NCBI GenBank assembly: GCA_017473435.1 | Contig: JAFULG010000072.1 | Coordinates: 1-61,366, forward strand | Length of the DNA: 61,366 bases | Source: Clostridia bacterium | Lineage (GTDB): Bacteria > Bacillota > Clostridia > Oscillospirales > Acutalibacteraceae | Direction of reading: 5' to 3' | In this document: positions 1 to 61,366 of the stretch, one piece after another | Layout: each line of letters opens with the position of its first letter | How positions within the stretch are numbered: the stretch's first letter is position 1 | Notes under the pieces: model-generated | The model's input: the letters and a program-made list of their open reading frames with translations, nothing else | The model's database searches: none | What the model was told of the DNA's origin: nothing | Program-made: the position numbers and the translations under genes

Positions 1-1
1 G

Positions 2-1336
2 GGCGACGGTGTTCAGGAGGTTCTTGCAACTGCAGGTAACAACCGTCTCGGCGGTGACGACTTCGACCAGAGAATTATTGACTGGCTTGTAGCCGGCTTC
101 AAGGCAGAGCAGGGTGTTGATCTCCGCGGTGACAAGATGGCTATGCAGAGACTTAAGGAAGCTGCAGAAAAGGCTAAAATCGAGCTTTCAGGTGTAACAA
201 CATCAGCAATCTCACTTCCTTACATCACAGCAGACGCAACAGGTCCCAAGCACCTTGAAACAACCCTTACAAGAGCAAAGTTCAACGAGCTTACAGCAGA
301 CCTTGTTGAAGCTACAATGGGTCCCGTTCGACAGGCAATGGCAGACTCCGGTCTCAACGTTTCTGAAATCGACAAGGTTCTTATGGTCGGCGGTTCATCA
401 AGAATTCCTGCAGTAAGTGATGCTATCAAAAAGTTTATCGGTAAGGAGCCTTTCAAGGGTATCAACCCAGACGAATGTGTTGCAATCGGTGCCGCACTTC
501 AGGGCGGTGTTCTCGGCGGTGACGTTAAGGGTCTTCTCCTTCTTGACGTTACACCACTTTCACTCGGTATTGAGACAATGGGCGGTGTAAACACCAAGGT
601 TATCGAAAGAAATACAACAATCCCTACAAAGAAGAGCCAGATCTTCTCAACAGCTGCTGATAACCAGCCTTCAGTTGAGGTTCACGTTCTTCAGGGTGAA
701 AGAGAGTTTGCAAGAGACAACAAGACTCTCGGTGTGTTCAGCCTTGACGGCATTATGCCTGCTCGTCGCGGTGTTCCTCAGATTGAGGTTACATTTGACA
801 TCGACGCTAACGGTATTGTACATGTTTCCGCTAAGGATCTCGGTACAGGCAAGGAGCAGTCAATTTCAATCACAGCTTCCACAAATATGAGTAAGGAAGA
901 CATCGAAAAGGCTGTAAGAGAGGCAGAGCAGTTTGCACAGGAAGATAAGGCTCGCCGTGAAGAGGTAGACACAAGAAACGAAGCAGATCAGATGGTTTAT
1001 CAGTGCGAAAAGATTCTTTCTGAGGAAGCTGCAGCAGCTCTTTCCGATGAAGATAAGAACGAAATTCAGGCAAAGATTGACTCACTCAAGAACGCTCTTA
1101 AGGGTGACGATATCAATCTTATCAAGAACGAGAAGGAAGCTCTTACTCAGGCCTTCTACAAGCTTTCAGAAAAGATGTATCAGCAGGCAAATCCCCAGGG
1201 CGGAGCACAGGGCTTCAACCCTAACGACTTTGCAGGCGCACAGGGCGGCTTTAACGGTGCAGACTTCAATCAGGGCGCTAACGACGGTTATACTGATGCC
1301 GGCTACACTGACGCTAACTTTACTGATGCTAACTAA
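2..1336 (+). CDS. dnaK: Chaperone DnaK (Hsp70), C-terminal part, cut by window edge
   Basis: ATP-dependent Hsp70 that binds unfolded segments of cytosolic proteins together with DnaJ and GrpE. The reading frame is open from the first bases, so the N-terminal ATPase lobe lies outside the window. Visible are [10 protein letters not shown], the phosphate-2 motif [10 protein letters not shown], the interdomain linker region [14 protein letters not shown], the substrate-binding beta domain and the helical lid. The tail is odd: after a Gly/Asn/Gln-rich stretch it ends in five-residue repeats ([15 protein letters not shown]) instead of the usual acidic end with an EEV-type motif. dnaJ follows 56 bp downstream, as in the hrcA-grpE-dnaK-dnaJ order. 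Confidence 0.97.
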
Positions 1337-1349
1337 AAATTAAATTTCA

Positions 1350-1378
1350 AAGGACACGGTAGGCTTTACCGTGTCCTT
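1350..1378 (+). promoter_or_regulatory. Perfect 12-bp hairpin between dnaK and dnaJ
   Basis: AAGGACACGGTA and TACCGTGTCCTT pair perfectly around the loop GGCTT. No T-run follows; the dnaJ ribosome binding site starts a few bases later. It is more likely an mRNA processing or stability element, or a partial attenuator lowering dnaJ relative to dnaK, than a full terminator. Confidence 0.6.
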
Positions 1379-1392
1379 GATGAGGTATAAAC

Positions 1393-2577
1393 ATGGCAGA
1401 TAATAAACGCGATTATTATGAAGTCCTCGGCGTCAGCAAGGGCGCATCCGATGATGAAATAAAAAAGGCATACCGAAAGCTTGCAAAGCAGTATCATCCC
1501 GACCTTAATCCCGGTGATGCAACGGCAGAAGCAAAGTTCAAGGAAGCTAACGAGGCTTATGAGGTGCTGTCCGACAGCGACAAAAAAGCCCGCTATGACC
1601 AATACGGTCACGCCGGCGTTGATCCTAACTTCGGTGCAGGCGGCTTCGGAGGCGGCTTCGGCGGCTTTGGCGGTGACTTTGATCTGGGTGACATTCTCGG
1701 CAGTATGTTCGGAGGCGGCTTCGGCGGCTTTGGCGGCTTCGGCGGTGGCTCAAGGCAGAACCCCAACGCTCCGAGAAAGGGTTCAACAATACAGACAAGT
1801 GTAACAATCTCCTTTGAGGAGGCAGCAAAGGGCTGCAAGAAAAAGGTTAACATAACAAAGGTTGAAAAGTGTGACGAATGCGGCGGTAACGGCTGTGCAA
1901 AGGGCTCAAGCCCCGTTACATGTCAGACCTGCGGCGGCAGAGGACAGGTCAATGTTCAGCAGAGAACACCCTTTGGCGTAATGAGCACAACAAAGCAGTG
2001 CTCTGCCTGTGGCGGTAAGGGTAAGACTATCCCTAATCCCTGTACAAAGTGTAAGGGTGTAGGTGCTGTAGCAAAGCCTCAGACCGTGGAGGTAGATATT
2101 CCTGCAGGTATTGATGACAGACAGGCGCTTAATGTCCGTGGCGGCGGTAATCCCGGTGCAAACGGCGGACCTACAGGTGACCTGCGTGTAAACGTTAACG
2201 TTCGTCCTCATCCTTTCTTTGAAAGGGATGGCTTTGATGTATGGTGTGAGGTTACCGTTACTTATGCTCAGGCGGCTTTAGGTGACACTCTTTATATTCC
2301 TACCCTTGACGGCAAGGTTAAATATGAGCTTCCCTCGGGTACACAGCCCGGTGAGGTTTTCCGCTTCAGAGGCAGAGGTATTCAGCAGCTTCAGGGCAGA
2401 GGCAAGGGCGACCAGTATGTTAAGATTGTGGTTGATGTACCGAAGAATCTTAACCAGAAGCAGAAGGATTTACTCAGGCAGTTTGACAGCACACTCACCA
2501 ACAAGCCGAAAAACAACATCGATGACGGCACAACGGTGGGCGAGGAGAAGAGAAGCTTTTTTGACCGCTTCAAATAA
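1393..2577 (+). CDS. dnaJ: Co-chaperone DnaJ (Hsp40, type I)
   Basis: Stimulates the DnaK ATPase and delivers substrates. J-domain at residues 5-70 with HPD at 35-37, then a long Gly/Phe linker (about 78-120, many GGFGG units), then four zinc-binding CxxCxGxG-type repeats ([32 protein letters not shown]; the last has Lys for the usual first Gly), then the C-terminal substrate-binding and dimerisation domain. The 394-residue length is normal. The start has a GAGGT ribosome binding site 8 bases upstream. Probably co-transcribed with dnaK; a strong terminator follows. Confidence 0.97.
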
Positions 2578-2588
2578 GAAAATAAAGC

Positions 2589-2640
2589 AAAGTTCTTTGG
2601 TTCTTTCTTACAAGAAAGAACGCCTGACCGGCGAGGTCAT
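2589..2640 (+). repeat. Dispersed 3'-end repeat A, copy 1
   Basis: Contains the palindrome GTTCTTTCTTAC/AAGAAAGAAC followed by CGCCTGACCGGCGAGGTCAT. Near-identical copy at 33009-33060, diverged copies at 4195-4251 and 24815-24857 and a partial one at 5630-5670. In the diverged copies the palindrome changes on both arms together, so pairing is kept. Confidence 0.8.
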
Positions 2641-2655
2641 AAAGAAAATTAACCG

Positions 2656-2687
2656 ACACCGCTTTGTAAAAAAAAGCGGTGTTTTTT
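2656..2687 (+). terminator. Rho-independent terminator after dnaJ
   Basis: ACACCGCTTT pairs with AAAGCGGTGT around an A-rich loop, followed by six T. Confidence 0.85.
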
Positions 2688-2708
2688 ATGCTGTAAGCTT
2701 TCGCGTAG

Positions 2709-2730
2709 GGGACGCCTCGCGCGGCGTCCC
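2709..2730. repeat. GC-rich hairpin of the CGTAGGGG type
   Basis: GGGACGCC pairs with GGCGTCCC around TCGCGC, preceded by GCGTAG. A related hairpin starting CGTAGGGGG lies between pgk and tpiA (19675-19705), so this looks like a small dispersed palindromic repeat. Confidence 0.5.
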
Positions 2731-2852
2731 TTTGTCAGGCTTATTGCAGTGGACGGGGACGGGCGACCACAAGGGGGTTCCACGCATTTGTATAGGGAAA
2801 CGGTATGCTTTACAACAAAAATTACATCTTTATTACAACTTAATTAAGACTG

Positions 2853-2881
2853 TTGCTTTATGTAAAACTCCTTGTTATCAT
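2853..2881 (+). promoter_or_regulatory. Candidate promoter of the 167-residue membrane protein
   Basis: TTGCTT, 17-base spacer, TATCAT, 22 bases before the start codon. Confidence 0.45.
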
Positions 2882-2903
2882 ATAGTCAGAAGGAGGAGTT
2901 ACA

Positions 2904-3407
2904 ATGAAGAAAAACAGACTTATGACCTTTACACTTGCTTTAATTATGAGCTTCAGCTTTTCACTTACAGCCTTTGCAAATTCATCCTGGGTGTGGATAA
3001 CGGCACGTCGACCTTATGATTTGTTGCCCTTTGTGATAGTATTCACTCTTGTTGCGGAAACCTTTTTTATAGCCTTTTTTGCAAAAATTGAAAGTAAAAG
3101 CAAAGTTTTTGTTCCCGTGCTTGCAGGTAATCTACTCTCTTATGCAATGCCTTATATTTTTTATTCGCGTTCCTTATACGGTGAATATTACGGACTTATG
3201 CACGCCCTTGACCACAGCCCCTACTACACCGTGGGAATACATTTCCTCGTTATGACCATTGTTGCAGAGCTTCCCGTGGTTTATCTGTCGCTGAGAAATA
3301 AGGCAGAGGACAAAAAGGTGCTTGCAATAAGCATAGTGATAATCAATGTGCTGACTACTGTTTTTGTTGCCTTGCTTGAAAGGGTTCTTTGCAGGGGTCA
3401 ATGGTAA
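2904..3407 (+). CDS. Small membrane protein, function unknown
   Basis: 167 residues that I do not assign to a family. The N-terminus (MKKNRLMTFTLALIMSFSFS, then LTAFANSS) looks like a signal peptide with an A-x-A type cleavage site near residue 25. Three or four hydrophobic segments follow (about 42-60, 67-85, 108-132, 138-158), giving a polytopic membrane protein. Strong ribosome binding site AGAAGGAGGAG. It has its own promoter and terminator, so it is a single-gene unit. No catalytic motif is visible. Confidence 0.7.
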   Translation: MKKNRLMTFTLALIMSFSFSLTAFANSSWVWITARRPYDLLPFVIVFTLVAETFFIAFFAKIESKSKVFVPVLAGNLLSYAMPYIFYSRSLYGEYYGLMHALDHSPYYTVGIHFLVMTIVAELPVVYLSLRNKAEDKKVLAISIVIINVLTTVFVALLERVLCRGQW

Positions 3408-3413
3408 AAAATC

Positions 3414-3450
3414 AAGCTGTTGCGGAGAAAATCTGCAACAGCTTTTATAT
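3414..3450 (+). terminator. Terminator after the 167-residue membrane protein
   Basis: AAGCTGTTGC pairs with GCAACAGCTT, then a T/A-rich tract. Confidence 0.8.
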
Positions 3451-3513
3451 AATAATTTTCAACTTGCTTTTTTTCTGAATTTGTGTTAAAACATAATTAA
3501 AGGCCTGCCGAAA

Positions 3514-4184
3514 ATGAAAACAAAAAATTCACGGCATTTTTACTTGCAAGTTATTATGCTGACGGGTATTTTCAGCGTGGGTGTATTTGCAAGCTATACT
3601 GACCTAGATGAGGCTAAAGCAGAATTCCGGGTTGGTGTAGGCCCTGAGACAGACGGATACGCCATCGACTATATTTATTATTCACCGGCGGATAAGGGTG
3701 ACAGAACGAAGTATCCCCTTGTAATATGGCTTCACGGTATGGGTAACGGTAAAAAGCCGGGTGAACAGCTTGTAGCGAGTGATATTGCTGTGTGGGCTAC
3801 ACCTGAATATCAGAGCCGTTTCAAGGGAAGTAAGGGCGCTTATATTTTAGTTCCGCGTTCTCTTGAAGAAAAAAATCTTTTCTGGGATGACTGTCTTGTT
3901 CATCCTCTGCGCGCAGCAATTGACGAGTTTATAGCCGAAAACAGAGCTAATATTGATTTAAGCCGTATTTATATAGGCGGTTATTCTATGGGCGGTAAGA
4001 TGACACTTAAAATGGCAGTAGCTTATCCCGAGATGTTTGCTGCCGCATTCCCGGTATGTCCTGCCTGGGCTCCCGATACATCTGCAACGGCAAAGATGGC
4101 TGATATTCCCGTATGGGAATGTTCGATTTCTTTAAGGTTATTATCAGCTTCTTTAAAAATCTTTTTGCGTTCCTGTTCAAGTAA
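3514..4184 (+). pseudogene. Exported alpha/beta-hydrolase esterase with an internal deletion
   Basis: The N-terminal two thirds resembles secreted PHB-depolymerase/feruloyl-esterase-like hydrolases: hydrophobic leader, oxyanion-loop strand YPLVIWLHGMGNG and nucleophile elbow GGYSMGG. After IPVW, where the family continues with the catalytic Asp and His regions, the frame runs into unrelated residues and stops at 4254 inside a repeat. In another frame, 4119-4184 encodes a 21-residue Phe-rich amphipathic tail beginning MFDFFKVII and ending FLFK-stop, very like the tails of other exported proteins in this window. I infer that a segment with the C-terminal catalytic part was deleted, fusing IPVW out of frame to the tail. 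The remnant should be inactive. A ribosome binding site is weak or missing. Confidence 0.75.
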
Positions 4185-4194
4185 TAAAAAAGCG

Positions 4195-4251
4195 AAAAGT
4201 TTTTTTGTTACTTTTTTTACAAAAAAAGTAACGTCCGACCGGCGAGGTCGA
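4195..4251 (+). repeat. Dispersed 3'-end repeat A, copy 2
   Basis: GTTACTTTTTTTAC/AAAAAAAGTAAC followed by GTCCGACCGGCGAGGTCG. The palindrome differs from copy 1 but both arms changed together. It lies directly after the esterase remnant. Confidence 0.75.
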
Positions 4252-4271
4252 TGAAAATTTTATAAAATGTC

Positions 4272-4304
4272 AAGGTCACGGAATTTCTTTCCGTGATCTT
4301 TTGA
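4272..4304 (+). terminator. Terminator downstream of the esterase remnant
   Basis: AAGGTCACGGAA pairs with TTCCGTGATCTT (one G-U pair), followed by TTTG. It sits in the convergent gap to the minus-strand phosphoesterase. Confidence 0.65.
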
Positions 4305-4321
4305 TTAGCCGAAGAGGCATT

Positions 4322-5341
4322 TTACATATATATTGCTTCGAAATCGTACATATCTCTCGTGTTATCACTTTCGGTATGAATGGTGATAAGAGCACTTGAA
4401 ATCACAGGCTTTGGTGTTACATGATAGTAAGTTCCGTTATAGTAACTGCATTGAACGGTTGCGGGGTGATTGTGTCCCATTGAAAGCAATCCTACGCAGC
4501 CGCTCTGATTGAACACATCGTCAAGGGGTTGATTTTTGGGGATATTGTATTTTTCAAGCCTTATCATAAGGGTGGGATAGCCGAGCTTGTAGGCTTCGCC
4601 ATTCCTTGCGGCACGGGAAAAATCAGGGGTGTTTTCATGGAGAAAAACGCTGATGTAAACATTTTCGTTTATTTGTTTTTTACTGTCAATTTCTTCTTTG
4701 CACCAATTCACCTGGTCTTCGTGAACATAGCCGTAGGTGTGGTCGGGGTCTTCATTGTCATAGTCCATTGTATCAATGAAAAGCAGGGAGTGGGTCATTT
4801 CTCCCTCTGTGTAAATGTCAAGGCTGTACTGACAGCCGCCCGAAATGTCTGGCTCATCAGCAACAAGGCAATGCTCATACTGTGAAAGGTAAGCCACAAC
4901 ATCCTCGGCTGTGCCGTAATTTGCTCCGTCATTGTTGCCGGGAACATATGACCAATATTGGTCAGCTTCTTCAAAAATCTCCGCAACGGTGCGAAGTACA
5001 TAGGCTTTGTTGAATTTGCCGTCATTGCCGTCGTCAAGCATATCGCCCGAAATCACAACAAGGTCGGGGTCATATTTCGCGGTCAGCTTTTCCATTTTCT
5101 TAAGTGTGCTGATATCGGAAAATGTGATGCCTGTGGTGAAATGAGTGTCCGTGAACTGAAGCACGGTAAAGTCGCCGTTTTCGTCCGCATAAAGGTCGGG
5201 AAGCTCCTTTTGCACATTAACCGTTTGTGCAAAGCTCGAAATGTCACCCTTGGTTTTCATTTCCTCGGCAAGGGCGCCGCCGGATAAAACAGTGGAAATT
5301 GCTGTGAGGAAGGCAATGAGTGTGCAGATAAAGTTTGTCAT
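4322..5341 (-). CDS. Exported calcineurin-like metallophosphoesterase
   Basis: 339 residues with a signal peptide (MTNFICTLIAFLTAISTVLS). The metal-binding blocks of the calcineurin-like family are present in order: TDTHF (D-x-H), SGDMLDDG (G-D-x-x-D), PGNND (G-N-x-D), FLHEN and GHNHP. Related secreted enzymes hydrolyse phosphomono- or diesters; the substrate here is unknown. I chose the ATG at 5341, not the upstream in-frame codons to 5401, because AGAAAGG lies 9 bases before it and the signal peptide begins there. The gene stands alone, convergent with the esterase remnant, behind an unusual palindromic upstream region (5376-5532). Confidence 0.88.
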   Translation of the reverse strand: MTNFICTLIAFLTAISTVLSGGALAEEMKTKGDISSFAQTVNVQKELPDLYADENGDFTVLQFTDTHFTTGITFSDISTLKKMEKLTAKYDPDLVVISGDMLDDGNDGKFNKAYVLRTVAEIFEEADQYWSYVPGNNDGANYGTAEDVVAYLSQYEHCLVADEPDISGGCQYSLDIYTEGEMTHSLLFIDTMDYDNEDPDHTYGYVHEDQVNWCKEEIDSKKQINENVYISVFLHENTPDFSRAARNGEAYKLGYPTLMIRLEKYNIPKNQPLDDVFNQSGCVGLLSMGHNHPATVQCSYYNGTYYHVTPKPVISSALITIHTESDNTRDMYDFEAIYM

Positions 5342-5375
5342 GTGTGTCATCCTTTCTGTGCATTTTTTATATAAA

Positions 5376-5532
5376 TAAAAAGTGTGCCCCAAACGAGACA
5401 CACCGAAAAATGCATCTCATTTGTTGCGACACAAATCTTAACTCTCGTTTAAAGGAATAGTTAAAGAAACACACTTTTGCCAAAAAAAGTGTACCTTTAA
5501 ACGAGAAAAATATTCAGATTTATGTCGCAAGT
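5376..5532. repeat. Nested palindromes and direct repeats upstream of the phosphoesterase
   Basis: A 13-bp inverted repeat (TCTCGTTTAAAGG / CCTTTAAACGAGA) encloses a second hairpin (ACACTTTT / AAAAGTGT) and is flanked by further inverted segments (TTGCGACA..AAATCT and AGATTT.TGTCGCAA). A shorter direct copy of the AAAAAGTGT..AAACGAGA unit lies next to it at 5376-5398. This could be a degenerate MITE or an operator region; no coding sequence is present. Confidence 0.6.
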
Positions 5533-5583
5533 ATAATTTACCACATTTTGAAACAAAAAGCAAAATATTTTTATAAAAGAAGA

Positions 5584-5618
5584 GCACGACAGTTTTTTAG
5601 CTGTCGTGCAAATTTTTT
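5584..5618. terminator. Hairpin downstream of coaBC
   Basis: GCACGACAG pairs with CTGTCGTGC. On the plus strand it is followed by AAATTTTTTT, on the minus strand (the coaBC direction) by TCTTCTTTTAT, so it may work both ways. Confidence 0.6.
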
Positions 5619-5629
5619 TGCTTGTCGTT

Positions 5630-5670
5630 TGGCTTTCTTTTCCCGAAAGAGTAGAAACCAAAGAACTTTA
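5630..5670 (-). repeat. Dispersed repeat A, partial copy overlapping the end of coaBC
   Basis: Read on the minus strand it shows AAAGTTCTTTGGTT as in copies 1 and 4, then a diverged palindrome. The coaBC stop codon lies in its first bases. Confidence 0.5.
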
Positions 5671-6855
5671 CTTTTTTATGCACTTGTCAAGTATTTTATG
5701 TGCCGCCTCATCCTTGCTCATCATAGGCAGCTCCGTTTCACCCTCGGCAGTAATCAGCGTAATCACATTCGTGTCAACACCGAAGCCTGCTCCCTCAGTG
5801 CGTAAACTGTTGGCGCAGATCATATCGCAGTTCTTTTTATTCAGCTTGGCTCTTGAATTTTCAATAACGTTGTCCGTTTCCATTGAAAATCCGCAGATGA
5901 ACTGACCTTCCTTTTTGTTTTCGCCAAGGTGCTTAAGAATATCCTTAGTGCGTCCGAGCTCAATGCTCATTTCACCGTCACTCTTTTTCAGCTTGCTGTC
6001 AGCTTTTACAAGGGGAGTGTAATCGGAAACAGCGGCAGCCTTTATAATAATATCCTGCCCGGGAGCAAGAGCTGTGACAGCTTCAAACATATCCTCGGCA
6101 GAGGTAACGGGAACAACCTTGACAAACATAGGAGGCTCAACGTCGGTATGCGCTTTGACAAGGGTTACTTCGGCTCCGCGCAGCATTGCCGCTCCGGCAA
6201 TAGCAATGCCCATTTTGCCGCTTGAATGGTTTGTAATAAAGCGAACAGGGTCAATTGCCTCTCTTGTAGCACCTGCGGTGACAAGTATCTTTTTGCCTGC
6301 AAGATCCTTTTCAAAGGCTATCTCTTTTATAATGTGCTGTAAAAGCTCCTCCTCGTCAGGCATTCTGCCGTCACCCAGATCACCGTTTGCGAGCATACCC
6401 GTTGCAGGAGCTATAATTTCATAGCCATATGAGGCAAGCTTTTTTATGTTGTCCTGAACAATGGGGTTGTGGTACATATTGTGGTTCATTGCAGGGGCAA
6501 CAATCTTCTTGCACGGACAAGCCATAACGGTGGTTGTGAGCATATCGTCTGCAATGCCGTTTGCAATTTTGCCTATAACGTTTGCCGAAGCGGGAGCAAG
6601 CATAACAATATCAGCCTGCTTTGCAAGAGCAACGTGCTCAACGCTGTACTGAAAATTACGGTCAAAGGTGTCAATAAGGCATTTGTTTGCCGTAAGAGTT
6701 TCAAAGGTGACGGGGTTTATAAACTGTGTAGCATTCTGTGTCATAAGCACGTGAACATTGCAGTGAAGCTTTTTGAGCATTCTTGCAAGGTTGGCGATTT
6801 TATATGCTGCGATGCTTCCTGATACCCCGAGAAGCACGGTTTTTCCTTTAAGCAT
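5668..6855 (-). CDS. coaBC: Bifunctional phosphopantothenoylcysteine decarboxylase / phosphopantothenate-cysteine ligase
   Basis: Joins 4'-phosphopantothenate to cysteine (CoaB, C-terminal half, CTP-dependent) and decarboxylates the product (CoaC, N-terminal FMN-dependent half) on the way to coenzyme A. Visible: GVSGSIAAYK at the N-terminus, the CoaC substrate motif PAMNHNMY (P-x-M-N-x-x-M), the CoaB start VTAGATREAIDPVR with NHSSGKMG, and KKNCDMICAN near the end. About 395 residues, the usual length. Start at 6855, because GGAGG lies 8 bases before this ATG; the ATG at 6870 has no site. Divergent from panT-coaX of the same pathway. Confidence 0.95.
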   Translation of the reverse strand: MLKGKTVLLGVSGSIAAYKIANLARMLKKLHCNVHVLMTQNATQFINPVTFETLTANKCLIDTFDRNFQYSVEHVALAKQADIVMLAPASANVIGKIANGIADDMLTTTVMACPCKKIVAPAMNHNMYHNPIVQDNIKKLASYGYEIIAPATGMLANGDLGDGRMPDEEELLQHIIKEIAFEKDLAGKKILVTAGATREAIDPVRFITNHSSGKMGIAIAGAAMLRGAEVTLVKAHTDVEPPMFVKVVPVTSAEDMFEAVTALAPGQDIIIKAAAVSDYTPLVKADSKLKKSDGEMSIELGRTKDILKHLGENKKEGQFICGFSMETDNVIENSRAKLNKKNCDMICANSLRTEGAGFGVDTNVITLITAEGETELPMMSKDEAAHKILDKCIKK

Positions 6856-6882
6856 AGAAGTAACCTCCATGAATTTTTTTTC

Positions 6883-6891
6883 AGTATATCA
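6883..6891 (-). promoter_or_regulatory. Extended -10 promoter of coaBC
   Basis: On the minus strand TGA-TATACT; no good -35 at the expected distance. It faces the panT promoter about 40 bp away. Confidence 0.5.
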
Positions 6892-6930
6892 TAAATTTTG
6901 GAAAAAATATATACTTTTCTGATTTATTTA

Positions 6931-6939
6931 TGTTATAAT
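6931..6939 (+). promoter_or_regulatory. Extended -10 promoter of panT-coaX
   Basis: TGT-TATAAT, a perfect extended -10; the -35 is weak. About 60 bases before the panT start. Confidence 0.65.
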
Positions 6940-7002
6940 CAATTTACAAATAATTGTGTTGTATCTCTGTTTTTAAGAGAACGATAACAGGAGGATTAAA
7001 AA

Positions 7003-7617
7003 ATGAATAAGAACTTCAAGCCTAAAGATCTTACGCTCATGGGACTTCTGACAGCAGTTCTGCTTGTAATGTCCTTTACACCTGTAGGATTTCTTACAAT
7101 CGGACCGCTTGCAATCACACTCAATATGATACCCGTTGCCATCGGTGCTATCGCGCTCGGCCCTAAGGGCGGCGCAATACTCGGTGCGGTTTTCGGCATC
7201 ACAAGCTTTCTGCAGTGTATAGGTATCGGCGGCACAAGTCCTATGGGGGTTATTCTTTTTGAAATCAATCCCTTTCTTGCATTCGTGCAGAGATTTCTGC
7301 CAAGACTTCTTATGGGTATTCTGACTGCGTATGTTTATAAAATTGTAAAAAAAGCCTTGGGCTCAACCGTGGCAAGCTATGCTTCAGGCTTTTTTGCTGC
7401 ATTTCTTAATACCTTGTTCTTTATGAGCATGCTTGTGCTCCTTTTCGGTAATACCGAGTATATGCAGGAGCTTATGAACGGAAAAAACGTTATAGTGTTT
7501 ATCTGCACCTTCGTAGGAATTAACGCAGTTTTTGAAATGGCAGTTTCTACGGTGCTTACGGGTTTAATTGTAAAAGCACTAGAAAGAGCAAAGCTTATAA
7601 AAAGAGGTGAGGCATAA
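7003..7617 (+). CDS. panT: ECF transporter substrate-binding (S) subunit, probably for pantothenate
   Basis: 204-residue membrane protein with about six hydrophobic segments, the size and pattern of an ECF S component; the segment PVAIGAIALGPKGGAILGAV is typical of these proteins. S subunits bind the vitamin in the membrane and share the energising EcfA-A'-T module, which is not encoded in this window. The substrate is inferred from context: the stop codon overlaps the coaX start (TAATG), and coaBC is divergent. AGGAGG ribosome binding site. Another vitamin substrate is possible. Confidence 0.85.
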   Translation: MNKNFKPKDLTLMGLLTAVLLVMSFTPVGFLTIGPLAITLNMIPVAIGAIALGPKGGAILGAVFGITSFLQCIGIGGTSPMGVILFEINPFLAFVQRFLPRLLMGILTAYVYKIVKKALGSTVASYASGFFAAFLNTLFFMSMLVLLFGNTEYMQELMNGKNVIVFICTFVGINAVFEMAVSTVLTGLIVKALERAKLIKRGEA

Positions 7618-8381
7618 TGGTGCTTGCAGTTGATATAGGCAACACGAACGTTGTTGTCGGTTGCTTTGATAAGGGCGAAATCCGTTTTGTTGAGAGACTT
7701 TCCACAAACAAAAACTCAACGGCACTTGAATATGCCGTTCTTATAAAAACCGTGCTTGAATTAAACAGCATACATGTTCAGGATTTTGAGGGAGGTATAA
7801 TCTCTTCTGTTGTGCCGTCTGTTACAAACAGAGTAAAGGAAGCAATGGAAAAAATCACAGGTAAAGAAGTGCTTGTTGTCGGTCCCGGAGTGAAGACGGG
7901 TCTGAAAATCAAACTTGATAATCCCTCTCAGCTCGGCAGTGACAGAGTGGCCGATGCCGTTGCCGCAACAAATATTTATCCATGTCCTCTTATTATCATC
8001 GATATGGGCACAGCAACCACTGTTTCAGTTGTGGATGACGATAAGAACTTTATCGGCGGTATGATTATGCCGGGGCTTATGGTTTCGATGGAAGCACTTT
8101 CTTCTAAAACCTCACAGCTTCCGCAGATAAGTCTTGATGCTCCGAAAAAGGCGATTGGCAGAAATACGGCTGACTGTATAAGAAGCGGACTTGTTTACGG
8201 TAATGCTTCTGCTATCGACGGTCTTATCGGTAGTATTGAACAGGAATTAGGGGAAAAATGCACCGTGATAAGCACAGGCGGTCTTGCAAAAATTGTAACC
8301 CCTCTTTGTAAAAGAGAAATTATTGAAGATGATAAGCTCCTTTTAAAGGGTCTTATGATTATTTACGAGAAGAACATATAA
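7617..8381 (+). CDS. coaX: Type III pantothenate kinase
   Basis: Phosphorylates pantothenate, the first committed step to CoA. ASKHA fold: phosphate-1 motif AVDIGNTNVVVG at the N-terminus, adenosine/phosphate-2 motif IIIDMGTATTVSVV, GGMIMPGL, and the late STGGLAKI motif. 254 residues, as expected. The ATG shares one base with the panT stop, so translation is probably coupled. Together the pair imports pantothenate and traps it as the phosphate. Confidence 0.95.
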   Translation: MVLAVDIGNTNVVVGCFDKGEIRFVERLSTNKNSTALEYAVLIKTVLELNSIHVQDFEGGIISSVVPSVTNRVKEAMEKITGKEVLVVGPGVKTGLKIKLDNPSQLGSDRVADAVAATNIYPCPLIIIDMGTATTVSVVDDDKNFIGGMIMPGLMVSMEALSSKTSQLPQISLDAPKKAIGRNTADCIRSGLVYGNASAIDGLIGSIEQELGEKCTVISTGGLAKIVTPLCKREIIEDDKLLLKGLMIIYEKNI

Positions 8382-8433
8382 TCGTTCATATATTACGCGA
8401 GATGTTCCTGAGTTATCCGAAAAGGAGAAGCCA

Positions 8434-9741
8434 ATGAAGAAAATAATTGTAGCAGGCGCAGGTCACGGCGGACTTACGGCGGCATACAATCTTTCAAAAA
8501 ACGGATTTGATGTCACTGTTTTTGAAAAAGGGGATAGGGAAGGTCTTGGCTATGACTGGCACGACGCTCTGAACTATGATGCCTTTGATTATGCGGGTAT
8601 TGAACGTCCCGACAGAAGTCTTATCCGCGACGGTGTGCAGTCAGGCTTTGAAAATCCGTCAGCAAATGTAAAGCTCGTCATTCCTTATGACCCGACAGGC
8701 TTTATGATGGATAGAAGGGTTCTTCTCAAATACCTTATTGATAATGCCGAAAAGGTCGGTGTTAAATTTCAATTCGGCTGTGAAATTACGGGTGCAGTTT
8801 TTGACGGGCTTTCTGTTGCAGGTATAAAGTATGTTAAAGACGGTGAAGCCATGGAGAAAAGAGCAGATATGGTTATTGATGCCTGCGGAATGTATTCTCC
8901 TGTAAGACAAAGCCTTCCTCCCTGCTTCAATATAAAAGAAGGCTTTGAAGCAAAGGAAACCTTCCATGTTTACCGTGTTTACTTTGAAAACATTACAGGT
9001 GAAATTCTTAATCCACCTTATCTTATCAGCCTTTTCCATATGGGAAAGCCCGGAATTGACTGGGTGCTTACTGAAGAGGACAGTGTAGATATCCTTGTCG
9101 GCAAATTCGGTACGGCAGGGGCGCTGACTGAGGAAGAAATTGAGGCTGCTATTGCCGACTACCGTGAAAGATATCCCTTTATCGGTGAAAAGATAGTCCG
9201 CGGCGGTGCTGCAGGTGAGATACCCTTGAGCAAAATGCTTCCCTTACTTGTCGCTGACGGTTATGCTCTTGTAGGCGACAGTGCAGGAATGACAATCCCT
9301 CTTAACGGAAGCGGTATTGTTTTAAGTATGCAGGCAGGTAAAATTCTTGCAGACAAAATTATCAGCTGTGATGCGGATGCCTTCTCAATCGAAAATCTCT
9401 GGAATTATCAGTATGAGTATTTTCAGACTCTCGGTAAGGATCTTGTAATGATTGACATTCTGAAAAACTTCTTTACCCATTGCAAGAAAAAGGATATTGA
9501 CTATTTCCTTGAAAAGAAGATTCTCACCGAGGAAATGCTCGATTTCGGTAAGGGTATAAACATCACGCCGCAGTTTATTCTTCATATTATTGCGGTGGGT
9601 ATGCCGCTTATCGGCCTTGTTCCGCCCCTTGTGAATAATCTTAAGTCGATTCCTTCAATTGACAGCGTTGCGGCTCAGATGCCTGAGGAGTACAGTAAGG
9701 AAGCGGTCAGCGAATGGGTGGAAAAATATTCAAGGCTGTAA
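8434..9741 (+). CDS. FAD-dependent oxidoreductase, geranylgeranyl-reductase/p-hydroxybenzoate-hydroxylase fold
   Basis: 435 residues. The N-terminal dinucleotide-binding motif GAGHGGLTAAYNL is followed by a Glu-ending strand (VTVFEKG); the second FAD motif YALVGDSAGMTIPLNGSGI lies at about residues 280-300. Overall like digeranylgeranylglycerophospholipid-reductase or flavin monooxygenase relatives. A segment near the C-terminus (ILHIIAVGMPLIGLVPPLV) is hydrophobic and could touch the membrane. Substrate unknown. It starts 52 bp after coaX with GGAGAAG before the ATG and may be the last gene of that transcript. Confidence 0.8.
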   Translation: MKKIIVAGAGHGGLTAAYNLSKNGFDVTVFEKGDREGLGYDWHDALNYDAFDYAGIERPDRSLIRDGVQSGFENPSANVKLVIPYDPTGFMMDRRVLLKYLIDNAEKVGVKFQFGCEITGAVFDGLSVAGIKYVKDGEAMEKRADMVIDACGMYSPVRQSLPPCFNIKEGFEAKETFHVYRVYFENITGEILNPPYLISLFHMGKPGIDWVLTEEDSVDILVGKFGTAGALTEEEIEAAIADYRERYPFIGEKIVRGGAAGEIPLSKMLPLLVADGYALVGDSAGMTIPLNGSGIVLSMQAGKILADKIISCDADAFSIENLWNYQYEYFQTLGKDLVMIDILKNFFTHCKKKDIDYFLEKKILTEEMLDFGKGINITPQFILHIIAVGMPLIGLVPPLVNNLKSIPSIDSVAAQMPEEYSKEAVSEWVEKYSRL

Positions 9742-9755
9742 ATGGTCTTTTTTGG

Positions 9756-9783
9756 TTGAAAAAGTAAAATATTGTGATATAAT
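9756..9783 (+). promoter_or_regulatory. Promoter of the GPH symporter gene
   Basis: TTGAAA, 16-base spacer, TATAAT with an extended TGA. Confidence 0.7.
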
Positions 9784-9802
9784 CGAATAGTAAAAAGTCC
9801 TG

Positions 9803-9838
9803 ATCCTGAAAAACATCTGTTTTCAGGATTTTGGATTT
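9803..9838 (+). terminator. Terminator-like hairpin between promoter and GPH symporter
   Basis: ATCCTGAAAA pairs with TTTTCAGGAT, followed by TTTGGATTTT. It may end the upstream oxidoreductase transcript, yet it lies downstream of the -10 at 9778-9783, inside the symporter's predicted leader, so it could attenuate that gene. Confidence 0.6.
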
Positions 9839-9855
9839 TAAAAAAGGAGGATAAT

Positions 9856-11364
9856 ATGAACACTTACACCACAAAAGAGCGTAATATGTATCTCATAGGC
9901 CTTATGGGTCAGAACGTGATTTACAATATTATCGCAACAGGCATGACATTCTATTTCCAGAGTGTTATCTTTATCCCTGCAATGGCAATCAGCGTTATTA
10001 TGGGCGTTGCCCGTGTATGGGACGCAATCAACGACCCGATGATGGGTACAATTGTTGACAGAACAAGAAGCAAGTACGGCAAATGCCGTCCCTATCTCTT
10101 CTATGTTCCCGGTATCGTTATGGTTACAACCTTCCTTACCTTTGTCAACGGTCAGTATTCAGGTGACAACTCACCTGCAAAAAATGCAATAATCATTGCC
10201 TGGGCAGGTATTTCCTACATCCTCTGGGGTATGACCTACACTGCAGGTGACATTCCCATCTGGGGAATCACCTCACTTATGACAGAGAGTGCAAAGGACA
10301 GAGAAAAGCTTCTCGGCCTTGCACGAATAATTGCCGGTATCGGCGGCGGTGCCGTGCTTCTTACCGTTATGCCCATTTCACAGAGTGTTGGTGCAGGCTT
10401 TGCTGAAACAATGGGTCAGAAAAAGGGCACACAGATGGGCTTTATTGTGGTCTGCGGTATAATGACCCTTGTAGGCTCGCTTCTTTTCCAGTGCGCATGC
10501 TTTGCAAAGGAGCGTGTTAAGCAGCCCTCCGATGAAGCAAAGGGCTTTATCGATAACGTTAAAATCATGTGGGGCTGTATGCCCTTCAGAAGACTCCTCA
10601 TTTCAGGTGTCATCAAGGCTCCTATGCAGATTCTCTCCATTGTTGCAATGACCCTTCTTTCCTATTACTTCGGTGATAACGGCGGTGACGGTCAGGGCTA
10701 TGTTCTGCAGATGATCTGCCTCGGCGGCGGACTTTTCGTCGGTCAGTTCGGCGCAATGGCATTCACTCCCAAGCTTTGCGAAAAGTTTGAAAAGCAGAAG
10801 GTTTACAATCTCTGCAACATCATCGGTGCAATTCCCTTTGCGGGCGTGTTCGTCTGCTATCTTATTGACGGCACAGGTCTTTACAAGCCCTTCTGGATGG
10901 TTATCCTTGCAATTCTCTTTGCCGTTGCAGGTGCCGCAATGGGTGCATCAATGGTTATCCAGTCCATTATGATTGCTGACTGTGTTGACTATGACGAGCA
11001 CAGAACAGGCTACCGTCCCGACGGTGTATTCTTCTCAGGTCAGTCCTTCATCACAAAGCTCGGTGCAGGTCTTTCCTCCTTCATTCAGGGTATTGTTTTT
11101 GCCGCAGTTGGCTTCAGCGGTGACAATGTTGCCGCTTGTAATGAGGCTCTTGCCGCTTCACCTGCAAGCGACTATATGTTTGCAACCGCACCCGAGTTTG
11201 AGCCCTACCGCTTTGGTATGTTCTTCCTCGTTTCAATTCCCGCAGCTGTTACCTGCCTTCTTTCCTGCATCCCCATGAAGAACTATGAAATTTCAAATGC
11301 CGAGCACAAGAGAATTCTCTCCGAGCTTAACGCAAAGCGTAACGCTGACGCAAAGGCAGAGTAA
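9856..11364 (+). CDS. Sugar:cation symporter of the GPH (MFS_2) family
   Basis: 502-residue inner-membrane transporter with about 12 segments. The first cytoplasmic loop has the GPH signature DAINDPMMGTIVDRTRSKYGKCRPY. Family members import glycosides, pentosides or hexuronides with a cation; the substrate cannot be told from the sequence. Ribosome binding site AAAGGAGG. The gene has its own promoter, a leader hairpin and a terminator. No glycosidase is next to it, so it may serve enzymes elsewhere, such as the GH27 at 31 kb. Confidence 0.9.
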   Translation: MNTYTTKERNMYLIGLMGQNVIYNIIATGMTFYFQSVIFIPAMAISVIMGVARVWDAINDPMMGTIVDRTRSKYGKCRPYLFYVPGIVMVTTFLTFVNGQYSGDNSPAKNAIIIAWAGISYILWGMTYTAGDIPIWGITSLMTESAKDREKLLGLARIIAGIGGGAVLLTVMPISQSVGAGFAETMGQKKGTQMGFIVVCGIMTLVGSLLFQCACFAKERVKQPSDEAKGFIDNVKIMWGCMPFRRLLISGVIKAPMQILSIVAMTLLSYYFGDNGGDGQGYVLQMICLGGGLFVGQFGAMAFTPKLCEKFEKQKVYNLCNIIGAIPFAGVFVCYLIDGTGLYKPFWMVILAILFAVAGAAMGASMVIQSIMIADCVDYDEHRTGYRPDGVFFSGQSFITKLGAGLSSFIQGIVFAAVGFSGDNVAACNEALAASPASDYMFATAPEFEPYRFGMFFLVSIPAAVTCLLSCIPMKNYEISNAEHKRILSELNAKRNADAKAE

Positions 11365-11380
11365 GATTATTTAACCTGAA

Positions 11381-11412
11381 AATCCGTACACAACCGTGTG
11401 CGGATTTTTTTA
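11381..11412 (+). terminator. Terminator of the GPH symporter
   Basis: AATCCGTACAC pairs with GTGTGCGGATT (one G-U) around AACC, followed by seven T in total. Confidence 0.88.
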
Positions 11413-11426
11413 TATGCAATAACACC

Positions 11427-11455
11427 TTGACAAAAGAGTAATACTGTGCTACTCT
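11427..11455 (+). promoter_or_regulatory. Promoter of the padR operon
   Basis: TTGACA, 17-base spacer, TACTCT with an extended TGC. Confidence 0.75.
11436..11454. promoter_or_regulatory. Candidate PadR operator 1
   Basis: Inverted repeat GAGTA-N9-TACTC covering the spacer and most of the -10. PadR proteins usually repress their own operon from such dyads; binding here is inferred. Confidence 0.45.
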
Positions 11456-11462
11456 ATGTATA

Positions 11463-11483
11463 GAACACCGAGGTATAGTGTTC
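11463..11483. promoter_or_regulatory. Candidate PadR operator 2
   Basis: Inverted repeat GAACAC-N9-GTGTTC just downstream of the predicted transcription start, with the same N9 spacing as operator 1. Confidence 0.45.
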
Positions 11484-11507
11484 TGCTGTAAAGAAAGAGG
11501 TGAAAAT

Positions 11508-11852
11508 ATGGACATAAAAAAAGAACTTACGAAGGGTAGCTCCGCATTGCTTGTTCTTTCCGTGCTTGAAAAGTGCGATATGTACGGCTATAAGATAATC
11601 AAAGAAATTGAACTGCGTTCAGAATATGTTTTTTCTCTGAAGGAGGGAACTCTCTATCCTATACTGCACGCCTTTGAAAAGGACGGTTATGTTGATTCCT
11701 ATTGGGAAGGCGAAGAGGGTGAGAGAAGAAGAAAATATTATCACCTGACTAAAAAAGGCATTAAAGAATTGCAGAAGCATAAGCAGGAGTGGGCAGCTTA
11801 TTCCACGGCTGTCAGCAAGGTTATCGGGGGTGTTGCTAATGCAACAGCGTAA
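11508..11852 (+). CDS. PadR-family transcriptional regulator
   Basis: 114-residue winged-helix protein of the short PadR type: LLVLSVLEKCDMYGYKIIKEIE, SLKEGTLYPILHAFEKDGYV and the wing segment ERRRKYYHLTKKG are typical. The start at 11508 has the site AAAGAGGTGA; an upstream in-frame codon at 11478 lies in the operator and has no site. The gene overlaps the next one by 14 bases. PadR proteins paired with HAAS-domain membrane proteins usually control that partner and themselves, responding to drugs or envelope stress. Confidence 0.9.
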   Translation: MDIKKELTKGSSALLVLSVLEKCDMYGYKIIKEIELRSEYVFSLKEGTLYPILHAFEKDGYVDSYWEGEEGERRRKYYHLTKKGIKELQKHKQEWAAYSTAVSKVIGGVANATA

Positions 11853-13314
11853 AATAATTGAAGACTACCTTGACAGCGTTATTCCGCAAAAAATATCCGA
11901 AAGCACAAAAAAGCGCCTTCGTGCAGAAATAGAGTGTCATATTTATGACAGAGCAGATTTTTATATGGAAATCGGCTACGATGAGGACGCCGCTTTTGAA
12001 AAGGCAATTGAGCAGATGGGCGAGGGTGAAGAGGTTAAGGTTGAATTTGAGTCGCTTTATAATGACAGTACATCTAAGGCAGTTTTGCTGTTTGTTTCAA
12101 GCTTGTTTATAGATTTGGTGGCAGTAATTTCAGGATTTGGCGGTGCAGCTGCGTGGAGCTTTGTTCTTGGATATATTATGCACCTGACATTTGAAAGTCT
12201 TTTGGTAAGCGCCTGTTTTGTATGCTTTACCTGTTTTACAATTCATTATGCTTATATGCGTAATAAACCTAAAAAGCTTAAAGCAATAGGCTTTGCTAAC
12301 ATGATAATGTCTTTACTTACGGTTTTTGCAAATTCGGTTTATTGGCCTTTTGCTTTTTTGCTGACGGAGGCCTTCAATGACTTGTTTGTCGGTGAAGAGG
12401 GACATTATTTCAGTAGTGCAATGTTCAGTTATCTGTCATTGATTATTTCTGTGCCCGTATGTATTTTCAGCTTTGCTTTATATTTTAAGCTGAAAAAAGG
12501 CAAGGCAGAAAGCAGGTGCAGGAAAATCAGCTTCCGAAAGCTTATCGGTATTTATGCTCTCTTCTTTGCTGTTATTAGTACGGTCGGATGGTATGTATGT
12601 AATACTCCTATTTCTGAATATTTTAACTATTCGGGTGTTGCTGATCTGGTTGATGAACAGTTGCTCCAGCCGTTAAAGAGCGACCAAATAGACCGGCTTT
12701 TTGAAAGTATAACCGGAGATACGGACTTTACTCAGGCAGATGAACTGTTGAAGGGAGAAGGTTTTATACCGCATACAGAGATGGATAAACATTTAAGCGA
12801 TGAGGAGAAATTGAACAATTTGGCGGATGAACTTCAGAATTATATCTCGAAGCGTGAGGGCGAAATTGTTTACACGAAGCCTATCGGAGATTACATATCG
12901 TATTTTAATGAATGTTTAATTTTTTATCCTTCTGAAAGCGGTAAGGTCAAATACAAAAAAATCATAGAAGCTTATGATTATTATACGAAGAAAGACGACG
13001 CGGATAAAGCTATTGAATTGTTTGAAGCGTTAAAGCCTGGTGAAGATAAAAAAGCTGTCTTGAAGAAAATGAAAAAGGTTTCAGATTTTTCTTCTTTGTC
13101 CGTGGAGTATGGGGAAAGCATCAAAGAAACCTACAGCTTCAGAGTTGTTGAAGACCTGAGCTTTCTTTCCTTGGTTGACCGCAGAAACTTAGGTGCAACT
13201 GTGACTTTCGAAAACGATTTATTGCAGGACGGAAGCTATATCTACACGGTCGAAAGCAATTTTGAAACCGATGATGTGGTGTGCGACAAAACAGAATATG
13301 TTATAAGCGAATAA
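11839..13314 (+). CDS. HAAS-domain membrane protein with extracytoplasmic C-terminal domain
   Basis: 491 residues. Residues 1-65 form a HAAS/DUF1700-like helical domain (IEDYLDSVI..., AEIECHIYDRADFYMEIGYD, AFEKAIEQMGE), the usual partner of PadR regulators. Then come about six membrane segments (roughly residues 73-205 in pairs, and one near 235). The C-terminal half, about 255-491, is Lys/Asp/Glu-rich and probably lies outside the membrane; I do not recognise it. Start chosen at 11839, 8 bases after GGGGG. Overlap with padR implies coupling. Function unknown beyond this. Confidence 0.8.
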   Translation: MQQRKIIEDYLDSVIPQKISESTKKRLRAEIECHIYDRADFYMEIGYDEDAAFEKAIEQMGEGEEVKVEFESLYNDSTSKAVLLFVSSLFIDLVAVISGFGGAAAWSFVLGYIMHLTFESLLVSACFVCFTCFTIHYAYMRNKPKKLKAIGFANMIMSLLTVFANSVYWPFAFLLTEAFNDLFVGEEGHYFSSAMFSYLSLIISVPVCIFSFALYFKLKKGKAESRCRKISFRKLIGIYALFFAVISTVGWYVCNTPISEYFNYSGVADLVDEQLLQPLKSDQIDRLFESITGDTDFTQADELLKGEGFIPHTEMDKHLSDEEKLNNLADELQNYISKREGEIVYTKPIGDYISYFNECLIFYPSESGKVKYKKIIEAYDYYTKKDDADKAIELFEALKPGEDKKAVLKKMKKVSDFSSLSVEYGESIKETYSFRVVEDLSFLSLVDRRNLGATVTFENDLLQDGSYIYTVESNFETDDVVCDKTEYVISE

Positions 13315-13340
13315 CGTAGGTTGTCAATTAAGCAAAAAAA

Positions 13341-13374
13341 CTGACGAAGCAGTACTGCTTCGTCGGTTTTTTTT
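13341..13374 (+). terminator. Terminator of the padR operon
   Basis: CTGACGAAGCAG pairs with CTGCTTCGTCGG, then eight T. Confidence 0.9.
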
Positions 13375-13411
13375 GCTATCGTCTATTTTGCTATGATTAG
13401 ACAAATTAATG

Positions 13412-13440
13412 TTGACTATAATTCCTACCTGTGATAAAAT
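13412..13440 (+). promoter_or_regulatory. Promoter of metA
   Basis: TTGACT, 17-base spacer, TAAAAT with extended TGA. No SAM riboswitch or T-box fits in the 30 bases left before the start codon. Confidence 0.7.
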
Positions 13441-13471
13441 ATTAAAAGAATTTTGTTATAGGAGAAACACT

Positions 13472-14392
13472 ATGCCTATTAAAATAAATGACAGCCTTCC
13501 CGCAAGGGAGCTGCTTGAGCATGAAAATATATTTGTTATGACGGAATCCCGTGCTGCAAGTCAGGATATCCGTCCGCTTAAAATTCTCATCGTCAACCTT
13601 ATGCCCACAAAAATAGTCACGGAAACCCAGCTTCTTCGCCTTATGAGTAACACACCGCTTCAGGTTGATGTTGAATTTCTGCAGATGGCGACCCACCGCT
13701 CAAAGAACACATCACAGAATCACCTGAGCAAGTTCTACCACGTTTTTGACGAGGTTAAGGATAAAAAGTACGACGGTATGATTGTCACCGGTGCACCCGT
13801 TGAGCTTATGGAGTTTGAGGAGGTTGACTACTGGCCCGAGCTTTGTCAGATTTTTGAGTGGTCAAAAACTAATGTATACTCTACTTTCCACATCTGCTGG
13901 GGCGCTCAGGCAGGTCTTTATTACCACCACGGTATCAAGAAGCATAAGCTCGACGAGAAGATGTTCGGCGTGTTCCCACACAGACCTCTTGACCTTTATC
14001 ATCCGCTTATGCGAGGCTTTGACGATACATATTTTGTGCCTCACTCACGACATACGGACGTAAAATTTGACGATGTTGCTCTTTGTAAGGATCTGCAGAT
14101 TCTTTCTTATTCCGATATGGCAGGCATTCACCTTGTTTCCGACCTTCAGTGCCGTAATTTTTACGCAACAGGTCACTCGGAGTACGATGCCGATACTCTT
14201 GCAAAGGAATATTTCCGCGATGTTGAAAAGGGGCTTGACATAAAGGTGCCCTATAATTACTTCCCTGATGATGATCCGACTAAAAAGCCTATTATGACCT
14301 GGAGAAACGTCGGAACGCTGATGTTCACAAACTGGCTCAACTACTTTGTTTATCAGCAGACACCCTATGATATCAATGATATCGGTATTTAA
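13472..14392 (+). CDS. metA: Homoserine O-acetyltransferase, MetA type
   Basis: Activates homoserine for methionine synthesis. 306 residues of the MetA (not MetX) fold. Counting from the chosen start, the nucleophile is Cys142 (HICWGAQAG), the oxyanion Lys is Lys47, the catalytic His is His235 and its Glu is Glu237 (TGHSEYD), all at the family's usual numbers. Residue 111 is Glu ([10 protein letters not shown]). Published work on MetA proteins links Glu111 to acetyl-CoA use and Gly111 to succinyl-CoA, so I call it an acetyltransferase. The start at 13472 has AGGAG before it; the longer frame to 13409 runs through the promoter. Confidence 0.95.
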
Positions 14393-14403
14393 AAGTATAC
14401 AAA

Positions 14404-14436
14404 AAGCGTACGGTCCAGCCCGTACGCTTAATTTTT
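14404..14436. terminator. Bidirectional terminator between metA and the FN3 protein gene
   Basis: AAGCGTACGG pairs with CCGTACGCTT. T-rich tracts follow on both strands: AATTTTTTT on plus and TTTTTGT on minus. Confidence 0.85.
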
Positions 14437-15294
14437 TTATAAGTGCTTTACTTCGGAATATTTGCCTCTGAATTCCTTTTTACCGACCTTTTTGTAAGCG
14501 CATACACGATAGCTGTATGAGGCAAAACGGCCGGATAGCTTGTCTTCAAATTTGACCTCGGTAGTGCCTTCGGTTCTGCCGATTTCCGTAAACTCGCCAC
14601 CCTTTTTATCACATCTCTCAAAAATGTAACCGTCGACGCCGGCAACAACTCTTACTGTAATCAATGCTTTTTTGCCGATGATTTTTTTTATGGATCGGAT
14701 TTCTGTAGTGTCGATAAAAACACAGTCGGCTTCACCGCTGAATTTGCCGTGAAGCTCCTTATCGTCTGCAAGCTTTACTGCCTGAACGGCATAGTGATAA
14801 GCCTGACCTGATACGGGATGCTCATCGCAGAAGCAGCAGCTTTCCGATTCACCGATGCATATTTTGCGTGAGAAAAAGTCGCTTCTTCTGTATATGTAGA
14901 ACTTATCTCCCTCAACCTTGTCCCAGGTGATGTGGATTTTTCCGCCTTTTTCTTCAGCACGGAGATTTTTCACCGCAGGAATATCTGAAACCGTTACAGG
15001 CTTTGCGGTACCGAAAACGGAAGAGATTTTGTCGCCCTCTAAACGCTTGTGGGCAATAACCTTGTACCAGTAGGTGATATTTTCTTCAGCGGTTGTGTCC
15101 GTAAAGCATAAATCTGTAGTTGAGTCTATGTACTCAAAATCACAGTCGTGTCTTGTGGAACGCTGAATATCATATACTTCTGCAAGATTTATCTTTGCCC
15201 ATCTGAACTGTACATGCTTTTCAGGGGTTGCACCGATTGATGTTATTTTTGGGATGCCTGTAAGCTTTTTGTTTAAATTTGTATCTGCCATCAT
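14437..15294 (-). CDS. Leaderless protein of three fibronectin type III-like repeats
   Basis: 285 residues with three beta-sandwich-like repeats of about 90 residues (roughly 13-103, 105-192, 193-285). Each has the FN3 pattern of an early Trp or hydrophobic core position (FRWAKI, ITWDKVEG) and a late YxYxVxA strand (YWYKVIAHK, YHYAVQAVK, YSYRVCAYK). No signal peptide, membrane segment or sorting signal is present, which is odd because FN3 domains of bacteria are normally extracellular. The start overlaps the nagB stop (ATGA), so the two are probably translationally coupled; a second ATG follows at 15291. Function unknown. Confidence 0.75.
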   Translation of the reverse strand: MMADTNLNKKLTGIPKITSIGATPEKHVQFRWAKINLAEVYDIQRSTRHDCDFEYIDSTTDLCFTDTTAEENITYWYKVIAHKRLEGDKISSVFGTAKPVTVSDIPAVKNLRAEEKGGKIHITWDKVEGDKFYIYRRSDFFSRKICIGESESCCFCDEHPVSGQAYHYAVQAVKLADDKELHGKFSGEADCVFIDTTEIRSIKKIIGKKALITVRVVAGVDGYIFERCDKKGGEFTEIGRTEGTTEVKFEDKLSGRFASYSYRVCAYKKVGKKEFRGKYSEVKHL

Positions 15295-16031
15295 CTGTCA
15301 CCGAGAAGGGATGCGCTTTCCTTGTCGAGGAAAACGGTTACATCGCTGTGAAGCTTGAGTATTGATGCAGGGCAGTGAGGAGTAACTTCACCTTCAATAA
15401 GCTCCTTGATTGCCTTTGCCTTTGATGCGCCTGTTGCAATGAGCACAATCTTCTTTGAGCGCATAATATCGCCAACACCCATTGTGAGGGCATAGCCGGG
15501 CATTTCGGTGCCTACTGCTTCAAAATATTTTTTGTTTGAATCAATGGTGCTTTGAGTAAGCTTTACAAGGAAGGGTGTATCCATAAATTCCTCGCCCGGT
15601 TCATTAAAGCCGATGTGACCGTTTGTGCCGATACCGAGAAGCTGAATATCAATACCGCCTTCCTCTTTGATTTTTTCATAGTATCTCTTACACTCGGCTT
15701 CAGCATCCTCATGCTTTACACCTGCAAGGAAGTTGACCTTGTTGAAATCTACGTCGGTCTTGCCGAAAAGGTTGTCCTTCATAAAATAATAGTAGCTGTT
15801 TACATTCTCTCTGTCGAGGTCAGCGTACTCGTCAAGGTTGAAGGTAGTGATGTGCTTGAGGCTTACCTCACCTTTTTCGTAGCTTTCGATTATACGCTTG
15901 TAGGTTTCAACGGGAGAAGCACCGGTAGCAAAGCCGAGAACGCTTCCGGGTTTCTTGTTGATCTGCTTGATAAAGATTTCTGCCGCTTGCTTTGAAATTT
16001 CGTAAGCATTTTCAAGAATAATAACTTTCAC
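15291..16031 (-). CDS. nagB: Glucosamine-6-phosphate deaminase
   Basis: Converts glucosamine-6-phosphate to fructose-6-phosphate and ammonia, the entry of amino sugars into glycolysis. 246 residues, typical of Gram-positive NagB. Motifs: GFATGASPVETYK (phosphate loop), FNLDEYADLDRENVNSYYYF (catalytic Asp region) and GIGTNGHIGFNEPG (catalytic His). The start codon is GTG with AAAGGGG upstream. First gene of a two-gene minus-strand unit with the FN3 protein, divergent from the NSS transporter. nagA is not in the window. Confidence 0.95.
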   Translation of the reverse strand: MKVIILENAYEISKQAAEIFIKQINKKPGSVLGFATGASPVETYKRIIESYEKGEVSLKHITTFNLDEYADLDRENVNSYYYFMKDNLFGKTDVDFNKVNFLAGVKHEDAEAECKRYYEKIKEEGGIDIQLLGIGTNGHIGFNEPGEEFMDTPFLVKLTQSTIDSNKKYFEAVGTEMPGYALTMGVGDIMRSKKIVLIATGASKAKAIKELIEGEVTPHCPASILKLHSDVTVFLDKESASLLGDR

Positions 16032-16064
16032 AAAAATTACCCCTTTGTATTTAAAATCTAAGTT

Positions 16065-16093
16065 ATTATAACACGTTATGATTATTTTTGCAA
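16065..16093 (-). promoter_or_regulatory. Promoter of nagB
   Basis: Minus strand: TTGCAA, 17-base spacer, TATAAT. Confidence 0.7.
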
Positions 16094-16180
16094 CGGATTT
16101 ATATAAATAAATATTGTTTGCCTTTTTATATTATCTGTGTTATTATAAACTCGTTATTTAAGTTCGGAGGTCGTTTTTTT

Positions 16181-17506
16181 ATGGAACAGAAAAGAGATTC
16201 CTTTGCCTCACGTTGGGGCTTTATTATGGCTTGTATAGGTTCGGCGGTAGGTATGGGTAATATATGGCTTTTCCCTGCAAGGGTATCAGGCAGCGGTGGC
16301 GGAGCATTTATTATAGCGTATCTGATTTTCGTTGTGCTTATCGGCTCTACCGGTGTAATCGGTGAAATGAGCTTTGGCAGAATGGCGCGCTCAGGTCCTA
16401 TTGATGCCTTCGGGAAGGCGACGGAATCAAGAGGCTCAAGGAGGCTCGGTCAGGCGTTGGGAGTTGTTCCTACTCTCGGCTCACTTGCTCTTGCTATCGG
16501 TTACAGCGTTGTAATGGGCTGGATATTGAAATACACTTTCTCAGCTGTTTCGGGAACTCTGCTCAAGGCTGAGAATGTTGATGAATTTACTGAGCGGTTC
16601 GGTGCAATGGCGTCGCAGTTCGGCAATAATACGTGGCAGATTCTGGCAGTTTTGCTTACGGCTGTAATTCTTGTTTTCGGTATCGGCTCGGGAATTGAAA
16701 AGGCAAATAAAATTATGATGCCGATTTTCTTCTTCCTTTTTGTTGGGCTTGGTGTATATATTGCTTTTCAGCCGGGTGCAATTGACGGCTACAAGTATAT
16801 TTTTACCGTTGACACGAAACAGCTTCTTGACCCTATGACCTGGATATATGCTCTCGGTCAGGCGTTCTTCTCGCTTTCTGTTGCAGGTAACGGTACTCTT
16901 ATTTACGGCTCTTATCTTTCCGATAAGGAGGATATACCTGCTTCTGCAAGAAATGTGGCATTTTTTGATACAGTTGCTGCTATGCTTGCGGCTATGGTAA
17001 TTATTCCTGCTATGGCTACAGCCGGAGCAAAGCTTGATCAGGGCGGACCGATGCTGATGTTTGTTTTCCTGCCTAATCTCTTCGGAACTATGCCCGGCGG
17101 AAATATAATTGCAGTAGTGTTTTTTGTTGCGGTTACATTTGCAGGTCTTACATCACTTATAAATCTCTACGAGTCACCCATTGCAACCTTGCAGGAGCGC
17201 CTTAAGATAAAGAGATTGCCTGCCTGTATTATCGTAGGAGCACTCGGACTTGGTGTTTCTCTTCTTATTCAGCACATTGTTTCTGACTGGATGGACATTA
17301 TTTCAATCTATATCTGTCCTCTCGGCGCAGGACTTGCAGGTATAATGTTTTTCTGGGTGCTCGGAAAGAAGGTTGCGGAAAAGGAAATTTCAAAGGGCAG
17401 ACAAAAGCCTTTGCCCGGGTACATTATCCCTCTTGCAAAATACGTATTCTGTCCTATCTGCTTTCTTGTGCTTATAGCAGGAGCAATTCTCGGCGGAATA
17501 GGTTAA
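16181..17506 (+). CDS. Sodium-dependent transporter of the NSS (SNF) family
   Basis: 441 residues with about 11 membrane segments. The first segment has the sodium-site signature GSAVGMGNIWLFP. LeuT-type members read GNxWRFP here; Leu replaces the Arg that closes the extracellular gate in LeuT, as I recall for the YocR/YhdH-like subgroup. NSS proteins take up amino acids or related amines with Na+; the substrate is unknown. Start at 16181 with GGAGG, not the upstream frame from 16088, which runs through the nagB promoter. Confidence 0.9.
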   Translation: MEQKRDSFASRWGFIMACIGSAVGMGNIWLFPARVSGSGGGAFIIAYLIFVVLIGSTGVIGEMSFGRMARSGPIDAFGKATESRGSRRLGQALGVVPTLGSLALAIGYSVVMGWILKYTFSAVSGTLLKAENVDEFTERFGAMASQFGNNTWQILAVLLTAVILVFGIGSGIEKANKIMMPIFFFLFVGLGVYIAFQPGAIDGYKYIFTVDTKQLLDPMTWIYALGQAFFSLSVAGNGTLIYGSYLSDKEDIPASARNVAFFDTVAAMLAAMVIIPAMATAGAKLDQGGPMLMFVFLPNLFGTMPGGNIIAVVFFVAVTFAGLTSLINLYESPIATLQERLKIKRLPACIIVGALGLGVSLLIQHIVSDWMDIISIYICPLGAGLAGIMFFWVLGKKVAEKEISKGRQKPLPGYIIPLAKYVFCPICFLVLIAGAILGGIG

Positions 17507-17557
17507 GGCGCGACCTGTGTGCCGTCCTGACTATCGATGATAATGAAGGTGTAACTG

Positions 17558-18337
17558 ATGAAATATAACTACCATACACACACAACCCTCTGCAATCACG
17601 CAAGGGGAACAAACGAGGAATATGTCCTTGCCGCCATTGAGGCAGGATTTGACGAAATCGGCTTTGCCGATCACAGCCCATGGCCTTATGAAAACGGCTT
17701 TGTTTCGCATATAAGAATGTTACCTGAGGAATTGGAGGGCTACTGCAGAAGTATTAAAAGTCTGCAGGAAAAGTACAAGGACCGGATCAGCATAAAGCTG
17801 GGGCTTGAGTGTGAATACTTCCCGAAATATATGCCGTGGCTTAAAGAACAGATAAAACAGCACGGGATTGATTTTATAATCTGCGGGCACCATTTCTGTG
17901 TTGATGAGCCGGGAAGTATTTATAACGGTAATATGACAAAGCCGCAGGAGCTGTACAGATACAGGGATGATATTGTTGAAGCTATGGAAACGGGTATGTT
18001 TTCCTATATAGCTCATCCCGATATCTTTATGAGAGGATATCCCGGCTTTGACAGGCATTGCGAAAAAATATCCGTGGATATCATCGAAAAGTCAAAGCAG
18101 ACGGGCGTTCCTCTCGAATATAATCTTCTCGGTCTGAGCCACAGTAAAAACGACGGCAAGCAAGGCTATCCCTATCCTGATTTCTGGGAGCTTGCCGGAG
18201 AAATCAAGCCTCCCGTGACAATGGGTATTGATGCTCACGATCCGTCGGCGTATCTTGATTATGAGCTTTTTGAAAAAGGACTTGAAGCTCTCAGAGACTA
18301 CGGCCTTGAAACAGAAAGCATAATAAGAATGCTGTAA
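17558..18337 (+). CDS. PHP-family phosphatase, probably histidinol-phosphatase
   Basis: 259 residues. Metal-binding motifs of the PHP fold are visible: YNYHTHTTLCNHARG (H-x-H), GFADHSPW, CGHHF, AHPDI and GIDAHDP. This matches HisK/HisJ histidinol-phosphatases that release histidinol from its phosphate in histidine synthesis. No other his gene is near, so another small phosphoester remains possible. It starts 51 bp after the NSS gene without a clear terminator between them, so the two may be co-transcribed. Confidence 0.82.
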   Translation: MKYNYHTHTTLCNHARGTNEEYVLAAIEAGFDEIGFADHSPWPYENGFVSHIRMLPEELEGYCRSIKSLQEKYKDRISIKLGLECEYFPKYMPWLKEQIKQHGIDFIICGHHFCVDEPGSIYNGNMTKPQELYRYRDDIVEAMETGMFSYIAHPDIFMRGYPGFDRHCEKISVDIIEKSKQTGVPLEYNLLGLSHSKNDGKQGYPYPDFWELAGEIKPPVTMGIDAHDPSAYLDYELFEKGLEALRDYGLETESIIRML

Positions 18338-18394
18338 TTTATCCGCTATACAAAATAATACATTACGCTATGTATATTTTTTATGTCTAAACAC

Positions 18395-18423
18395 TTGAAA
18401 AAAATGCAAGAATGTTATAAAAT
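18395..18423 (+). promoter_or_regulatory. Promoter of pgk
   Basis: TTGAAA, 17-base spacer, TAAAAT. Confidence 0.6.
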
Positions 18424-18476
18424 GACAAGTGGTGTTTTTTATTCTACAAAAGTTATTTATGAAAGGACAGAAAACA

Positions 18477-19667
18477 ATGAACGTATTAAACAAGAAATCA
18501 GTTGAAGACATTGACGTAAGAGGCAAGAAAGTCCTCATCCGTTGTGATTTCAACGTAAAGATGGAAAACGGTGTTATCACCAGCGACAAGAGAATTGTTG
18601 CTTCACTTCCCACAATCAAATATCTCCTTGACAACGGTGCAAAGGTTATTGCTTGCTCACACCTTGGCAGACCTAAGGGTGAGTTCAAGCCTGAATTCTC
18701 ACTTGCTCCCGTTGCAGTAAGACTTGGTGAGCTTCTCGGTATCGAAGTAAAGATGGCTAAGGACGTTGTAGGCGAAAGTGCAAAGGCACTTGCAGCTGAC
18801 CTTAAGGAAGGTGAAGTTCTTCTTCTTGAAAACGTACGTTTCCACAAGGAAGAAACAAAGAATGATCCCGAATTCTCAAAGGCACTTGCAGACCTTGCTG
18901 AAATCTATGTAAACGATGCTTTCGGTTCAGCTCACAGAGCTCACAGCTCTACAACTGGTGTTGCTGATTATCTTCCCGCAGTAGGCGGCTTCCTTATCCG
19001 TAAGGAGCTCGAATACATCGGCGGCGCTCTCGAAGATCCCAAAAGACCTCTTGTTGCTATTCTCGGCGGCGCAAAGGTAAGTGACAAGATCGGCTTTATC
19101 ACAAACCTTATGGATAAGGTTGATACCCTTATCGTAGGCGGCGGTATGGCTTACACCTTCTTTGCTGCAAAGGGCTACAGCGTTGGTACTTCAATCTGTG
19201 AAGAAGACAAGATTGAAATGGCTAAGGAAATAATGGCTACAGCAGAAGCTAAGGGTGTTAAGTTCCTTATCCCCGTTGATAACAGACTCGGTAAGGAATA
19301 CGCAGAGGATACAGAGACAATGACAGTTGATTCAGATAACATTCCCGACGGTTGGATGGGTCTTGACATCGGTCCTAAGACAGAAAAGCTCTTCGCTGAC
19401 GCTATCAAGGGCGCAGGTACAGTTATCTGGAACGGACCTATGGGCGTTTCCGAATGGAAGAACTTTGCATCAGGTACAATTGCTGTTGCAACAGCAGTTG
19501 CAGAAAGCGGCTCAATCTCCATCATCGGCGGTGGTGACTCAGCAGCTGCAGTTCAGAAGCTCGGCTTTGCTGACAAGATGAGCCACATCTCAACAGGCGG
19601 CGGTGCTTCACTCGAATTCCTCGAGGGTAAGGACCTTCCCGGTGTTGTTGCTCTCAACGATAAATAA
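18477..19667 (+). CDS. pgk: Phosphoglycerate kinase
   Basis: Transfers phosphate from 1,3-bisphosphoglycerate to ADP in glycolysis. 396 residues. Motifs: [61 protein letters not shown] and the C-terminal GGGDSAAAV. Start at 18477 with GAAAGGA upstream; in-frame codons back to 18429 lack a site. Followed by tpiA and gpmI in glycolytic order; gap and eno are not in the window. Confidence 0.97.
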
Positions 19668-19674
19668 TTAAACC

Positions 19675-19705
19675 GCGTAGGGGGGACCCCTGTGTGGTCT
19701 CCCTC
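19675..19705. repeat. CGTAGGGG-type hairpin between pgk and tpiA
   Basis: GGGGGACC pairs with GGTCTCCC around CCTGTGT. No T-run follows, so it should not stop transcription fully; it may adjust pgk and tpiA ratios. Related to the hairpin at 2709. Confidence 0.5.
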
Positions 19706-19742
19706 GGAAAGCTTAAATAAAATATACAAAGGAGTAATTAAA

Positions 19743-20516
19743 ATGAACAAAGCTACACGTAAAGCAGTTATTGCAGGTAACTGGAAAATGAATATGACTC
19801 CCTCACAGGCAAAGGCTCTTATCGAAGAAATGAAGCCCCTCGTTGCAGGTGCTGACTGTGAAGTTGTTCTTTGCGTTCCCTTCGTTGACATTGCTACAGC
19901 AATCGAAGCAGCTAAGGGCTCAAATATCAAAATCGGTGCAGAAAATGTACACTTCAAGGCTTCCGGCGCATTCACAGGTGAAATTTCAGCTGAAATGCTC
20001 AAGGAATGCGGCGTTGAATATGTTGTTGTAGGTCACAGCGAAAGAAGACAGTACTTCGGTGAAACAGACCAGACTGTAAACCTTCGTTCACTTGCAGCTC
20101 TCAAGGCAGGTCTCAAGCCCATCATCTGCGTTGGTGAAACTCTTGAGCAGAGAGAGCTCGGCTACACAGAAACTCTTCTTAAGTATCAGACAAAGATGGC
20201 TCTTACAAATGTAAGCGCTGAAGATCTTAAGAACGTTGTTATCGCTTACGAGCCTGTATGGGCAATCGGCACAGGTGTTACCGCTACAGCTGATCAGGCT
20301 GACGAGGGTAACGGCTACTGCCGTGCAGCTATAGCTGAAGCTTACGGTGCAGAGGCTGCTGAAGCTGTTACAGTTCAGTACGGCGGCTCAATGAACGCAG
20401 GTAACGCAGCAGAGCTTGTTGCTAAGGTGAATGTTGACGGCGGTCTTATCGGCGGCGCATCACTCAAGGCAGCTGACTTCTCAGTTATCGTTAAGGCAGC
20501 ATCCGAGCAGAAATAA
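19743..20516 (+). CDS. tpiA: Triosephosphate isomerase
   Basis: Interconverts dihydroxyacetone phosphate and glyceraldehyde-3-phosphate. 257 residues. N-terminal AGNWKMN (catalytic Lys), [11 protein letters not shown] (catalytic His), [11 protein letters not shown] (catalytic Glu) and the phosphate-binding QYGGSM and GGASL segments. Start at 19743 behind AAAGGAG. Downstream of pgk by 75 bp with a hairpin between; a strong terminator follows. Confidence 0.98.
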
Positions 20517-20541
20517 AAGGGGCTCACAGAGCCCCTTTTTA
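20515..20541 (+). terminator. Terminator of tpiA
   Basis: AAAAGGGGCTC pairs with GAGCCCCTTTT around ACA, with a T-run at the end. Confidence 0.9.
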
Positions 20542-20659
20542 TAGGTGGACCCCTTTGCTTTCGGTACCTCTTTTTCAGGGGAAGAATAAATTTTCTCTGA
20601 ACGAGGTGGTTATTGTAAATAAGCCGGATGGGGTAATTCAGAAAGGAATGTAAGTAATA

Positions 20660-22192
20660 ATGAAAAAGCCCGTTTTATTATGTATTATGGACGGTTTCGG
20701 CAGAAATGACGACAATTACGGTAATGCAATTTATTCCGCCGCAACTCCCAACCTTGACAAAATTATGAGCGAAAATCCCATGACCTTTATCGGTGCATCA
20801 GGTATGGACGTAGGTCTTCCCGACGGTCAGATGGGTAACAGTGAGGTAGGTCACACAAATATCGGTGCAGGCCGTGTTGTTTATCAGGAGCTTACCCGTA
20901 TCACAAAGTCCATCAAGGACGGCGACTTTTTTGAAAACGAAGCACTCAAGGGTGCTATGGAAAACTGCCTTAAGAATGACAGCGCACTTCACCTTATGGG
21001 TCTTATGAGTGACGGCGGCGTTCACTCACACAACACTCATATGTATGCTATTGTTGAAATGGCTAAGAAGATGGGTGTTAAGGAAGTGTTTGTTCATTGC
21101 TTCCTCGACGGTCGTGACGTTCCTCCTGCATCAGGTGCTGACTTTGTTCAGGAGACCTGCGATAAGCTTAAGGAAATCGGTCTCGGCAAGGTAGCTACTG
21201 TAATGGGAAGATACTACGCAATGGACAGAGACAACCGTTGGGATAGAGTCGGCAAGGCTTATGCTGCAATGGTTTACGGTGAGGGCGTTAAGGCTGAATG
21301 TCCCGTTGCTGCTATCAAGGAAAGCTACGAAACAGTTGACGCTGACGGCAAGAACCTTACCGACGAGTTTGTTCTTCCCACAGTTTGTGCAGAAAACGCA
21401 ACAATCAAGGCGAATGACAGCATTGTATTCTTCAACTTCCGTCCCGACAGAGCAAGAGAAATCACAAGAACCTTTGTTGATGAAGCTTTTGACGGCTTTG
21501 AGAGAAAGAACGGCTTCTTCCCTCTCTATTATGTATGTATGACACAGTACGATGCAACAATGCCCAACGTACACGTTGCTTTCAAGCCCCAGACTCTTGA
21601 AAACACCTTCGGCGAATACCTTGCAAAGATGGGCAAGACACAGCTTCGCATTGCCGAAACAGAAAAGTACGCTCACGTAACCTTCTTCTTCAACGGCGGT
21701 GTTGAAAAGCAGTACGAGGGCGAGGACAGAATTCTTGTTGCTTCACCTAAGGTTGCAACCTATGACCTTCAGCCTGAAATGAGCGCATACGAGGTAACAG
21801 ACAAGGTTGTTGAGGCTATAAAGACAGGTAAGTACGATGCTATCATCCTTAACTTTGCAAACTGCGATATGGTTGGTCACACCGGTATTTTTGATGCCGC
21901 AAAGGCAGCTGTTGAGGCTGTTGACCAGTCAGTAGGCAAGGTTTATGATGCAGTTAAGGAAATGGACGGCGTAATGCTCATTACAGCTGACCACGGTAAC
22001 GCTGATAAGATGTATGAGGCTGACGGCTCACCCTTCACAGCTCATACAACAAATCCCGTTCCCTTTGTTGTTTGCGGCTATGATTGTGAGCTTCGTGAGG
22101 GCGGAAAGCTTTGCGACATCGCTCCCACAATGCTTAAGATTATGGGCCTCGAGCAGCCCGCTGAAATGACAGGCGAAAGCATTGTTAAATAA
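20660..22192 (+). CDS. gpmI: 2,3-Bisphosphoglycerate-independent phosphoglycerate mutase
   Basis: Interconverts 3- and 2-phosphoglycerate with two Mn ions and a phosphoserine. 510 residues. IMDGFGRN (metal), DGQMGNSEVGHTNIGAGR (nucleophilic Ser in the NSE triplet), HCFLDGRDVPP, FNFRPDRAREI, and the late metal motifs NFANCDMVGHTG and TADHGNADKM. AGAAAGGA lies upstream of the ATG. The upstream gap of 118 bp has no promoter I trust. Confidence 0.97.
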   Translation: MKKPVLLCIMDGFGRNDDNYGNAIYSAATPNLDKIMSENPMTFIGASGMDVGLPDGQMGNSEVGHTNIGAGRVVYQELTRITKSIKDGDFFENEALKGAMENCLKNDSALHLMGLMSDGGVHSHNTHMYAIVEMAKKMGVKEVFVHCFLDGRDVPPASGADFVQETCDKLKEIGLGKVATVMGRYYAMDRDNRWDRVGKAYAAMVYGEGVKAECPVAAIKESYETVDADGKNLTDEFVLPTVCAENATIKANDSIVFFNFRPDRAREITRTFVDEAFDGFERKNGFFPLYYVCMTQYDATMPNVHVAFKPQTLENTFGEYLAKMGKTQLRIAETEKYAHVTFFFNGGVEKQYEGEDRILVASPKVATYDLQPEMSAYEVTDKVVEAIKTGKYDAIILNFANCDMVGHTGIFDAAKAAVEAVDQSVGKVYDAVKEMDGVMLITADHGNADKMYEADGSPFTAHTTNPVPFVVCGYDCELREGGKLCDIAPTMLKIMGLEQPAEMTGESIVK

Positions 22193-22204
22193 GAATTGAT
22201 GATT

Positions 22205-22236
22205 AAAAGACACTTCCTCAGGGGAGTGTCTTTTTT
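22205..22236 (+). terminator. Terminator of gpmI
   Basis: AAAAGACACTTCC pairs with GGGGAGTGTCTTTT, then T. Confidence 0.85.
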
Positions 22237-22315
22237 AGTAGAGGGCAGGAAACAGTGAGCAGTAAAAATATTATAAAAAAATATGCATTTTGCTGTCGTT
22301 ATTTTAATATTTTCC

Positions 22316-22344
22316 TTGACTTTCCTTGTGTATTTTGTTATAAA
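22316..22344 (+). promoter_or_regulatory. Promoter of the duplicated-domain protein
   Basis: TTGACT, 17-base spacer, TATAAA with extended TGT. Confidence 0.7.
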
Positions 22345-22397
22345 TATACTAGGTATTTTATATATTGAATTATTATGTGCAAAAAAGGAGTGGTATC

Positions 22398-24680
22398 ATG
22401 GATTATATTAAAAATCTCATGAACAACAACAAGTTCCTTAAAATAGTAAGCATAGTTCTTGTTGTTGCCATTGTTCTTACCTCCGTTGTGGGAATTGCCG
22501 TGAACGTAATCGGCGGTAAGAAAATCAACTGCGAGGAAGCGGTTGCCGCATATAACGGCGAAGCAAAGGATTTCAGTCCGTACTTTACAAGCATGAGTGA
22601 GGATGAGCTTACAAAGCGTCTTGATAAAATTGATGCTCAGCTTGTCGGAATCATTTCAATGGTTGACATTGACTCAATGCTTTATACAGATGAGGTTGCA
22701 ACTCTTGTTGCAAGATTTACTGCAGAGCTTATCGGTAAGGAATTTGCCGACACAAAGTTCAAGTCAATGAAAAAGAGCTTCCCCGAGGCTTACGAATTTG
22801 TAAAGTCAGCTAAGGAAGCAGGCAAGACCTGGGCAGACCTCGGAACAATTCCCTTCGGTATCGAAGCAGGGGATAAGGAAGCCTTCATCAAGGCCTGCGG
22901 TGCCGGTGCAGAGGCTTTCGGTAAAAATCTTCTCAAGGTTATCCTCAATGCTCCCTCTGCTTATAACGATGCACTTGTTCCTGCTCTTGAATCATTACAT
23001 ACAGGTGCAATGCCTACCTTCGGTGAGTTCGTAAAGGAAACAGGACTTTCCGGCAGTGCCAGAATGGAGTTCCTCGTTGAAAAAATTCTTTCAATCGTTG
23101 AGCCTCTCGAGGCAGCTCCTCTTACATATCTTTGTGAGATAGCTCCCGATTTCTTCAAGAACTATTCTGCAGCTGCAGAGTTCCTCAACGGCAAAAATGG
23201 CGTTGAAAAGAGAGCGCACCTTGTAATGCCTACAGCTGAGGAATTCCTCAATAAGCTTCTTGCAGGTGCAGGTCTTAAGGCTCCCACTCTTGACACAGCT
23301 AAGGTTGCTTCAATGGGTACTGCAAGCGTTGATGCAAGCGGTGCAAACAAGGGTCAGAGAGTAAGAATCGACGGTGACAGAGAGGTAGTATTCTCCTTCT
23401 TTGCCGGATATATTCTTGACACACTTGTTTATGAGAATAACTTTGACTTCGTTGACAAGCTTCTCACAAAGGATATCAAGACTGACGAGGTACAGAACGG
23501 CCTTATCGGTGAAATCATGAACAGCGATGTCTTCAATGTATTCCTTGCAGACTTCGTTGACCTTCTTTCAAAGATTCAGGGCAGAACTGCTCCCGATGTT
23601 CAGGCTCAGGTTGACGCTTACAATGCAGAAAACAAGGACTTCAGCGAGCTTTTCGCATGGCCTGCAACCGAGGATAATGTTTCAAACACAATTGATGCTC
23701 TTGATGCAATAATAATCGGTTCACTTTCCGATTTTAATATTGACGGTATAATTTTCAGTGATGCTTTTGCAACGGCAATTGCAAAAATCACAGGACCTCT
23801 TTGCTCAAAGGAAATTTCCGACCTTACCTTTAATGCACTTCGTAAGAGCTTCCCCGAAGCTTATAAGTATATGATGGATGCACAGGCTGCAGGTAAAACC
23901 TGGAACGACATTGATGTTATTCCCTTCGGCATTTCTGCAGGTGACAGAGATATGTTTATAAAGGCATGTGCCGCCGGCTCGGAGCATTTCGGTGACGCGC
24001 TTGCTATGTGTCTGCTTGTTGCACCCACAACCTACGAAGAGGCTCTTATTCCTATTCTTGAAGCTCTTCATGTAGGTCCTATGCCGGCTATCAAGGATTT
24101 CATTTTCTCCACAAAGCTTGACGGCGCAAAGAGAATGGAGCTTCTTGTTGAGCATATTCTCGGCATTATGGAGCCCCTCCTTGCGGCACCTATCACTTAT
24201 CTTTGTGAGATGCTTCCTGACCTTATTGCAAGCTATACGAGAGCATCTGAGGTTGCAGCAGCAAATCCCGACATACTTTCAAAGGCAGGTATGAATCTTA
24301 TGCCTATAGGCCAGCTTCTTGCTTCAATAGTTGAAGGCTACGGCATTGTTCTTCCCGAATTTGACTATGCAGCAGTTACCAAGTACGGTACAGCAAGATT
24401 AGCCGCAAGCGGAGATATCAGCGGTCAGCGCTTTGAAATTCTCGGTGACAGAGAGGCTGTGTTTGTTGCACTTTCAGGCTTCATTTCAGATGTAGCAGCA
24501 ACAGAGGGTAATATTACTGCAATCGGCTCCTTCCTTAACGACAAGCTTCTCCTTCCTCCCGATATTGTAAACTCACTTATCACAATTCTTGAAAAGGTAG
24601 TAATTGCGATTGACGGACTTGACCTTAAGAGTAAGCTTGCACCTGTAACGGAAGCAATCGGTGGACTTATCGGTGCATAA
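22398..24680 (+). CDS. Membrane-anchored extracytoplasmic protein with two tandem copies of an unknown domain
   Basis: 760 residues. One hydrophobic segment near the N-terminus (about 15-40, FLKIVSIVLVVAIVLTSVVG) acts as uncleaved anchor or signal. The rest is two copies of a domain of about 350 residues. Both share KSFPEAY, AGKTW, IPFGI.AGD, FIKAC.AG, ALxPxLExLHxGxMP, RMExLVExIL, EPLxAAPxTYLCE and GQRxxIxGDREAVF-like segments in the same order. I do not recognise the family. It is helical, acidic and Ala-rich, without catalytic motifs or cell-wall signals. Start at 22398 with AAAGGAG, own promoter, no operon partner. Confidence 0.75.
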   Translation: MDYIKNLMNNNKFLKIVSIVLVVAIVLTSVVGIAVNVIGGKKINCEEAVAAYNGEAKDFSPYFTSMSEDELTKRLDKIDAQLVGIISMVDIDSMLYTDEVATLVARFTAELIGKEFADTKFKSMKKSFPEAYEFVKSAKEAGKTWADLGTIPFGIEAGDKEAFIKACGAGAEAFGKNLLKVILNAPSAYNDALVPALESLHTGAMPTFGEFVKETGLSGSARMEFLVEKILSIVEPLEAAPLTYLCEIAPDFFKNYSAAAEFLNGKNGVEKRAHLVMPTAEEFLNKLLAGAGLKAPTLDTAKVASMGTASVDASGANKGQRVRIDGDREVVFSFFAGYILDTLVYENNFDFVDKLLTKDIKTDEVQNGLIGEIMNSDVFNVFLADFVDLLSKIQGRTAPDVQAQVDAYNAENKDFSELFAWPATEDNVSNTIDALDAIIIGSLSDFNIDGIIFSDAFATAIAKITGPLCSKEISDLTFNALRKSFPEAYKYMMDAQAAGKTWNDIDVIPFGISAGDRDMFIKACAAGSEHFGDALAMCLLVAPTTYEEALIPILEALHVGPMPAIKDFIFSTKLDGAKRMELLVEHILGIMEPLLAAPITYLCEMLPDLIASYTRASEVAAANPDILSKAGMNLMPIGQLLASIVEGYGIVLPEFDYAAVTKYGTARLAASGDISGQRFEILGDREAVFVALSGFISDVAATEGNITAIGSFLNDKLLLPPDIVNSLITILEKVVIAIDGLDLKSKLAPVTEAIGGLIGA

Positions 24681-24699
24681 AAACAAAACAAGTAAAGTT

Positions 24700-24751
24700 T
24701 TGGTCAAGCTTTTACAAAAGCTTGTGGGGTTCAAGGGGCAAAGCCCCTTGG
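24700..24751. repeat. Intergenic repeat B: two consecutive hairpins
   Basis: AAGCTTTTACAAAAGCTT followed by CAAGGGGCAAAGCCCCTTG. I have the impression that this combination is common in intergenic DNA of Clostridia; only one copy is in this window. Confidence 0.5.
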
Positions 24752-24765
24752 CGAATAATAAAACT

Positions 24766-24800
24766 AAAGTCACGGATGAAAAACTCCGTGACTTTTTGTT
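24766..24800 (+). terminator. Terminator of the duplicated-domain protein
   Basis: AAAGTCACGGA pairs with TCCGTGACTTT, then TTG and T. Confidence 0.8.
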
Positions 24801-24814
24801 TGCAATATTCTTTT

Positions 24815-24857
24815 ATGACCTCGCCGGTCGGGCGTTACTTTTTTTGTAAAAAAAGTA
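24815..24857 (-). repeat. Dispersed 3'-end repeat A, copy 3 (inverted)
   Basis: Minus strand reads TACTTTTTTTACAAAAAAAGTAAC then GCCCGACCGGCGAGGTCAT, close to copy 2; the first arm has lost two bases. Confidence 0.75.
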
Positions 24858-24994
24858 GTCCTCTTGCGGTTCCCAAAAATTCCTTGTGCCTTGGAGCGGC
24901 ACGGAATTTTTGACCGCTACGCCATCCTCACCTCGCTTTATCGTCCGCAGGACGTGCTTCGGTGACGATGCCAAAAAAACTTTTCTTTTTTCTC

Positions 24995-25615
24995 TTACTG
25001 ATTATAGACAACCATCAGCCTGCCCTTTTTAACGCTGATGTGAGCCTCTTCACCGATAAACTCATTGCTTACACCGATAGGTGTATCAAATCTTAAGGCA
25101 ATATCTTCAGCCTTGTACTTAAGCCCCTTGATGGTAACACCCTCGCTTTCATCGCAGAGTGAGAAAACGGAAATGTAACCCTTGTTTTCAGCAGGAAGTG
25201 TGATTTCTCCGTCGGCAAAAGCGGTGAAAAGCTTGTTTTCGTGTAAGAGTGTACCTCTTGCATTCTTTGAACAGATGTATGAAAGCAAGGCAATGTTGGC
25301 GACGGAGTGGTCATCTCTGTCACCGCCGAGAGCACCTAAAATTACAAAGTTTCTGTAGCCGAGCTTAAGACCCTCGTCAACAGCAATTTTCATATCGGTG
25401 TCGTCTTTGTCGCAGGGGAGGACAAGCAAATTTTCAAACTCGGGTGTTTTACCGTAGGAGTCAAAGTCACCTACAACAAGGTCACACTTTCTTCCGAGCA
25501 GAGAGTGGTAAGCAAAGCCTCTGTCGGCACAGATGATATAGTCCTCATCGCTTGCCTTGATTTTTGTTCTTACGGGTACGTCGCCCGCTCCGATGATGTA
25601 GCAGATTTTTTCCAT
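24995..25615 (-). CDS. thiN: Thiamine pyrophosphokinase
   Basis: Makes thiamine diphosphate from thiamine and ATP. 206 residues. Motifs of the family: ICADRGFAYHSLLGRKCDLVVGDFDS, LPCDKDDTDMKIAVDEGLKLGY and LGALGGDRDDHSVANI. Start at 25615 because TTAAGGAG lies directly upstream; the in-frame codons back to 25681 overlap the promoter. In many Firmicutes it follows rsgA-rpe; here it stands alone, divergent from the ArsC/Spx-like gene. Confidence 0.92.
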   Translation of the reverse strand: MEKICYIIGAGDVPVRTKIKASDEDYIICADRGFAYHSLLGRKCDLVVGDFDSYGKTPEFENLLVLPCDKDDTDMKIAVDEGLKLGYRNFVILGALGGDRDDHSVANIALLSYICSKNARGTLLHENKLFTAFADGEITLPAENKGYISVFSLCDESEGVTIKGLKYKAEDIALRFDTPIGVSNEFIGEEAHISVKKGRLMVVYNQ

Positions 25616-25669
25616 TGTATACTCCTTAATTCTCAATACTTTGGATACGCCTTCAAGCGCATTTACATT

Positions 25670-25698
25670 AGTATACCACATAAAATTATTTAATTCAA
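25670..25698 (-). promoter_or_regulatory. Promoter of thiN
   Basis: Minus strand: TTGAAT, 17-base spacer, TATACT with extended TGG. No TPP riboswitch elements are visible in the short leader. Confidence 0.6.
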
Positions 25699-25707
25699 TA
25701 AAAAGTC

Positions 25708-25736
25708 TTTACAAAAATGGCTTTTTCCGTTAAAAT
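25708..25736 (+). promoter_or_regulatory. Promoter of the ArsC/Spx-like gene
   Basis: TTTACA, 17-base spacer, TAAAAT. Confidence 0.6.
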
Positions 25737-25773
25737 ATATCGAAAATAAGCAGAAAGGAGTTCTGTTGAATAA

Positions 25774-26127
25774 ATGAATATTCAGATTTACGGAACAAGC
25801 AAATGCTTTGATACTAAAAAAGCACAGAGATATTTCAAGGAACGCGGTATCAAATTTCAGTTTGTTGACCTTGCAAAATTCGGCATGAGTAAGGGTGAAT
25901 ATGAAAGCATAAAGCGAAGCCTTAAATGCTCCCTGAAAGATCTTGTTAACGAAAAAAGTAAGGCTTATGAAAAGTCCTTTATAAAATATCTTGCTTCCGA
26001 GGAGGCTAAGCTTGAAAAGCTTCTTGAAAATCAGGATATGTTTAAAACACCGATTGTACGCAACGGTAAAAAAGCAACTCTCGGCTATTGTCCCGAGGAA
26101 TGGAAAAAGTGGGAGGAGGAGAAATAA
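25774..26127 (+). CDS. ArsC/Spx-family thioredoxin-fold protein
   Basis: 117 residues. The fold starts IYGTSKCFDTKKAQRYFKERG and ends with the family's TPIVRNGKKATLGY (cis-Pro loop). The active site is C-F-D-T: only the first Cys is present, unlike the CxxC of Spx, so the Spx redox switch is absent. It may be a YffB/ArsC-like reductase using glutathione-type or other thiols, or a regulatory relative. The stop shares one base with the next start (TAATG). Confidence 0.85.
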   Translation: MNIQIYGTSKCFDTKKAQRYFKERGIKFQFVDLAKFGMSKGEYESIKRSLKCSLKDLVNEKSKAYEKSFIKYLASEEAKLEKLLENQDMFKTPIVRNGKKATLGYCPEEWKKWEEEK

Positions 26128-26342
26128 TGGTAACACAAGAGCAGATTAACAGAATAAATGAGCTTGCAAGAAAGTCAAAAACCCCTGAGGGTCTTACCGA
26201 GGAGGAAAAGCTTGAACAGCAGAAGCTTCGCAGACTTTATATCGATTCCTTTAAGGAAAGCCTTGTCGGTCAGCTTGAAAATACCTATATCGTTGACGAG
26301 AAGGGCAACAAACGTAAGGTGGAGCGTAAGGGCAAAAAGTAA
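26127..26342 (+). CDS. DUF896 (YnzC-like) small cytosolic protein
   Basis: 71 residues. INRINELARKSKTPEGLTEEE and EQQKLRRLYIDSFKESLVGQL are the hallmarks of the DUF896/YnzC family, small helical-hairpin proteins of Firmicutes, linked to the SOS response in Bacillus subtilis. Start at 26127 overlaps the preceding stop by one base, with GGAGGAG upstream. The role here is unknown. Confidence 0.92.
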   Translation: MVTQEQINRINELARKSKTPEGLTEEEKLEQQKLRRLYIDSFKESLVGQLENTYIVDEKGNKRKVERKGKK

Positions 26343-26350
26343 ATTGAACC

Positions 26351-26387
26351 GCACCTCTGAAATTCGCTTTCAGGGGTGCTTTGCTTG
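26351..26387 (+). terminator. Terminator of the ArsC/DUF896 operon
   Basis: GCACCTCTGAAA pairs with TTTCAGGGGTGC, then a T-rich tract. Confidence 0.8.
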
Positions 26388-26396
26388 TTTTTTATC

Positions 26397-26426
26397 TTGA
26401 CAAGAGGAAATAAAAAGTGTTAAAAT
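26397..26426 (+). promoter_or_regulatory. Promoter of the first LCAT-like gene
   Basis: TTGACA, 18-base spacer, TAAAAT with extended TGT. Confidence 0.7.
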
Positions 26427-26461
26427 AATATGAATAAACAAACGGAAAGGCAGTGCTGAAG

Positions 26462-28135
26462 ATGAAAAAAATAATTTCATTATTCCTTGTAACAATCATG
26501 CTTTTTGCAGTTATGGCTCCTATGGCTACTGCATCGGCAGCAAATGAAAGAACCCCTATTGTGTATATCCGCGGTAACGGTGACGGACTTTACTATCCCG
26601 ACGGCACACTTTGTGTTGCACAGTTTGAGGATCTCTCCCTCGGCGGTGACGATGGTGAATCCGGCAAGGATGCAATTGTTGAAGCTGTTGTGAACATTCT
26701 TAAGCCCTTTGTTCTCGAGGGTATGATGTTTGATCAGTGGGATAATTACGGCAGAGCTATCTATGAAGAGCTCAAGCCCCTTTTCCCCGATGCAGGTCTT
26801 GATTATAACGGCAACCCCACCAAGGGTACCGGTGTTCATCCGCAGACTATGGCTAACTCAATAGCTGCATCACAATCAGCCTATAACTACAATGTCAACG
26901 GTCAGTATGCCTTTGCTTATGACTGGCGACTTTCACCCTATGACCATGTTGAAAGGCTTGACGCTTACGTAAATCAGGTGCTTGCAATAACAGGTCAGAA
27001 GCAGGTTTCCATGTATGCACGCTGCATGGGCGGTAGCCTTCTTATGGCATATCTTGAATACCTTGATGAAAAAAATGATACAGATAAGATAAAGAATGTC
27101 CTTTTCTGCGATGCGCTTTCAAACGAGGCAACAATTTTCTCGAAGGCCTTCAGCGGTCAGATTGAATTTGACGCAGGCATCATCGAAAAATACGCAGGTC
27201 AGCTTGATTTCTGCGGTAAAACCGGTGACGGCGTAGGCTTTGAATTCGGTGAAGTGCTTTACGAAATCGTTTTCAGAACAATGGATCTTTTCAATCAGGT
27301 AAATGTTACCGATAAGGCTCTTGACGGTGTTGAGATGCTTTATGAAAAGCTCTACAAGGCACTTATGCCCTCACTTCTCCATGCCTTCGGTATGGCTACT
27401 CAGGTCAACTACTGGACAGAGGTTAACAAAAACGATATGAAAGCCGCACTTGACCTTATTTACGGTGAGGAGGGCTCAGAGCTTCGTACAAAGTATGCAG
27501 GTCTTATTGATAAGATTGAGTATTACTATGAGCATGTTTCATCAGATATTGACGGCTTCTATGATATGCTTGAAAAAAGAGGTATTCATTACGGCTTTGT
27601 TGCAAAGTACGGCTTTATGAATTTCCCTCTTACCGTTGATGCTGATCTTCTAAGTGACGCTCTTGTAAGCCTTAAGCACGCCGCTTACGGCGCAACAACC
27701 GCTCCTGTCGGCAAAACTCTTTCTGAGGAATATCTTGCAGGCGTTTCCGAGAAAAATCTTAAGTACATTGCTCCCGATAAGCAGGTAGACCTTTCAACCT
27801 GTGTTTCACCCGATACAACATGGATTCTCAAGAACGCTCACCATGATGTTATTGACTGTCTGGAGCCTGTTATCTGGGAATTCCTTAACGGTACAAACGA
27901 AACAGTTCATACAGTAACATCAGGCTCACAGTTTATGGTATTTGATTATGAAACCCTTACCGCTTCAACCATGACAGAGGAAAACTGTGCAGAGTATGAC
28001 TTTATCACAAAGCCCGTTGAGGAGCCCACAACAGAAACAAGGCTTGCTGCACTCATGCGTTTCTTCACGATGATTCTCAATTTCATTACAAAGCTTTTCA
28101 AGGGCGAGCTTGATTTTTCAAACCTTTTGGGCTGA
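26462..28135 (+). CDS. Exported LCAT-like alpha/beta hydrolase with Cys nucleophile, paralogue 1
   Basis: 557 residues with a signal peptide (MKKIISLFLVTIMLFAVMAP, cleavage near ATASA). Lecithin:cholesterol-acyltransferase-like features: IVYIRGNGDG near the oxyanion loop, the YDWRLSP motif, then the elbow YARCMGGSL, where Cys188 stands in place of the usual Ser. A candidate Asp lies in APDKQVDLSTC and His in KNAHHDVID, completing a Cys-Asp-His set. The C-terminus is a Phe-rich amphipathic helix (RFFTMILNFITKLFKG). Family members act on phospholipid acyl chains; the substrate here is unknown. A paralogue follows 184 bp downstream. Confidence 0.8.
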   Translation: MKKIISLFLVTIMLFAVMAPMATASAANERTPIVYIRGNGDGLYYPDGTLCVAQFEDLSLGGDDGESGKDAIVEAVVNILKPFVLEGMMFDQWDNYGRAIYEELKPLFPDAGLDYNGNPTKGTGVHPQTMANSIAASQSAYNYNVNGQYAFAYDWRLSPYDHVERLDAYVNQVLAITGQKQVSMYARCMGGSLLMAYLEYLDEKNDTDKIKNVLFCDALSNEATIFSKAFSGQIEFDAGIIEKYAGQLDFCGKTGDGVGFEFGEVLYEIVFRTMDLFNQVNVTDKALDGVEMLYEKLYKALMPSLLHAFGMATQVNYWTEVNKNDMKAALDLIYGEEGSELRTKYAGLIDKIEYYYEHVSSDIDGFYDMLEKRGIHYGFVAKYGFMNFPLTVDADLLSDALVSLKHAAYGATTAPVGKTLSEEYLAGVSEKNLKYIAPDKQVDLSTCVSPDTTWILKNAHHDVIDCLEPVIWEFLNGTNETVHTVTSGSQFMVFDYETLTASTMTEENCAEYDFITKPVEEPTTETRLAALMRFFTMILNFITKLFKGELDFSNLLG

Positions 28136-28153
28136 TAAAATTTAACCTTACAG

Positions 28154-28186
28154 CACCCGCAGACTTTTCTGCGGGTGTATTTTTTG
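28154..28186 (+). terminator. Terminator between the two LCAT-like genes
   Basis: CACCCGCAGA pairs with TCTGCGGGTG, followed by TATTTTTT. Confidence 0.85.
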
Positions 28187-28256
28187 TTACATAAATCATC
28201 AAAGCGTAATTTTTATTACAGGCTGCAACATTTTCATAGTTTAAAGAGAAAATATA

Positions 28257-28285
28257 TTGACAAATATAATTCTAAATGTTAAAAT
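28257..28285 (+). promoter_or_regulatory. Promoter of the second LCAT-like gene
   Basis: TTGACA, 17-base spacer, TAAAAT with extended TGT; very like the promoter of paralogue 1. Confidence 0.75.
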
Positions 28286-28319
28286 GAAGTTAACAATATA
28301 CCGAAAGGATATGAGGAAA

Positions 28320-30005
28320 ATGAAAAAAATATTATCGGTTATTCTTGTTATCACAATGGTTTTTGCAATAGCCTCCCCGGCGGCTTCTGCTTACGATACT
28401 GAGCCCACGGTGACCTGCGAGGCTCCGACAATTTACATTTCGGGTGACAGTAACAGAATTTACTATAACGATGACACCGAAAGCTTTAAAATTGACGACA
28501 TCTTATCCTTCCTCGGCATCGGTGATGAGCCTGCAGAAGGGGAAGAGGAAGAAGACGACGGTGAAGTTCTTGAAGCAACGATGAATATTCTTTTACCCTT
28601 TATTTTTGAAGGTATTATAAGTGGCAAATGGGATAACTACTATGCCGCAGTTGAAAAAGAAATAGGCGACCTTTTTGAGCCTATCAAACTTGATGAAAAC
28701 GGTAATATTCCCGAAGGCTCCGATTCCGGAATCGGCAAGGAACGTACTGCTACCATGCAGTATAATATGACCCATGACAAAAAGGACGGAAACGGCAAAT
28801 ACGGCGAAAAAACCTACGAGTTTTTTTATGACTGGCGTCTTGATCCCATAGAGCTTGCTGATAAACTTCACGAGTATATCGAAGAAATAAAAGACTACAC
28901 CGGTCACGATAAGGTAACACTTAACTGCCGTTGCCTCGGCACAAATGTTGCCCTTGCTTATATTGCAAAATACGGAACCGACAGTCTTAAGGGATTTGGT
29001 ATTGATGTTGCAACCTCAAACGGTGCAGACTTCCTTTCCGGCATCATCAGCGGTGATTTCGGCATTGACGGAAATGCAATTGTAAGATTGCTTATGGACC
29101 TTCAGAGCGTTGAAGAAGGCTTTAACGTAAGCCCCGTTATTACCTCAACCATTGAGCTTCTTTCAAATACGGGTGTTCTTGATACTCTCACTGATGTAGC
29201 TCGTCGTAAGCTTTATGCTGAAATTGAATACGGCATTGTTTCAGCTCTTGCAACTGCAACCTTCCTTACCTTCCCTTGCTATTGGGCTCTTGTTTCCTCT
29301 GAGGATTTTGATACGGCTCTTACTTATGTTTTCGGCGAAGAGGGTAGTGAAAAGAGAGTAAAATATGCAGGCCTTATTGAAAAAGTAACAATTTATAATG
29401 ATACAATTAAGGTTAATGTTGACGATATACTCAAGAAAGCAAGTGCTGATGGCGTTAACCTTTGCATTATTTCAAAGTATGGAACACAGATGGTTCCCGT
29501 GCTTAAGGACGGAAGTACTTTGGCTGACCAGTATGTTTCTGTTGAAAAGTCATCCTTCGGTGCAACAACATCAACACTTTACGAAACCCTTTCCGATGAA
29601 TATATAGCTGAAAGAACCGAGCTCGGCTACGGAAAATATATCTCACCCGATAAGCAGATTGATGCTTCAACCTGTCTTTTCCGGGATTACACATGGTTTG
29701 TCAAGGGCTGTGCACACGGCTTCTATTCAACAAATGAAAGAGACCTTATCCTTACAACCATTGATGCCGACAGACAGCTTACCGTAAATGATTTCCCGTG
29801 GACACAGTTCATCGTTTTCAGCTATGACACGGTTGCTTTTGCACCTATGACAGAGGAAAACTGCAACACGGAAAGCTGGGGTGATGCCAACAACGCGATA
29901 GACAATCCTGAAACTGAGGAAGAGAAGCTTTTCTCATTGCTCAAATCACTGTTCAAGTGGTTGAAAACAGTTTTTGACGCTCTGACACAGCTGTTATCAA
30001 AATAA
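28320..30005 (+). CDS. Exported LCAT-like alpha/beta hydrolase with Cys nucleophile, paralogue 2
   Basis: 561 residues, colinear with the preceding gene: signal peptide (MKKILSVILVITMVFAIASP), IYISGDSNRIYY, a Glu/Asp-rich insertion, FYDWRLDP, elbow NCRCLGTN with Cys205 in the nucleophile position, SPDKQIDASTC and KGCAHGFYS for Asp and His, then a Leu/Phe-rich amphipathic C-terminal helix (SLLKSLFKWLKTVF). The pair arose by duplication and then diverged. Start at 28320, ten bases after AAAGGA; the ATG at 28311 would overlap that site. A separate promoter means the two can be expressed independently. Confidence 0.8.
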   Translation: MKKILSVILVITMVFAIASPAASAYDTEPTVTCEAPTIYISGDSNRIYYNDDTESFKIDDILSFLGIGDEPAEGEEEEDDGEVLEATMNILLPFIFEGIISGKWDNYYAAVEKEIGDLFEPIKLDENGNIPEGSDSGIGKERTATMQYNMTHDKKDGNGKYGEKTYEFFYDWRLDPIELADKLHEYIEEIKDYTGHDKVTLNCRCLGTNVALAYIAKYGTDSLKGFGIDVATSNGADFLSGIISGDFGIDGNAIVRLLMDLQSVEEGFNVSPVITSTIELLSNTGVLDTLTDVARRKLYAEIEYGIVSALATATFLTFPCYWALVSSEDFDTALTYVFGEEGSEKRVKYAGLIEKVTIYNDTIKVNVDDILKKASADGVNLCIISKYGTQMVPVLKDGSTLADQYVSVEKSSFGATTSTLYETLSDEYIAERTELGYGKYISPDKQIDASTCLFRDYTWFVKGCAHGFYSTNERDLILTTIDADRQLTVNDFPWTQFIVFSYDTVAFAPMTEENCNTESWGDANNAIDNPETEEEKLFSLLKSLFKWLKTVFDALTQLLSK

Positions 30006-30064
30006 TCCTTGATTGAGAGCGGACTTAAAGTGTCCGCAGGTAAGTGTTACTAAAGTAAAAAAAC

Positions 30065-30117
30065 AAAACAGATGCATATGAACTGAAATGATGAGGTTCG
30101 GCTGCATCTGTTTTTTG
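30065..30117 (+). terminator. Terminator of LCAT paralogue 2
   Basis: AAAACAGATGCA pairs with TGCATCTGTTTT across a 26-base loop, with six T at the end. Confidence 0.75.
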
Positions 30118-30166
30118 TAGTTTTGAAAAAATTATTTTGCGAAAAATAGATTTTTTAAAAATACTG

Positions 30167-30175
30167 TGCTATAAT
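30167..30175 (+). promoter_or_regulatory. Extended -10 promoter of the AEC permease
   Basis: TGC-TATAAT; the -35 region is A/T-rich without a clear hexamer. Confidence 0.55.
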
Positions 30176-30212
30176 GAATTGAATTTATCAAAAAAGAGGT
30201 TATTGTAGACAA

Positions 30213-31226
30213 ATGGGCGAAATTTTCCTTTTTTCTTTTAACGCCGTAATGCCGATACTGCTTCTTGTGTTTCTCGGCTATTTTTTGCGTGTAATTAAAT
30301 TTGCCGATGACGGCTTTTTCAAAAAAGCAAACACAATGGTTTTCAGAATTTTTCTTCCCGTGTTGCTTTTTGTCAATATTTATGAAATAGACAGCCTTAA
30401 AAGTCTTAATCTCAACGCGGTGCTTTATTGTGTTGCGGCAATTTTTCTTATATTCTTCTGCGGCTATCTGATTGCTCATCTCGTGACAAAAAAGCGCTGT
30501 CACCTGGGTGTGCTCACTCAGTGCTCCTTCAGGTCAAACTATGCAATTATCGGTATACCGCTTGCTCTTTCTCTCGGCGGTGAGGAGGCGGTAGCCTTTG
30601 CTTCCGTGCTTTCTGCGGTGGCGGTACCTGTTTTCAACATCCTTGCCGTTATCATCCTTTCTCACTACAGCGCCGAAAAGGAAAAGGGAGCGGTTAAAAA
30701 GACCCTTATCCGCACGGTGAAAAATCCGCTTATTATCGGCGTATTCCTCGGTATTGCAGTCCTTGCGGCACGTTCCTTTATCCCCGTAAATGAGGCAGGG
30801 GAGCTTGCTTTTTCCATTGAAGGCACATTGCCCTTTGTGTACAAGGCTCTTAAAAATCTCGCCGCTGCAGCTTCGCCTGTCGCCCTTATCGTTCTTGGCG
30901 CAAGGTTTGACTTCGGTGCCGTAGGTAACCTTAAAAAGGAAATTATAATCGGTACTCTTATGAGGGTTGTTATGGCTCCCGTAATAGGTCTGGGTCTGGC
31001 TATTCTTTTAAGTGAATGTACAGAATTCTTTAATTTTACTCCCGTTGAATATCCCGCGTTTATCTCGCTGTTTGCAACGCCGACAGCGGTTTCAAGTGCG
31101 GTTATGGTCGGTGAAATCGGCGGTGATGAACAGCTTGCCGGACAGCTTGTTGTGTGGACAAGCGTTGTTTCTATGCTGACAATTTACGTTATTGTTTTTG
31201 TAATGAAAAGCTTTGCAATTATATAA
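30213..31226 (+). CDS. AEC-family (auxin efflux carrier-like) permease
   Basis: 337 residues, about ten membrane segments in two inverted halves. Recognisable by FNAVMPILLLVFLGYFLR, the central FRSNYAIIGIPLALSLGG and the late TPTAVSSAVMVGEIGGD. Bacterial members export or take up malate and other carboxylates or amino acids; the substrate is unknown. It ends 32 bp before the galactosidase gene with no terminator, so the two probably form an operon, although no functional link is obvious. Confidence 0.88.
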   Translation: MGEIFLFSFNAVMPILLLVFLGYFLRVIKFADDGFFKKANTMVFRIFLPVLLFVNIYEIDSLKSLNLNAVLYCVAAIFLIFFCGYLIAHLVTKKRCHLGVLTQCSFRSNYAIIGIPLALSLGGEEAVAFASVLSAVAVPVFNILAVIILSHYSAEKEKGAVKKTLIRTVKNPLIIGVFLGIAVLAARSFIPVNEAGELAFSIEGTLPFVYKALKNLAAAASPVALIVLGARFDFGAVGNLKKEIIIGTLMRVVMAPVIGLGLAILLSECTEFFNFTPVEYPAFISLFATPTAVSSAVMVGEIGGDEQLAGQLVVWTSVVSMLTIYVIVFVMKSFAII

Positions 31227-31258
31227 AAATTATAAGTATGATAAAAGGAGAAACGGAA

Positions 31259-32992
31259 ATGAAAATTGATATCAGAAAAACAGCCAAAGCGGTTGCCGCT
31301 TCAGCTACAGTTGCTTCTGCAGCAGTTGCAGGTAAAAAAATCAAGGAAAAAACCTTCTGTCCAGTATGCACGGTGAAAAAGCTTGCAAGCAAGGTTAAAA
31401 TCAGCCAGTGCACCGAGACGGGCTACAACAACGGTGTTGCTCTTACTCCTCCTATGGGTTGGTCAAGCTGGAACCTTTTCAGACATAAGATAAATGAAGA
31501 TCTTATCAAGGAAATAGCTGACGCAATGGCTGATAGCGGTCTTGCAGAATGCGGTTATAAATATGTGAATATCGACGACTGCTGGCAGGCCTCCACAAGA
31601 GATGCTGACGGTAAGCTTATGTGCGACAAGGTGAACTTCCCGAGTGGTATAAAGGCTCTTGCCGACTATGTTAACAGCAAAGGAGTAAAACTTGGCATTT
31701 ATTCTTCAAACGGTACACACACCTGCGAGGATTACCCTGCAAGCCTCCGCCATGAACGAATTGACGCAGAAACCTTTGCGGAATGGGGTATCGAATATTT
31801 CAAATACGACTTCTGCCATAATGAGCCCATTTCCTCACTTTGCCCGAGAATTATTGCCGTTTCCGTTGCAGATAATGACAGCGGTAAGGTTCTTGCACGT
31901 TATGAGTCAAATGAAATGCAGCTTAAGGGAATGGCACGTATTGTTCCCGATGAAACCTGTGATACAAAGCAGTATGTTGACGGACTTGATTCAGGCGCCG
32001 GCAGTATTGTTGTTAACTTTAACGCTGAAAAGGCGGGAAGATATCTTATTCACATTGATATAAGAAAGGATTCCCGTAAGGGCGGCAAGTTTATGATGGT
32101 AAAGGTTAACGGCAGAGAAGAGAGTCATATCTACTGTCCCAGCCGTAAAAACTGGACTCCTGAGGGTAAGCTTATGGAAACTGTTTGCCTTGATGAGGGT
32201 GAAAATACTATTGAGCTTATTAACCCTGTTGGTTCAAGAGCTGACAGCGCCGCAATCCAGTATAAGCTTATGGGCCGTGAGCTCAAGCGTGCAACAAAAA
32301 AAATCGCCGAGGAAAACGGCGTTCCTGAAAAGCCTATCGTTTACTCAATCTGCGAATGGGGCTTCAACCGTCCCTGGAAATGGGGTGCGGAGGCAGGCAA
32401 TCTCTGGCGTACAACCGGCGATATCGGTGCTTCCTGGGCATCCTTCCTCGCTATCTATGAGCGTAATATTCCTCTTGCAAAGTATGCAGGCCCCGGTGCA
32501 TGGAATGATCCTGATATGCTTGAGGTAGGTAACGGAAATCTCACAATTAACGAAAATCTTTCTCACTTCAGCCTCTGGTGTATGATGTGTGCTCCTCTTA
32601 TTCTCGGTAATGACATAAGACAGTTTGTTAAAGAGGACGGAACAGTTGATACTGAAAACAAGATCTATCAGATTCTTACCAACAAAACAATGATAGGTAT
32701 TAACCAGGATGCTCTCGGTGTGCAGTGCAGAAGAGAAAAGTTCGGTATCTGCGATGTGCTTGTAAAGCCTCTTGAAAACTCAAAAATTGCCGTTTGTGTA
32801 TTCAATAAGGGTAAGAAGGAAGCAACCACAAGAATTGACTTTAAGCAGCTTTCAAATCTCGGTTATGTCAACCTTCCCGAAAAGGAATACTATAAGGCAT
32901 ACGATGTGTGGGATGAAAAGCATTACGATGACGTTTCCTGTGTTTTTGCAACAACAAAGGGTCACGGCGTAAAGGTGTATATTGTAGAATAA
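31259..32992 (+). CDS. GH27 alpha-galactosidase with a domain inserted in the barrel
   Basis: 577 residues. GH27 motifs: TPPMGWSSWNLF, YVNIDDCWQ, LGIYSS, the nucleophile Asp184 in KYDFC, SICEWG, and acid/base Asp419 in WNDPDMLEVGN. Between nucleophile and acid/base there are about 235 residues, against about 60 in human alpha-galactosidase A. The extra part (about 195-345) contains VVNFNAEKAGRYLIHIDI and a late ENTIELIN strand, resembling a CBM35/CBM6-type carbohydrate-binding sandwich. The N-terminus has an Ala/Val-rich stretch (residues 9-24) but no clear cleavage site; it may be an anchor or cytosolic. GGAG lies before the ATG. Confidence 0.88.
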   Translation: MKIDIRKTAKAVAASATVASAAVAGKKIKEKTFCPVCTVKKLASKVKISQCTETGYNNGVALTPPMGWSSWNLFRHKINEDLIKEIADAMADSGLAECGYKYVNIDDCWQASTRDADGKLMCDKVNFPSGIKALADYVNSKGVKLGIYSSNGTHTCEDYPASLRHERIDAETFAEWGIEYFKYDFCHNEPISSLCPRIIAVSVADNDSGKVLARYESNEMQLKGMARIVPDETCDTKQYVDGLDSGAGSIVVNFNAEKAGRYLIHIDIRKDSRKGGKFMMVKVNGREESHIYCPSRKNWTPEGKLMETVCLDEGENTIELINPVGSRADSAAIQYKLMGRELKRATKKIAEENGVPEKPIVYSICEWGFNRPWKWGAEAGNLWRTTGDIGASWASFLAIYERNIPLAKYAGPGAWNDPDMLEVGNGNLTINENLSHFSLWCMMCAPLILGNDIRQFVKEDGTVDTENKIYQILTNKTMIGINQDALGVQCRREKFGICDVLVKPLENSKIAVCVFNKGKKEATTRIDFKQLSNLGYVNLPEKEYYKAYDVWDEKHYDDVSCVFATTKGHGVKVYIVE

Positions 32993-33008
32993 TATATACC
33001 GAAAGAGA

Positions 33009-33060
33009 AAAGTTCTTTGGTTCTTTCTTACAAGAAAGAACGCCCGACCGGCGAGGTCAT
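33009..33060 (+). repeat. Dispersed 3'-end repeat A, copy 4
   Basis: Identical to copy 1 across AAAGTTCTTTGGTTCTTTC and its palindrome; one base differs in the GACCGGCGAGGTCAT part. It lies directly after the GH27 gene. Confidence 0.85.
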
Positions 33061-33075
33061 TAAATAAACTTCAAT

Positions 33076-33116
33076 AAAAGAGGGAGCTGTAAAAAAATAC
33101 AGTTCCCTTTTATATA
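33076..33116 (+). terminator. Terminator between GH27 and cca
   Basis: AAAAGAGGGAGCTGTA pairs with TACAGTTCCCTTTT; T/A-rich on both sides, so it can serve both converging genes. Confidence 0.8.
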
Positions 33117-33123
33117 TGCAAAA

Positions 33124-34458
33124 TCATAAATTCGGCATGATATCGGATTTCAGATACGCTATGAGCTCTTCTTTTTTGTTGTTCACCTTACCGTCAATAA
33201 CTGCCCCGAGTAAAAAATCAAGCCCTTGACCTATTTCTCTTCCGTTTAAACCAAGCAGTTTTAAATCGTTTCCGTTGACTGCAAGGTGCTTTAAGGAGAA
33301 ACATTCTTCTTTTTCCAGTATATCCCTTGCCATTTCCTCAAGGCGGTCAAAGTGCTTGTTTCTTGCGGAAAATTCAGGGGCAAGTCCTGCTGTGTCGGCG
33401 CGCTTGAGTGATATAAGATCGAAGAAAAGTTCGCTTCCCATGGATGCAAGGCGGCGCTTTACTATCCTTTCACTTTCCTCAATGGGAGTGTCGTGTAGCT
33501 TTACAAGCTTGATTACGGCATCCTTAGTTTTATTGTCACAGCGTAGGTCTGCAAGACGCTTTTCAGCAATGAGGGCACTTTTGCTTGCATGACTATAAAA
33601 GTGTCCCGTGCCGGTTTCATCAAGAGAGAAACAGCAGGGCTTACCGCTGTCGTGAAAAAGAGCCGCAAGGCGGAGGTGGAGAACCTGGGGCGTGCTTTCT
33701 GTTACAACAGCTGTGTGAGTAAGGACATCATATATATGGTGAAAATTATGTTGGTCAAAACCTTTCATCTTATTTATTTCGGGTATGATTTCTCCGAAAA
33801 TATCAGCATATTCAGTGAGGATTGCTTTTACGTTTTTACCGCAAAGTAGCCTGGAAAGCTCTGAAAAGATGCGCTCCTTTGAAATGTTTTTGATAAGCTT
33901 ACGGCAGGAGAGCATAGCATTTTTAGTTTTTTCTTCAACCGTAAAGTCGAGCACGCTTGCAAATCTAAGACCGCGGAGTATGCGCAAAGAGTCTTCTTTA
34001 AAACGCTCTTCCGGATTACCCACACAGCGGATGACCTTATTTGCAATGTCATCTCTGCCATTGTAAAGGTCAACAAAGCCTTTATCGGGACAGTAAGCTA
34101 TACTGTTAACGGTGAAATCGCGCCGTGAAAGGTCCTCTTCAAGGTTTTTTGTGAAAATTACATTATCGGGATGACGGTTGTCGCTGTAGGTTGTTTCAAG
34201 GCGGTAGGTTGTTATTTCAAAGGGGATATTATTAACAAGTACCGTAACTGTACCGTGTTTAATACCTGTGTCAATTGTTTTACAGGCTGAAAAAACAGCC
34301 TTTATTTCATCTGTTGAGGCATTGCTTGTAATATCGTAGTCGTTAACACCCGTGCCCATAAGGTAATCTCTTACACAACCGCCTACTGCAAAGGCTTCAA
34401 AACCGTTTTTTTCAAGCTCTCTTATTATAAACAAAGCTTCCTGTGAAAGAAAATTCAC
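33124..34458 (-). CDS. cca: CCA tRNA nucleotidyltransferase (class II, with HD domain)
   Basis: Adds or repairs the 3' CCA of tRNAs. 444 residues. Head: FAVGGCVRDYLMG and DYDIT (catalytic carboxylates), ETTYRLE, RDFTVNSIAY; neck: RFKEDSLRILRGLRFAS. The C-terminal half carries an HD phosphohydrolase-type domain (LFHDSGKP, FYSHASKSALIAEKRL). Family members may be full CCA enzymes or A-adding only; this cannot be decided here. All four tRNA genes at 54.6 kb encode CCA, so repair would be the role for them. Confidence 0.93.
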   Translation of the reverse strand: MNFLSQEALFIIRELEKNGFEAFAVGGCVRDYLMGTGVNDYDITSNASTDEIKAVFSACKTIDTGIKHGTVTVLVNNIPFEITTYRLETTYSDNRHPDNVIFTKNLEEDLSRRDFTVNSIAYCPDKGFVDLYNGRDDIANKVIRCVGNPEERFKEDSLRILRGLRFASVLDFTVEEKTKNAMLSCRKLIKNISKERIFSELSRLLCGKNVKAILTEYADIFGEIIPEINKMKGFDQHNFHHIYDVLTHTAVVTESTPQVLHLRLAALFHDSGKPCCFSLDETGTGHFYSHASKSALIAEKRLADLRCDNKTKDAVIKLVKLHDTPIEESERIVKRRLASMGSELFFDLISLKRADTAGLAPEFSARNKHFDRLEEMARDILEKEECFSLKHLAVNGNDLKLLGLNGREIGQGLDFLLGAVIDGKVNNKKEELIAYLKSDIMPNL

Positions 34459-34527
34459 TACGACACCTCCCGTGCAATTTTGTGTTTTACCTATTATACA
34501 CTATATTGTGAAATTTTTTCAATACGG

Positions 34528-34556
34528 TTGAATTATAACCTTGTTTATGATAGAAT
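34528..34556 (+). promoter_or_regulatory. Promoter of the DivIVA-like gene
   Basis: TTGAAT, 17-base spacer, TAGAAT with extended TGA; divergent from cca. Confidence 0.6.
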
Positions 34557-34594
34557 TATGTTGACAAATAATGATAAAAAAGGCAGTGAAAAAT

Positions 34595-35152
34595 ATGGAA
34601 AAGGAATTCAGCACCTTCAGAAAGTCAACCTTCGGAGGCTTTAACAGAAAAGATGTAATCAACTACATTGAAAAAATGCGCAATGAGTCCTATGAATATA
34701 AAATGCAGGTTGAGGAAACCGTCAGGAGCCTTAATGAAAAAATAGTGGAGCTTGAAAATGCGGCAAGACTTATGGAGGTTGACATTGCCTGTGCTGACGA
34801 AGAAGTAAAAGATTCAGAAGCGAAAGAAAATATGAGTGACATAAATGACGCTACAAAGCACCTTAAGGCTGTTGCAGATGAACTTTGCAGAAGTCTCGGA
34901 GAGTTTATGGACAAGCTCAGCCGAAAGGGTCTTTTTGAAAAAAGCGAGGATATTATTTCTTCCGATGCTCCTGTTGCTATAAGCAATGAAGATGAGCCTG
35001 CTGAGGAAAGCCTGGTTGACGGTATTCTTTCATCACTTTCCTTCATTTTTGAAGATAAGGCAGAGAACGGTGTAATTACCGAGATCGAAGAGGTTAAAAA
35101 GACAGAGGATACCGTTTCTGATATTCTTGGCGGACTTTCATTCCTTAATTGA
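34595..35152 (+). CDS. DivIVA-like coiled-coil protein
   Basis: 185 residues. The N-terminus FRKSTFGGFNRKDVINYIEKM matches the start of DivIVA/GpsB-type proteins of Clostridia, whose first segment binds curved membrane. A coiled coil follows (about 28-65, EETVRSLNEKIVELENAARL) and another helix near 80-110. The C-terminal half is acidic and ends with two short hydrophobic motifs, GILSSLSFIF and ILGGLSFLN, that repeat one another. Start at 34595 (AAAGGCAG upstream). It lies 35 bp before a cell-wall hydrolase, suggesting a role in placing wall remodelling at poles or septa; this is inference. Confidence 0.7.
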   Translation: MEKEFSTFRKSTFGGFNRKDVINYIEKMRNESYEYKMQVEETVRSLNEKIVELENAARLMEVDIACADEEVKDSEAKENMSDINDATKHLKAVADELCRSLGEFMDKLSRKGLFEKSEDIISSDAPVAISNEDEPAEESLVDGILSSLSFIFEDKAENGVITEIEEVKKTEDTVSDILGGLSFLN

Positions 35153-35187
35153 CGTATGCAGGATTTCGTTGTTGTAGAGGTGAAAAG

Positions 35188-38100
35188 ATGAAATCTATCA
35201 GTAAGATTATATCAATGCTTTCGGCTTTTATATTGGGTTTGTTGCTGATTTCAGGGGGCTTGTCCGCAAGTGCGGCTGACGATGCCTTTGAAAAGCAGAT
35301 ATCAGCTTTTCCTGCAAGCTATAAGCCTTATCTGAGAGAGCTTCACGCTCAGTATCCCACCTGGACGTTTGTTCCTTTTGAAACGGGTCTTGACTGGAAT
35401 ACCGTAATTGATAATGAGCATGATGATTATGCTCTTGTTTATAATCCCGATGCGGCGAGAATTTTTAAAAGCCTTGATCCTGATGATTATATAGAATCTG
35501 AGGACAGATTTGTTTATAAAGACGGCTCTTTTGTAGCTGCGAGCCGTGCTGCGGTTGAATATTTTATGGACCCGAGAAACTTCCTTGACAAGGGCGGAAT
35601 ATTTCAGTTTGAGGTACTGAATTTCAGCTCTCTTTATACGGTTGATATGGTTGAGGCGGTACTCGACGGCTCATTTATGGGTGAGAGTAAAATGACCTAT
35701 GTTGATGCAGCAGGTAAAAAATATACGGACAATAAAACCTATGCCCAGGCAATATATGAGGCAGGCAGAACCTATAATATCAATCCCTGCTTTCTTGCTT
35801 CGAAAATTCTTAATGAGGTAGGAAGTAAAGGAAGCGACAGCGTATCGGGTACGAATAAATCCTATCCCGGTATTTACAACTTTTATAATATCGGTGCTAC
35901 GGACGGAGCAGGTGCAGTTGAAAGAGGTCTTTTATGGGCAAAGGGCGGAGCAAGCAGCTCAACCTATTACGGACGTTCCTGGACAACACCCTATAAGTCA
36001 ATTCTGGGCGGTGCGCAGTTCCTTGCCGAGGAGTATATTGCCGCAGGACAGTTTACGGGCTACCTTCAGCGCTTTAATGTAAACCCTGAAAGTGACTATA
36101 ACCTGTATTCCCATCAATATATGTCTAACCTTACGGGTGCTCTTTCTCAGGGCTATTCCACCTACAGATCCTACAGAGATATGAATATGCTCAAAACAAA
36201 CCTTACTTTTTCAATTCCCGTTTACAGAAATATGAGTGACGTGAACGGTAACGGTAAGCTTGTAGGTGCAGAAAGCACAGAGCAGTACGGCAATGTGACA
36301 GCGTCTTTCCGTTATGTAAGAAAGGGACCGTCTGTTGATCACGGTATTGTGACCGATGCCTCGGGTGAAGAGCTTTATCTTGAAAGAGGGGATGAGGTCA
36401 GAATCTATGATAAGGTTGATACCGATGCTTATTATTATGAGGAAATTCTTTCCGATCCCTATTGGTACAGAGTTTCCTTTACCTCTTCGGGTAAAACCTA
36501 TACCGGTTACATCCCGGGTGATGAAATAGAGGTGAAAACTGCCGTTTATGTAGCTAAAGGCAGAACTGATATATCCCTTGTGAAAACATCCTCCGTGAAA
36601 AATAAAATCGTGGCATCAAAGCCGTCAATGGTAAAAATCATTGATGAAAATACGGTAGAGTTTCTCAAAAACGGAACAGTCAGCTTGTATTTTTATGACT
36701 CCTACGGTCATATTGAGGAGATTCTTTTCAGGGTAGGTAGCTACGCTTCTTACTATGCTACCGGTGTAAAGGCGACAGCTGCGGATACAAAAATTGCCGT
36801 TTCATCTACAGCTCATACAAGCGCAAAGGCTTACGGCTACGCCTTGTCGGATATCTGGGGCAATATAAAAAAGGCAGAGTTTACTGCCAATAATTCGCGT
36901 ACCTTTGAAGGCTTGAAAACAGGTACACCTTATATTGCTTATGTGCAGAATTGGTATGGTAAGTACGCTGTTACAAAAACCGTAGAACAGATAGTGATTA
37001 CAAAGCCTGAAACTGTGAATAATCTTACCTTTTTGAAAAATTCTTCAGGCGGAGCTACTCTCAGCTGGAATCCTGTATCAAACGCTACGGGTTATCAGAT
37101 TTTCGCTTATAACAGAAATACCAAAAAGTACAGTCTGGTAACGGAGACTGCTTTCGGCTATAACAGCTGTACTCTCACGGCAAATCAGGCGGCTGCCGAT
37201 GATTTTGTGGTAAGAGCTTATACAAGATATGGCGGTGTTGCTACCTTCGGCGGCAATTCAAATATGATAAGTCTTTCCGAAAAGCCTTTCACACCGACAG
37301 CACTTAAAGTTTCTTCCCTGAGCTCTTCCGGCTATACTCTTTCCTGGACGGGAAATAAGGACTGTGACGGCTACGAGGTTTATTTCTCTCTTATTAACTC
37401 GGATACCTATAAGCTTCATAAGCAGGTTACCGGTACATCTCTTAATTTTACAGGCTTAAGAAGTGCGGCAGGCTTCAATTTTAAAGTCCGTTCCTTTAAA
37501 AACAAGCCCTACGGAAAGCTTTATTCTGACTTTTCAGAGACAATTTTAGCTGCAACTCTGCCTGAAAACGTAAGTAATATTAAGGCTGTGGCAGGAAGTA
37601 ATAAGGTTACCGTAACCTGGTCAGCAGTAAGCGGAGCACAGCATTATAATCTGCTTTACAGAAAAGCAGGTGAGCCGGTAAAAACCGTGAAGGTCAGCAG
37701 TTCCTCATACACGCTTAACAATGCCGATAGCTATTCAGTATATTATTTCGCTGTTTCAGCGAGTGCAACTGTCAGCACAAAGAGCGTAACAGGTAAACTG
37801 AGCGCTGCCGTAGGTGTGCGAACCAAGCCTGCCATGCCACAGAATCTTGCTGTAACCTCGCAGGGATATAATTATATAGATCTTTCATGGAAGGCTGATG
37901 CCTCGTTGAATGCTTACAGGGTTTACTGGCTGAACACTTCCGGAAAGGTACTTGGCAATAAGGTTGTGTTTACGGGAAACAGCGTAAGAATCAGCGGTCT
38001 TACACCTCTTACAACCTACAGGTTTATGATAAGAGGCTATAAGCTTGTAAACGGAAGCTACATCGAATCGGATATACCTGCCTCGGTAGCAGCTTCAACG

Positions 38101-39066
38101 GTCATTCCTGAGGTTACGGGTATAAAGGCCTCTGCCGTTACGACAAAATCCTTCCGTCTTACATGGACTGCGCTTCAGGGTGCTGTTAACTATAATCTCT
38201 ATTATAATAACGGTGGCTCCTTTAAAAAGGCGCTTTCACCTGTAACAAATTACTGTGACGTCACCTTCCTTCCCGAATCTTCAAAGGGTCAGTTTTATAT
38301 CACGGCAGTATTTAAGCAGGGTAACAGATATTATGAAAGTCAGCCGTCGGTTACCTTTACCTCATCAGTTCTTCCCGGTACACTCACGGGTATTACCGTT
38401 AAGGCATACAGTGACAGGGCTGAGATTAAATGGAATGCGGTAAAGAATGCTGACTGTTACGGAGTATATCTCAGAGAAAACGGTAAATATGTTCTTAAAA
38501 ATACGGTTACAACCAATTCTTGTACACTTACGGGTCTTAAGGACTGCACAGCGAATAATGTTGCCGTAAGGGCATATTTCAGAAATTCAACGGGCACTCC
38601 CGGCGGAGGATACACAAGTAAAGATTTTACAACAACCCCCATTGAAGTCACAAGCTTTATCCAGGACAGAATAACGGAAACCTCTTATACTCTTACCTGG
38701 AACAGATCCTCTACAGCGGTGAACAGATATTATCTTTACCGTTATAACTTTGAAACATCCAGATACGAGCTTATAGTGACAACAGCGAACAATACCTTTG
38801 ACATTACGGGCCTTGCTCCGGGTACACAGCAGAGGTATGCAGTTTTAGCAACCGTAGTTGTAAACGGAAGAGTTGTTAATAAATCCAATAACGTTTACGA
38901 TTTTGATTGCGGAACTCTGGCTTCCCATATTCAGATTACAGAGCCCGAAATTGTAGAAGAAGCGTCAGCTTTTTCCGGTGTGAACGAGTCTGAAGAAGGA
39001 GTGCAGGCGGATAATAATTCCGAAAACCTTGTTGCTTCAACAAATTCGGTTGAATTTTCACAATAA
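35188..39066 (+). CDS. Secreted N-acetylglucosaminidase-like wall hydrolase with seven FN3 domains
   Basis: 1292 residues. Signal peptide (LSAFILGLLLISGGLSASAA). Residues about 35-330 resemble LytG/LytD-type endo-beta-N-acetylglucosaminidase regions: an N-terminal YPTWTFVPFETGLDWNTVI segment, then the lysozyme-like core with SKILNEVGSKGS (probable catalytic Glu) and YNFYNIGATDG. An SH3-like part follows (about 350-450, ending YTGYIPGDEIEV). From about 610 to 1250 there are seven FN3 repeats, each opened by a Pro and with a core Trp such as LSWNPVSNATGYQIF or VTWSAVSGAQHYNL. No LPxTG or SLH anchor. GAGGTGA before the ATG. Confidence 0.85.
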   Translation: MKSISKIISMLSAFILGLLLISGGLSASAADDAFEKQISAFPASYKPYLRELHAQYPTWTFVPFETGLDWNTVIDNEHDDYALVYNPDAARIFKSLDPDDYIESEDRFVYKDGSFVAASRAAVEYFMDPRNFLDKGGIFQFEVLNFSSLYTVDMVEAVLDGSFMGESKMTYVDAAGKKYTDNKTYAQAIYEAGRTYNINPCFLASKILNEVGSKGSDSVSGTNKSYPGIYNFYNIGATDGAGAVERGLLWAKGGASSSTYYGRSWTTPYKSILGGAQFLAEEYIAAGQFTGYLQRFNVNPESDYNLYSHQYMSNLTGALSQGYSTYRSYRDMNMLKTNLTFSIPVYRNMSDVNGNGKLVGAESTEQYGNVTASFRYVRKGPSVDHGIVTDASGEELYLERGDEVRIYDKVDTDAYYYEEILSDPYWYRVSFTSSGKTYTGYIPGDEIEVKTAVYVAKGRTDISLVKTSSVKNKIVASKPSMVKIIDENTVEFLKNGTVSLYFYDSYGHIEEILFRVGSYASYYATGVKATAADTKIAVSSTAHTSAKAYGYALSDIWGNIKKAEFTANNSRTFEGLKTGTPYIAYVQNWYGKYAVTKTVEQIVITKPETVNNLTFLKNSSGGATLSWNPVSNATGYQIFAYNRNTKKYSLVTETAFGYNSCTLTANQAAADDFVVRAYTRYGGVATFGGNSNMISLSEKPFTPTALKVSSLSSSGYTLSWTGNKDCDGYEVYFSLINSDTYKLHKQVTGTSLNFTGLRSAAGFNFKVRSFKNKPYGKLYSDFSETILAATLPENVSNIKAVAGSNKVTVTWSAVSGAQHYNLLYRKAGEPVKTVKVSSSSYTLNNADSYSVYYFAVSASATVSTKSVTGKLSAAVGVRTKPAMPQNLAVTSQGYNYIDLSWKADASLNAYRVYWLNTSGKVLGNKVVFTGNSVRISGLTPLTTYRFMIRGYKLVNGSYIESDIPASVAASTVIPEVTGIKASAVTTKSFRLTWTALQGAVNYNLYYNNGGSFKKALSPVTNYCDVTFLPESSKGQFYITAVFKQGNRYYESQPSVTFTSSVLPGTLTGITVKAYSDRAEIKWNAVKNADCYGVYLRENGKYVLKNTVTTNSCTLTGLKDCTANNVAVRAYFRNSTGTPGGGYTSKDFTTTPIEVTSFIQDRITETSYTLTWNRSSTAVNRYYLYRYNFETSRYELIVTTANNTFDITGLAPGTQQRYAVLATVVVNGRVVNKSNNVYDFDCGTLASHIQITEPEIVEEASAFSGVNESEEGVQADNNSENLVASTNSVEFSQ

Positions 39067-39100
39067 AAAATAAAAATTCAAGTTATTTTCATTTTTATTC

Positions 39101-39129
39101 TTGACAAATCGAAGGTATATCTATATAAT
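39101..39129 (+). promoter_or_regulatory. Consensus promoter of yceD-rpmF
   Basis: TTGACA, 17-base spacer, TATAAT: exact consensus, as expected for a ribosomal protein gene. Confidence 0.85.
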
Positions 39130-39154
39130 GTTATTCGTTAATATGAGGTGAGTT

Positions 39155-39637
39155 ATGTTTATAGCACTTGAAAATTTATTTAACGGCGGAATAAAGTCTG
39201 TTCCTCTCAGCTATGAATTTGATTTTTCCGACCACGAGTTCGGCGGTGTGTTTCCATTCACAACACCTGTTAAGCTCGAAGGTGAAATCACTAACACGGC
39301 GGGAATTGTAACAGTAAGTGCAAAGATAAGCTTTGTGCTTGAAACCTGTTGCGACAGATGTGCTGCCAATGTTAAATTACCTTTCGAGGTTGAAATGGAA
39401 CATGGTCTTGTGGCATCGCTCAACGATGAGGAAAATGATGATTACATTCTCGTTGAGGGTATGAAGCTTGACATAGAGGAGCTCACGTCAGAGGACATTT
39501 ATCTCGCTTTGCCGGGCAAAATCCTTTGCAAGGAAGATTGCAAGGGCGTTTGTATGACCTGCGGAGCGGACTTAAATGAAGGTACGTGCGATTGCCGGAA
39601 AGAGATTGATCCCAGATGGGCAGGTCTTTTCGACTGA
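39155..39637 (+). CDS. yceD: YceD (DUF177) family protein
   Basis: 160 residues. Conserved partner of rpmF across bacteria, implicated in 23S rRNA or large-subunit metabolism. Core Cys pair in ETCCDRCAANV, the EGMKLDIEELTSEDIYLALP segment, and a C-terminal Cys cluster (CKEDCKGVCMTCGADLNEG, then CDC) that probably binds zinc. Promoter with exact consensus upstream; rpmF follows after 58 bp. Confidence 0.92.
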   Translation: MFIALENLFNGGIKSVPLSYEFDFSDHEFGGVFPFTTPVKLEGEITNTAGIVTVSAKISFVLETCCDRCAANVKLPFEVEMEHGLVASLNDEENDDYILVEGMKLDIEELTSEDIYLALPGKILCKEDCKGVCMTCGADLNEGTCDCRKEIDPRWAGLFD

Positions 39638-39695
39638 CGGACCGGTAAACAAGGTTATTTTAAATTATTATTATTTTATAAGGAGGTGCTGGACG

Positions 39696-39881
39696 ATGGC
39701 AGTACCAAAGAGAAGAGTATCAAAGGCAAGAAGAGATAAGAGACGTTCAAACGTATGGAAGCTCGACGCTCCCACACTCGTAAGATGCAAGCAGTGCGGT
39801 GCATACACAGTTCCCCACAAGGTTTGTGCTGAATGTGGTTATTACAAGGGCAAGCAGGTTGTTGTTAAGGACGAAGACTAA
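39696..39881 (+). CDS. rpmF: Ribosomal protein bL32
   Basis: 61 residues: MAVPKRRVSKARRDKRRS N-terminus and the zinc-binding form with CKQC and CAEC pairs. A zinc-type L32 is usual in Clostridia. Start at 39696 with AAGGAGG; an upstream in-frame extension overlaps yceD and is not real. A terminator follows. Confidence 0.98.
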   Translation: MAVPKRRVSKARRDKRRSNVWKLDAPTLVRCKQCGAYTVPHKVCAECGYYKGKQVVVKDED

Positions 39882-39898
39882 GCCTTTGGAACTTTGAG

Positions 39899-39937
39899 AG
39901 GTAGAGAGGCAATATTATTGCTGCTCTACCTTTTTTA
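39899..39937 (+). terminator. Terminator of rpmF
   Basis: AGGTAGAG pairs with CTCTACCT, with an inner GCAATA/TATTGC stem, then six T. Confidence 0.85.
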
Positions 39938-40000
39938 TTTGACACACAAATTCGTTTCTGCAAAAGCTTACTGCCTGAGTATCAGATAAGGAGGACAACA

Positions 40001-41311
40001 ATGTCTGTTGAAATTAAAAGTGTAAAAAAATTGTCCGTTGCCTTCCTGAAAGGAATCAGGGCAGGGGACAGGCTTCTGAGTATCAACTCAAATGAAATTA
40101 ACGATTTTCTTGATTATGACTTTTATACAAAAGAAGAAGAGCTTAACCTTGAGTTTGAACATAAAGGCAAGGTTAAAAGGACAAAAATAAAAAAGAGCTC
40201 CGAGGATGATATCGGGCTCGGATTCGAAAGCTATCTTATGGATAAGCAGAGAAGATGCAAGAATAAGTGTATTTTCTGCTTTATTGATCAGAATCCCGTC
40301 GGAATGAGAGACAGCATTTATTTTAAGGATGACGATTCGCGTCTTTCTTTTCTTTTCGGTAATTATATTACTCTTACTAATCTTGAAGATAACGACATTG
40401 AGCGCATTATAAAAATGCATATAAGCCCTGTTAACGTTTCGGTTCATACGATGAACAAAGAGCTGCGCGTGAAAATGATGAAAAACAAAAGGGCAGGGGA
40501 ATGTCTTTCTTATATACACCGTCTTGCCGAGGCGGGCATTGAGCTTAATACACAGCTTGTGCTTTGCCCGGGTATAAATGACGGTAAGGAGCTTGAATAC
40601 AGTATCAGCGAGTTAAGCAAGCTTTATCCTGCGGTAAGGAGCATAGCAGCGGTTCCTGTAGGTGTTACAAGGTATCGTGACGGACTTTTTGATATGCCCG
40701 AATATGATGAAGATACTGCAGGTCAGGTGATAGATATTATTGAGCGTATGGGCGATGAGCTTAAAAGCAAGCACGGTACACGTCTTGTTTATGCGGCTGA
40801 TGAGTTCTACCTCAAGGCAGGCAGAGCTGTTCCCGACGCTGATTATTATGAGGATTACCCTCAGATTGAAAACGGTGTCGGAATGTGGACCTCCTTTAAG
40901 GATGAGGCGGAGGATGCTATCGGAGAGCTTGATGAAGAAGCTGAGGTTAAAAAAAGCGTTAGCCTTGCCACGGGAACAGCAGCATATCCCCTTATAAAAG
41001 AAACGGCAGAAAGGCTCAGGGAGATTTATCCCGGTCTTGAAATCAATACCTATGAAATCAAAAATGATTTCTACGGACACAGCGTTACCGTTGCGGGGCT
41101 TATAACCGGCGGTGACCTGATAAGTCAGCTTAAGGATAAAAATCTCGGTCAGGAGCTTATTATTCCTGACGTTATGCTAAGAAGCGAGGGAGATTTATTC
41201 CTTGACAATGTCTCCCTTGAGGATGCAGAAAGGGAGCTTAAGGTAAGAATACGTACAGTAAGCGGAAGTTCGGGCTTTTTGCTTATAAAAGATATACTTG
41301 ATATGGATTAA
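40001..41311 (+). CDS. DUF512 radical SAM-type iron-sulfur protein with PDZ-like N-terminus
   Basis: 436 residues. A PDZ-like segment (about 1-70, FLKGIRAGDRLLSINSNEI) precedes the cluster motif CKNKCIFCFIDQ (C-x3-C-x2-C) and a radical-SAM-like barrel; the DUF512 domain fills the C-terminal half (VYAADEFYLKAGR, NDFYGHSVTVAGLITGGD). The biochemical role is unknown. It sits 12 bp before der, the conserved neighbourhood of this family in Clostridia. AAGGAGG before the ATG. Confidence 0.9.
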   Translation: MSVEIKSVKKLSVAFLKGIRAGDRLLSINSNEINDFLDYDFYTKEEELNLEFEHKGKVKRTKIKKSSEDDIGLGFESYLMDKQRRCKNKCIFCFIDQNPVGMRDSIYFKDDDSRLSFLFGNYITLTNLEDNDIERIIKMHISPVNVSVHTMNKELRVKMMKNKRAGECLSYIHRLAEAGIELNTQLVLCPGINDGKELEYSISELSKLYPAVRSIAAVPVGVTRYRDGLFDMPEYDEDTAGQVIDIIERMGDELKSKHGTRLVYAADEFYLKAGRAVPDADYYEDYPQIENGVGMWTSFKDEAEDAIGELDEEAEVKKSVSLATGTAAYPLIKETAERLREIYPGLEINTYEIKNDFYGHSVTVAGLITGGDLISQLKDKNLGQELIIPDVMLRSEGDLFLDNVSLEDAERELKVRIRTVSGSSGFLLIKDILDMD

Positions 41312-41323
41312 GGAGGCGGAATT

Positions 41324-42646
41324 ATGGCAAGACCCGTTGTTGCAATAGTGGGACGACCCAATGTAGGTAAGTCCACCCTTTTTAATAAGCTTATAGGTGA
41401 ACGTGTTTCAATTGTTGATGATACTCCCGGTGTTACCAGAGACAGAATCTACGGTGACTGTGAGTGGCTTAACCGTCATTTTCTTCTTATTGATACCGGC
41501 GGTATAGAGCCTAAAAGCGATGATATAATTTTGATGCAGATGCGCCGTCAGGCTCAGCTTGCTATTGACAGCGCAGAGGTTATTATTTTTGTAACCGATC
41601 TTCGTTCAGGCGTTGTTGCTACCGATGAGGATGTTGCCGCTATGCTTATAAAGAGCGGTAAACCGATAGTTCTTTGTGTAAACAAGTGTGATACCGTTGG
41701 TGAAACACCTCTTGAATTCTATGAGTTTTACAATCTCGGTCTCGGAGATCCTATTGCTGTTTCCTCTGTTCACGGTCACGGTACGGGTGATCTGCTTGAT
41801 GCTGTTATGCAATACCTTCCCGAAGAGGAAGAGGAGGAAGAGGAGAGTAATCTTATTAAGGTTGCCGTTATCGGTAAGCCTAATGTAGGCAAATCTTCTC
41901 TCATTAACGCCATTTCAGGCGAGGAAAGAGCTATTGTATCCAATATTGCAGGTACTACCCGTGACGCTACGGATACTTATATTTCCAATGAGCACGGAGA
42001 CTTTATGTTCATTGATACTGCAGGTCTGCGCCGCAAAAGTAAGGTTGAAGATCAGATTGAAAAGTATTCGGTAATAAGAGCAAAAATGGCGGTTGAAAAG
42101 TCATCGGTATGTGTTATTATGATTGATGCTCTTGAGGGCTTTACCGAGCAGGATTCAAAGGTCGCGGGTATTGCTCATGAAATGGGCAAGGCTTGTATTA
42201 TTGCAGTTAACAAGTGGGATGCCCTTGAAAAAGACGGTAAAACCATGGATTCTTACAGAAAGAAGCTTATGATAGACTTTTCGTTTATGTCTTACGCTCC
42301 GATTATTTTCATTTCTGCAAAAACAGGTCAGCGTCTTGACCGTCTTTTTGAGCTTATACGTTTTGTTGATGAGCAGAACTCCATGCGTATTTCCACAGGT
42401 AAGCTTAATGACGTGCTTGCTTCTGCAACGGCACGTGTTCAGCCTCCTACAGATAAGGGTAAGCGCCTTAAGATATATTATATGACTCAGGCTTCAACAA
42501 GACCGCCGACATTTGTCTGCTTTGTCAATGATAAGGAGCTTTTCCATTACAGCTACCAAAGATATATCGACAATCAGATACGTGAGGTTTTCGGCCTTGA
42601 GGGTACACCTACCCGTTTTGTAATCAGAGAAAGAGACAAGAAGTAA
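41324..42646 (+). CDS. der: Ribosome assembly GTPase Der (EngA)
   Basis: Double-domain GTPase needed for 50S subunit maturation. 440 residues. First G domain: GRPNVGKSTLFN, DTPGVTRDRIYG, NKCD; second: GKPNVGKSSLIN, DTAGLRRKSKVEDQ, NKWD. C-terminal KH-like domain ends with RFVIRERDKK. AAGGAGG before the ATG, 12 bp after the DUF512 gene, so they form one operon. Confidence 0.97.
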   Translation: MARPVVAIVGRPNVGKSTLFNKLIGERVSIVDDTPGVTRDRIYGDCEWLNRHFLLIDTGGIEPKSDDIILMQMRRQAQLAIDSAEVIIFVTDLRSGVVATDEDVAAMLIKSGKPIVLCVNKCDTVGETPLEFYEFYNLGLGDPIAVSSVHGHGTGDLLDAVMQYLPEEEEEEEESNLIKVAVIGKPNVGKSSLINAISGEERAIVSNIAGTTRDATDTYISNEHGDFMFIDTAGLRRKSKVEDQIEKYSVIRAKMAVEKSSVCVIMIDALEGFTEQDSKVAGIAHEMGKACIIAVNKWDALEKDGKTMDSYRKKLMIDFSFMSYAPIIFISAKTGQRLDRLFELIRFVDEQNSMRISTGKLNDVLASATARVQPPTDKGKRLKIYYMTQASTRPPTFVCFVNDKELFHYSYQRYIDNQIREVFGLEGTPTRFVIRERDKK

Positions 42647-42707
42647 TTTTTGCATAAAACTGCTTTGAGCAGAAGCGGATCTTACGGTGCCTTTTTGTGC
42701 ATTAGAC

Positions 42708-42737
42708 TTGCTTTTTTGTTTCGGATTATGGTATCAT
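42708..42737 (+). promoter_or_regulatory. Candidate promoter of the GT2-GtrA operon
   Basis: TTGCTT, 18-base spacer, TATCAT with extended TGG. Confidence 0.5.
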
Positions 42738-42771
42738 ACCGTGAGAAGTTTATTTTAAAGGAGGATTTTTA

Positions 42772-43719
42772 ATGGCTGTAAAACACTCCTTGATAGTGCC
42801 TTGCTACAATGAGGAGGGGAATGTAGAAAAATTCCTCGAGGTAACGAAAAAGGCAATGCTTGGATACACCGATAATTATGAAATAGTGTTTGTAAATGAC
42901 GGAAGCCGTGATGAAACTCCTCTTAAGCTTCGCAAGCTTTTTGAGGAAAACAAGGATGTTAAAATCAAGGTTGTCAATTTTTCGCGTAACTTCGGTAAGG
43001 AGGCGGCAATGTACGCCGGATTTACACAGGCCTCAGGCGATTACGTTACAATTATAGATGCTGATTTACAGCAGGACCCCTCTTACGCCGTGCAGATGGG
43101 CAGACTCCTTGACGAGAATCCCGATTGCGATATGGTTGCCGCTTTTCAGCAGCAGAGAAAAGAAGGTAAATTTATTTCTTCCTGCAAAACGATGTTTTAC
43201 AAGGCGATCAATAAGATGACTGAGGTTGATTTCATCAGCGATGCAAGTGATTTCAGAACAATGAGAAGAAGCGTTGTTGAAACCATTCTTGCCCTGCCTG
43301 AATACCACCGCTTTTCAAAGGGTATTTTCTCCTGGGTCGGCTACAATACTACGGCTATTCCTTATGAAGTCAGACAGAGAGAAAGCGGAGAAACCAAATG
43401 GAATTTTATTAAGCTTTTAAAATATGCGCTTGACGGAATTATTGCCTACACGGATATGCCCCTTAAGCTTCCGGTTTATACAGGCGGAGCTATGGGAATT
43501 ATTTCGGTGCTTGTGTTTATTTCGGTGCTCCTTGCTGATATTTTTGTTGCTGATTACAGCGCCGCTGTAGGTTATGCTTCAGCGCTTGTGCTCTTTGTGG
43601 GAGCTGTTATCTGTGTATTCCTCGGAATTATGGGATATTATGTTGGTAAAATTCACACTCAGGTCAAGGAAAGGCCGATTTATATTGCAAAAGAGATTTT
43701 AAGCTATGAAAACGATTAA
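42772..43719 (+). CDS. Polyprenyl-phosphate glycosyltransferase, family GT2 (GtrB/DPM-like)
   Basis: 315 residues. SLIVPCYNEEGNVEKF, VNDGSRDETPLKL and the metal site TIIDADLQQDP define a GT-A fold; two C-terminal membrane segments (about 236-258 and 266-290) are typical of GtrB-type enzymes, which load a sugar from a nucleotide onto undecaprenyl phosphate on the cytoplasmic face. Overlaps the GtrA-type gene by 14 bases; together they would make and flip a lipid-linked sugar for wall or teichoic acid decoration. No third (transfer) enzyme is adjacent. Confidence 0.92.
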   Translation: MAVKHSLIVPCYNEEGNVEKFLEVTKKAMLGYTDNYEIVFVNDGSRDETPLKLRKLFEENKDVKIKVVNFSRNFGKEAAMYAGFTQASGDYVTIIDADLQQDPSYAVQMGRLLDENPDCDMVAAFQQQRKEGKFISSCKTMFYKAINKMTEVDFISDASDFRTMRRSVVETILALPEYHRFSKGIFSWVGYNTTAIPYEVRQRESGETKWNFIKLLKYALDGIIAYTDMPLKLPVYTGGAMGIISVLVFISVLLADIFVADYSAAVGYASALVLFVGAVICVFLGIMGYYVGKIHTQVKERPIYIAKEILSYEND

Positions 43720-44167
43720 AGAACTTATTTTAAAATATAAAGAACTTATTGTGTATGTTATCTTCGGCGGTCTTACTACGGTTGTAAACCTTGTTGTGTT
43801 TACTCTCAGCGGAATGGTCCTCGGAGATGAAAGATATCTCATTTCAAATATTATAGCCTGGTTTGCTGCTGTGATTTTTGCTTATATCACCAATAAGCTC
43901 TGGGTGTTTGAAAGCAAGAGCTGGGATATCAGGGTGCTGCTTAAGGAGATTCCCTCTTTCTTTGCGGCGAGGGTTCTTTCCTTTTTAATTGAAGAGGCAG
44001 GACTTTTTGTGTTCGTAGACCTTCTTTCCTTCAAGGATATCTCGTTTAAAATTCTGTCCTTTGAACTCGGAGGAGAGCTTATAGCGAAGGCTGTTCTTGC
44101 TGTTATAGTGGTAGTTCTCAATTATGTTTTTTCAAAGCTTGTTATTTTCAGAAAGAAGAAATCTTAA
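43706..44167 (+). CDS. GtrA-family membrane protein
   Basis: 153 residues, four membrane segments. VYVIFGGLTTVVNLVVFTL and FAYITNKLWVFESK are the family marks, and the late segment NYVFSKLVIFRKK closes it. GtrA proteins are thought to flip polyprenyl-linked sugars. Start inside the end of the GT2 gene (14-base overlap). Confidence 0.92.
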   Translation: MKTIKELILKYKELIVYVIFGGLTTVVNLVVFTLSGMVLGDERYLISNIIAWFAAVIFAYITNKLWVFESKSWDIRVLLKEIPSFFAARVLSFLIEEAGLFVFVDLLSFKDISFKILSFELGGELIAKAVLAVIVVVLNYVFSKLVIFRKKKS

Positions 44168-44185
44168 TAAATTATTTTCAAACAG

Positions 44186-44214
44186 TTGACTTTTAACAAA
44201 AAGTTCATTATAAT
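44186..44214 (+). promoter_or_regulatory. Promoter of the Cys-rich exported protein
   Basis: TTGACT, 17-base spacer, TATAAT. Confidence 0.8.
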
Positions 44215-44269
44215 AATTATATTATGAGGTAGCTGTTTACCGTAATTTTCTGAAGGAGGAAAATTTATT

Positions 44270-44740
44270 ATGAAAAAAGTAATTTCAATCATTCTTGCAG
44301 CTGTTATGCTTATGTCATGCTTTGCATTTGCTTCATTTGCTGAGGGTTCTTGCACCTGCGGTGAAGGCGTTCATACTGACGGTGAGAAATGCAGATGCTG
44401 CCGTTATTGCCCCAATATTGACACATCAGCTCTTCTTGCTTGCTACAATCGTGAAGAGGATAAGCTTTGCTGTGAAAAATGTTCAGGTGTTTTCGATGCA
44501 AAGAAAGGCGGCTGTGACTGTAACTGCGGCTGCGTTCATTGCAAAACAAAGAACCAGACCGGTAATGAGCTTGATTCTTACCTTGATAAGGTTTTCGGAG
44601 ATCAGGAAAAGAAAAACTTTGTTGATAGCTTCCAGGATGTAATCAAAATGCTCTCAGATATTTTTGATGAGCTTTTCGATAAGATCTTTGCTTTCCTTAA
44701 GATTGACGGCGTTATCGGCAAGGGCGAAACAATCGTATAA
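44270..44740 (+). CDS. Small exported Cys-rich protein with amphipathic C-terminal helix
   Basis: 156 residues. Signal peptide (MKKVISIILAAVMLMSCFAF), then a mature region of about 75 residues with around 16 Cys in close pairs (CTC, CRCCRYC, CCEKC, CDCNCGC, CVHC) plus His, followed by an amphipathic helix (about 113-147, DVIKMLSDIFDELFDKIFAF) and a short tail. The pattern could bind metal (zinc, copper) or form a disulfide-rich knot. I do not recognise the family. Strong GGAGG site, own promoter and terminator. The C-terminal helix resembles those of the LCAT-like proteins. Confidence 0.75.
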   Translation: MKKVISIILAAVMLMSCFAFASFAEGSCTCGEGVHTDGEKCRCCRYCPNIDTSALLACYNREEDKLCCEKCSGVFDAKKGGCDCNCGCVHCKTKNQTGNELDSYLDKVFGDQEKKNFVDSFQDVIKMLSDIFDELFDKIFAFLKIDGVIGKGETIV

Positions 44741-44759
44741 TTTTCAGCTTTGTGATTTT

Positions 44760-44795
44760 ATCACGGCACATTTAAGATGTGCCGTGATTTTTTTA
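44760..44795 (+). terminator. Terminator of the Cys-rich protein gene
   Basis: ATCACGGCACA pairs with TGTGCCGTGAT, followed by seven T. Confidence 0.92.
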
Positions 44796-44804
44796 TAAAA
44801 CCTA

Positions 44805-44833
44805 TTGATTTTTCTGAAAAACAGTGCTAATAT
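44805..44833 (+). promoter_or_regulatory. Upstream candidate promoter of the aromatic operon
   Basis: TTGATT, 17-base spacer, TAATAT with extended TGC. Lies about 180 bases before the first start codon. Confidence 0.5.
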
Positions 44834-44900
44834 ATCCATATCAATTTAAACTTCTAAACTTTAAAGGATTAAAGTAATATGCAGAGACTTTTCTTCCTTT

Positions 44901-44948
44901 TATAGTAAGAAATTTTAATCTTTGTATAGTAAGAAATTTTAATCTTTT
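44901..44948. repeat. Tandem duplicate of 24 bp in the aromatic operon leader
   Basis: TATAGTAAGAAATTTTAATC plus CTTT-type end occurs twice head to tail with one mismatch in the last base, between the two candidate promoters. A short inverted relative (GGATTAAAG) lies at 44868-44876. Confidence 0.7.
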
Positions 44949-44950
44949 CA

Positions 44951-44979
44951 TTGACCTGAAAAATCTACAGGTGTATAAT
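44951..44979 (+). promoter_or_regulatory. Downstream promoter of the aromatic operon
   Basis: TTGACC, 17-base spacer, TATAAT, directly after the tandem repeat; no T-box or leader peptide is visible in the 30-base leader it would give. Confidence 0.75.
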
Positions 44980-45011
44980 ATTAGTTAATTTTAAAAAAGA
45001 CGGTGAAAAAT

Positions 45012-46202
45012 ATGGTGTCAAATGAAATGTATGAACTCGGAGCAAAAAGTTCTGTTATAAGAGAGATTTTTGAATACGGTAAAAAGCGTGCTGCTGAAAT
45101 CGGCAGAGAAAATGTTTTCGATTACAGCCTCGGAAACCCCAGCGTTCCGGCTCCTGAAAGCGTTAACGAAGCTATCCGTGAGCTTACGCTTAATATGAAT
45201 TCCTGCGATCTTCACGGTTATACCTCTGCAGTAGGTGATAACGAAACAAGACAGGCCATTGCTGACGATCTTAACAAGCGTTTCGGCACGAATTTTACAA
45301 TGAACAATTTTTATATGACTGCAGGCGCGGCAGCTTCTCTTTGTATCACCTTCCGTGCCCTTGCTGAAAAGGATGACGAAATTATTATTTTTGCTCCTTA
45401 TTTTCCTGAGTACAAGGTTTTTATTTCTTCGGCGGGTGCAAAGCCTGTAGAAGTAAAATGTAAGGCTGACGATTTGCAAATTGATCTTGAAGCCTTTGAA
45501 AAGGCAATTACTGTGAATACCAAGGCTGTAGTTGTAAATTCTCCTAACAATCCCTCCGGTGTTGTAATCAGTGAGGAGACGGTAAAGGGACTTTGTGATA
45601 TTCTCCGCAAAAAGCAGGAGGAGTACGGAAAAGAAATTTTCCTTGTTTCCGATGAACCGTACCGCGAGCTCGTTTACGGTGACGTGGATGTTCCTTATCT
45701 TACGAAGTATTACGATAACACAATCGTATGCTATTCATACAGTAAATCTCTTTCACTTCCCGGTGACAGAATAGGTTATATTCTTGTGCCTGATGAGGTA
45801 AGTAACTTTGAGCTTGTTTATAAGTCAGTTTGCGGAGCGGGCAGAGCACTCGGTTATGTCTGCGCACCCTCACTTATGCAGAGAGTAATTACTAAGTGTG
45901 TCGGTCAGACCTCTGATGTTTCTGTTTATAAAATGAACCGTGACATTCTTCTCGAGGCGTTCAGCGAATACGGATTTGAGGTTGCAAAGCCTGACGGAGC
46001 TTTTTACCTGTTTATGAAATCTCCTGAGGTTGATGCTATGTCGTTTTGTGAAAAGGCTAAGAAGTACGATCTTCTCCTTGTGCCCAGCGATTCTTTCGGA
46101 TTTCCCGGATTTGTGCGTCTTGCTTACTGCGTCTCAACGGATATGATAAAAAGGTCGTTACCCTCCTTTGAAAAGCTTGCAAAGGAATATAATTTAAAGT
46201 AA
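45012..46202 (+). CDS. PLP-dependent class I/II aminotransferase, probably aromatic
   Basis: 396 residues. Fold-type I aminotransferase: FDYSLGNPSVPAP, NSPNNPSGVV, SDEPYRELVY and the PLP-lysine motif YSYSKSLSLPGDRIGY. By position as first gene of the aromatic operon it most likely moves amino groups onto phenylpyruvate and 4-hydroxyphenylpyruvate, the last step to Phe and Tyr; an aspartate aminotransferase role cannot be excluded. ATG at 45012 behind CGGTGA; a GTG at 45003 overlaps that site. Confidence 0.88.
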   Translation: MVSNEMYELGAKSSVIREIFEYGKKRAAEIGRENVFDYSLGNPSVPAPESVNEAIRELTLNMNSCDLHGYTSAVGDNETRQAIADDLNKRFGTNFTMNNFYMTAGAAASLCITFRALAEKDDEIIIFAPYFPEYKVFISSAGAKPVEVKCKADDLQIDLEAFEKAITVNTKAVVVNSPNNPSGVVISEETVKGLCDILRKKQEEYGKEIFLVSDEPYRELVYGDVDVPYLTKYYDNTIVCYSYSKSLSLPGDRIGYILVPDEVSNFELVYKSVCGAGRALGYVCAPSLMQRVITKCVGQTSDVSVYKMNRDILLEAFSEYGFEVAKPDGAFYLFMKSPEVDAMSFCEKAKKYDLLLVPSDSFGFPGFVRLAYCVSTDMIKRSLPSFEKLAKEYNLK

Positions 46203-46215
46203 TCAGGTGTAATTT

Positions 46216-47298
46216 ATGGATAAGCTTCTGAAAGCGAGAGAAATAATAAGTGAAACAGACAAGGAAATAGCAGCGCTTTTTGAAAAAAGAATGGAGGCTG
46301 TGCGCCTTGTAGCTGAATATAAAAAGGAAAGAGGACTGCCGATTTTTGACTCGTCGAGAGAGAACGAGGTTATAAAAAACAGTCTTGAAAATATTGATAA
46401 TGAGGAAATCAAGGAATTTTATGTTCCTTTTATAAAAGGTACAATGGAAATCTCCAAGCGCTTTCAGCACCGTATACTTGAAGGTGCTAATATTGCCTAC
46501 AGCGGAGTGGAGGGTGCTTTTGCTTATATTGCCGCAGGTCGCATTTTTCCCGACGGTAACAGAATTTCCTATCCCGACTTCAAGGCTGCCTATGAGGCAG
46601 TTGAAAAAGGGGAGTGCGATGCAGCGGTTATTCCTATAGAAAACAGCCGCGCCGGTGAGGTAGGTCAGGTAATTGATCTTTTATTTTCAGGCTCACTTTA
46701 TGTAAACGGAGTGTACAGTCTCGATGTAAGGCATAACCTTATCGGACTTAACGGTGTTACAGAAAAGGATATTACCAAGGTAATAAGCCATCAGCAGGCT
46801 TTGGATCAGTGTGCGAATTATATCAGAAATCAGGGATACAAAAGCGAATCCTTTGAAAATACTGCAATGGCGGCAAAGCATGTTGCACAGGCCGGTGATC
46901 CGACTCTTGCTGCAATAGCAAGCAGAGAAACGGCGGAGCTTTACGGACTTAAGGTTATAAGAGAAAATATAAACGAAGCCTCAAACAACACTACCCGATT
47001 TGTTGTGCTTTCAAGAACTCTTTGTAAGGAAAAGAGAGATCATTCTATAATAGTTTTTACTGTACCGGATAAGGCTGGTGCTCTTGCTCACGCAATCAAT
47101 GTTATCGGTCACCACGGCTATTCTATGAGGAGCATAAAAAGCCGTGCAATGAAGGATCTTATCTGGACCTATTACTTTTATGTTGAAATTACGGGAGATC
47201 TTCAGTCAAAGCGCGGTAAGTATATGCTCGATGAGCTTTCAGAGTGCTGTGACAGGCTTAAAATGATAGGTACATTCAAAGATAACTGTAAAATATGA
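46216..47298 (+). CDS. pheA: Bifunctional chorismate mutase / prephenate dehydratase
   Basis: Turns chorismate into prephenate and then phenylpyruvate. 360 residues: AroQ-type chorismate mutase at about 1-85 (LLKAREIISETDKEIAALFEKRM, with Arg/Lys at the active-site places), dehydratase at about 90-270 (YSGVEGAFAY, the VIPIENSRAGEV block, NNTTRFVVLSR), and an ACT domain at about 280-350. The ACT keeps GALAHAINVI, but the usual Phe-binding ESRP is KSRA here, so feedback inhibition may be changed. Starts 13 bp after the aminotransferase gene. Confidence 0.95.
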   Translation: MDKLLKAREIISETDKEIAALFEKRMEAVRLVAEYKKERGLPIFDSSRENEVIKNSLENIDNEEIKEFYVPFIKGTMEISKRFQHRILEGANIAYSGVEGAFAYIAAGRIFPDGNRISYPDFKAAYEAVEKGECDAAVIPIENSRAGEVGQVIDLLFSGSLYVNGVYSLDVRHNLIGLNGVTEKDITKVISHQQALDQCANYIRNQGYKSESFENTAMAAKHVAQAGDPTLAAIASRETAELYGLKVIRENINEASNNTTRFVVLSRTLCKEKRDHSIIVFTVPDKAGALAHAINVIGHHGYSMRSIKSRAMKDLIWTYYFYVEITGDLQSKRGKYMLDELSECCDRLKMIGTFKDNCKI

Positions 47299-47308
47299 GG
47301 TGAACGCT

Positions 47309-48301
47309 ATGGTTATTCCTCTTAATCTCGGTTCTGACAGCTATGATATTACCCTTGAAAGAGGAGCTTTAAAAAAAGCGTCGGAGATATTTAAAATAAA
47401 GGGCAAGGTGCTTGTGGTTACTGATTCGGGGGTTCCCGCGGAGTATTCATGTGCCGTTGCAGAACAGTTTGCGCAAAGCTTTATTTATACCTTCCCCGAG
47501 GGGGAGCAAAGTAAAAATTTTGATACGTATAAAAGTATTTGCGAAAAGCTGCTTGCCTTATCTTTTACAAGAAAAGATGCGGTTATAGCTGTAGGCGGCG
47601 GCGTTACGGGTGATATGGCAGGCTTTGCGGCGGCAACCTATATGAGAGGTATTGATTTTTATAATATCCCTACAACAGTACTGTCACAGGTCGATTCATC
47701 AATCGGCGGAAAAACAGCCATTGACCTTGGAAATGTGAAAAATATTATCGGTGCTTTTCATCAGCCTAAGGGAGTTATAATTGATCCTGAGGTGCTTTTG
47801 ACTTTGCCTGAGCGTCATGTTAAAAACGGTTTAGCCGAAAGTATAAAAATGGGAATGTGCTTTGATAAGGAGCTTTTTGATTTGTTTAAAAAAGCTGACT
47901 ATATGGAGCATATCGACAGAATTATAGAGCTTTCACTCAGAATAAAAAAGCGTGTGGTGGAAGAGGACGAAAAAGAAGCAGGACTTAGAAAAAGCCTTAA
48001 TTTCGGACACACTATCGGCCACGGTATTGAGGGTGCGGTTTTCGGTGAGCTACTCCACGGTGAGTGCGTTGCTCTGGGAATTCCTCCCATGTGCGGTGAA
48101 AAAATTCGCGATGAGGTTATAAATGTGCTTGTAAATGCCGGTCTTCCCGTTGAATATATTTTTGCTAAAAGCAAGGTAAGGGAAATCATCAGCCACGATA
48201 AAAAATCCCTAGGGGATAAAATAAGCGTTGTAAAATGCGATGAAATAGGTTCATTTTATTTTGATGAAATGACAGCAGAAGATATTGTAAATCTTATTTA
48301 A
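47309..48301 (+). CDS. aroB: 3-Dehydroquinate synthase
   Basis: Second shikimate step, NAD- and metal-dependent. 330 residues. PEGEQSKNFDTY, GGGVTGDMAGFAAATYMRGI, VDSSIGGKTAIDLGNVKN, and the metal ligands in NGLAESIKMG and NFGHTIGHGIEG. ATG at 47309 with GAGGTGA upstream; that site overlaps the pheA stop codon. Operon gene. Confidence 0.96.
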   Translation: MVIPLNLGSDSYDITLERGALKKASEIFKIKGKVLVVTDSGVPAEYSCAVAEQFAQSFIYTFPEGEQSKNFDTYKSICEKLLALSFTRKDAVIAVGGGVTGDMAGFAAATYMRGIDFYNIPTTVLSQVDSSIGGKTAIDLGNVKNIIGAFHQPKGVIIDPEVLLTLPERHVKNGLAESIKMGMCFDKELFDLFKKADYMEHIDRIIELSLRIKKRVVEEDEKEAGLRKSLNFGHTIGHGIEGAVFGELLHGECVALGIPPMCGEKIRDEVINVLVNAGLPVEYIFAKSKVREIISHDKKSLGDKISVVKCDEIGSFYFDEMTAEDIVNLI

Positions 48302-48314
48302 AGGGTGTGAAAAA

Positions 48315-49406
48315 ATGAAAAACACCATTGGAAACAATTTCAGTATTACACTTTTCGGTGAGAGCCACGGTAAAGCAATAGGCGCTGTTCTTGACGGAGT
48401 ACCTTCAGGTATTGCCGTTGATGAAGCATTTATTGCACGCCAGATGGAAAAACGAAAGGGTATTAACAGTATATCAACCCCTCGACGTGAGGTTGATACA
48501 GTTAAAATATTAAGCGGAGTTTTTGAAGGCAGAACTACGGGCACACCGATTTGTTTTATGGTTGAAAACACCGATATAAAAAGCAAGGATTATTCTCTCA
48601 CAAAGGATCTTGCCCGACCCGGTCATGCAGATTATACGGCAGAAAAGCGTTACGGCGGTTTTCAGGACTACCGCGGTGGCGGACATTTTTCCGGCAGGCT
48701 TACTGCTCCTTTAGTTGCCGCGGGTGCACTTGCTTTGTCTATGCTTAGAGAAAAGGGAATAGAAATAGCTACACACATTTCATCCTGCGGTGAAATAAAG
48801 GACAGAGAGTTCGGCAACTTAGCTGAGGATATAAGACAGCTTGAAAATCTAAGCTTTCCGGTGCTTTCGGAAAAGGCAGGGAAGGAAATTCTCTCATATA
48901 TTGAAAAAGCGAAAAAAGAGGGTGACAGCGTAGGCGGAACGCTTACAACTGTTGTAACGGGTATGCCTGCAGGCGTTGGGGAGCCTTGGTTTGACAGCGT
49001 TGAGAGTATGCTTTCTCACGGGCTTTTTTCAATTCCCGGCGTAAAGGGTGTAGAGTTCGGTAAGGGCTTCGGCTTTGCTGAAATGATGGGCTCTGATGCC
49101 AATGATGAATTTACCGTGGTTGACGGTGAAATAGTTACTGTAACAAATAATAACGGCGGTATAAACGGAGGCATCACTAACGGTATGCCTATTGAGTTTA
49201 CCGTTGCCGTAAAGCCCACACCGTCAATTTATAAAAAGCAGAATACGGTTAATTTTAAAACTGCGCAAAGCGCTGAGCTTGAAATCAACGGCAGACATGA
49301 TCCTGCAATAATTCATCGAGCAAGGGTTGTTGTTGACAGCGTAACTGCTATTATTCTTTGCGATTTACTTATTACTCGCTTCGGCACACAGTTTTTCGGG
49401 AAGTGA
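48315..49406 (+). CDS. aroC: Chorismate synthase
   Basis: Makes chorismate from EPSP using reduced FMN. 363 residues. Signature GESHGKAIGAVLDGVPSG, KRKGINSISTPRREVD, RPGHADYTAEKRYG and RGGGHFSGRLTAPLVAAGALA, and near the end GRHDPAIIHRARVVVDSV. Follows aroB by 13 bp with AAGGGTGTGA before the ATG. Confidence 0.97.
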   Translation: MKNTIGNNFSITLFGESHGKAIGAVLDGVPSGIAVDEAFIARQMEKRKGINSISTPRREVDTVKILSGVFEGRTTGTPICFMVENTDIKSKDYSLTKDLARPGHADYTAEKRYGGFQDYRGGGHFSGRLTAPLVAAGALALSMLREKGIEIATHISSCGEIKDREFGNLAEDIRQLENLSFPVLSEKAGKEILSYIEKAKKEGDSVGGTLTTVVTGMPAGVGEPWFDSVESMLSHGLFSIPGVKGVEFGKGFGFAEMMGSDANDEFTVVDGEIVTVTNNNGGINGGITNGMPIEFTVAVKPTPSIYKKQNTVNFKTAQSAELEINGRHDPAIIHRARVVVDSVTAIILCDLLITRFGTQFFGK

Positions 49407-49410
49407 CAGA

Positions 49411-50637
49411 ATGAAATACGGACTTATCGGAGAAAAGCTCGGACACAGCTTTTCCAAGCCTATACACGAAAAAATCGGCGGTTATGAGTATGAAATTAAA
49501 GAAATCGCCGCGCAGGACCTGGACGGTTTTATGAAGGAAAGGGCTTTTTCAGGGATAAATGTGACTATTCCTTATAAGACTCAGGTTATTCCTTACCTGG
49601 ATTATATTGACCCCATAGCCGAAAAAATAGGTGCAGTTAACACTATTTCCAATCGTGTTAACAGACTTTACGGCTATAATACTGATTTTTTCGGTATGAA
49701 AATGCTCGTCGAAAAGCAGGGGTTTGATTTTACAGGTAAAAAGGTGGTTGTCCTTGGCTCGGGCGGAACCTCAAGAACAGCTGTGGCGGTTTGTGAGAGC
49801 CTCGGAGCAAAAGAGATTGTAGTTGTCAGCCGCAAGGGTGAGGTGAATTACAGTAACCTCTATACTTTTCACGCGGATGCTGATTATATAATAAACACTA
49901 CTCCCGTGGGAATGTATCCCGATAACCTGTTCTCACCCGTTGACCTTTCTTTTTTCAAAAAGCTTAAGGGTGTAACGGATGTGGTTTATAATCCTCTTAA
50001 AACGAGGCTTTGTCTTGAAGCTGTTGACAGAGGGATAAAAGCCGAGGGCGGACTTTATATGCTTGTGGCTCAGGCTGTATTTGCTTGCGAAAAATTCCTT
50101 GACAGCTCACTTGATATAAAAAAAGTAACCGACGAGGTTTTCGGAGAAATACTCAGCGAAAAAAGAAACATTGTTCTTATAGGTATGCCTGGTAGCGGAA
50201 AAACAACAATCGGTAAGGCTCTGAGCGAAAGAACCGGGAAAAGCTTTATTGATACGGATGAAATGATAGCAGAAACCCACGGTGTTATTTCAGATATATT
50301 TGCTCAGAAGGGCGAGGAATATTTCAGAGAGCTTGAGGCTGAAAAGGTTAAGGAAGCTTCCCTTAAAAACGGTACAGTGATAGCCACGGGCGGCGGTGCC
50401 GTGCTCAGGAGAGAAAATATTGAAGCCTTAAGACAAAACGGTGATATATTCTTTTTAAACCGACCTCTTGAGGATATAATACCTACAGCGGACAGACCGC
50501 TTTCAAGTGACCGTGCGGCTCTTGAAAAGCGTTTTAAAGAAAGATATGACATATATAAGGCTTCGGCGGATTATGAAATACAGATTGACGGTAATGTTGA
50601 AAATGCTGTCAGCAGAATTATGGAGAAGTTAAGATGA
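49411..50637 (+). CDS. aroE-aroK: Shikimate dehydrogenase - shikimate kinase fusion
   Basis: 408 residues joining two non-consecutive-in-fold steps of the pathway. Residues 1-245: AroE, with GHSFSKPIHEKIG, the catalytic Lys in NVTIPYKTQV, NTDFFGM and VVLGSGGTSRTAV. Residues about 250-408: shikimate kinase, with Walker A GMPGSGKTTIG, DTDEMI, FRELEAEKV and ATGGGAVLR. No stop or frame slip lies between the two, so the fusion is real in this sequence. The product of the first half is the substrate of the second, so channelling is plausible. Starts 4 bp after aroC. Confidence 0.95.
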   Translation: MKYGLIGEKLGHSFSKPIHEKIGGYEYEIKEIAAQDLDGFMKERAFSGINVTIPYKTQVIPYLDYIDPIAEKIGAVNTISNRVNRLYGYNTDFFGMKMLVEKQGFDFTGKKVVVLGSGGTSRTAVAVCESLGAKEIVVVSRKGEVNYSNLYTFHADADYIINTTPVGMYPDNLFSPVDLSFFKKLKGVTDVVYNPLKTRLCLEAVDRGIKAEGGLYMLVAQAVFACEKFLDSSLDIKKVTDEVFGEILSEKRNIVLIGMPGSGKTTIGKALSERTGKSFIDTDEMIAETHGVISDIFAQKGEEYFRELEAEKVKEASLKNGTVIATGGGAVLRRENIEALRQNGDIFFLNRPLEDIIPTADRPLSSDRAALEKRFKERYDIYKASADYEIQIDGNVENAVSRIMEKLR

Positions 50638-51065
50638 AAATCCTTGTTATAAACGGACCGAATCTGAATATGCTCGGCATAAGAGAGCCTGACCATTACG
50701 GCAGAGAAACCTATGCTGACCTTGTGAACAAGGTGAAAAGCTACTGTGATAAGAAGGGCGTTTACTGCGAATGCTATCAGTCAAATCACGAGGGCAACCT
50801 TGTGGATAAAATTCAGGAAGCTTACGGTGTTTTTGACGCAATTGTGATTAATCCCGGAGCATATACCCACACCTCCATAGCTTTGCTCGATGCGGTGAAG
50901 TCTGTCAGTATTCCTACTGTTGAGGTTCACATATCCAAGGTGGAGGAGCGTGAGGAGTTCCGTCAGATAAGCTACATCAGGCTTGCCTGTGTTAAAACAA
51001 TAACCGGTCTCGGTACTGACGGGTATTTAAGGGGAATTGATTTTCTTATTGATTATATCGGGTGA
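50634..51065 (+). CDS. aroQ: 3-Dehydroquinate dehydratase, type II
   Basis: 143 residues of the dodecameric type II enzyme. NGPNLNMLGIREPDHYG (catalytic Tyr), NHEGNLVDKIQEA, NPGAYTHTSIALLDA and EVHISKVEEREEFR (catalytic His). Overlaps the fusion gene by four bases (ATGA), so coupled. Confidence 0.97.
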   Translation: MKILVINGPNLNMLGIREPDHYGRETYADLVNKVKSYCDKKGVYCECYQSNHEGNLVDKIQEAYGVFDAIVINPGAYTHTSIALLDAVKSVSIPTVEVHISKVEEREEFRQISYIRLACVKTITGLGTDGYLRGIDFLIDYIG

Positions 51066-51069
51066 TTAT

Positions 51070-52278
51070 ATGACAGTAAAAATAAAGCCCTCCCTTTTAA
51101 AGGGCGCGATAAAGGCTCCGCCCTCAAAAAGTATGTCGCACAGGTATTTGATATGCGCCGGTCTTGCAAGGGGTGAAAGTGTAATAAAGAATGTCGCGTT
51201 CAGTCAGGATGTTCTGGCAACGCTCGATTGCCTTGAGACACTTGGAGCAGATATAAAAAAAGAGGGCGACACAGTATACATAAAAGGTGCTGATATTTCA
51301 GAGTTTAACGGCGGCGTTTTTCCTTGCCGTGAAAGCGGCAGCACGCTGAGGTTTTTCATTCCTCTTGCTTTGCTTTCAAAGGGCAGATCTCTTTTTACAG
51401 GCTATGGCAGACTGATGGAAAGACCTATGGAGATATATGAAAGACTTTGTGCTGATTGCGGACTTTTCTATGAAAAAGGGGCAGACGGTATCAGTCTTTC
51501 CGGTGTGCTTAAAGGCGGAAACATTGAGATTCCGGGAGATATAAGCAGTCAGTTTATTACAGGCTTGTTATTTGCTTTGCCTTTTGCAGAAGGGGACAGC
51601 CGAATTCTTCTTACGGGCAAAACAGAAAGCTTAGGGTATATTGATATGACCGTTGATGCTCTTAAAAAATTCGGCATAGAGATAAAAAAAGAAAAAGAAA
51701 ACATCCTTTATGTTAAAGGGTTGCAGAAATATAAAGCGCGACAGCTTACCGTTGAGGGCGACTATTCCAATGCAGCTTTCCTTGATGCCTTTAATTACAT
51801 CGGCGGAGCTGCGGAGGTTCAGGGACTCGACGAAAACAGCCTGCAAGGCGACAGAGTGTATAAGAAGTATTTTGAGCTTCTTAAGCAGGGAACTCCTACT
51901 CTTGACGTTTCTCATTGTCCTGACCTTGCGCCGGTGCTTATGACTCTTGCAAGCGCTCTCAACGGCGCGGTGCTTGTAGGCACAAGACGGCTTAAAATAA
52001 AGGAGAGCGACCGCGGCGAGGTGATGAAGCGTGAACTTTCAAAGTTCGGCGCAAAAATTGAAACAGAGGAAAACAGAATCACGGTTTTTAAGAGTGGGCT
52101 TTATAAGCCTTCAGAAATTCTGTGCGGACACAATGATCACCGTGTTGTAATGAGTCTTGCTGTGCTTGCCTCTGTTTACGGGGGCGTAATTGAAGGCGCC
52201 GAAAGTGTAAGAAAAAGCTATCCCGATTTTTTTGAAGCTGTCGGAAAACTCGGATTGGAGGTAACGGAAGAATGGTAA
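51070..52278 (+). CDS. aroA: 3-Phosphoshikimate 1-carboxyvinyltransferase (EPSP synthase)
   Basis: 402 residues. APPSKSMSHRYLICAGLARG (PEP/shikimate-3-phosphate binding), ESGSTLRFFIPLALL, GDISSQFITGLLFALP, KESDRGEVMKREL and DHRVVMSLAVLASV are all present. The glyphosate loop reads LFTGYGRLMERPM; class assignment is uncertain. Start at 51070, 4 bp after the aroQ stop, with GGGTGA upstream; the longer frame lies inside aroQ. Confidence 0.96.
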   Translation: MTVKIKPSLLKGAIKAPPSKSMSHRYLICAGLARGESVIKNVAFSQDVLATLDCLETLGADIKKEGDTVYIKGADISEFNGGVFPCRESGSTLRFFIPLALLSKGRSLFTGYGRLMERPMEIYERLCADCGLFYEKGADGISLSGVLKGGNIEIPGDISSQFITGLLFALPFAEGDSRILLTGKTESLGYIDMTVDALKKFGIEIKKEKENILYVKGLQKYKARQLTVEGDYSNAAFLDAFNYIGGAAEVQGLDENSLQGDRVYKKYFELLKQGTPTLDVSHCPDLAPVLMTLASALNGAVLVGTRRLKIKESDRGEVMKRELSKFGAKIETEENRITVFKSGLYKPSEILCGHNDHRVVMSLAVLASVYGGVIEGAESVRKSYPDFFEAVGKLGLEVTEEW

Positions 52279-53126
52279 TCAATAAAAGCACTAAATTTCT
52301 TATAGTAGGTCTCGGACTTCTTGGCGGAAGCTATACCAGAGGTCTTACGGAAAAGGGCTACTATGTTGAAGCGATAACGAAAAATAAAGAGGACTGCGAC
52401 TTTGCTATTGAGCATGAAATGGTTAAAAAGTGTTCTTGTGAAGTTGATAGTGAAATGATAAAAAACGCTGACGTGATTATATTTGCTCTTTATCCTGACG
52501 TTTTTGTCAGCTGGATTGAAGAACACGGTGCTCAGATAAGACCGGGTACGCTTATCACCGACGTAACAGGCGTAAAAGGGTGTATTGTTGATAAAATTCA
52601 GAATATGCTTCCGCCGCTCGTTGAGTTTATTTCTGCTCACCCTATGGCAGGACGTGAGGTTTACGGAATAAAAAACAGCGATGAGAGAATTTTTTACGGT
52701 GCAAACTATCTTGTTGTTCCTACTCAGCGCAACACCGATGAGGGCATAGAGGCTTGTAAACGTATAGGTGAAATTCTCGGCTTCGGCAGAATAAGTGAAA
52801 TCTCACCCGAAGGTCATGATGAAATGATAGGCTTTGTTTCTCAGCTTACTCATTTTATAGCTGTAAGTCTTATGAACTGCTATGAGCACGAGAGGCTCGA
52901 ACGGTATACTGCGGACTCCTTCAGGGATCTGACAAGAATAGCCAATATTAACGAAACAATGTGGAGTGAGCTATTTCTTATGAATAAGCCTGCTCTTCTT
53001 GAACAGATTGAGCTTTTTCAGAAGAATTTCAGTCAGCTTCACGAATATCTCAAAAATGACGATGTTGACGGTATGAAGCGGATGATGATCACATCAACTG
53101 AACGGCGAAGAAAATTTGACAAATAA
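52272..53126 (+). CDS. tyrA: Prephenate dehydrogenase
   Basis: Oxidises prephenate to 4-hydroxyphenylpyruvate for tyrosine. 284 residues: Rossmann motif VGLGLLGGSYTRGL, TDVTGVKG, SAHPMAGREVYG (catalytic His), and the helical dimer domain with FVSQLTHFIAVSL. No ACT domain follows, so direct tyrosine feedback by that route is absent. Overlaps aroA by seven bases; GGAGG lies within the aroA end. Confidence 0.94.
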   Translation: MVINKSTKFLIVGLGLLGGSYTRGLTEKGYYVEAITKNKEDCDFAIEHEMVKKCSCEVDSEMIKNADVIIFALYPDVFVSWIEEHGAQIRPGTLITDVTGVKGCIVDKIQNMLPPLVEFISAHPMAGREVYGIKNSDERIFYGANYLVVPTQRNTDEGIEACKRIGEILGFGRISEISPEGHDEMIGFVSQLTHFIAVSLMNCYEHERLERYTADSFRDLTRIANINETMWSELFLMNKPALLEQIELFQKNFSQLHEYLKNDDVDGMKRMMITSTERRRKFDK

Positions 53127-53144
53127 CTACGGAGGTGAAAAATT

Positions 53145-54176
53145 ATGAATATGGATTTTGTTTGCAAGCTTCCCATTCCGAAGCTTATCAAGGAAGAATA
53201 TCCGCTTACAGAGAAAGCAACTGAAATCAAAAAACAGAGAGATAAAGAAATCAGAGACATTTTTGAAGGCAAGGAGCGTAAGCTTATTCTTGTTATCGGT
53301 CCTTGCTCAGCGGATAATGAAGATTCCGTTATGGATTATATCTGTCGCCTTGCGAAATTGCAGGAGCAGGTGAAGGATAAAATATTCATTATTCCGAGAA
53401 TTTACACCAACAAGCCCCGCACAACCGGTGACGGCTATAAGGGTATGCTTCATCAGCCTGATCCTAATGCTGCAGCCGATCTCATAAAGGGCATTGTTGC
53501 TATCAGAAAGCTTCATATGAGAGCGGTTAACGAAACAGGTATGACCTGCGCCGATGAAATGCTGTATCCTGAAAATCATCGTTACCTTTCAGATATTCTC
53601 TCTTATGTGGCAATAGGAGCGAGAAGCGTTGAAGACCAGCAGCACAGACTGACTGCCAGCGGTCTTAATATTCCTGTAGGTATGAAAAATCCCACCTCGG
53701 GAGATCTTTCGGTTATGATGAACTCTATTACTGCCGCACAGCACAGCCACGATTTTATTTATAGAGGCTGGGAGGTAAAAAGCCACGGAAATGATCTTTC
53801 TCATGCTATATTGCGCGGTTATGTCAATGATAAGGGTCAGTCCTTCTCAAATTATCATTACGAAGATCTTGCTCAGCTTTCAGAGCTTTATAGTAAGCAC
53901 AGCGATCTCAAAAATCCTGCAGTCATTGTTGATACCAATCATGCAAACTCCGGCAAGAAGCATCTTGAACAGCCGAGAATTGCAAAGGAGATTCTGCATT
54001 CATGTCGCCACAACTCTGATATAGATAAGCTGGTAAAGGGTCTTATGATTGAAAGCTATATTGAAGACGGCACTCAGAAAATCGGTGAAGGCATTTACGG
54101 AAAAAGCATTACTGATCCTTGTCTTGGTTGGGAAAAGACAGAGAGACTTATACTTGACCTTGCATATGCATATTGA
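53145..54176 (+). CDS. aroG: 3-Deoxy-7-phosphoheptulonate (DAHP) synthase, AroG-like class I
   Basis: First step: condenses erythrose-4-phosphate and PEP. 343 residues without a fused chorismate mutase or ACT. Of the I-alpha (E. coli AroG/F/H-like) type: VIGPCSADNEDSV, PRTTGDGYKGMLHQPDPN, IGARSVEDQQHRL, VDTNHANSGKKH and the final GKSITDPCLGWE. Placed last in the operon although it acts first. GGAGGTG before the ATG. The specific symbol among aroF/G/H is not implied. Confidence 0.93.
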   Translation: MNMDFVCKLPIPKLIKEEYPLTEKATEIKKQRDKEIRDIFEGKERKLILVIGPCSADNEDSVMDYICRLAKLQEQVKDKIFIIPRIYTNKPRTTGDGYKGMLHQPDPNAAADLIKGIVAIRKLHMRAVNETGMTCADEMLYPENHRYLSDILSYVAIGARSVEDQQHRLTASGLNIPVGMKNPTSGDLSVMMNSITAAQHSHDFIYRGWEVKSHGNDLSHAILRGYVNDKGQSFSNYHYEDLAQLSELYSKHSDLKNPAVIVDTNHANSGKKHLEQPRIAKEILHSCRHNSDIDKLVKGLMIESYIEDGTQKIGEGIYGKSITDPCLGWEKTERLILDLAYAY

Positions 54177-54208
54177 TTTTTGTTTAACATAATGTTAATA
54201 CAGCGTGG

Positions 54209-54262
54209 CACTTTCCTCGTATTGTGACAAAAAAACGTCAAAATCGGGGAAAGTGTTTGATT
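54209..54262 (+). terminator. Hairpin at the end of the aromatic operon
   Basis: CACTTTCCTCG pairs with CGGGGAAAGTG around a loop that holds a smaller TGAC/GTCA stem. The T-tract (TTTGATTATT) is weak, so some read-through is likely. Confidence 0.5.
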
Positions 54263-54277
54263 ATTCTGTGAATATTA

Positions 54278-54306
54278 TTGACAAACAGACAATAATAATA
54301 TACTAT
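54278..54306 (+). promoter_or_regulatory. Promoter of the 48-residue ORF
   Basis: TTGACA, 17-base spacer, TACTAT. Confidence 0.65.
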
Positions 54307-54333
54307 ATACAAAAAAAGAAAGGCGGTAAGAGT

Positions 54334-54480
54334 ATGGATTTTATACAGAGAACTATGACTGTTTTTGATGAGCTTATTCAGCGTGTAAAGACAATAGGCG
54401 TTATGTTGACATACAATTATCTGCCTGCAACAACACAAGAGAGAGAGACGTCAGGACTTTTCTGGATTTTCAATTGGTAA
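54334..54480 (+). CDS. Small protein of 48 residues, function unknown
   Basis: Starts MDFIQRTMTVFDELIQRV and ends SGLFWIFNW. Support for being real: a good site (AGAAAGGCGG) nine to ten bases upstream, its own TTGACA promoter and no overlap with other genes. It has an amphipathic helical first half and an aromatic tail with two Trp. It is too hydrophilic for a membrane segment in the first half. I know no family. A leader peptide for attenuation is unlikely because tRNA genes follow. Confidence 0.5.
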   Translation: MDFIQRTMTVFDELIQRVKTIGVMLTYNYLPATTQERETSGLFWIFNW

Positions 54481-54514
54481 ACAGCAGAAAAAATAAAAAA
54501 GTTTTGAAAAAGTA

Positions 54515-54543
54515 TTGACAAAATCTTTTTTTTGTTGTATAGT
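54515..54543 (+). promoter_or_regulatory. Promoter of the tRNA operon
   Basis: TTGACA, 17-base spacer, TATAGT, about 35 bases before tRNA-Val. Confidence 0.8.
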
Positions 54544-54577
54544 ATACGAGTCGTCGCGAGAGCGGTGGCAAGAATGT

Positions 54578-54653
54578 GGGAGCATAGCTCAGCTGGGAGA
54601 GCATCTGCCTTACAAGCAGAGGGTCACAGGTTCGAGCCCTGTTGTTCCCACCA
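54578..54653 (+). tRNA. tRNA-Val (anticodon TAC)
   Basis: 76 bases with encoded CCA. Acceptor GGGAGCA pairs with TGTTCCC; anticodon loop CTTACAA between TCTGC and GCAGA; T-loop GTTCGAG-type. Confidence 0.97.
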
Positions 54654-54656
54654 TAT

Positions 54657-54733
54657 GGCCCGGTAGTTCAGTTGGTTAGAACGCTAGCCTGTCACGCTAG
54701 AGGTCGACGGTTCGAGCCCGTTCCGGGTCGCCA
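54657..54733 (+). tRNA. tRNA-Asp (anticodon GTC)
   Basis: 77 bases with encoded CCA. Acceptor GGCCCGG pairs with CCGGGTC (one G-U), anticodon loop CTGTCAC between CTAGC and GCTAG. Three bases after tRNA-Val. Confidence 0.97.
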
Positions 54734-54742
54734 ATTAAATAT

Positions 54743-54818
54743 GCGGATGTAGCTCATCTGGTAGAGCGCCACCTTGCCAAGGTGGAGGTAGCGAGTTCGA
54801 GCCTCGTCATCCGCTCCA
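54743..54818 (+). tRNA. tRNA-Gly (anticodon GCC)
   Basis: 76 bases with encoded CCA. Acceptor GCGGATG pairs with CATCCGC; anticodon loop TTGCCAA between CCACC and GGTGG. Confidence 0.97.
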
Positions 54819-54821
54819 TAT

Positions 54822-54896
54822 GGTACCATAGCCAAGTGGTAAGGCCACGGTCTGCAAAACCGTTATTCCCCAGTTCAAATCTGGGTGGTACCTCCA
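54822..54896 (+). tRNA. tRNA-Cys (anticodon GCA)
   Basis: 75 bases with encoded CCA. Acceptor GGTACCA pairs with TGGTACC; anticodon loop CTGCAAA between ACGGT and ACCGT. Last tRNA of the array and border of the accessory segment: its 3' end (GTACCTCCA) recurs at 56538-56546. Confidence 0.97.
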
Positions 54897-54898
54897 GA

Positions 54899-54931
54899 AA
54901 AATCCTGTTCTTCGGAACAAGATTTTTTTTA
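54899..54931 (+). terminator. UUCG-loop terminator after tRNA-Cys
   Basis: AAATCCTGTTC-TTCG-GAACAAGATTT followed by T-run. A variant with a different stem (CCTCGTTC/GAACGAGG) but the same TTCG loop follows the tRNA-like end at 56546. Confidence 0.9.
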
Positions 54932-54932
54932 T

Positions 54933-55142
54933 CCAAGCCGACAGGCTTGGTATATCATCACGCGTCAGCGTGTATATCATCAACACGGCATAGCCGTGTT
55001 GTATCTCATCACACCTTTAGGTGTGTATTTCTGTCGGCTTGAGGATATGCAATGCTTCGCATTGATGATATTCAGCTTCTTACGAAGCTGATGATATGCA
55101 ATTCCTTGCGGAATTGATGATATACAAGGCTTCGCCTTGATT
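54933..55142. repeat. Hairpin ladder, copy 1
   Basis: Eight short hairpins in 210 bp: CCAAGCC/GGCTTGG, CACGC/GCGTG, ACACGGC/GCCGTGT, CACACC/GGTGTG, AATGC/GCATT, AGCTTC/GAAGCT, AATTCC/GGAATT, AAGGC/GCCTT. The hairpins of the left half are separated by TATATCATCA or close variants, those of the right half by its reverse complement TGATGATATA. An outer stem AAGCCGACAG/CTGTCGGCTT (54935-54944 and 55031-55040) can enclose the left half. Not coding on either strand. The last hairpin runs into TTGATT, the -35 of the next promoter. Confidence 0.85.
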
Positions 55143-55165
55143 TTTTAAGGTTAAGTTGATATAAT
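55137..55165 (+). promoter_or_regulatory. Promoter of the DUF3267 gene, -35 from the ladder
   Basis: TTGATT (end of the last ladder hairpin), 17-base spacer, TATAAT with extended TGA. Confidence 0.7.
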
Positions 55166-55183
55166 GCTTTCAGAGGTGATTAT

Positions 55184-55768
55184 ATGAAATCAGTAAATAT
55201 TTTACCCGAAGGCTATAAGGAGTTTTATTCAGTTGATTTACAGAAGGACAAAAAAATGTCCCTTCTGGTTAATGGAATCGCTCTTGTTATCGGTCTGCTG
55301 ATGTTTATACCAATGAACTTTTTTGTGCCAATATCAACACTTTTCTCTATGGAAAACGGTATGGCAGAGTATATGATAAGAATGTTGTCAATTGCAGTGC
55401 TGACGGTTATTTATATGGTTCTGCATGAATTGGTGCACGGAATTTCAATGAAGCTTTGCGGTACTAAAAAAGTCAAATATGGCTTTACGGGTATGTATGC
55501 CTTTGCAGGCAGTGATGATTATTACGGTAAAAAGCCATACATTTTCATTGCTTTGGCACCGGTAGTGTTGTGGGGAATTGTCCTCGCTGTGATAAATTTC
55601 TGTGTTCCATATGAATGGATATGGGTGGTTTACTTTTTGCAGATATTCAATATCTCAGGTGCAGCAGGTGACTTTTTTGTTACAGCTAAGTTTTCAGGAT
55701 TTCCTGAAGATATTCTGGTGAAGGATCATGGAGTCGGAATGGTTGTTTATTCAAGAATTTATGAGTGA
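55184..55768 (+). CDS. DUF3267 membrane metalloprotease-like protein
   Basis: 194 residues with about four membrane segments. The third carries HELVHG, a zincin HExxH, followed by the family's aspartate and His-poor C-terminal loop; this matches DUF3267 putative zinc peptidases. Such proteins resemble site-2 proteases, but substrates are unknown. AGAGGTGA before the ATG. First gene behind the ladder next to tRNA-Cys, so likely accessory rather than core. Confidence 0.85.
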   Translation: MKSVNILPEGYKEFYSVDLQKDKKMSLLVNGIALVIGLLMFIPMNFFVPISTLFSMENGMAEYMIRMLSIAVLTVIYMVLHELVHGISMKLCGTKKVKYGFTGMYAFAGSDDYYGKKPYIFIALAPVVLWGIVLAVINFCVPYEWIWVVYFLQIFNISGAAGDFFVTAKFSGFPEDILVKDHGVGMVVYSRIYE

Positions 55769-55799
55769 ATATTTGGCTTGTTGCCATTTTAAGCTGTAA

Positions 55800-55848
55800 A
55801 CACAAAAGAAAATCCGTTCTCGTGAGAGGACGGATTCTCTTTTGTATT
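55800..55848 (+). terminator. Terminator of the DUF3267 gene
   Basis: ACAAAAGA, AAATCCGT and TCTC pair with GAGG, ACGGATT and CTCTTTTGT, followed by ATTATT; a long stem of about 20 pairs with small mismatches. Confidence 0.75.
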
Positions 55849-55948
55849 ATTCATTTTTCAATATTCATCATTCATTATTCATTTCTGCAGAACGGATTTT
55901 CAAATGAATAATGAAAAATGAAGACGCTCCGCTGATGAATAATGAATA
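55849..55948. repeat. ATTCAT/ATGAAT inverted repeat region
   Basis: Several ATTCAT units (ATTCATTTTTC, ATTCATCATTCATTATTCA) face ATGAATAATGAAAAATGAA-like units across TTTCTGCAGAACGG, giving a long imperfect palindrome. Similar intergenic palindromes are common in Firmicutes; no gene is present. Confidence 0.6.
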
Positions 55949-55973
55949 ATTGTAGGCGGGACACCCGCACCGA

Positions 55974-56002
55974 TTGTAATTTCGCATTATGTGTGATATA
56001 AT
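55974..56002 (+). promoter_or_regulatory. Promoter of the GNAT gene
   Basis: TTGTAA, 17-base spacer, TATAAT with extended TGA. Confidence 0.65.
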
Positions 56003-56035
56003 TATATCGCAAAATATGAATTTGGTGGTGCATTT

Positions 56036-56449
56036 ATGATTGAACTTGCTTCTTACAGAGATAAAAAACAGATAATAAAATCTTATTCTTATACAAAACC
56101 TTATTTAAAAAGAAAAGGTACGCTTTATGTCGATAAGATTAATGATGAATGTAGGGGGTTCGCTTTTGTTCAACAAAGAAAAATAGTCAACGAACCAAAT
56201 AAAACAGAAGATTTGATATTAGTGATTGAGGTTTTCAAAGAAGAAAATAGAAATAAAGGCATAGCAAGTGCTTTAGTACAGCACATTATAAGTGAAGCTC
56301 GACGAAATGGTAGCTATCAGATAATAGCTTACTATCAAAAGAATAATATTCCGTCACACAAACTATGGATTAAGAATAGTTTTTCAATTATAGGTGTTAA
56401 AAATTCTGTTACTCAAATAGTTAGTTGTATTGCTACATATAAAATTTAG
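56036..56449 (+). CDS. GNAT-family N-acetyltransferase
   Basis: 137 residues. The acetyl-CoA site is ENRNKGIASALV (R-x-x-G-x-A), with a strand (LILVIEVFKE) before it and the IIAYYQKNNIPSHKLWIKNSF block after it. The acceptor is unknown; GNAT proteins act on antibiotics, ribosomal proteins, toxins or small amines. Base composition is clearly more A/T-rich than in the core genes, which supports transfer. GGTGGTG before the ATG. It closes the first cassette-like segment; the tRNA-like sequence follows 72 bp later. Confidence 0.82.
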   Translation: MIELASYRDKKQIIKSYSYTKPYLKRKGTLYVDKINDECRGFAFVQQRKIVNEPNKTEDLILVIEVFKEENRNKGIASALVQHIISEARRNGSYQIIAYYQKNNIPSHKLWIKNSFSIIGVKNSVTQIVSCIATYKI

Positions 56450-56521
56450 TTTTATGTGCTTGAATTGTTTTAATTAGCTTAGTTTTTACCTTGAAATACA
56501 ATTCTAAAACTATCAATTATA

Positions 56522-56546
56522 GGTTCTAAAGTGAGACGTACCTCCA
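56522..56546 (+). repeat. tRNA-like 3' end, copy 1 (possible attachment-site remnant)
   Basis: GGTTCTAAAGTGAGACGTAC then CTCCA. Aligned without gaps to the last bases of tRNA-Cys it keeps GTTC, AAA and GTACCTCCA, that is T-loop, acceptor end and CCA. It recurs at 57686-57705 with three changes in 20 bases including the one in the T-loop position. Confidence 0.65.
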
Positions 56547-56580
56547 AAAAATCCTCGTTCTTCGGAACGAGGATTTTTTT
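56547..56580 (+). terminator. UUCG-loop terminator after the tRNA-like end
   Basis: AAATCCTCGTTC-TTCG-GAACGAGGATTT then T-run; same place and loop as the terminator after tRNA-Cys, with paired changes in the stem. Confidence 0.9.
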
Positions 56581-56582
56581 AT

Positions 56583-56767
56583 ACAAGCCGACAGGCTTGG
56601 CATATCATAACGCTTTAGCGTGTATATCATCAACACGGCATAGCCGTGTTGTATCTCATCACACCTTCAGGTGTGTATTCTGTCGGCTTGATGATATACA
56701 AAACTGCGTTTTGATGATATGCAATTCCTTACGGAATTGATGATATACAAAGGCTTTCGCCTTGATT
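56583..56767. repeat. Hairpin ladder, copy 2
   Basis: Seven hairpins in the order of copy 1 with two of the right-half hairpins replaced by one (AAAAC/GTTTT). Stems are kept while loops vary: GTCA to TTTA in the second hairpin, TTTA to TTCA in the fourth, TTGC to TTAC in AATTCC/GGAATT. Spacers again switch from TATATCATCA to TGATGATATA at the midpoint. Confidence 0.85.
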
Positions 56768-56789
56768 TTATGTAAATTTATAGTATAAT
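56762..56789 (+). promoter_or_regulatory. Promoter at the end of ladder copy 2
   Basis: TTGATT from the ladder end, 16-base spacer, TATAAT: the same arrangement as in copy 1. Confidence 0.65.
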
Positions 56790-56826
56790 CGTCACAAGGA
56801 AATGATTTTATGTATCCAAGAATTAT

Positions 56827-57153
56827 TTGCTTATATATTCGGAGCAGTTAGCAACGGATATTGAATTGCTTTGTCAAAATATTAAAGCACCGTCAAATAC
56901 ACTGTTTCAAATCCGTAAAAGTTCAAGTAGTGTTTATGTAAATATTCGTGAAGCAAATTACGTTCAGAGTAGGGCAGATATGCTTTCTAAATTTGAAATA
57001 GCACTAAAAGAGTGTAGATAAACAGAGGGTTGGTTACAACTTTTGTTTAATACTAAGTCTATTGATGAAGATACATATAAAAAGAACAGAAATCTTTGTG
57101 GCAGAACAAGAAGAATGTTAATTGCAAGTTGTAAAACTCTTAAAGATAAATAA
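56827..57153 (+). pseudogene. Four-helix bundle protein (23S rRNA intervening-sequence type), broken
   Basis: The frame gives LIYSEQLATDIELLCQNI, SSSSVYVNIREANYVQSRAD and LSKFEIALKEC, the typical S23/four-helix-bundle sequence, then meets TAA at 57019-57021. Reading on in the same frame gives the expected rest (TEGWLQLLF, SIDEDTYKK, to KTLKDK) and a second stop at 57151. No ATG with a ribosome binding site lies in frame at the 5' end either. So a nonsense change and a lost start disabled the gene. Family members often sit near rRNA or mobile elements and their role is unclear. Confidence 0.75.
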
Positions 57154-57170
57154 AAAGGAGTGTTATATGT

Positions 57171-57683
57171 ATGAACAACAAAACTAAAAAGCGTACAAAA
57201 AACATTATAATTTTCCTTGTTGTTTTAATTTGCGGAGCGTTAGCTATTTATGGTGCGATTATTGGTTTGTTTTCTTATTTAGACAGTAGCGTTGAACCAA
57301 GCAAATCTGAGTTGCTTCTAACTTCTATGGGTGAATTTACCACAGAAGAACATTATAGGTATGGTAGGTGGCAAGATGGTGCCACCTACTCAAAATATGC
57401 ATATAAATCTGCCGATTTAAACAATGAATATTTAACCCGAATTACAGAAAATGATATGGGTCAAATTAAACATAATATTTCTAAGTTTGAATTCTGGGTT
57501 TCATCATCCGGTGAAGATGAAAAGGATAAATCACTTTATGAAAATTATGATTTTGACGTATCGATAATTGATATAAATGATTATTGGTTTATTGAATATG
57601 ACGAAGTAGATGATAGAGATTTTGATTTGTTTATCTTTGATACAGAAACAAATATATTATACGGATTTTATTATTCAATTTAA
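57171..57683 (+). CDS. Membrane-anchored hypothetical protein
   Basis: 170 residues: a basic start, one hydrophobic segment (about 11-34, NIIIFLVVLICGALAIYG), and an acidic, aromatic-rich outer domain (WQDGATYSKYAYK, YDFDVSIIDINDYWFIEYDE). I do not recognise it. AAAAGGAG before the ATG. A/T-rich like the GNAT gene. It ends three bases before the second tRNA-like repeat (57686), so it is the last cargo of the second cassette-like segment. Confidence 0.65.
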   Translation: MNNKTKKRTKNIIIFLVVLICGALAIYGAIIGLFSYLDSSVEPSKSELLLTSMGEFTTEEHYRYGRWQDGATYSKYAYKSADLNNEYLTRITENDMGQIKHNISKFEFWVSSSGEDEKDKSLYENYDFDVSIIDINDYWFIEYDEVDDRDFDLFIFDTETNILYGFYYSI

Positions 57684-57685
57684 AC

Positions 57686-57705
57686 GGTTCCAAAATGAGA
57701 CGTAC
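57686..57705 (+). repeat. tRNA-like 3' end, copy 2
   Basis: GGTTCCAAAATGAGACGTAC, matching 56522-56541 at 18 of 20 positions. It lacks the following CTCCA. With the earlier copy it flanks a segment of about 1.15 kb in direct orientation. Confidence 0.6.
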
Positions 57706-57709
57706 TGAA

Positions 57710-57747
57710 AAAAACAAAGGACTTCAATAGAAGTCCTTTGTTTTTTG
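57710..57747 (+). terminator. Terminator closing the accessory segment
   Basis: AAAAACAAAGGACTTC pairs with GAAGTCCTTTGTTTTT around AATA. Confidence 0.9.
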
Positions 57748-57897
57748 CTGTGTCCGCAAGACATAAATTAGTGCATTTATTATAATCGTCAGAAATACCG
57801 AAATAATTATTGTTAGCGGTACTATAATTTCAGTGTAACGAAAATATTTCTGAGGTATTGCTTTATTGCCGAAAAATATATTTATTTTTCTTGAATC

Positions 57898-57926
57898 TTT
57901 ACTTTTTTATTCGGCTGGTATATAAT
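57898..57926 (+). promoter_or_regulatory. Promoter of the Lrp-type regulator
   Basis: TTTACT, 17-base spacer, TATAAT. Confidence 0.55.
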
Positions 57927-57952
57927 TTAATTGATAGAAAGGTGATATATAA

Positions 57953-58408
57953 ATGGACAAAATCGATTACGAAATTCTTTCGTGTCTGAAAGAAAATGCC
58001 CGTGAAAATGCGACTAATATCGGTGCTAAAATCAATCTTTCAACCTCAGCGGTTATAGAAAGAATAAAAAAGTTTGAAGCATCAGGGCTTATTAAACAGT
58101 ATACAATAGTGTTAGACCAACAGACTCTCGGCGGCGAGCTTATGGCTTTTATAAGTGTACGCCTTGAGCACCCGAAGTATTATGAAAATTTTGTTGAACT
58201 GATAAATTCACACAATTCAATAGCAGAGTGCTATTATATAGCCGGTGACTTTGATTTTATAATAAAGATTATCACAAAAAATGCACAAAGCCTTGAGGAT
58301 ATTCTGAATTATATCAAATCAATTGAAGGTGTTTCTCTTACGAGAACATCAGTTGTGCTCTCAACGAATAAAAATGAAGTTTGCATGCTTCCTGAAATAA
58401 GTAAATAA
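57953..58408 (+). CDS. Lrp/AsnC-family transcriptional regulator
   Basis: 151 residues: N-terminal helix-turn-helix (IDYEILSCLKENARENATNI, STSAVIERIKKFEASG, ending in the IKQYTIVLDQ link) and a C-terminal RAM ligand domain (VEL...SIAECYYIAGDFDFIIKI). Such regulators sense amino acids. It lies 56 bp before pntAA in the same direction, so it may control the transhydrogenase operon or be its first gene; this is inferred from position only. Confidence 0.92.
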   Translation: MDKIDYEILSCLKENARENATNIGAKINLSTSAVIERIKKFEASGLIKQYTIVLDQQTLGGELMAFISVRLEHPKYYENFVELINSHNSIAECYYIAGDFDFIIKIITKNAQSLEDILNYIKSIEGVSLTRTSVVLSTNKNEVCMLPEISK

Positions 58409-58464
58409 TCCGTTCTGAAACGGGTTGAAAATAAAAAATATATATGAAGAAAGGGTTTGAAGTT

Positions 58465-59622
58465 ATGATTATTGGTATTCCTAAGGAGATTATGCACGGA
58501 GAAGGACGAGTATCGGCGATCCCCGAAACAGTTGCAAAGCTTAAGGCTGACGGCTTTGAGGTTTTAGTCGAAAACACAGCAGGTGAAGGCGCATTTTTCA
58601 GTGATGAAGAATATGCAGCTGCAGGCGCTACTATGATAGCAGATGTTACAGAGCTTTACGCAAAGGCTGATATTATTCTTAAGGTTAAGGAGCCTCAGTT
58701 CAACACAGCGAAGGGTGTTCACGAGGTTGATATGATGCATGCAGGTCAGTATCTTATTACATTTATTCACCCCGCATCACCTGTTAATCACGAAATGGTT
58801 AAAAATCTTGCAGCAAAGGGTGTTATTGCTCTAACACTTGACGGTGTTCCCCGTATTTCAAGAGCGCAGAATCTTGATGCTCTTACCTCAATGAGTACCT
58901 GCGCAGGCTACAAGGGTATCCTTATGGCTGCTAATGACCTTGCTAAATTTATGCCTCAGCTTTTCTGCGCAGTAGGTATGGTTAAGCCTTGTAATGCAAT
59001 GGTTATCGGTACAGGTGTTGCAGGTCTTCAGGCTCTTGCTACAGCAAAGAGACTCGGTGCAGTTACATATGCAGCAGATATCCGTCCTGCAGCAGCAGAG
59101 CAGGCAATGAGCCTTGGCGCAAAGATTGTTGATACAGGCGTTCCTGCTGAGGTTGCAGTAGGTGAGGGCGGTTACGCAAATGCACTTAGCGAAGAATGGC
59201 TCAAGATTGAAAGAGATAACCTTAAAGATACAATTAAGGATATGGACATCGTTTTCTGTTCAGCTCTTGTTCCCAGTAAGCTTGCTCCCATCATTCTCAC
59301 AGAGGAAATCGTAAAATCAATGAAGCCCGGTTCTGTTATCGTTGATATTTCTATTGACCAGGGCGGTAACTGTGCAATTACTGTTCCCGGTGAAACAGCA
59401 GTTAAGCATAAGGTTACCATCGAAGGCATTAAGAATATACCCGGTCTTCTTCCCACAAGCTCAACCTGGATGTTCTCACACAATATTTACAACCTTGTTA
59501 AGTACCTCGAAAAAGATGGTACCATCGCCCTTGATATGAACGATGAAATCGTAAAGGGCATTATGACCACAATCGACGGTAAGATTGTTCATAAGGGTGC
59601 TCTTGAAGCAATGGGTGCATAA
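58465..59622 (+). CDS. pntAA: NAD(P) transhydrogenase, subunit alpha part 1 (NAD-binding domain I)
   Basis: 385 residues. IGIPKEIMHGEGRVSAIPETV and the NAD motif IGTGVAGLQALATAKRLGA are shared with alanine dehydrogenase, but SALVPSKLAPIILTEEIV, DQGGNCAITVPGE and the following pntAB and pntB genes identify the transhydrogenase. It passes hydride between NAD(H) and NADP(H) at the cytoplasmic face, driven by the proton gradient. Start at 58465, nine bases after AAAGGG. Confidence 0.94.
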   Translation: MIIGIPKEIMHGEGRVSAIPETVAKLKADGFEVLVENTAGEGAFFSDEEYAAAGATMIADVTELYAKADIILKVKEPQFNTAKGVHEVDMMHAGQYLITFIHPASPVNHEMVKNLAAKGVIALTLDGVPRISRAQNLDALTSMSTCAGYKGILMAANDLAKFMPQLFCAVGMVKPCNAMVIGTGVAGLQALATAKRLGAVTYAADIRPAAAEQAMSLGAKIVDTGVPAEVAVGEGGYANALSEEWLKIERDNLKDTIKDMDIVFCSALVPSKLAPIILTEEIVKSMKPGSVIVDISIDQGGNCAITVPGETAVKHKVTIEGIKNIPGLLPTSSTWMFSHNIYNLVKYLEKDGTIALDMNDEIVKGIMTTIDGKIVHKGALEAMGA

Positions 59623-59658
59623 GCTTTTTATGATGCGATAAGTAAATTTATAAAGGTG

Positions 59659-59699
59659 CCGGTAATCTGCCGTTACATATATCGGCTGTGATTATCGGC
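59659..59699. promoter_or_regulatory. Inverted repeat between pntAA and pntAB
   Basis: GCCGGTAATC and GATTATCGGC (one G-U) enclose 21 bases that contain TGCCGTTACA and ATCGGCTGTG. No T-run; possibly an mRNA stability or expression-ratio element. Confidence 0.45.
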
Positions 59700-59727
59700 A
59701 TTCCTCTTATTGAAAGGAGAATTTTCA

Positions 59728-60030
59728 ATGCCCGGATGGTTATTGATTCTTATTTTTGTTGTGGCCGCAATAGTAGGCTACTTCATAATTAACAAGGTGC
59801 CCACTCTTCTTCATACTCCTCTTATGTCAGGTATGAATGCACTGTCAGGTATTACTGTTCTCGGTGCCCTCACGGTCCTTGCGGTAGCACTCAAAGAAGA
59901 AGCTCCTGTTGTTAGTGTAATTATAGGCATAGCGGCTATTGCCTTTGCTATGATTAATGTTGCAGGCGGTTTTGCTGTTACAGGCAGAATGCTTAAAATG
60001 TTCAAAAAGAAGGGGGAAGATAAGAAATGA
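59728..60030 (+). CDS. pntAB: NAD(P) transhydrogenase, subunit alpha part 2 (membrane)
   Basis: 100 residues, three membrane segments (about 3-20, 31-53, 60-82) forming part of the proton channel domain II. HTPLMSGMNALSGITVLGAL is conserved in the family. Start at 59728 with GAAAGGAGA upstream. Split alpha (AA plus AB) is the usual form outside enterobacteria. Its stop overlaps the pntB start (ATGA). Confidence 0.94.
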   Translation: MPGWLLILIFVVAAIVGYFIINKVPTLLHTPLMSGMNALSGITVLGALTVLAVALKEEAPVVSVIIGIAAIAFAMINVAGGFAVTGRMLKMFKKKGEDKK

Positions 60031-61366
60031 TTCCCTCAACTGTATATTATATTATCAGCGGTATTATTGTTTTAGGCGTACTTATTGGCATAAGCATGAT
60101 GAGCAAGGTAAAGGTTGCAAATGCAGGTAATACACTTTCTGCCGTATGCACTCTTTTGGCAATAGTAGTTGTTTTGTACGACAATCAGATTCTTGCAGCA
60201 TGGCAGGCTTGGCTCGGTATGGCTATCGGTGCTGTTATAGGTATAATCGGAGCCTATAAGGTTAAGATGATTCAGATGCCTCAGGCGGTTGCACTTCTCA
60301 ACGGCCTCGGCGGTCTTGCAAGTGCTTTGGTTGCAATTCTAACAATTCAGCAGGCAACTGACGATAAATTTGCAATCTATGTCGGTGCCGTTGCTCTTCT
60401 TGTTGGTTGGGTAACCTTTACAGGTTCTCTTGTTGCTGCAGGTAAGCTTCATAAGCTCCTTCCGCAAAAGCCTGTTGTATGGAAGGCACACTCACTTATT
60501 GTTGCAGTTACTCTTATTGCTACTCTTGCCGCAATAATTTTAATACCCGACTGTATCTGGCTTATTTCAATTCTTTCTGCCTTCTTCGGCGTTGCCTTTG
60601 CTATTCGTGTAGGCGGTGCAGATATGCCTATTACAATTTCACTGCTTAATTCTCTCAGCGGTGTTGCAGGCGGTATTGCAGGTATTGCTGTCGGTGACCC
60701 ATTACTTGTTGCTATCGGCGGTATAGTAGGTGCTTCGGGTCTTCTTCTTACACAGATTATGTGTAAAGCAATGAACAGAAGTCTTATCAGTATACTTTTT
60801 GGCAGTGCTCCGAAAAAGGCATCCAAGCCTAAGGTTGAGGTTACATCCGTAAAGGAAGAAGCTGTTGAAACTGAGGAAGAGGCTGAAGCTGAAATCACAG
60901 TTGAGGATATTCTTTCCGACGCTAAGAAGGTAATTATCGTACCCGGCTACGGTATGGCACTTGCACAGGCACAGTCAACGGTAAAGGCACTTTGTGATAA
61001 GCTCGAAAGCAAGGGAGCAGAGGTTAAGTTTGCAATTCATCCCGTTGCAGGCCGTATGCCCGGTCATATGAACGTACTTCTTTGCGAGGTAGATGTTCCT
61101 TACGACAAGCTCTACGAAATGGATGCAATCAACGGTGAATTCAAGGAGTGCGATGTTGCAATCATAGTCGGTGCAAACGACGTTATCAACCCTGCCGCAA
61201 ATACTGCAGAGGGTACACCGATTTACGGCATGCCCGTACTTAATGTAGCGGATGCCAAGAATGTAATCATTTGTAACTTTGATACAAAGCCCGGTTATGC
61301 AGGTGTTCCCAATCCTCTTTATGAGAGCGAAAGCACAATTATGATGCTCGGTGACGCTAAGGAAAC
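60027..61366 (+). CDS. pntB: NAD(P) transhydrogenase, subunit beta, cut by window end
   Basis: About 446 residues visible. Nine or so membrane segments (to about residue 245) complete the proton path (domain II), including RVGGADMPITISLLNSLSGV. An acidic Glu/Lys linker of about 40 residues follows, then the NADP-binding domain III with VIIVPGYGMALAQAQ, HPVAGRMPGHMNVLL and GANDVINPAA. The frame stays open to the last base, so only the end of domain III is missing. Overlap of four bases with pntAB implies coupling. Confidence 0.95.
   Translation, partial: MIPSTVYYIISGIIVLGVLIGISMMSKVKVANAGNTLSAVCTLLAIVVVLYDNQILAAWQAWLGMAIGAVIGIIGAYKVKMIQMPQAVALLNGLGGLASALVAILTIQQATDDKFAIYVGAVALLVGWVTFTGSLVAAGKLHKLLPQKPVVWKAHSLIVAVTLIATLAAIILIPDCIWLISILSAFFGVAFAIRVGGADMPITISLLNSLSGVAGGIAGIAVGDPLLVAIGGIVGASGLLLTQIMCKAMNRSLISILFGSAPKKASKPKVEVTSVKEEAVETEEEAEAEITVEDILSDAKKVIIVPGYGMALAQAQSTVKALCDKLESKGAEVKFAIHPVAGRMPGHMNVLLCEVDVPYDKLYEMDAINGEFKECDVAIIVGANDVINPAANTAEGTPIYGMPVLNVADAKNVIICNFDTKPGYAGVPNPLYESESTIMMLGDAKE

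What the first reader, a model, noticed from the sequence alone, without database searches (positions are those of the whole stretch)
54897..57705. Cassette-like accessory segments stacked behind tRNA-Cys
Seen: tRNA-Cys ends in GTACCTCCA, then UUCG terminator, hairpin ladder, promoter, DUF3267 and GNAT genes. At 56522-56546 a tRNA-like end with the same GTACCTCCA appears, followed again by a UUCG terminator, ladder, promoter and accessory genes, closed by another tRNA-like end at 57686. Known: tRNA 3' ends are common integration sites. Inference: modules of [terminator-ladder-promoter-cargo-tRNA-like end] are added one after another at a tRNA, in the manner of gene cassettes. No integrase is encoded here, so it would act in trans. 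Cargo is A/T-rich and partly decayed.
Basis: partly seen in the sequence, partly recalled or inferred. Interest (0 to 1): 0.75.

Follow-up and report, generated by a model that had tools for sequence, protein, structure and literature searches.

The report
Mobile gene cassettes stacked behind tRNAs
In a group of animal-gut bacteria, small packages made of a DNA hairpin ladder, a promoter and one or two genes sit exactly behind tRNA genes and pile up there, which looks like a way of collecting spare genes that is not an integron.

Summary
Behind tRNA-Cys lie three modules, not two: hairpin, ladder, promoter-like site, gene(s), tail. The third carries a decayed gene of the 23S-rRNA-IVP four-helix-bundle family (4HB).

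Ladders form many families with different separator words but one design. In a capped sample, 65 of 122 ladder starts lie within 80 bp of an intact tRNA 3' end (30 tRNA/anticodon types); none was found by an opposite-strand tRNA 3' end or in front of a tRNA. Of 88 scored 4HB genes, 21 lie 176-280 bp behind a tRNA, each with a ladder between.

At tRNA-Arg-CCG one genome holds a 2,515-bp module exactly between CCA and the A-tract that follows CCA in two relatives: one filled/empty site pair. One tail motif was found 15 times, always before an A-tract, 12 times within 26 bp of a stop codon.

So cassette-like modules added at tRNA ends are supported. 'Closed by a tRNA-like end' is true only sometimes. 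Reverse transcriptase and RAYT do not track the ladders; no integron integrase passes its cut-off. The enzyme is not identified; a recombinase in trans is my best guess.

The parts
54822..54896 (+). tRNA-Cys (GCA), anchor of the array
   Evidence: ARAGORN
54897..54931 (+). module 1: terminator-like UUCG hairpin right behind CCA
   Evidence: sequence
54932..55143 (+). module 1: hairpin ladder, TATATCATCA / TGATGATATA separators
55137..55165 (+). module 1: promoter-like site; its -35 box TTGATT is the ladder's last step
   Evidence: consensus scan
55184..55768 (+). module 1 cargo: DUF3267 gene
   Evidence: PF11667
55778..55803 (+). module 1 tail (F7): TTGTTGCCATTTTAAGCTGTAAACAC, 9 bp behind the stop codon
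55804..55955 (+). module 2: hairpin and ladder of another family (TATTCAT)
   Evidence: compare L320
56036..56449 (+). module 2 cargo: GNAT gene (promoter-like site 55974-56002)
   Evidence: PF00583
56522..56546 (+). module 2 tail (F8): GGTTCTAAAGTGAGAC + GTACCTCCA (same last 9 nt as tRNA-Cys)
56547..56580 (+). module 3: UUCG hairpin
56581..56768 (+). module 3: hairpin ladder (TATATCATCA family)
56762..56789 (+). module 3: promoter-like site, -35 box at the ladder end
   Evidence: consensus scan
56812..57153 (+). module 3: decayed four-helix-bundle gene (23S_rRNA_IVP family)
57171..57683 (+). module 3 cargo: 170-aa ORF without a Pfam match over its cut-off
57686..57706 (+). module 3 tail: arm GGTTCCAAAATGAGAC, then GTACTGA (not a tRNA end)
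57704..57751 (+). next hairpin, without a ladder behind it
   Evidence: inverted repeat I5

Best explanation
The segment is an array of three small mobile modules anchored at the 3' end of tRNA-Cys. A module consists of a terminator-like hairpin, a ladder of hairpins (a separator word several times, then its reverse complement several times), a promoter whose -35 box is the last step of the ladder, sometimes a four-helix-bundle gene, one or two small accessory genes, and a tail motif close behind the last stop codon. Shown: ladders sit directly behind tRNA CCA in one orientation; in one case a whole module lies between CCA and the A-tract that follows CCA in relatives; modules stack. Inferred: a module is joined at the boundary CCA / A-tract by a site-specific recombinase, most likely a tyrosine recombinase of a resident element acting in trans, so that the newest module lies next to the tRNA and is read from its own promoter. 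Guess: the ladder works as folded DNA (cruciform or single strand) that marks the module or is bound by the 4HB protein.
For: 65 of 122 ladder starts within 80 bp of a tRNA 3' end, 30 types (capped sample, not made non-redundant). Orientation: 70 ladder-tRNA pairs within 150 bp on the right side, 0 within 450 bp of an opposite-strand 3' end, 0 upstream (a tRNA cluster can count twice). 21 of 88 scored 4HB genes lie 176-280 bp behind a tRNA, all with ladder score 2 or more. Units at different tRNAs align from 4-5 bp before the tRNA end to the 4HB stop or 3-10 bp short of it: 83.8% over 592 bp and 81.5% over 617 bp. Filled/empty site: 2,515-bp module; joined flanks align in 234 of 301 columns with each of two relatives. 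Tail F7: 15 of 15 before A4 or more, 12 of 15 within 26 bp of a stop codon, 12 of 15 before a hairpin. Stacks in 20 of 117 loci. Att-like inverted arms with a near copy of the tRNA tail around a 5-kb element in G015.
Against: Only one clean filled/empty pair, from draft MAGs. No recombinase was linked to the modules. A cognate tRNA tail is found in only 6 of 37 loci. 57 of 122 ladder starts are not within 80 bp of a tRNA called by ARAGORN, and some ladders with 4HB follow protein genes. Two locus pairs break at the ladder end, not at the module end. In the window's ladder family an intact 4HB is the first ORF in only 7 of 101 modules (read by eye). The stop-codon distances have no control.
Confidence: 0.6

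Rival explanations
1. Ordinary tandem accretion of integrase-dependent islands and their remnants (IME/CIME type) at tRNA genes; the ladder is an old resident of tRNA 3' flanks that is carried along.
For: tRNA-tail copies right before ladder modules next to what I read by eye as integrase frames (L145, L153); tail copies with inserts of some 140-510 bp; 6 of 37 loci with a cognate tail; inverted arms in G015; PF00589 in 58 of 59 genomes.
Against: The one dated insertion (G011) has no tRNA-tail copy but tail F7; 31 of 37 loci lack a tail copy beyond controls; one ladder design is shared by 30 tRNA types, while an integrase usually has one site (general knowledge).
Confidence: 0.2
2. The ladder, with or without 4HB, is a REP/MITE-like palindromic repeat that inserts behind terminators; what follows is just host DNA, not cargo.
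For: Ladder-only copies and ladders before genes that look like housekeeping ones by eye; ladders with 4HB behind rplL and a ValS-like gene, named by eye; the hairpin left of the ladder looks like a terminator; most 12-copy pairs align from about the T-run to the 4HB stop and no further.
Against: No Y1 transposase in G007, G033, G058, which have 17, 20 and 9 ladder matches; reverse transcriptase in only 13 of 59 genomes and missing there too; the G011 insertion contains ORF and tail as one piece; cargo recurs behind different tRNAs in a few cases.
Confidence: 0.12
3. The ladder is an RNA element or insulator of tRNA transcription units, spread by homologous recombination between copies.
For: It follows the tRNA hairpin; RNA fold z -8.41; homology breaks at the ladder 3' end in two locus pairs; a first, crude mismatch count gave 15 G-T against 4 C-A.
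Against: A stricter count of internal stem mismatches in 234 distinct hairpins gave 10 G-T against 9 A-C, other families 2 against 1; the promoter-like site lies downstream of the ladder; in window 54400-57900 no Rfam family but tRNA reaches its gathering score; the G011 insertion has no ladder on its far side.
Confidence: 0.06

Closest known systems
Tandem ssrA-specific genomic islands of Dehalococcoides (PMC3146451, passages seen)
   Same: Modules stacked behind a tmRNA gene; accessory cargo; some islands lack an integration module and are discussed there as possible cis-mobilizable elements.
   Different: There one site, a 20-bp repeat of ssrA at each border and a serine recombinase in 16 islands; here 30 tRNA types, mostly no tail repeat, no recombinase found, small modules with a hairpin ladder.
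Integron gene cassettes (recalled)
   Same: Small modules, a tail right behind the ORF, stacking on one side, accessory cargo such as GNAT, Nudix, ASCH.
   Different: No integron integrase over its cut-off in 59 genomes; modules have their own promoter-like site and a ladder at the 5' side; anchor is a tRNA gene.
23S rRNA intervening sequences with the S23/IVP ORF (PMC4990558, passages seen)
   Same: Same protein family (PF05635/TIGR02436); structured DNA plus a small 4HB ORF; presumed selfish.
   Different: Located behind tRNA genes and not inside rRNA; ladder and promoter; carries further genes.
REP/BIME elements with RAYT transposase (recalled)
   Same: Mosaics of short palindromes in many copies.
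   Different: Ordered design (word, then its complement), strict tRNA polarity, no Y1 transposase in three ladder-rich genomes.

Membership tests
Integron | integron integrase IntI | tested here: not met
   TIGR02249: 0 of 59 genomes over the curated cut-off; 58 have weaker tyrosine-recombinase matches. An in-trans IntI of a species not searched is not excluded.
Integron | attC site: palindromic tail behind each ORF | tested here: inconclusive
   A recurring tail lies behind the ORF, but no attC model was run; by eye the tail alone is not a palindrome.
IME/CIME accretion at tRNA genes | direct repeat of the tRNA 3' end at both borders | tested here: not met
   Met in 6 of 37 loci only; the window has a 9-nt repeat that 3 of 28 controls equal. 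Not met as a general feature.
IME/CIME accretion at tRNA genes | mobilisation by a neighbour's integrase | not testable with these tools
   Integrase-like frames stand beside two tail copies (L145, L153, by eye); function needs an experiment.
REP/BIME (RAYT-mobilised) | RAYT (Y1 transposase) in the same genome | tested here: not met
   PF01797 in 33 of 59 genomes but in none of G003, G007, G011, G018, G033, G058, all with ladder matches.
23S rRNA intervening sequence | IVP/S23 four-helix-bundle ORF | tested here: met
   PF05635 and TIGR02436 over cut-off; decayed in the window.
23S rRNA intervening sequence | position inside a 23S rRNA gene | tested here: not met
   Units sit behind tRNA genes or other genes.
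Retroelement | reverse transcriptase in the genome | tested here: not met
   RVT_1 in 13 of 59 genomes, absent from G007, G015, G033, G058.

The most novel reading that the evidence does not exclude
A separate cassette system: many tRNA genes of one bacterial order serve as platforms for small cassettes that are recognised through a multi-hairpin DNA ladder and a four-helix-bundle (S23/IVP) protein and joined at CCA / A-tract, without integron integrase, reverse transcriptase or RAYT. It would give the S23/IVP family a working role outside rRNA.
Probability: 0.35. Interest if true: 0.88.

Novelty: new variant of a known kind. Interest (0 to 1): 0.77.

Why it matters
tRNA genes are known docking sites for large islands with their own integrase. 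Here docking looks routine, small-scale and spread over at least 30 tRNA types, so it may be a main road by which these gut bacteria gain accessory genes. It also ties the S23/IVP four-helix-bundle proteins, known from rRNA insertions and described as without known function (PMC4990558), to a mobile unit with sharp ends, which makes an old question testable. My ten searches of open-access papers listed no description of it; most subscription papers and preprints are not in that library.

Tried and rejected
RAYT/REP mobility: rejected. Mobility by a resident reverse transcriptase: no support. Integron: no IntI over cut-off. RNA element: no Rfam family but tRNA over its gathering score in window 54400-57900; G-U bias seen in a crude count (15 vs 4) vanished in a stricter one (10 vs 9). 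tRNA-tail copy as general right end: 6 of 37. T-loop motif GTTCNAA as general right end: 11 of 51 non-tRNA module starts against 120 of 5,000 control windows, enriched but a minority, and some of the 11 are plain tRNA-end copies. Viral vector: 3 viral contigs hold the ladder pattern, no tRNA in the stretches held; not followed further. The 4HB-tRNA link outside the order: 0 of 28 loci (27 outside the order) has a tRNA within 900 bp upstream; two weak ladder scores (L361, L379) look like other repeats. An exact pattern in the own genome found 0. A blastn of the joined flanks printed nothing and was replaced by a pairwise alignment. The generic ladder finder is not sensitive: 32 of 117 ladder-bearing loci got no call.
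Full report
What is there. The window is contig C63 of a 2.56-Mb draft genome, G000. tRNA-Val, Asp, Gly and Cys stand at 54578-54896. Behind the CCA of tRNA-Cys lie three modules. Module 1: UUCG hairpin, ladder 54932-55143, promoter-like site 55137-55165, DUF3267 gene, tail TTGTTGCCATTTTAAGCTGTAAACAC (F7) at 55778-55803. Module 2: hairpin and a ladder of another family (55804-55955), promoter-like site, GNAT gene, tail GGTTCTAAAGTGAGAC-GTACCTCCA (F8) at 56522-56546. Module 3: hairpin, ladder, promoter-like site, a decayed 4HB gene, a 170-aa ORF, a tail at 57686, then one more hairpin.

The ladder. A separator word stands between hairpins in the left half and its reverse complement in the right half; the first hairpin's 5' arm can also pair with the middle. 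In the TATATCATCA family the order word-then-complement holds in 88 of 91 ladders that could be parsed (of 104 tried); 81 of 166 left and 118 of 141 right segments are hairpins, against 8 and 10 when shuffled. 234 distinct hairpins were counted, so stems change while pairing stays. Other families use other words in the same order: TGTAATCA, AATGATG, AATGAAG, GTGATGC, ATGAAGC, GTGAAGT, TATTCAT, TTATATT, GTGATGT, CTTCATT, ATGATAT, ATGAAAT, TGAAATC. A finder for this order gave 110 calls in 845,666 bases of 117 loci and none in shuffles; those loci were chosen for a ladder, so this is no genome rate, and 32 of them got no call. In the own genome 7 of 34 tRNA genes have score 3 downstream; two of these are upstream neighbours in a cluster whose last gene carries the ladder. 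Upstream controls scored 0 or 1; 8 of 340 shuffles reached 2, none 3.

Position. The 80 rows shown are all MAGs labelled Clostridia, Oscillospiraceae or relatives. 65 of 122 starts lie within 80 bp of an intact tRNA 3' end, 30 tRNA/anticodon types. One follows the tmRNA gene (L083, by eye). Within 150 bp there are 70 same-strand ladder-tRNA pairs (a cluster can count twice), none within 450 bp of an opposite-strand 3' end and none within 450 bp upstream of a tRNA. Of the rest, several follow copies of tRNA ends, two of them beside frames that I read as integrases, others recurring tails; some follow neither.

Relatives. Of 59 genomes searched (own included) 19 match this ladder. At tRNA-Cys none of the 22 other loci printed has it; L192 and L209 have ladders of other families with a 4HB gene or its remains, and L195 and L207 what looks like an integrase frame by eye. 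The Lrp gene to the right of the array was not found in any of the 20 other same-genus genomes searched.

The 4HB gene. PF05635 occurs in 47 of 59 genomes. 21 of 88 lie 176-280 bp behind a tRNA (14 anticodons), all with ladder score 2 or more; of the 67 others 8 reach 2, by eye six true ladders, one beside a tRNA-end remnant and one probably chance; shuffles reached 2 in 5 of 880. In a phylum-wide sample 4HB matches occur in 29 of 249 genomes; none of 28 loci, 27 outside the order, has a tRNA upstream. Among 154 modules, 20 of them picked for a 4HB, the 4HB forms the one large cluster of ORFs (35, some held twice). In the window's family an intact 4HB is the first ORF in 7 of 101 modules by eye. 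A profile of 22 4HB proteins finds the solved chains 2rld and 2gsc.

Limits of the units. Units at different tRNAs align from 4-5 bp before the end of the tRNA to the 4HB stop: L281 (Leu) and L288 (Tyr) 83.8% over 592 bp, ending at the stop; L317 (Leu) and L319 (Thr) 81.5% over 617 bp, ending 3 and 10 bp short (most other pairs align only inside the gene). Most pairs of twelve copies of the window's family, the decayed one included, align from the hairpin or T-run to about the 4HB stop. Different cargo follows. Related cargo recurs behind other tRNAs or ladder families in a few cases.

Filled and empty site. tRNA-Arg-CCG is the same locus in five genomes by upstream similarity. Similarity ends within 10 bp of CCA in 6 of 10 pairs, about 35 bp later in two, at the ladder end in one (G032-G011), and runs through a 170-bp hairpin element in one (G000-G007). 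In G007 and G000 CCA is followed by an A-tract and that element. In G011 a 2,515-bp module (hairpin, ladder, a 653-aa ORF, tail F7) lies between CCA and the same element. With the module left out, G011 aligns through the junction with both relatives, 234 of 301 columns each. Few bases are shared at the joint (an A-tract, perhaps CA), so the crossover cannot be named more closely. The module next to the tRNA is here the newer one. In G032 two modules stand in tandem with nearly the same hairpin.

Tails. F7 was found 15 times in the loci held, always before A4 or more, 12 times within 26 bp of the end of an open frame of 55 codons or more (no control was run), 12 times before a hairpin, 8 times before a ladder by score. 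F8-like tails end in GTACCTCCA in the window and G025, with another arm in G002; G015 has a 5-kb element with inverted arms at both ends and a near copy of the tRNA tail. That is the anatomy of tyrosine-recombinase sites (general knowledge). But only 6 of 37 loci show a cognate tRNA tail beyond non-cognate controls, so this is not the rule for ladder modules.

Mechanism. I favour recombination in trans at CCA/A-tract. A strict count of stem mismatches gives no sign of RNA pairing (10 G-T, 9 A-C; others 2 and 1), though a cruder one did (15 and 4). Reverse transcriptase and RAYT do not track the ladders; IntI is 0 of 59 over cut-off. What ladder and 4HB protein do is not shown. S23p of Xanthomonas is a pentameric torus, the family has no known function, and it has been proposed that the IVS ORF served mobility (PMC4990558, passages). 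Against a simple model: two locus pairs break at the ladder end, and some ladders stand before genes that look like housekeeping ones by eye.

Known systems. The nearest published case I saw is the stack of islands behind ssrA in Dehalococcoides (PMC3146451, passages); nearest in economy are integron cassettes (recalled). Neither fits on membership. Of papers I saw passages of PMC4990558, PMC3936711 (23S_rRNA_IVP genes in cas loci) and PMC3146451; the rest in search listings only.

Noticed in passing
L075, L079, L081, L129, L163, L172, L173, L184; G000, G007, G011 at tRNA-Arg-CCG: Small inserts (some 140-510 bp between the tRNA and the ladder start; about 170 bp at tRNA-Arg-CCG) between a tRNA and a second copy of its 3' end; several hold an inverted T-arm-like GGGATTCGAAC.
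   Followed up: partly
L328 (G033), L330 (G006), L031 (G000 tRNA-Gln): Elements with an inverted arm right behind tRNA-Cys or tRNA-Gln; G006 and G033 carry ParB-like genes, by eye, and G006 tandem small pilin-like ORFs. The left ends behind tRNA-Cys of G006 and tRNA-Gln of G000 are nearly identical.
   Followed up: partly
L327 (G015): 5-kb element at tRNA-Cys with inverted arms and a near copy of the tRNA tail, holding a TetR-like, a ubiquitin-like and two large surface-protein-like ORFs (by eye).
   Followed up: no
L257, L271, L273: Ladder plus 4HB units behind protein genes (rplL, a ValS-like gene; by eye), word TTTTATTC.
   Followed up: no
window 57953-58408: Lrp-type regulator right of the array, not found in 20 of 20 other same-genus genomes searched.
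   Followed up: no
window 47752-47989: A further weak ladder-like call (word GCTTTT).
   Followed up: no
L183, L184, G033:C17, G000:C4: A P-loop kinase-like cargo gene (AAA_33 just under its cut-off) recurs in modules at different places (G000:C4 by eye).
   Followed up: partly
G015:C23, G032:C53: Contig lengths 121,722 and 16,858 equal those of SVOY01000006.1 (Oscillospiraceae SIG577) and SVPD01000041.1 (SIG582), so the window's genus probably lies among these MAGs.
   Followed up: no
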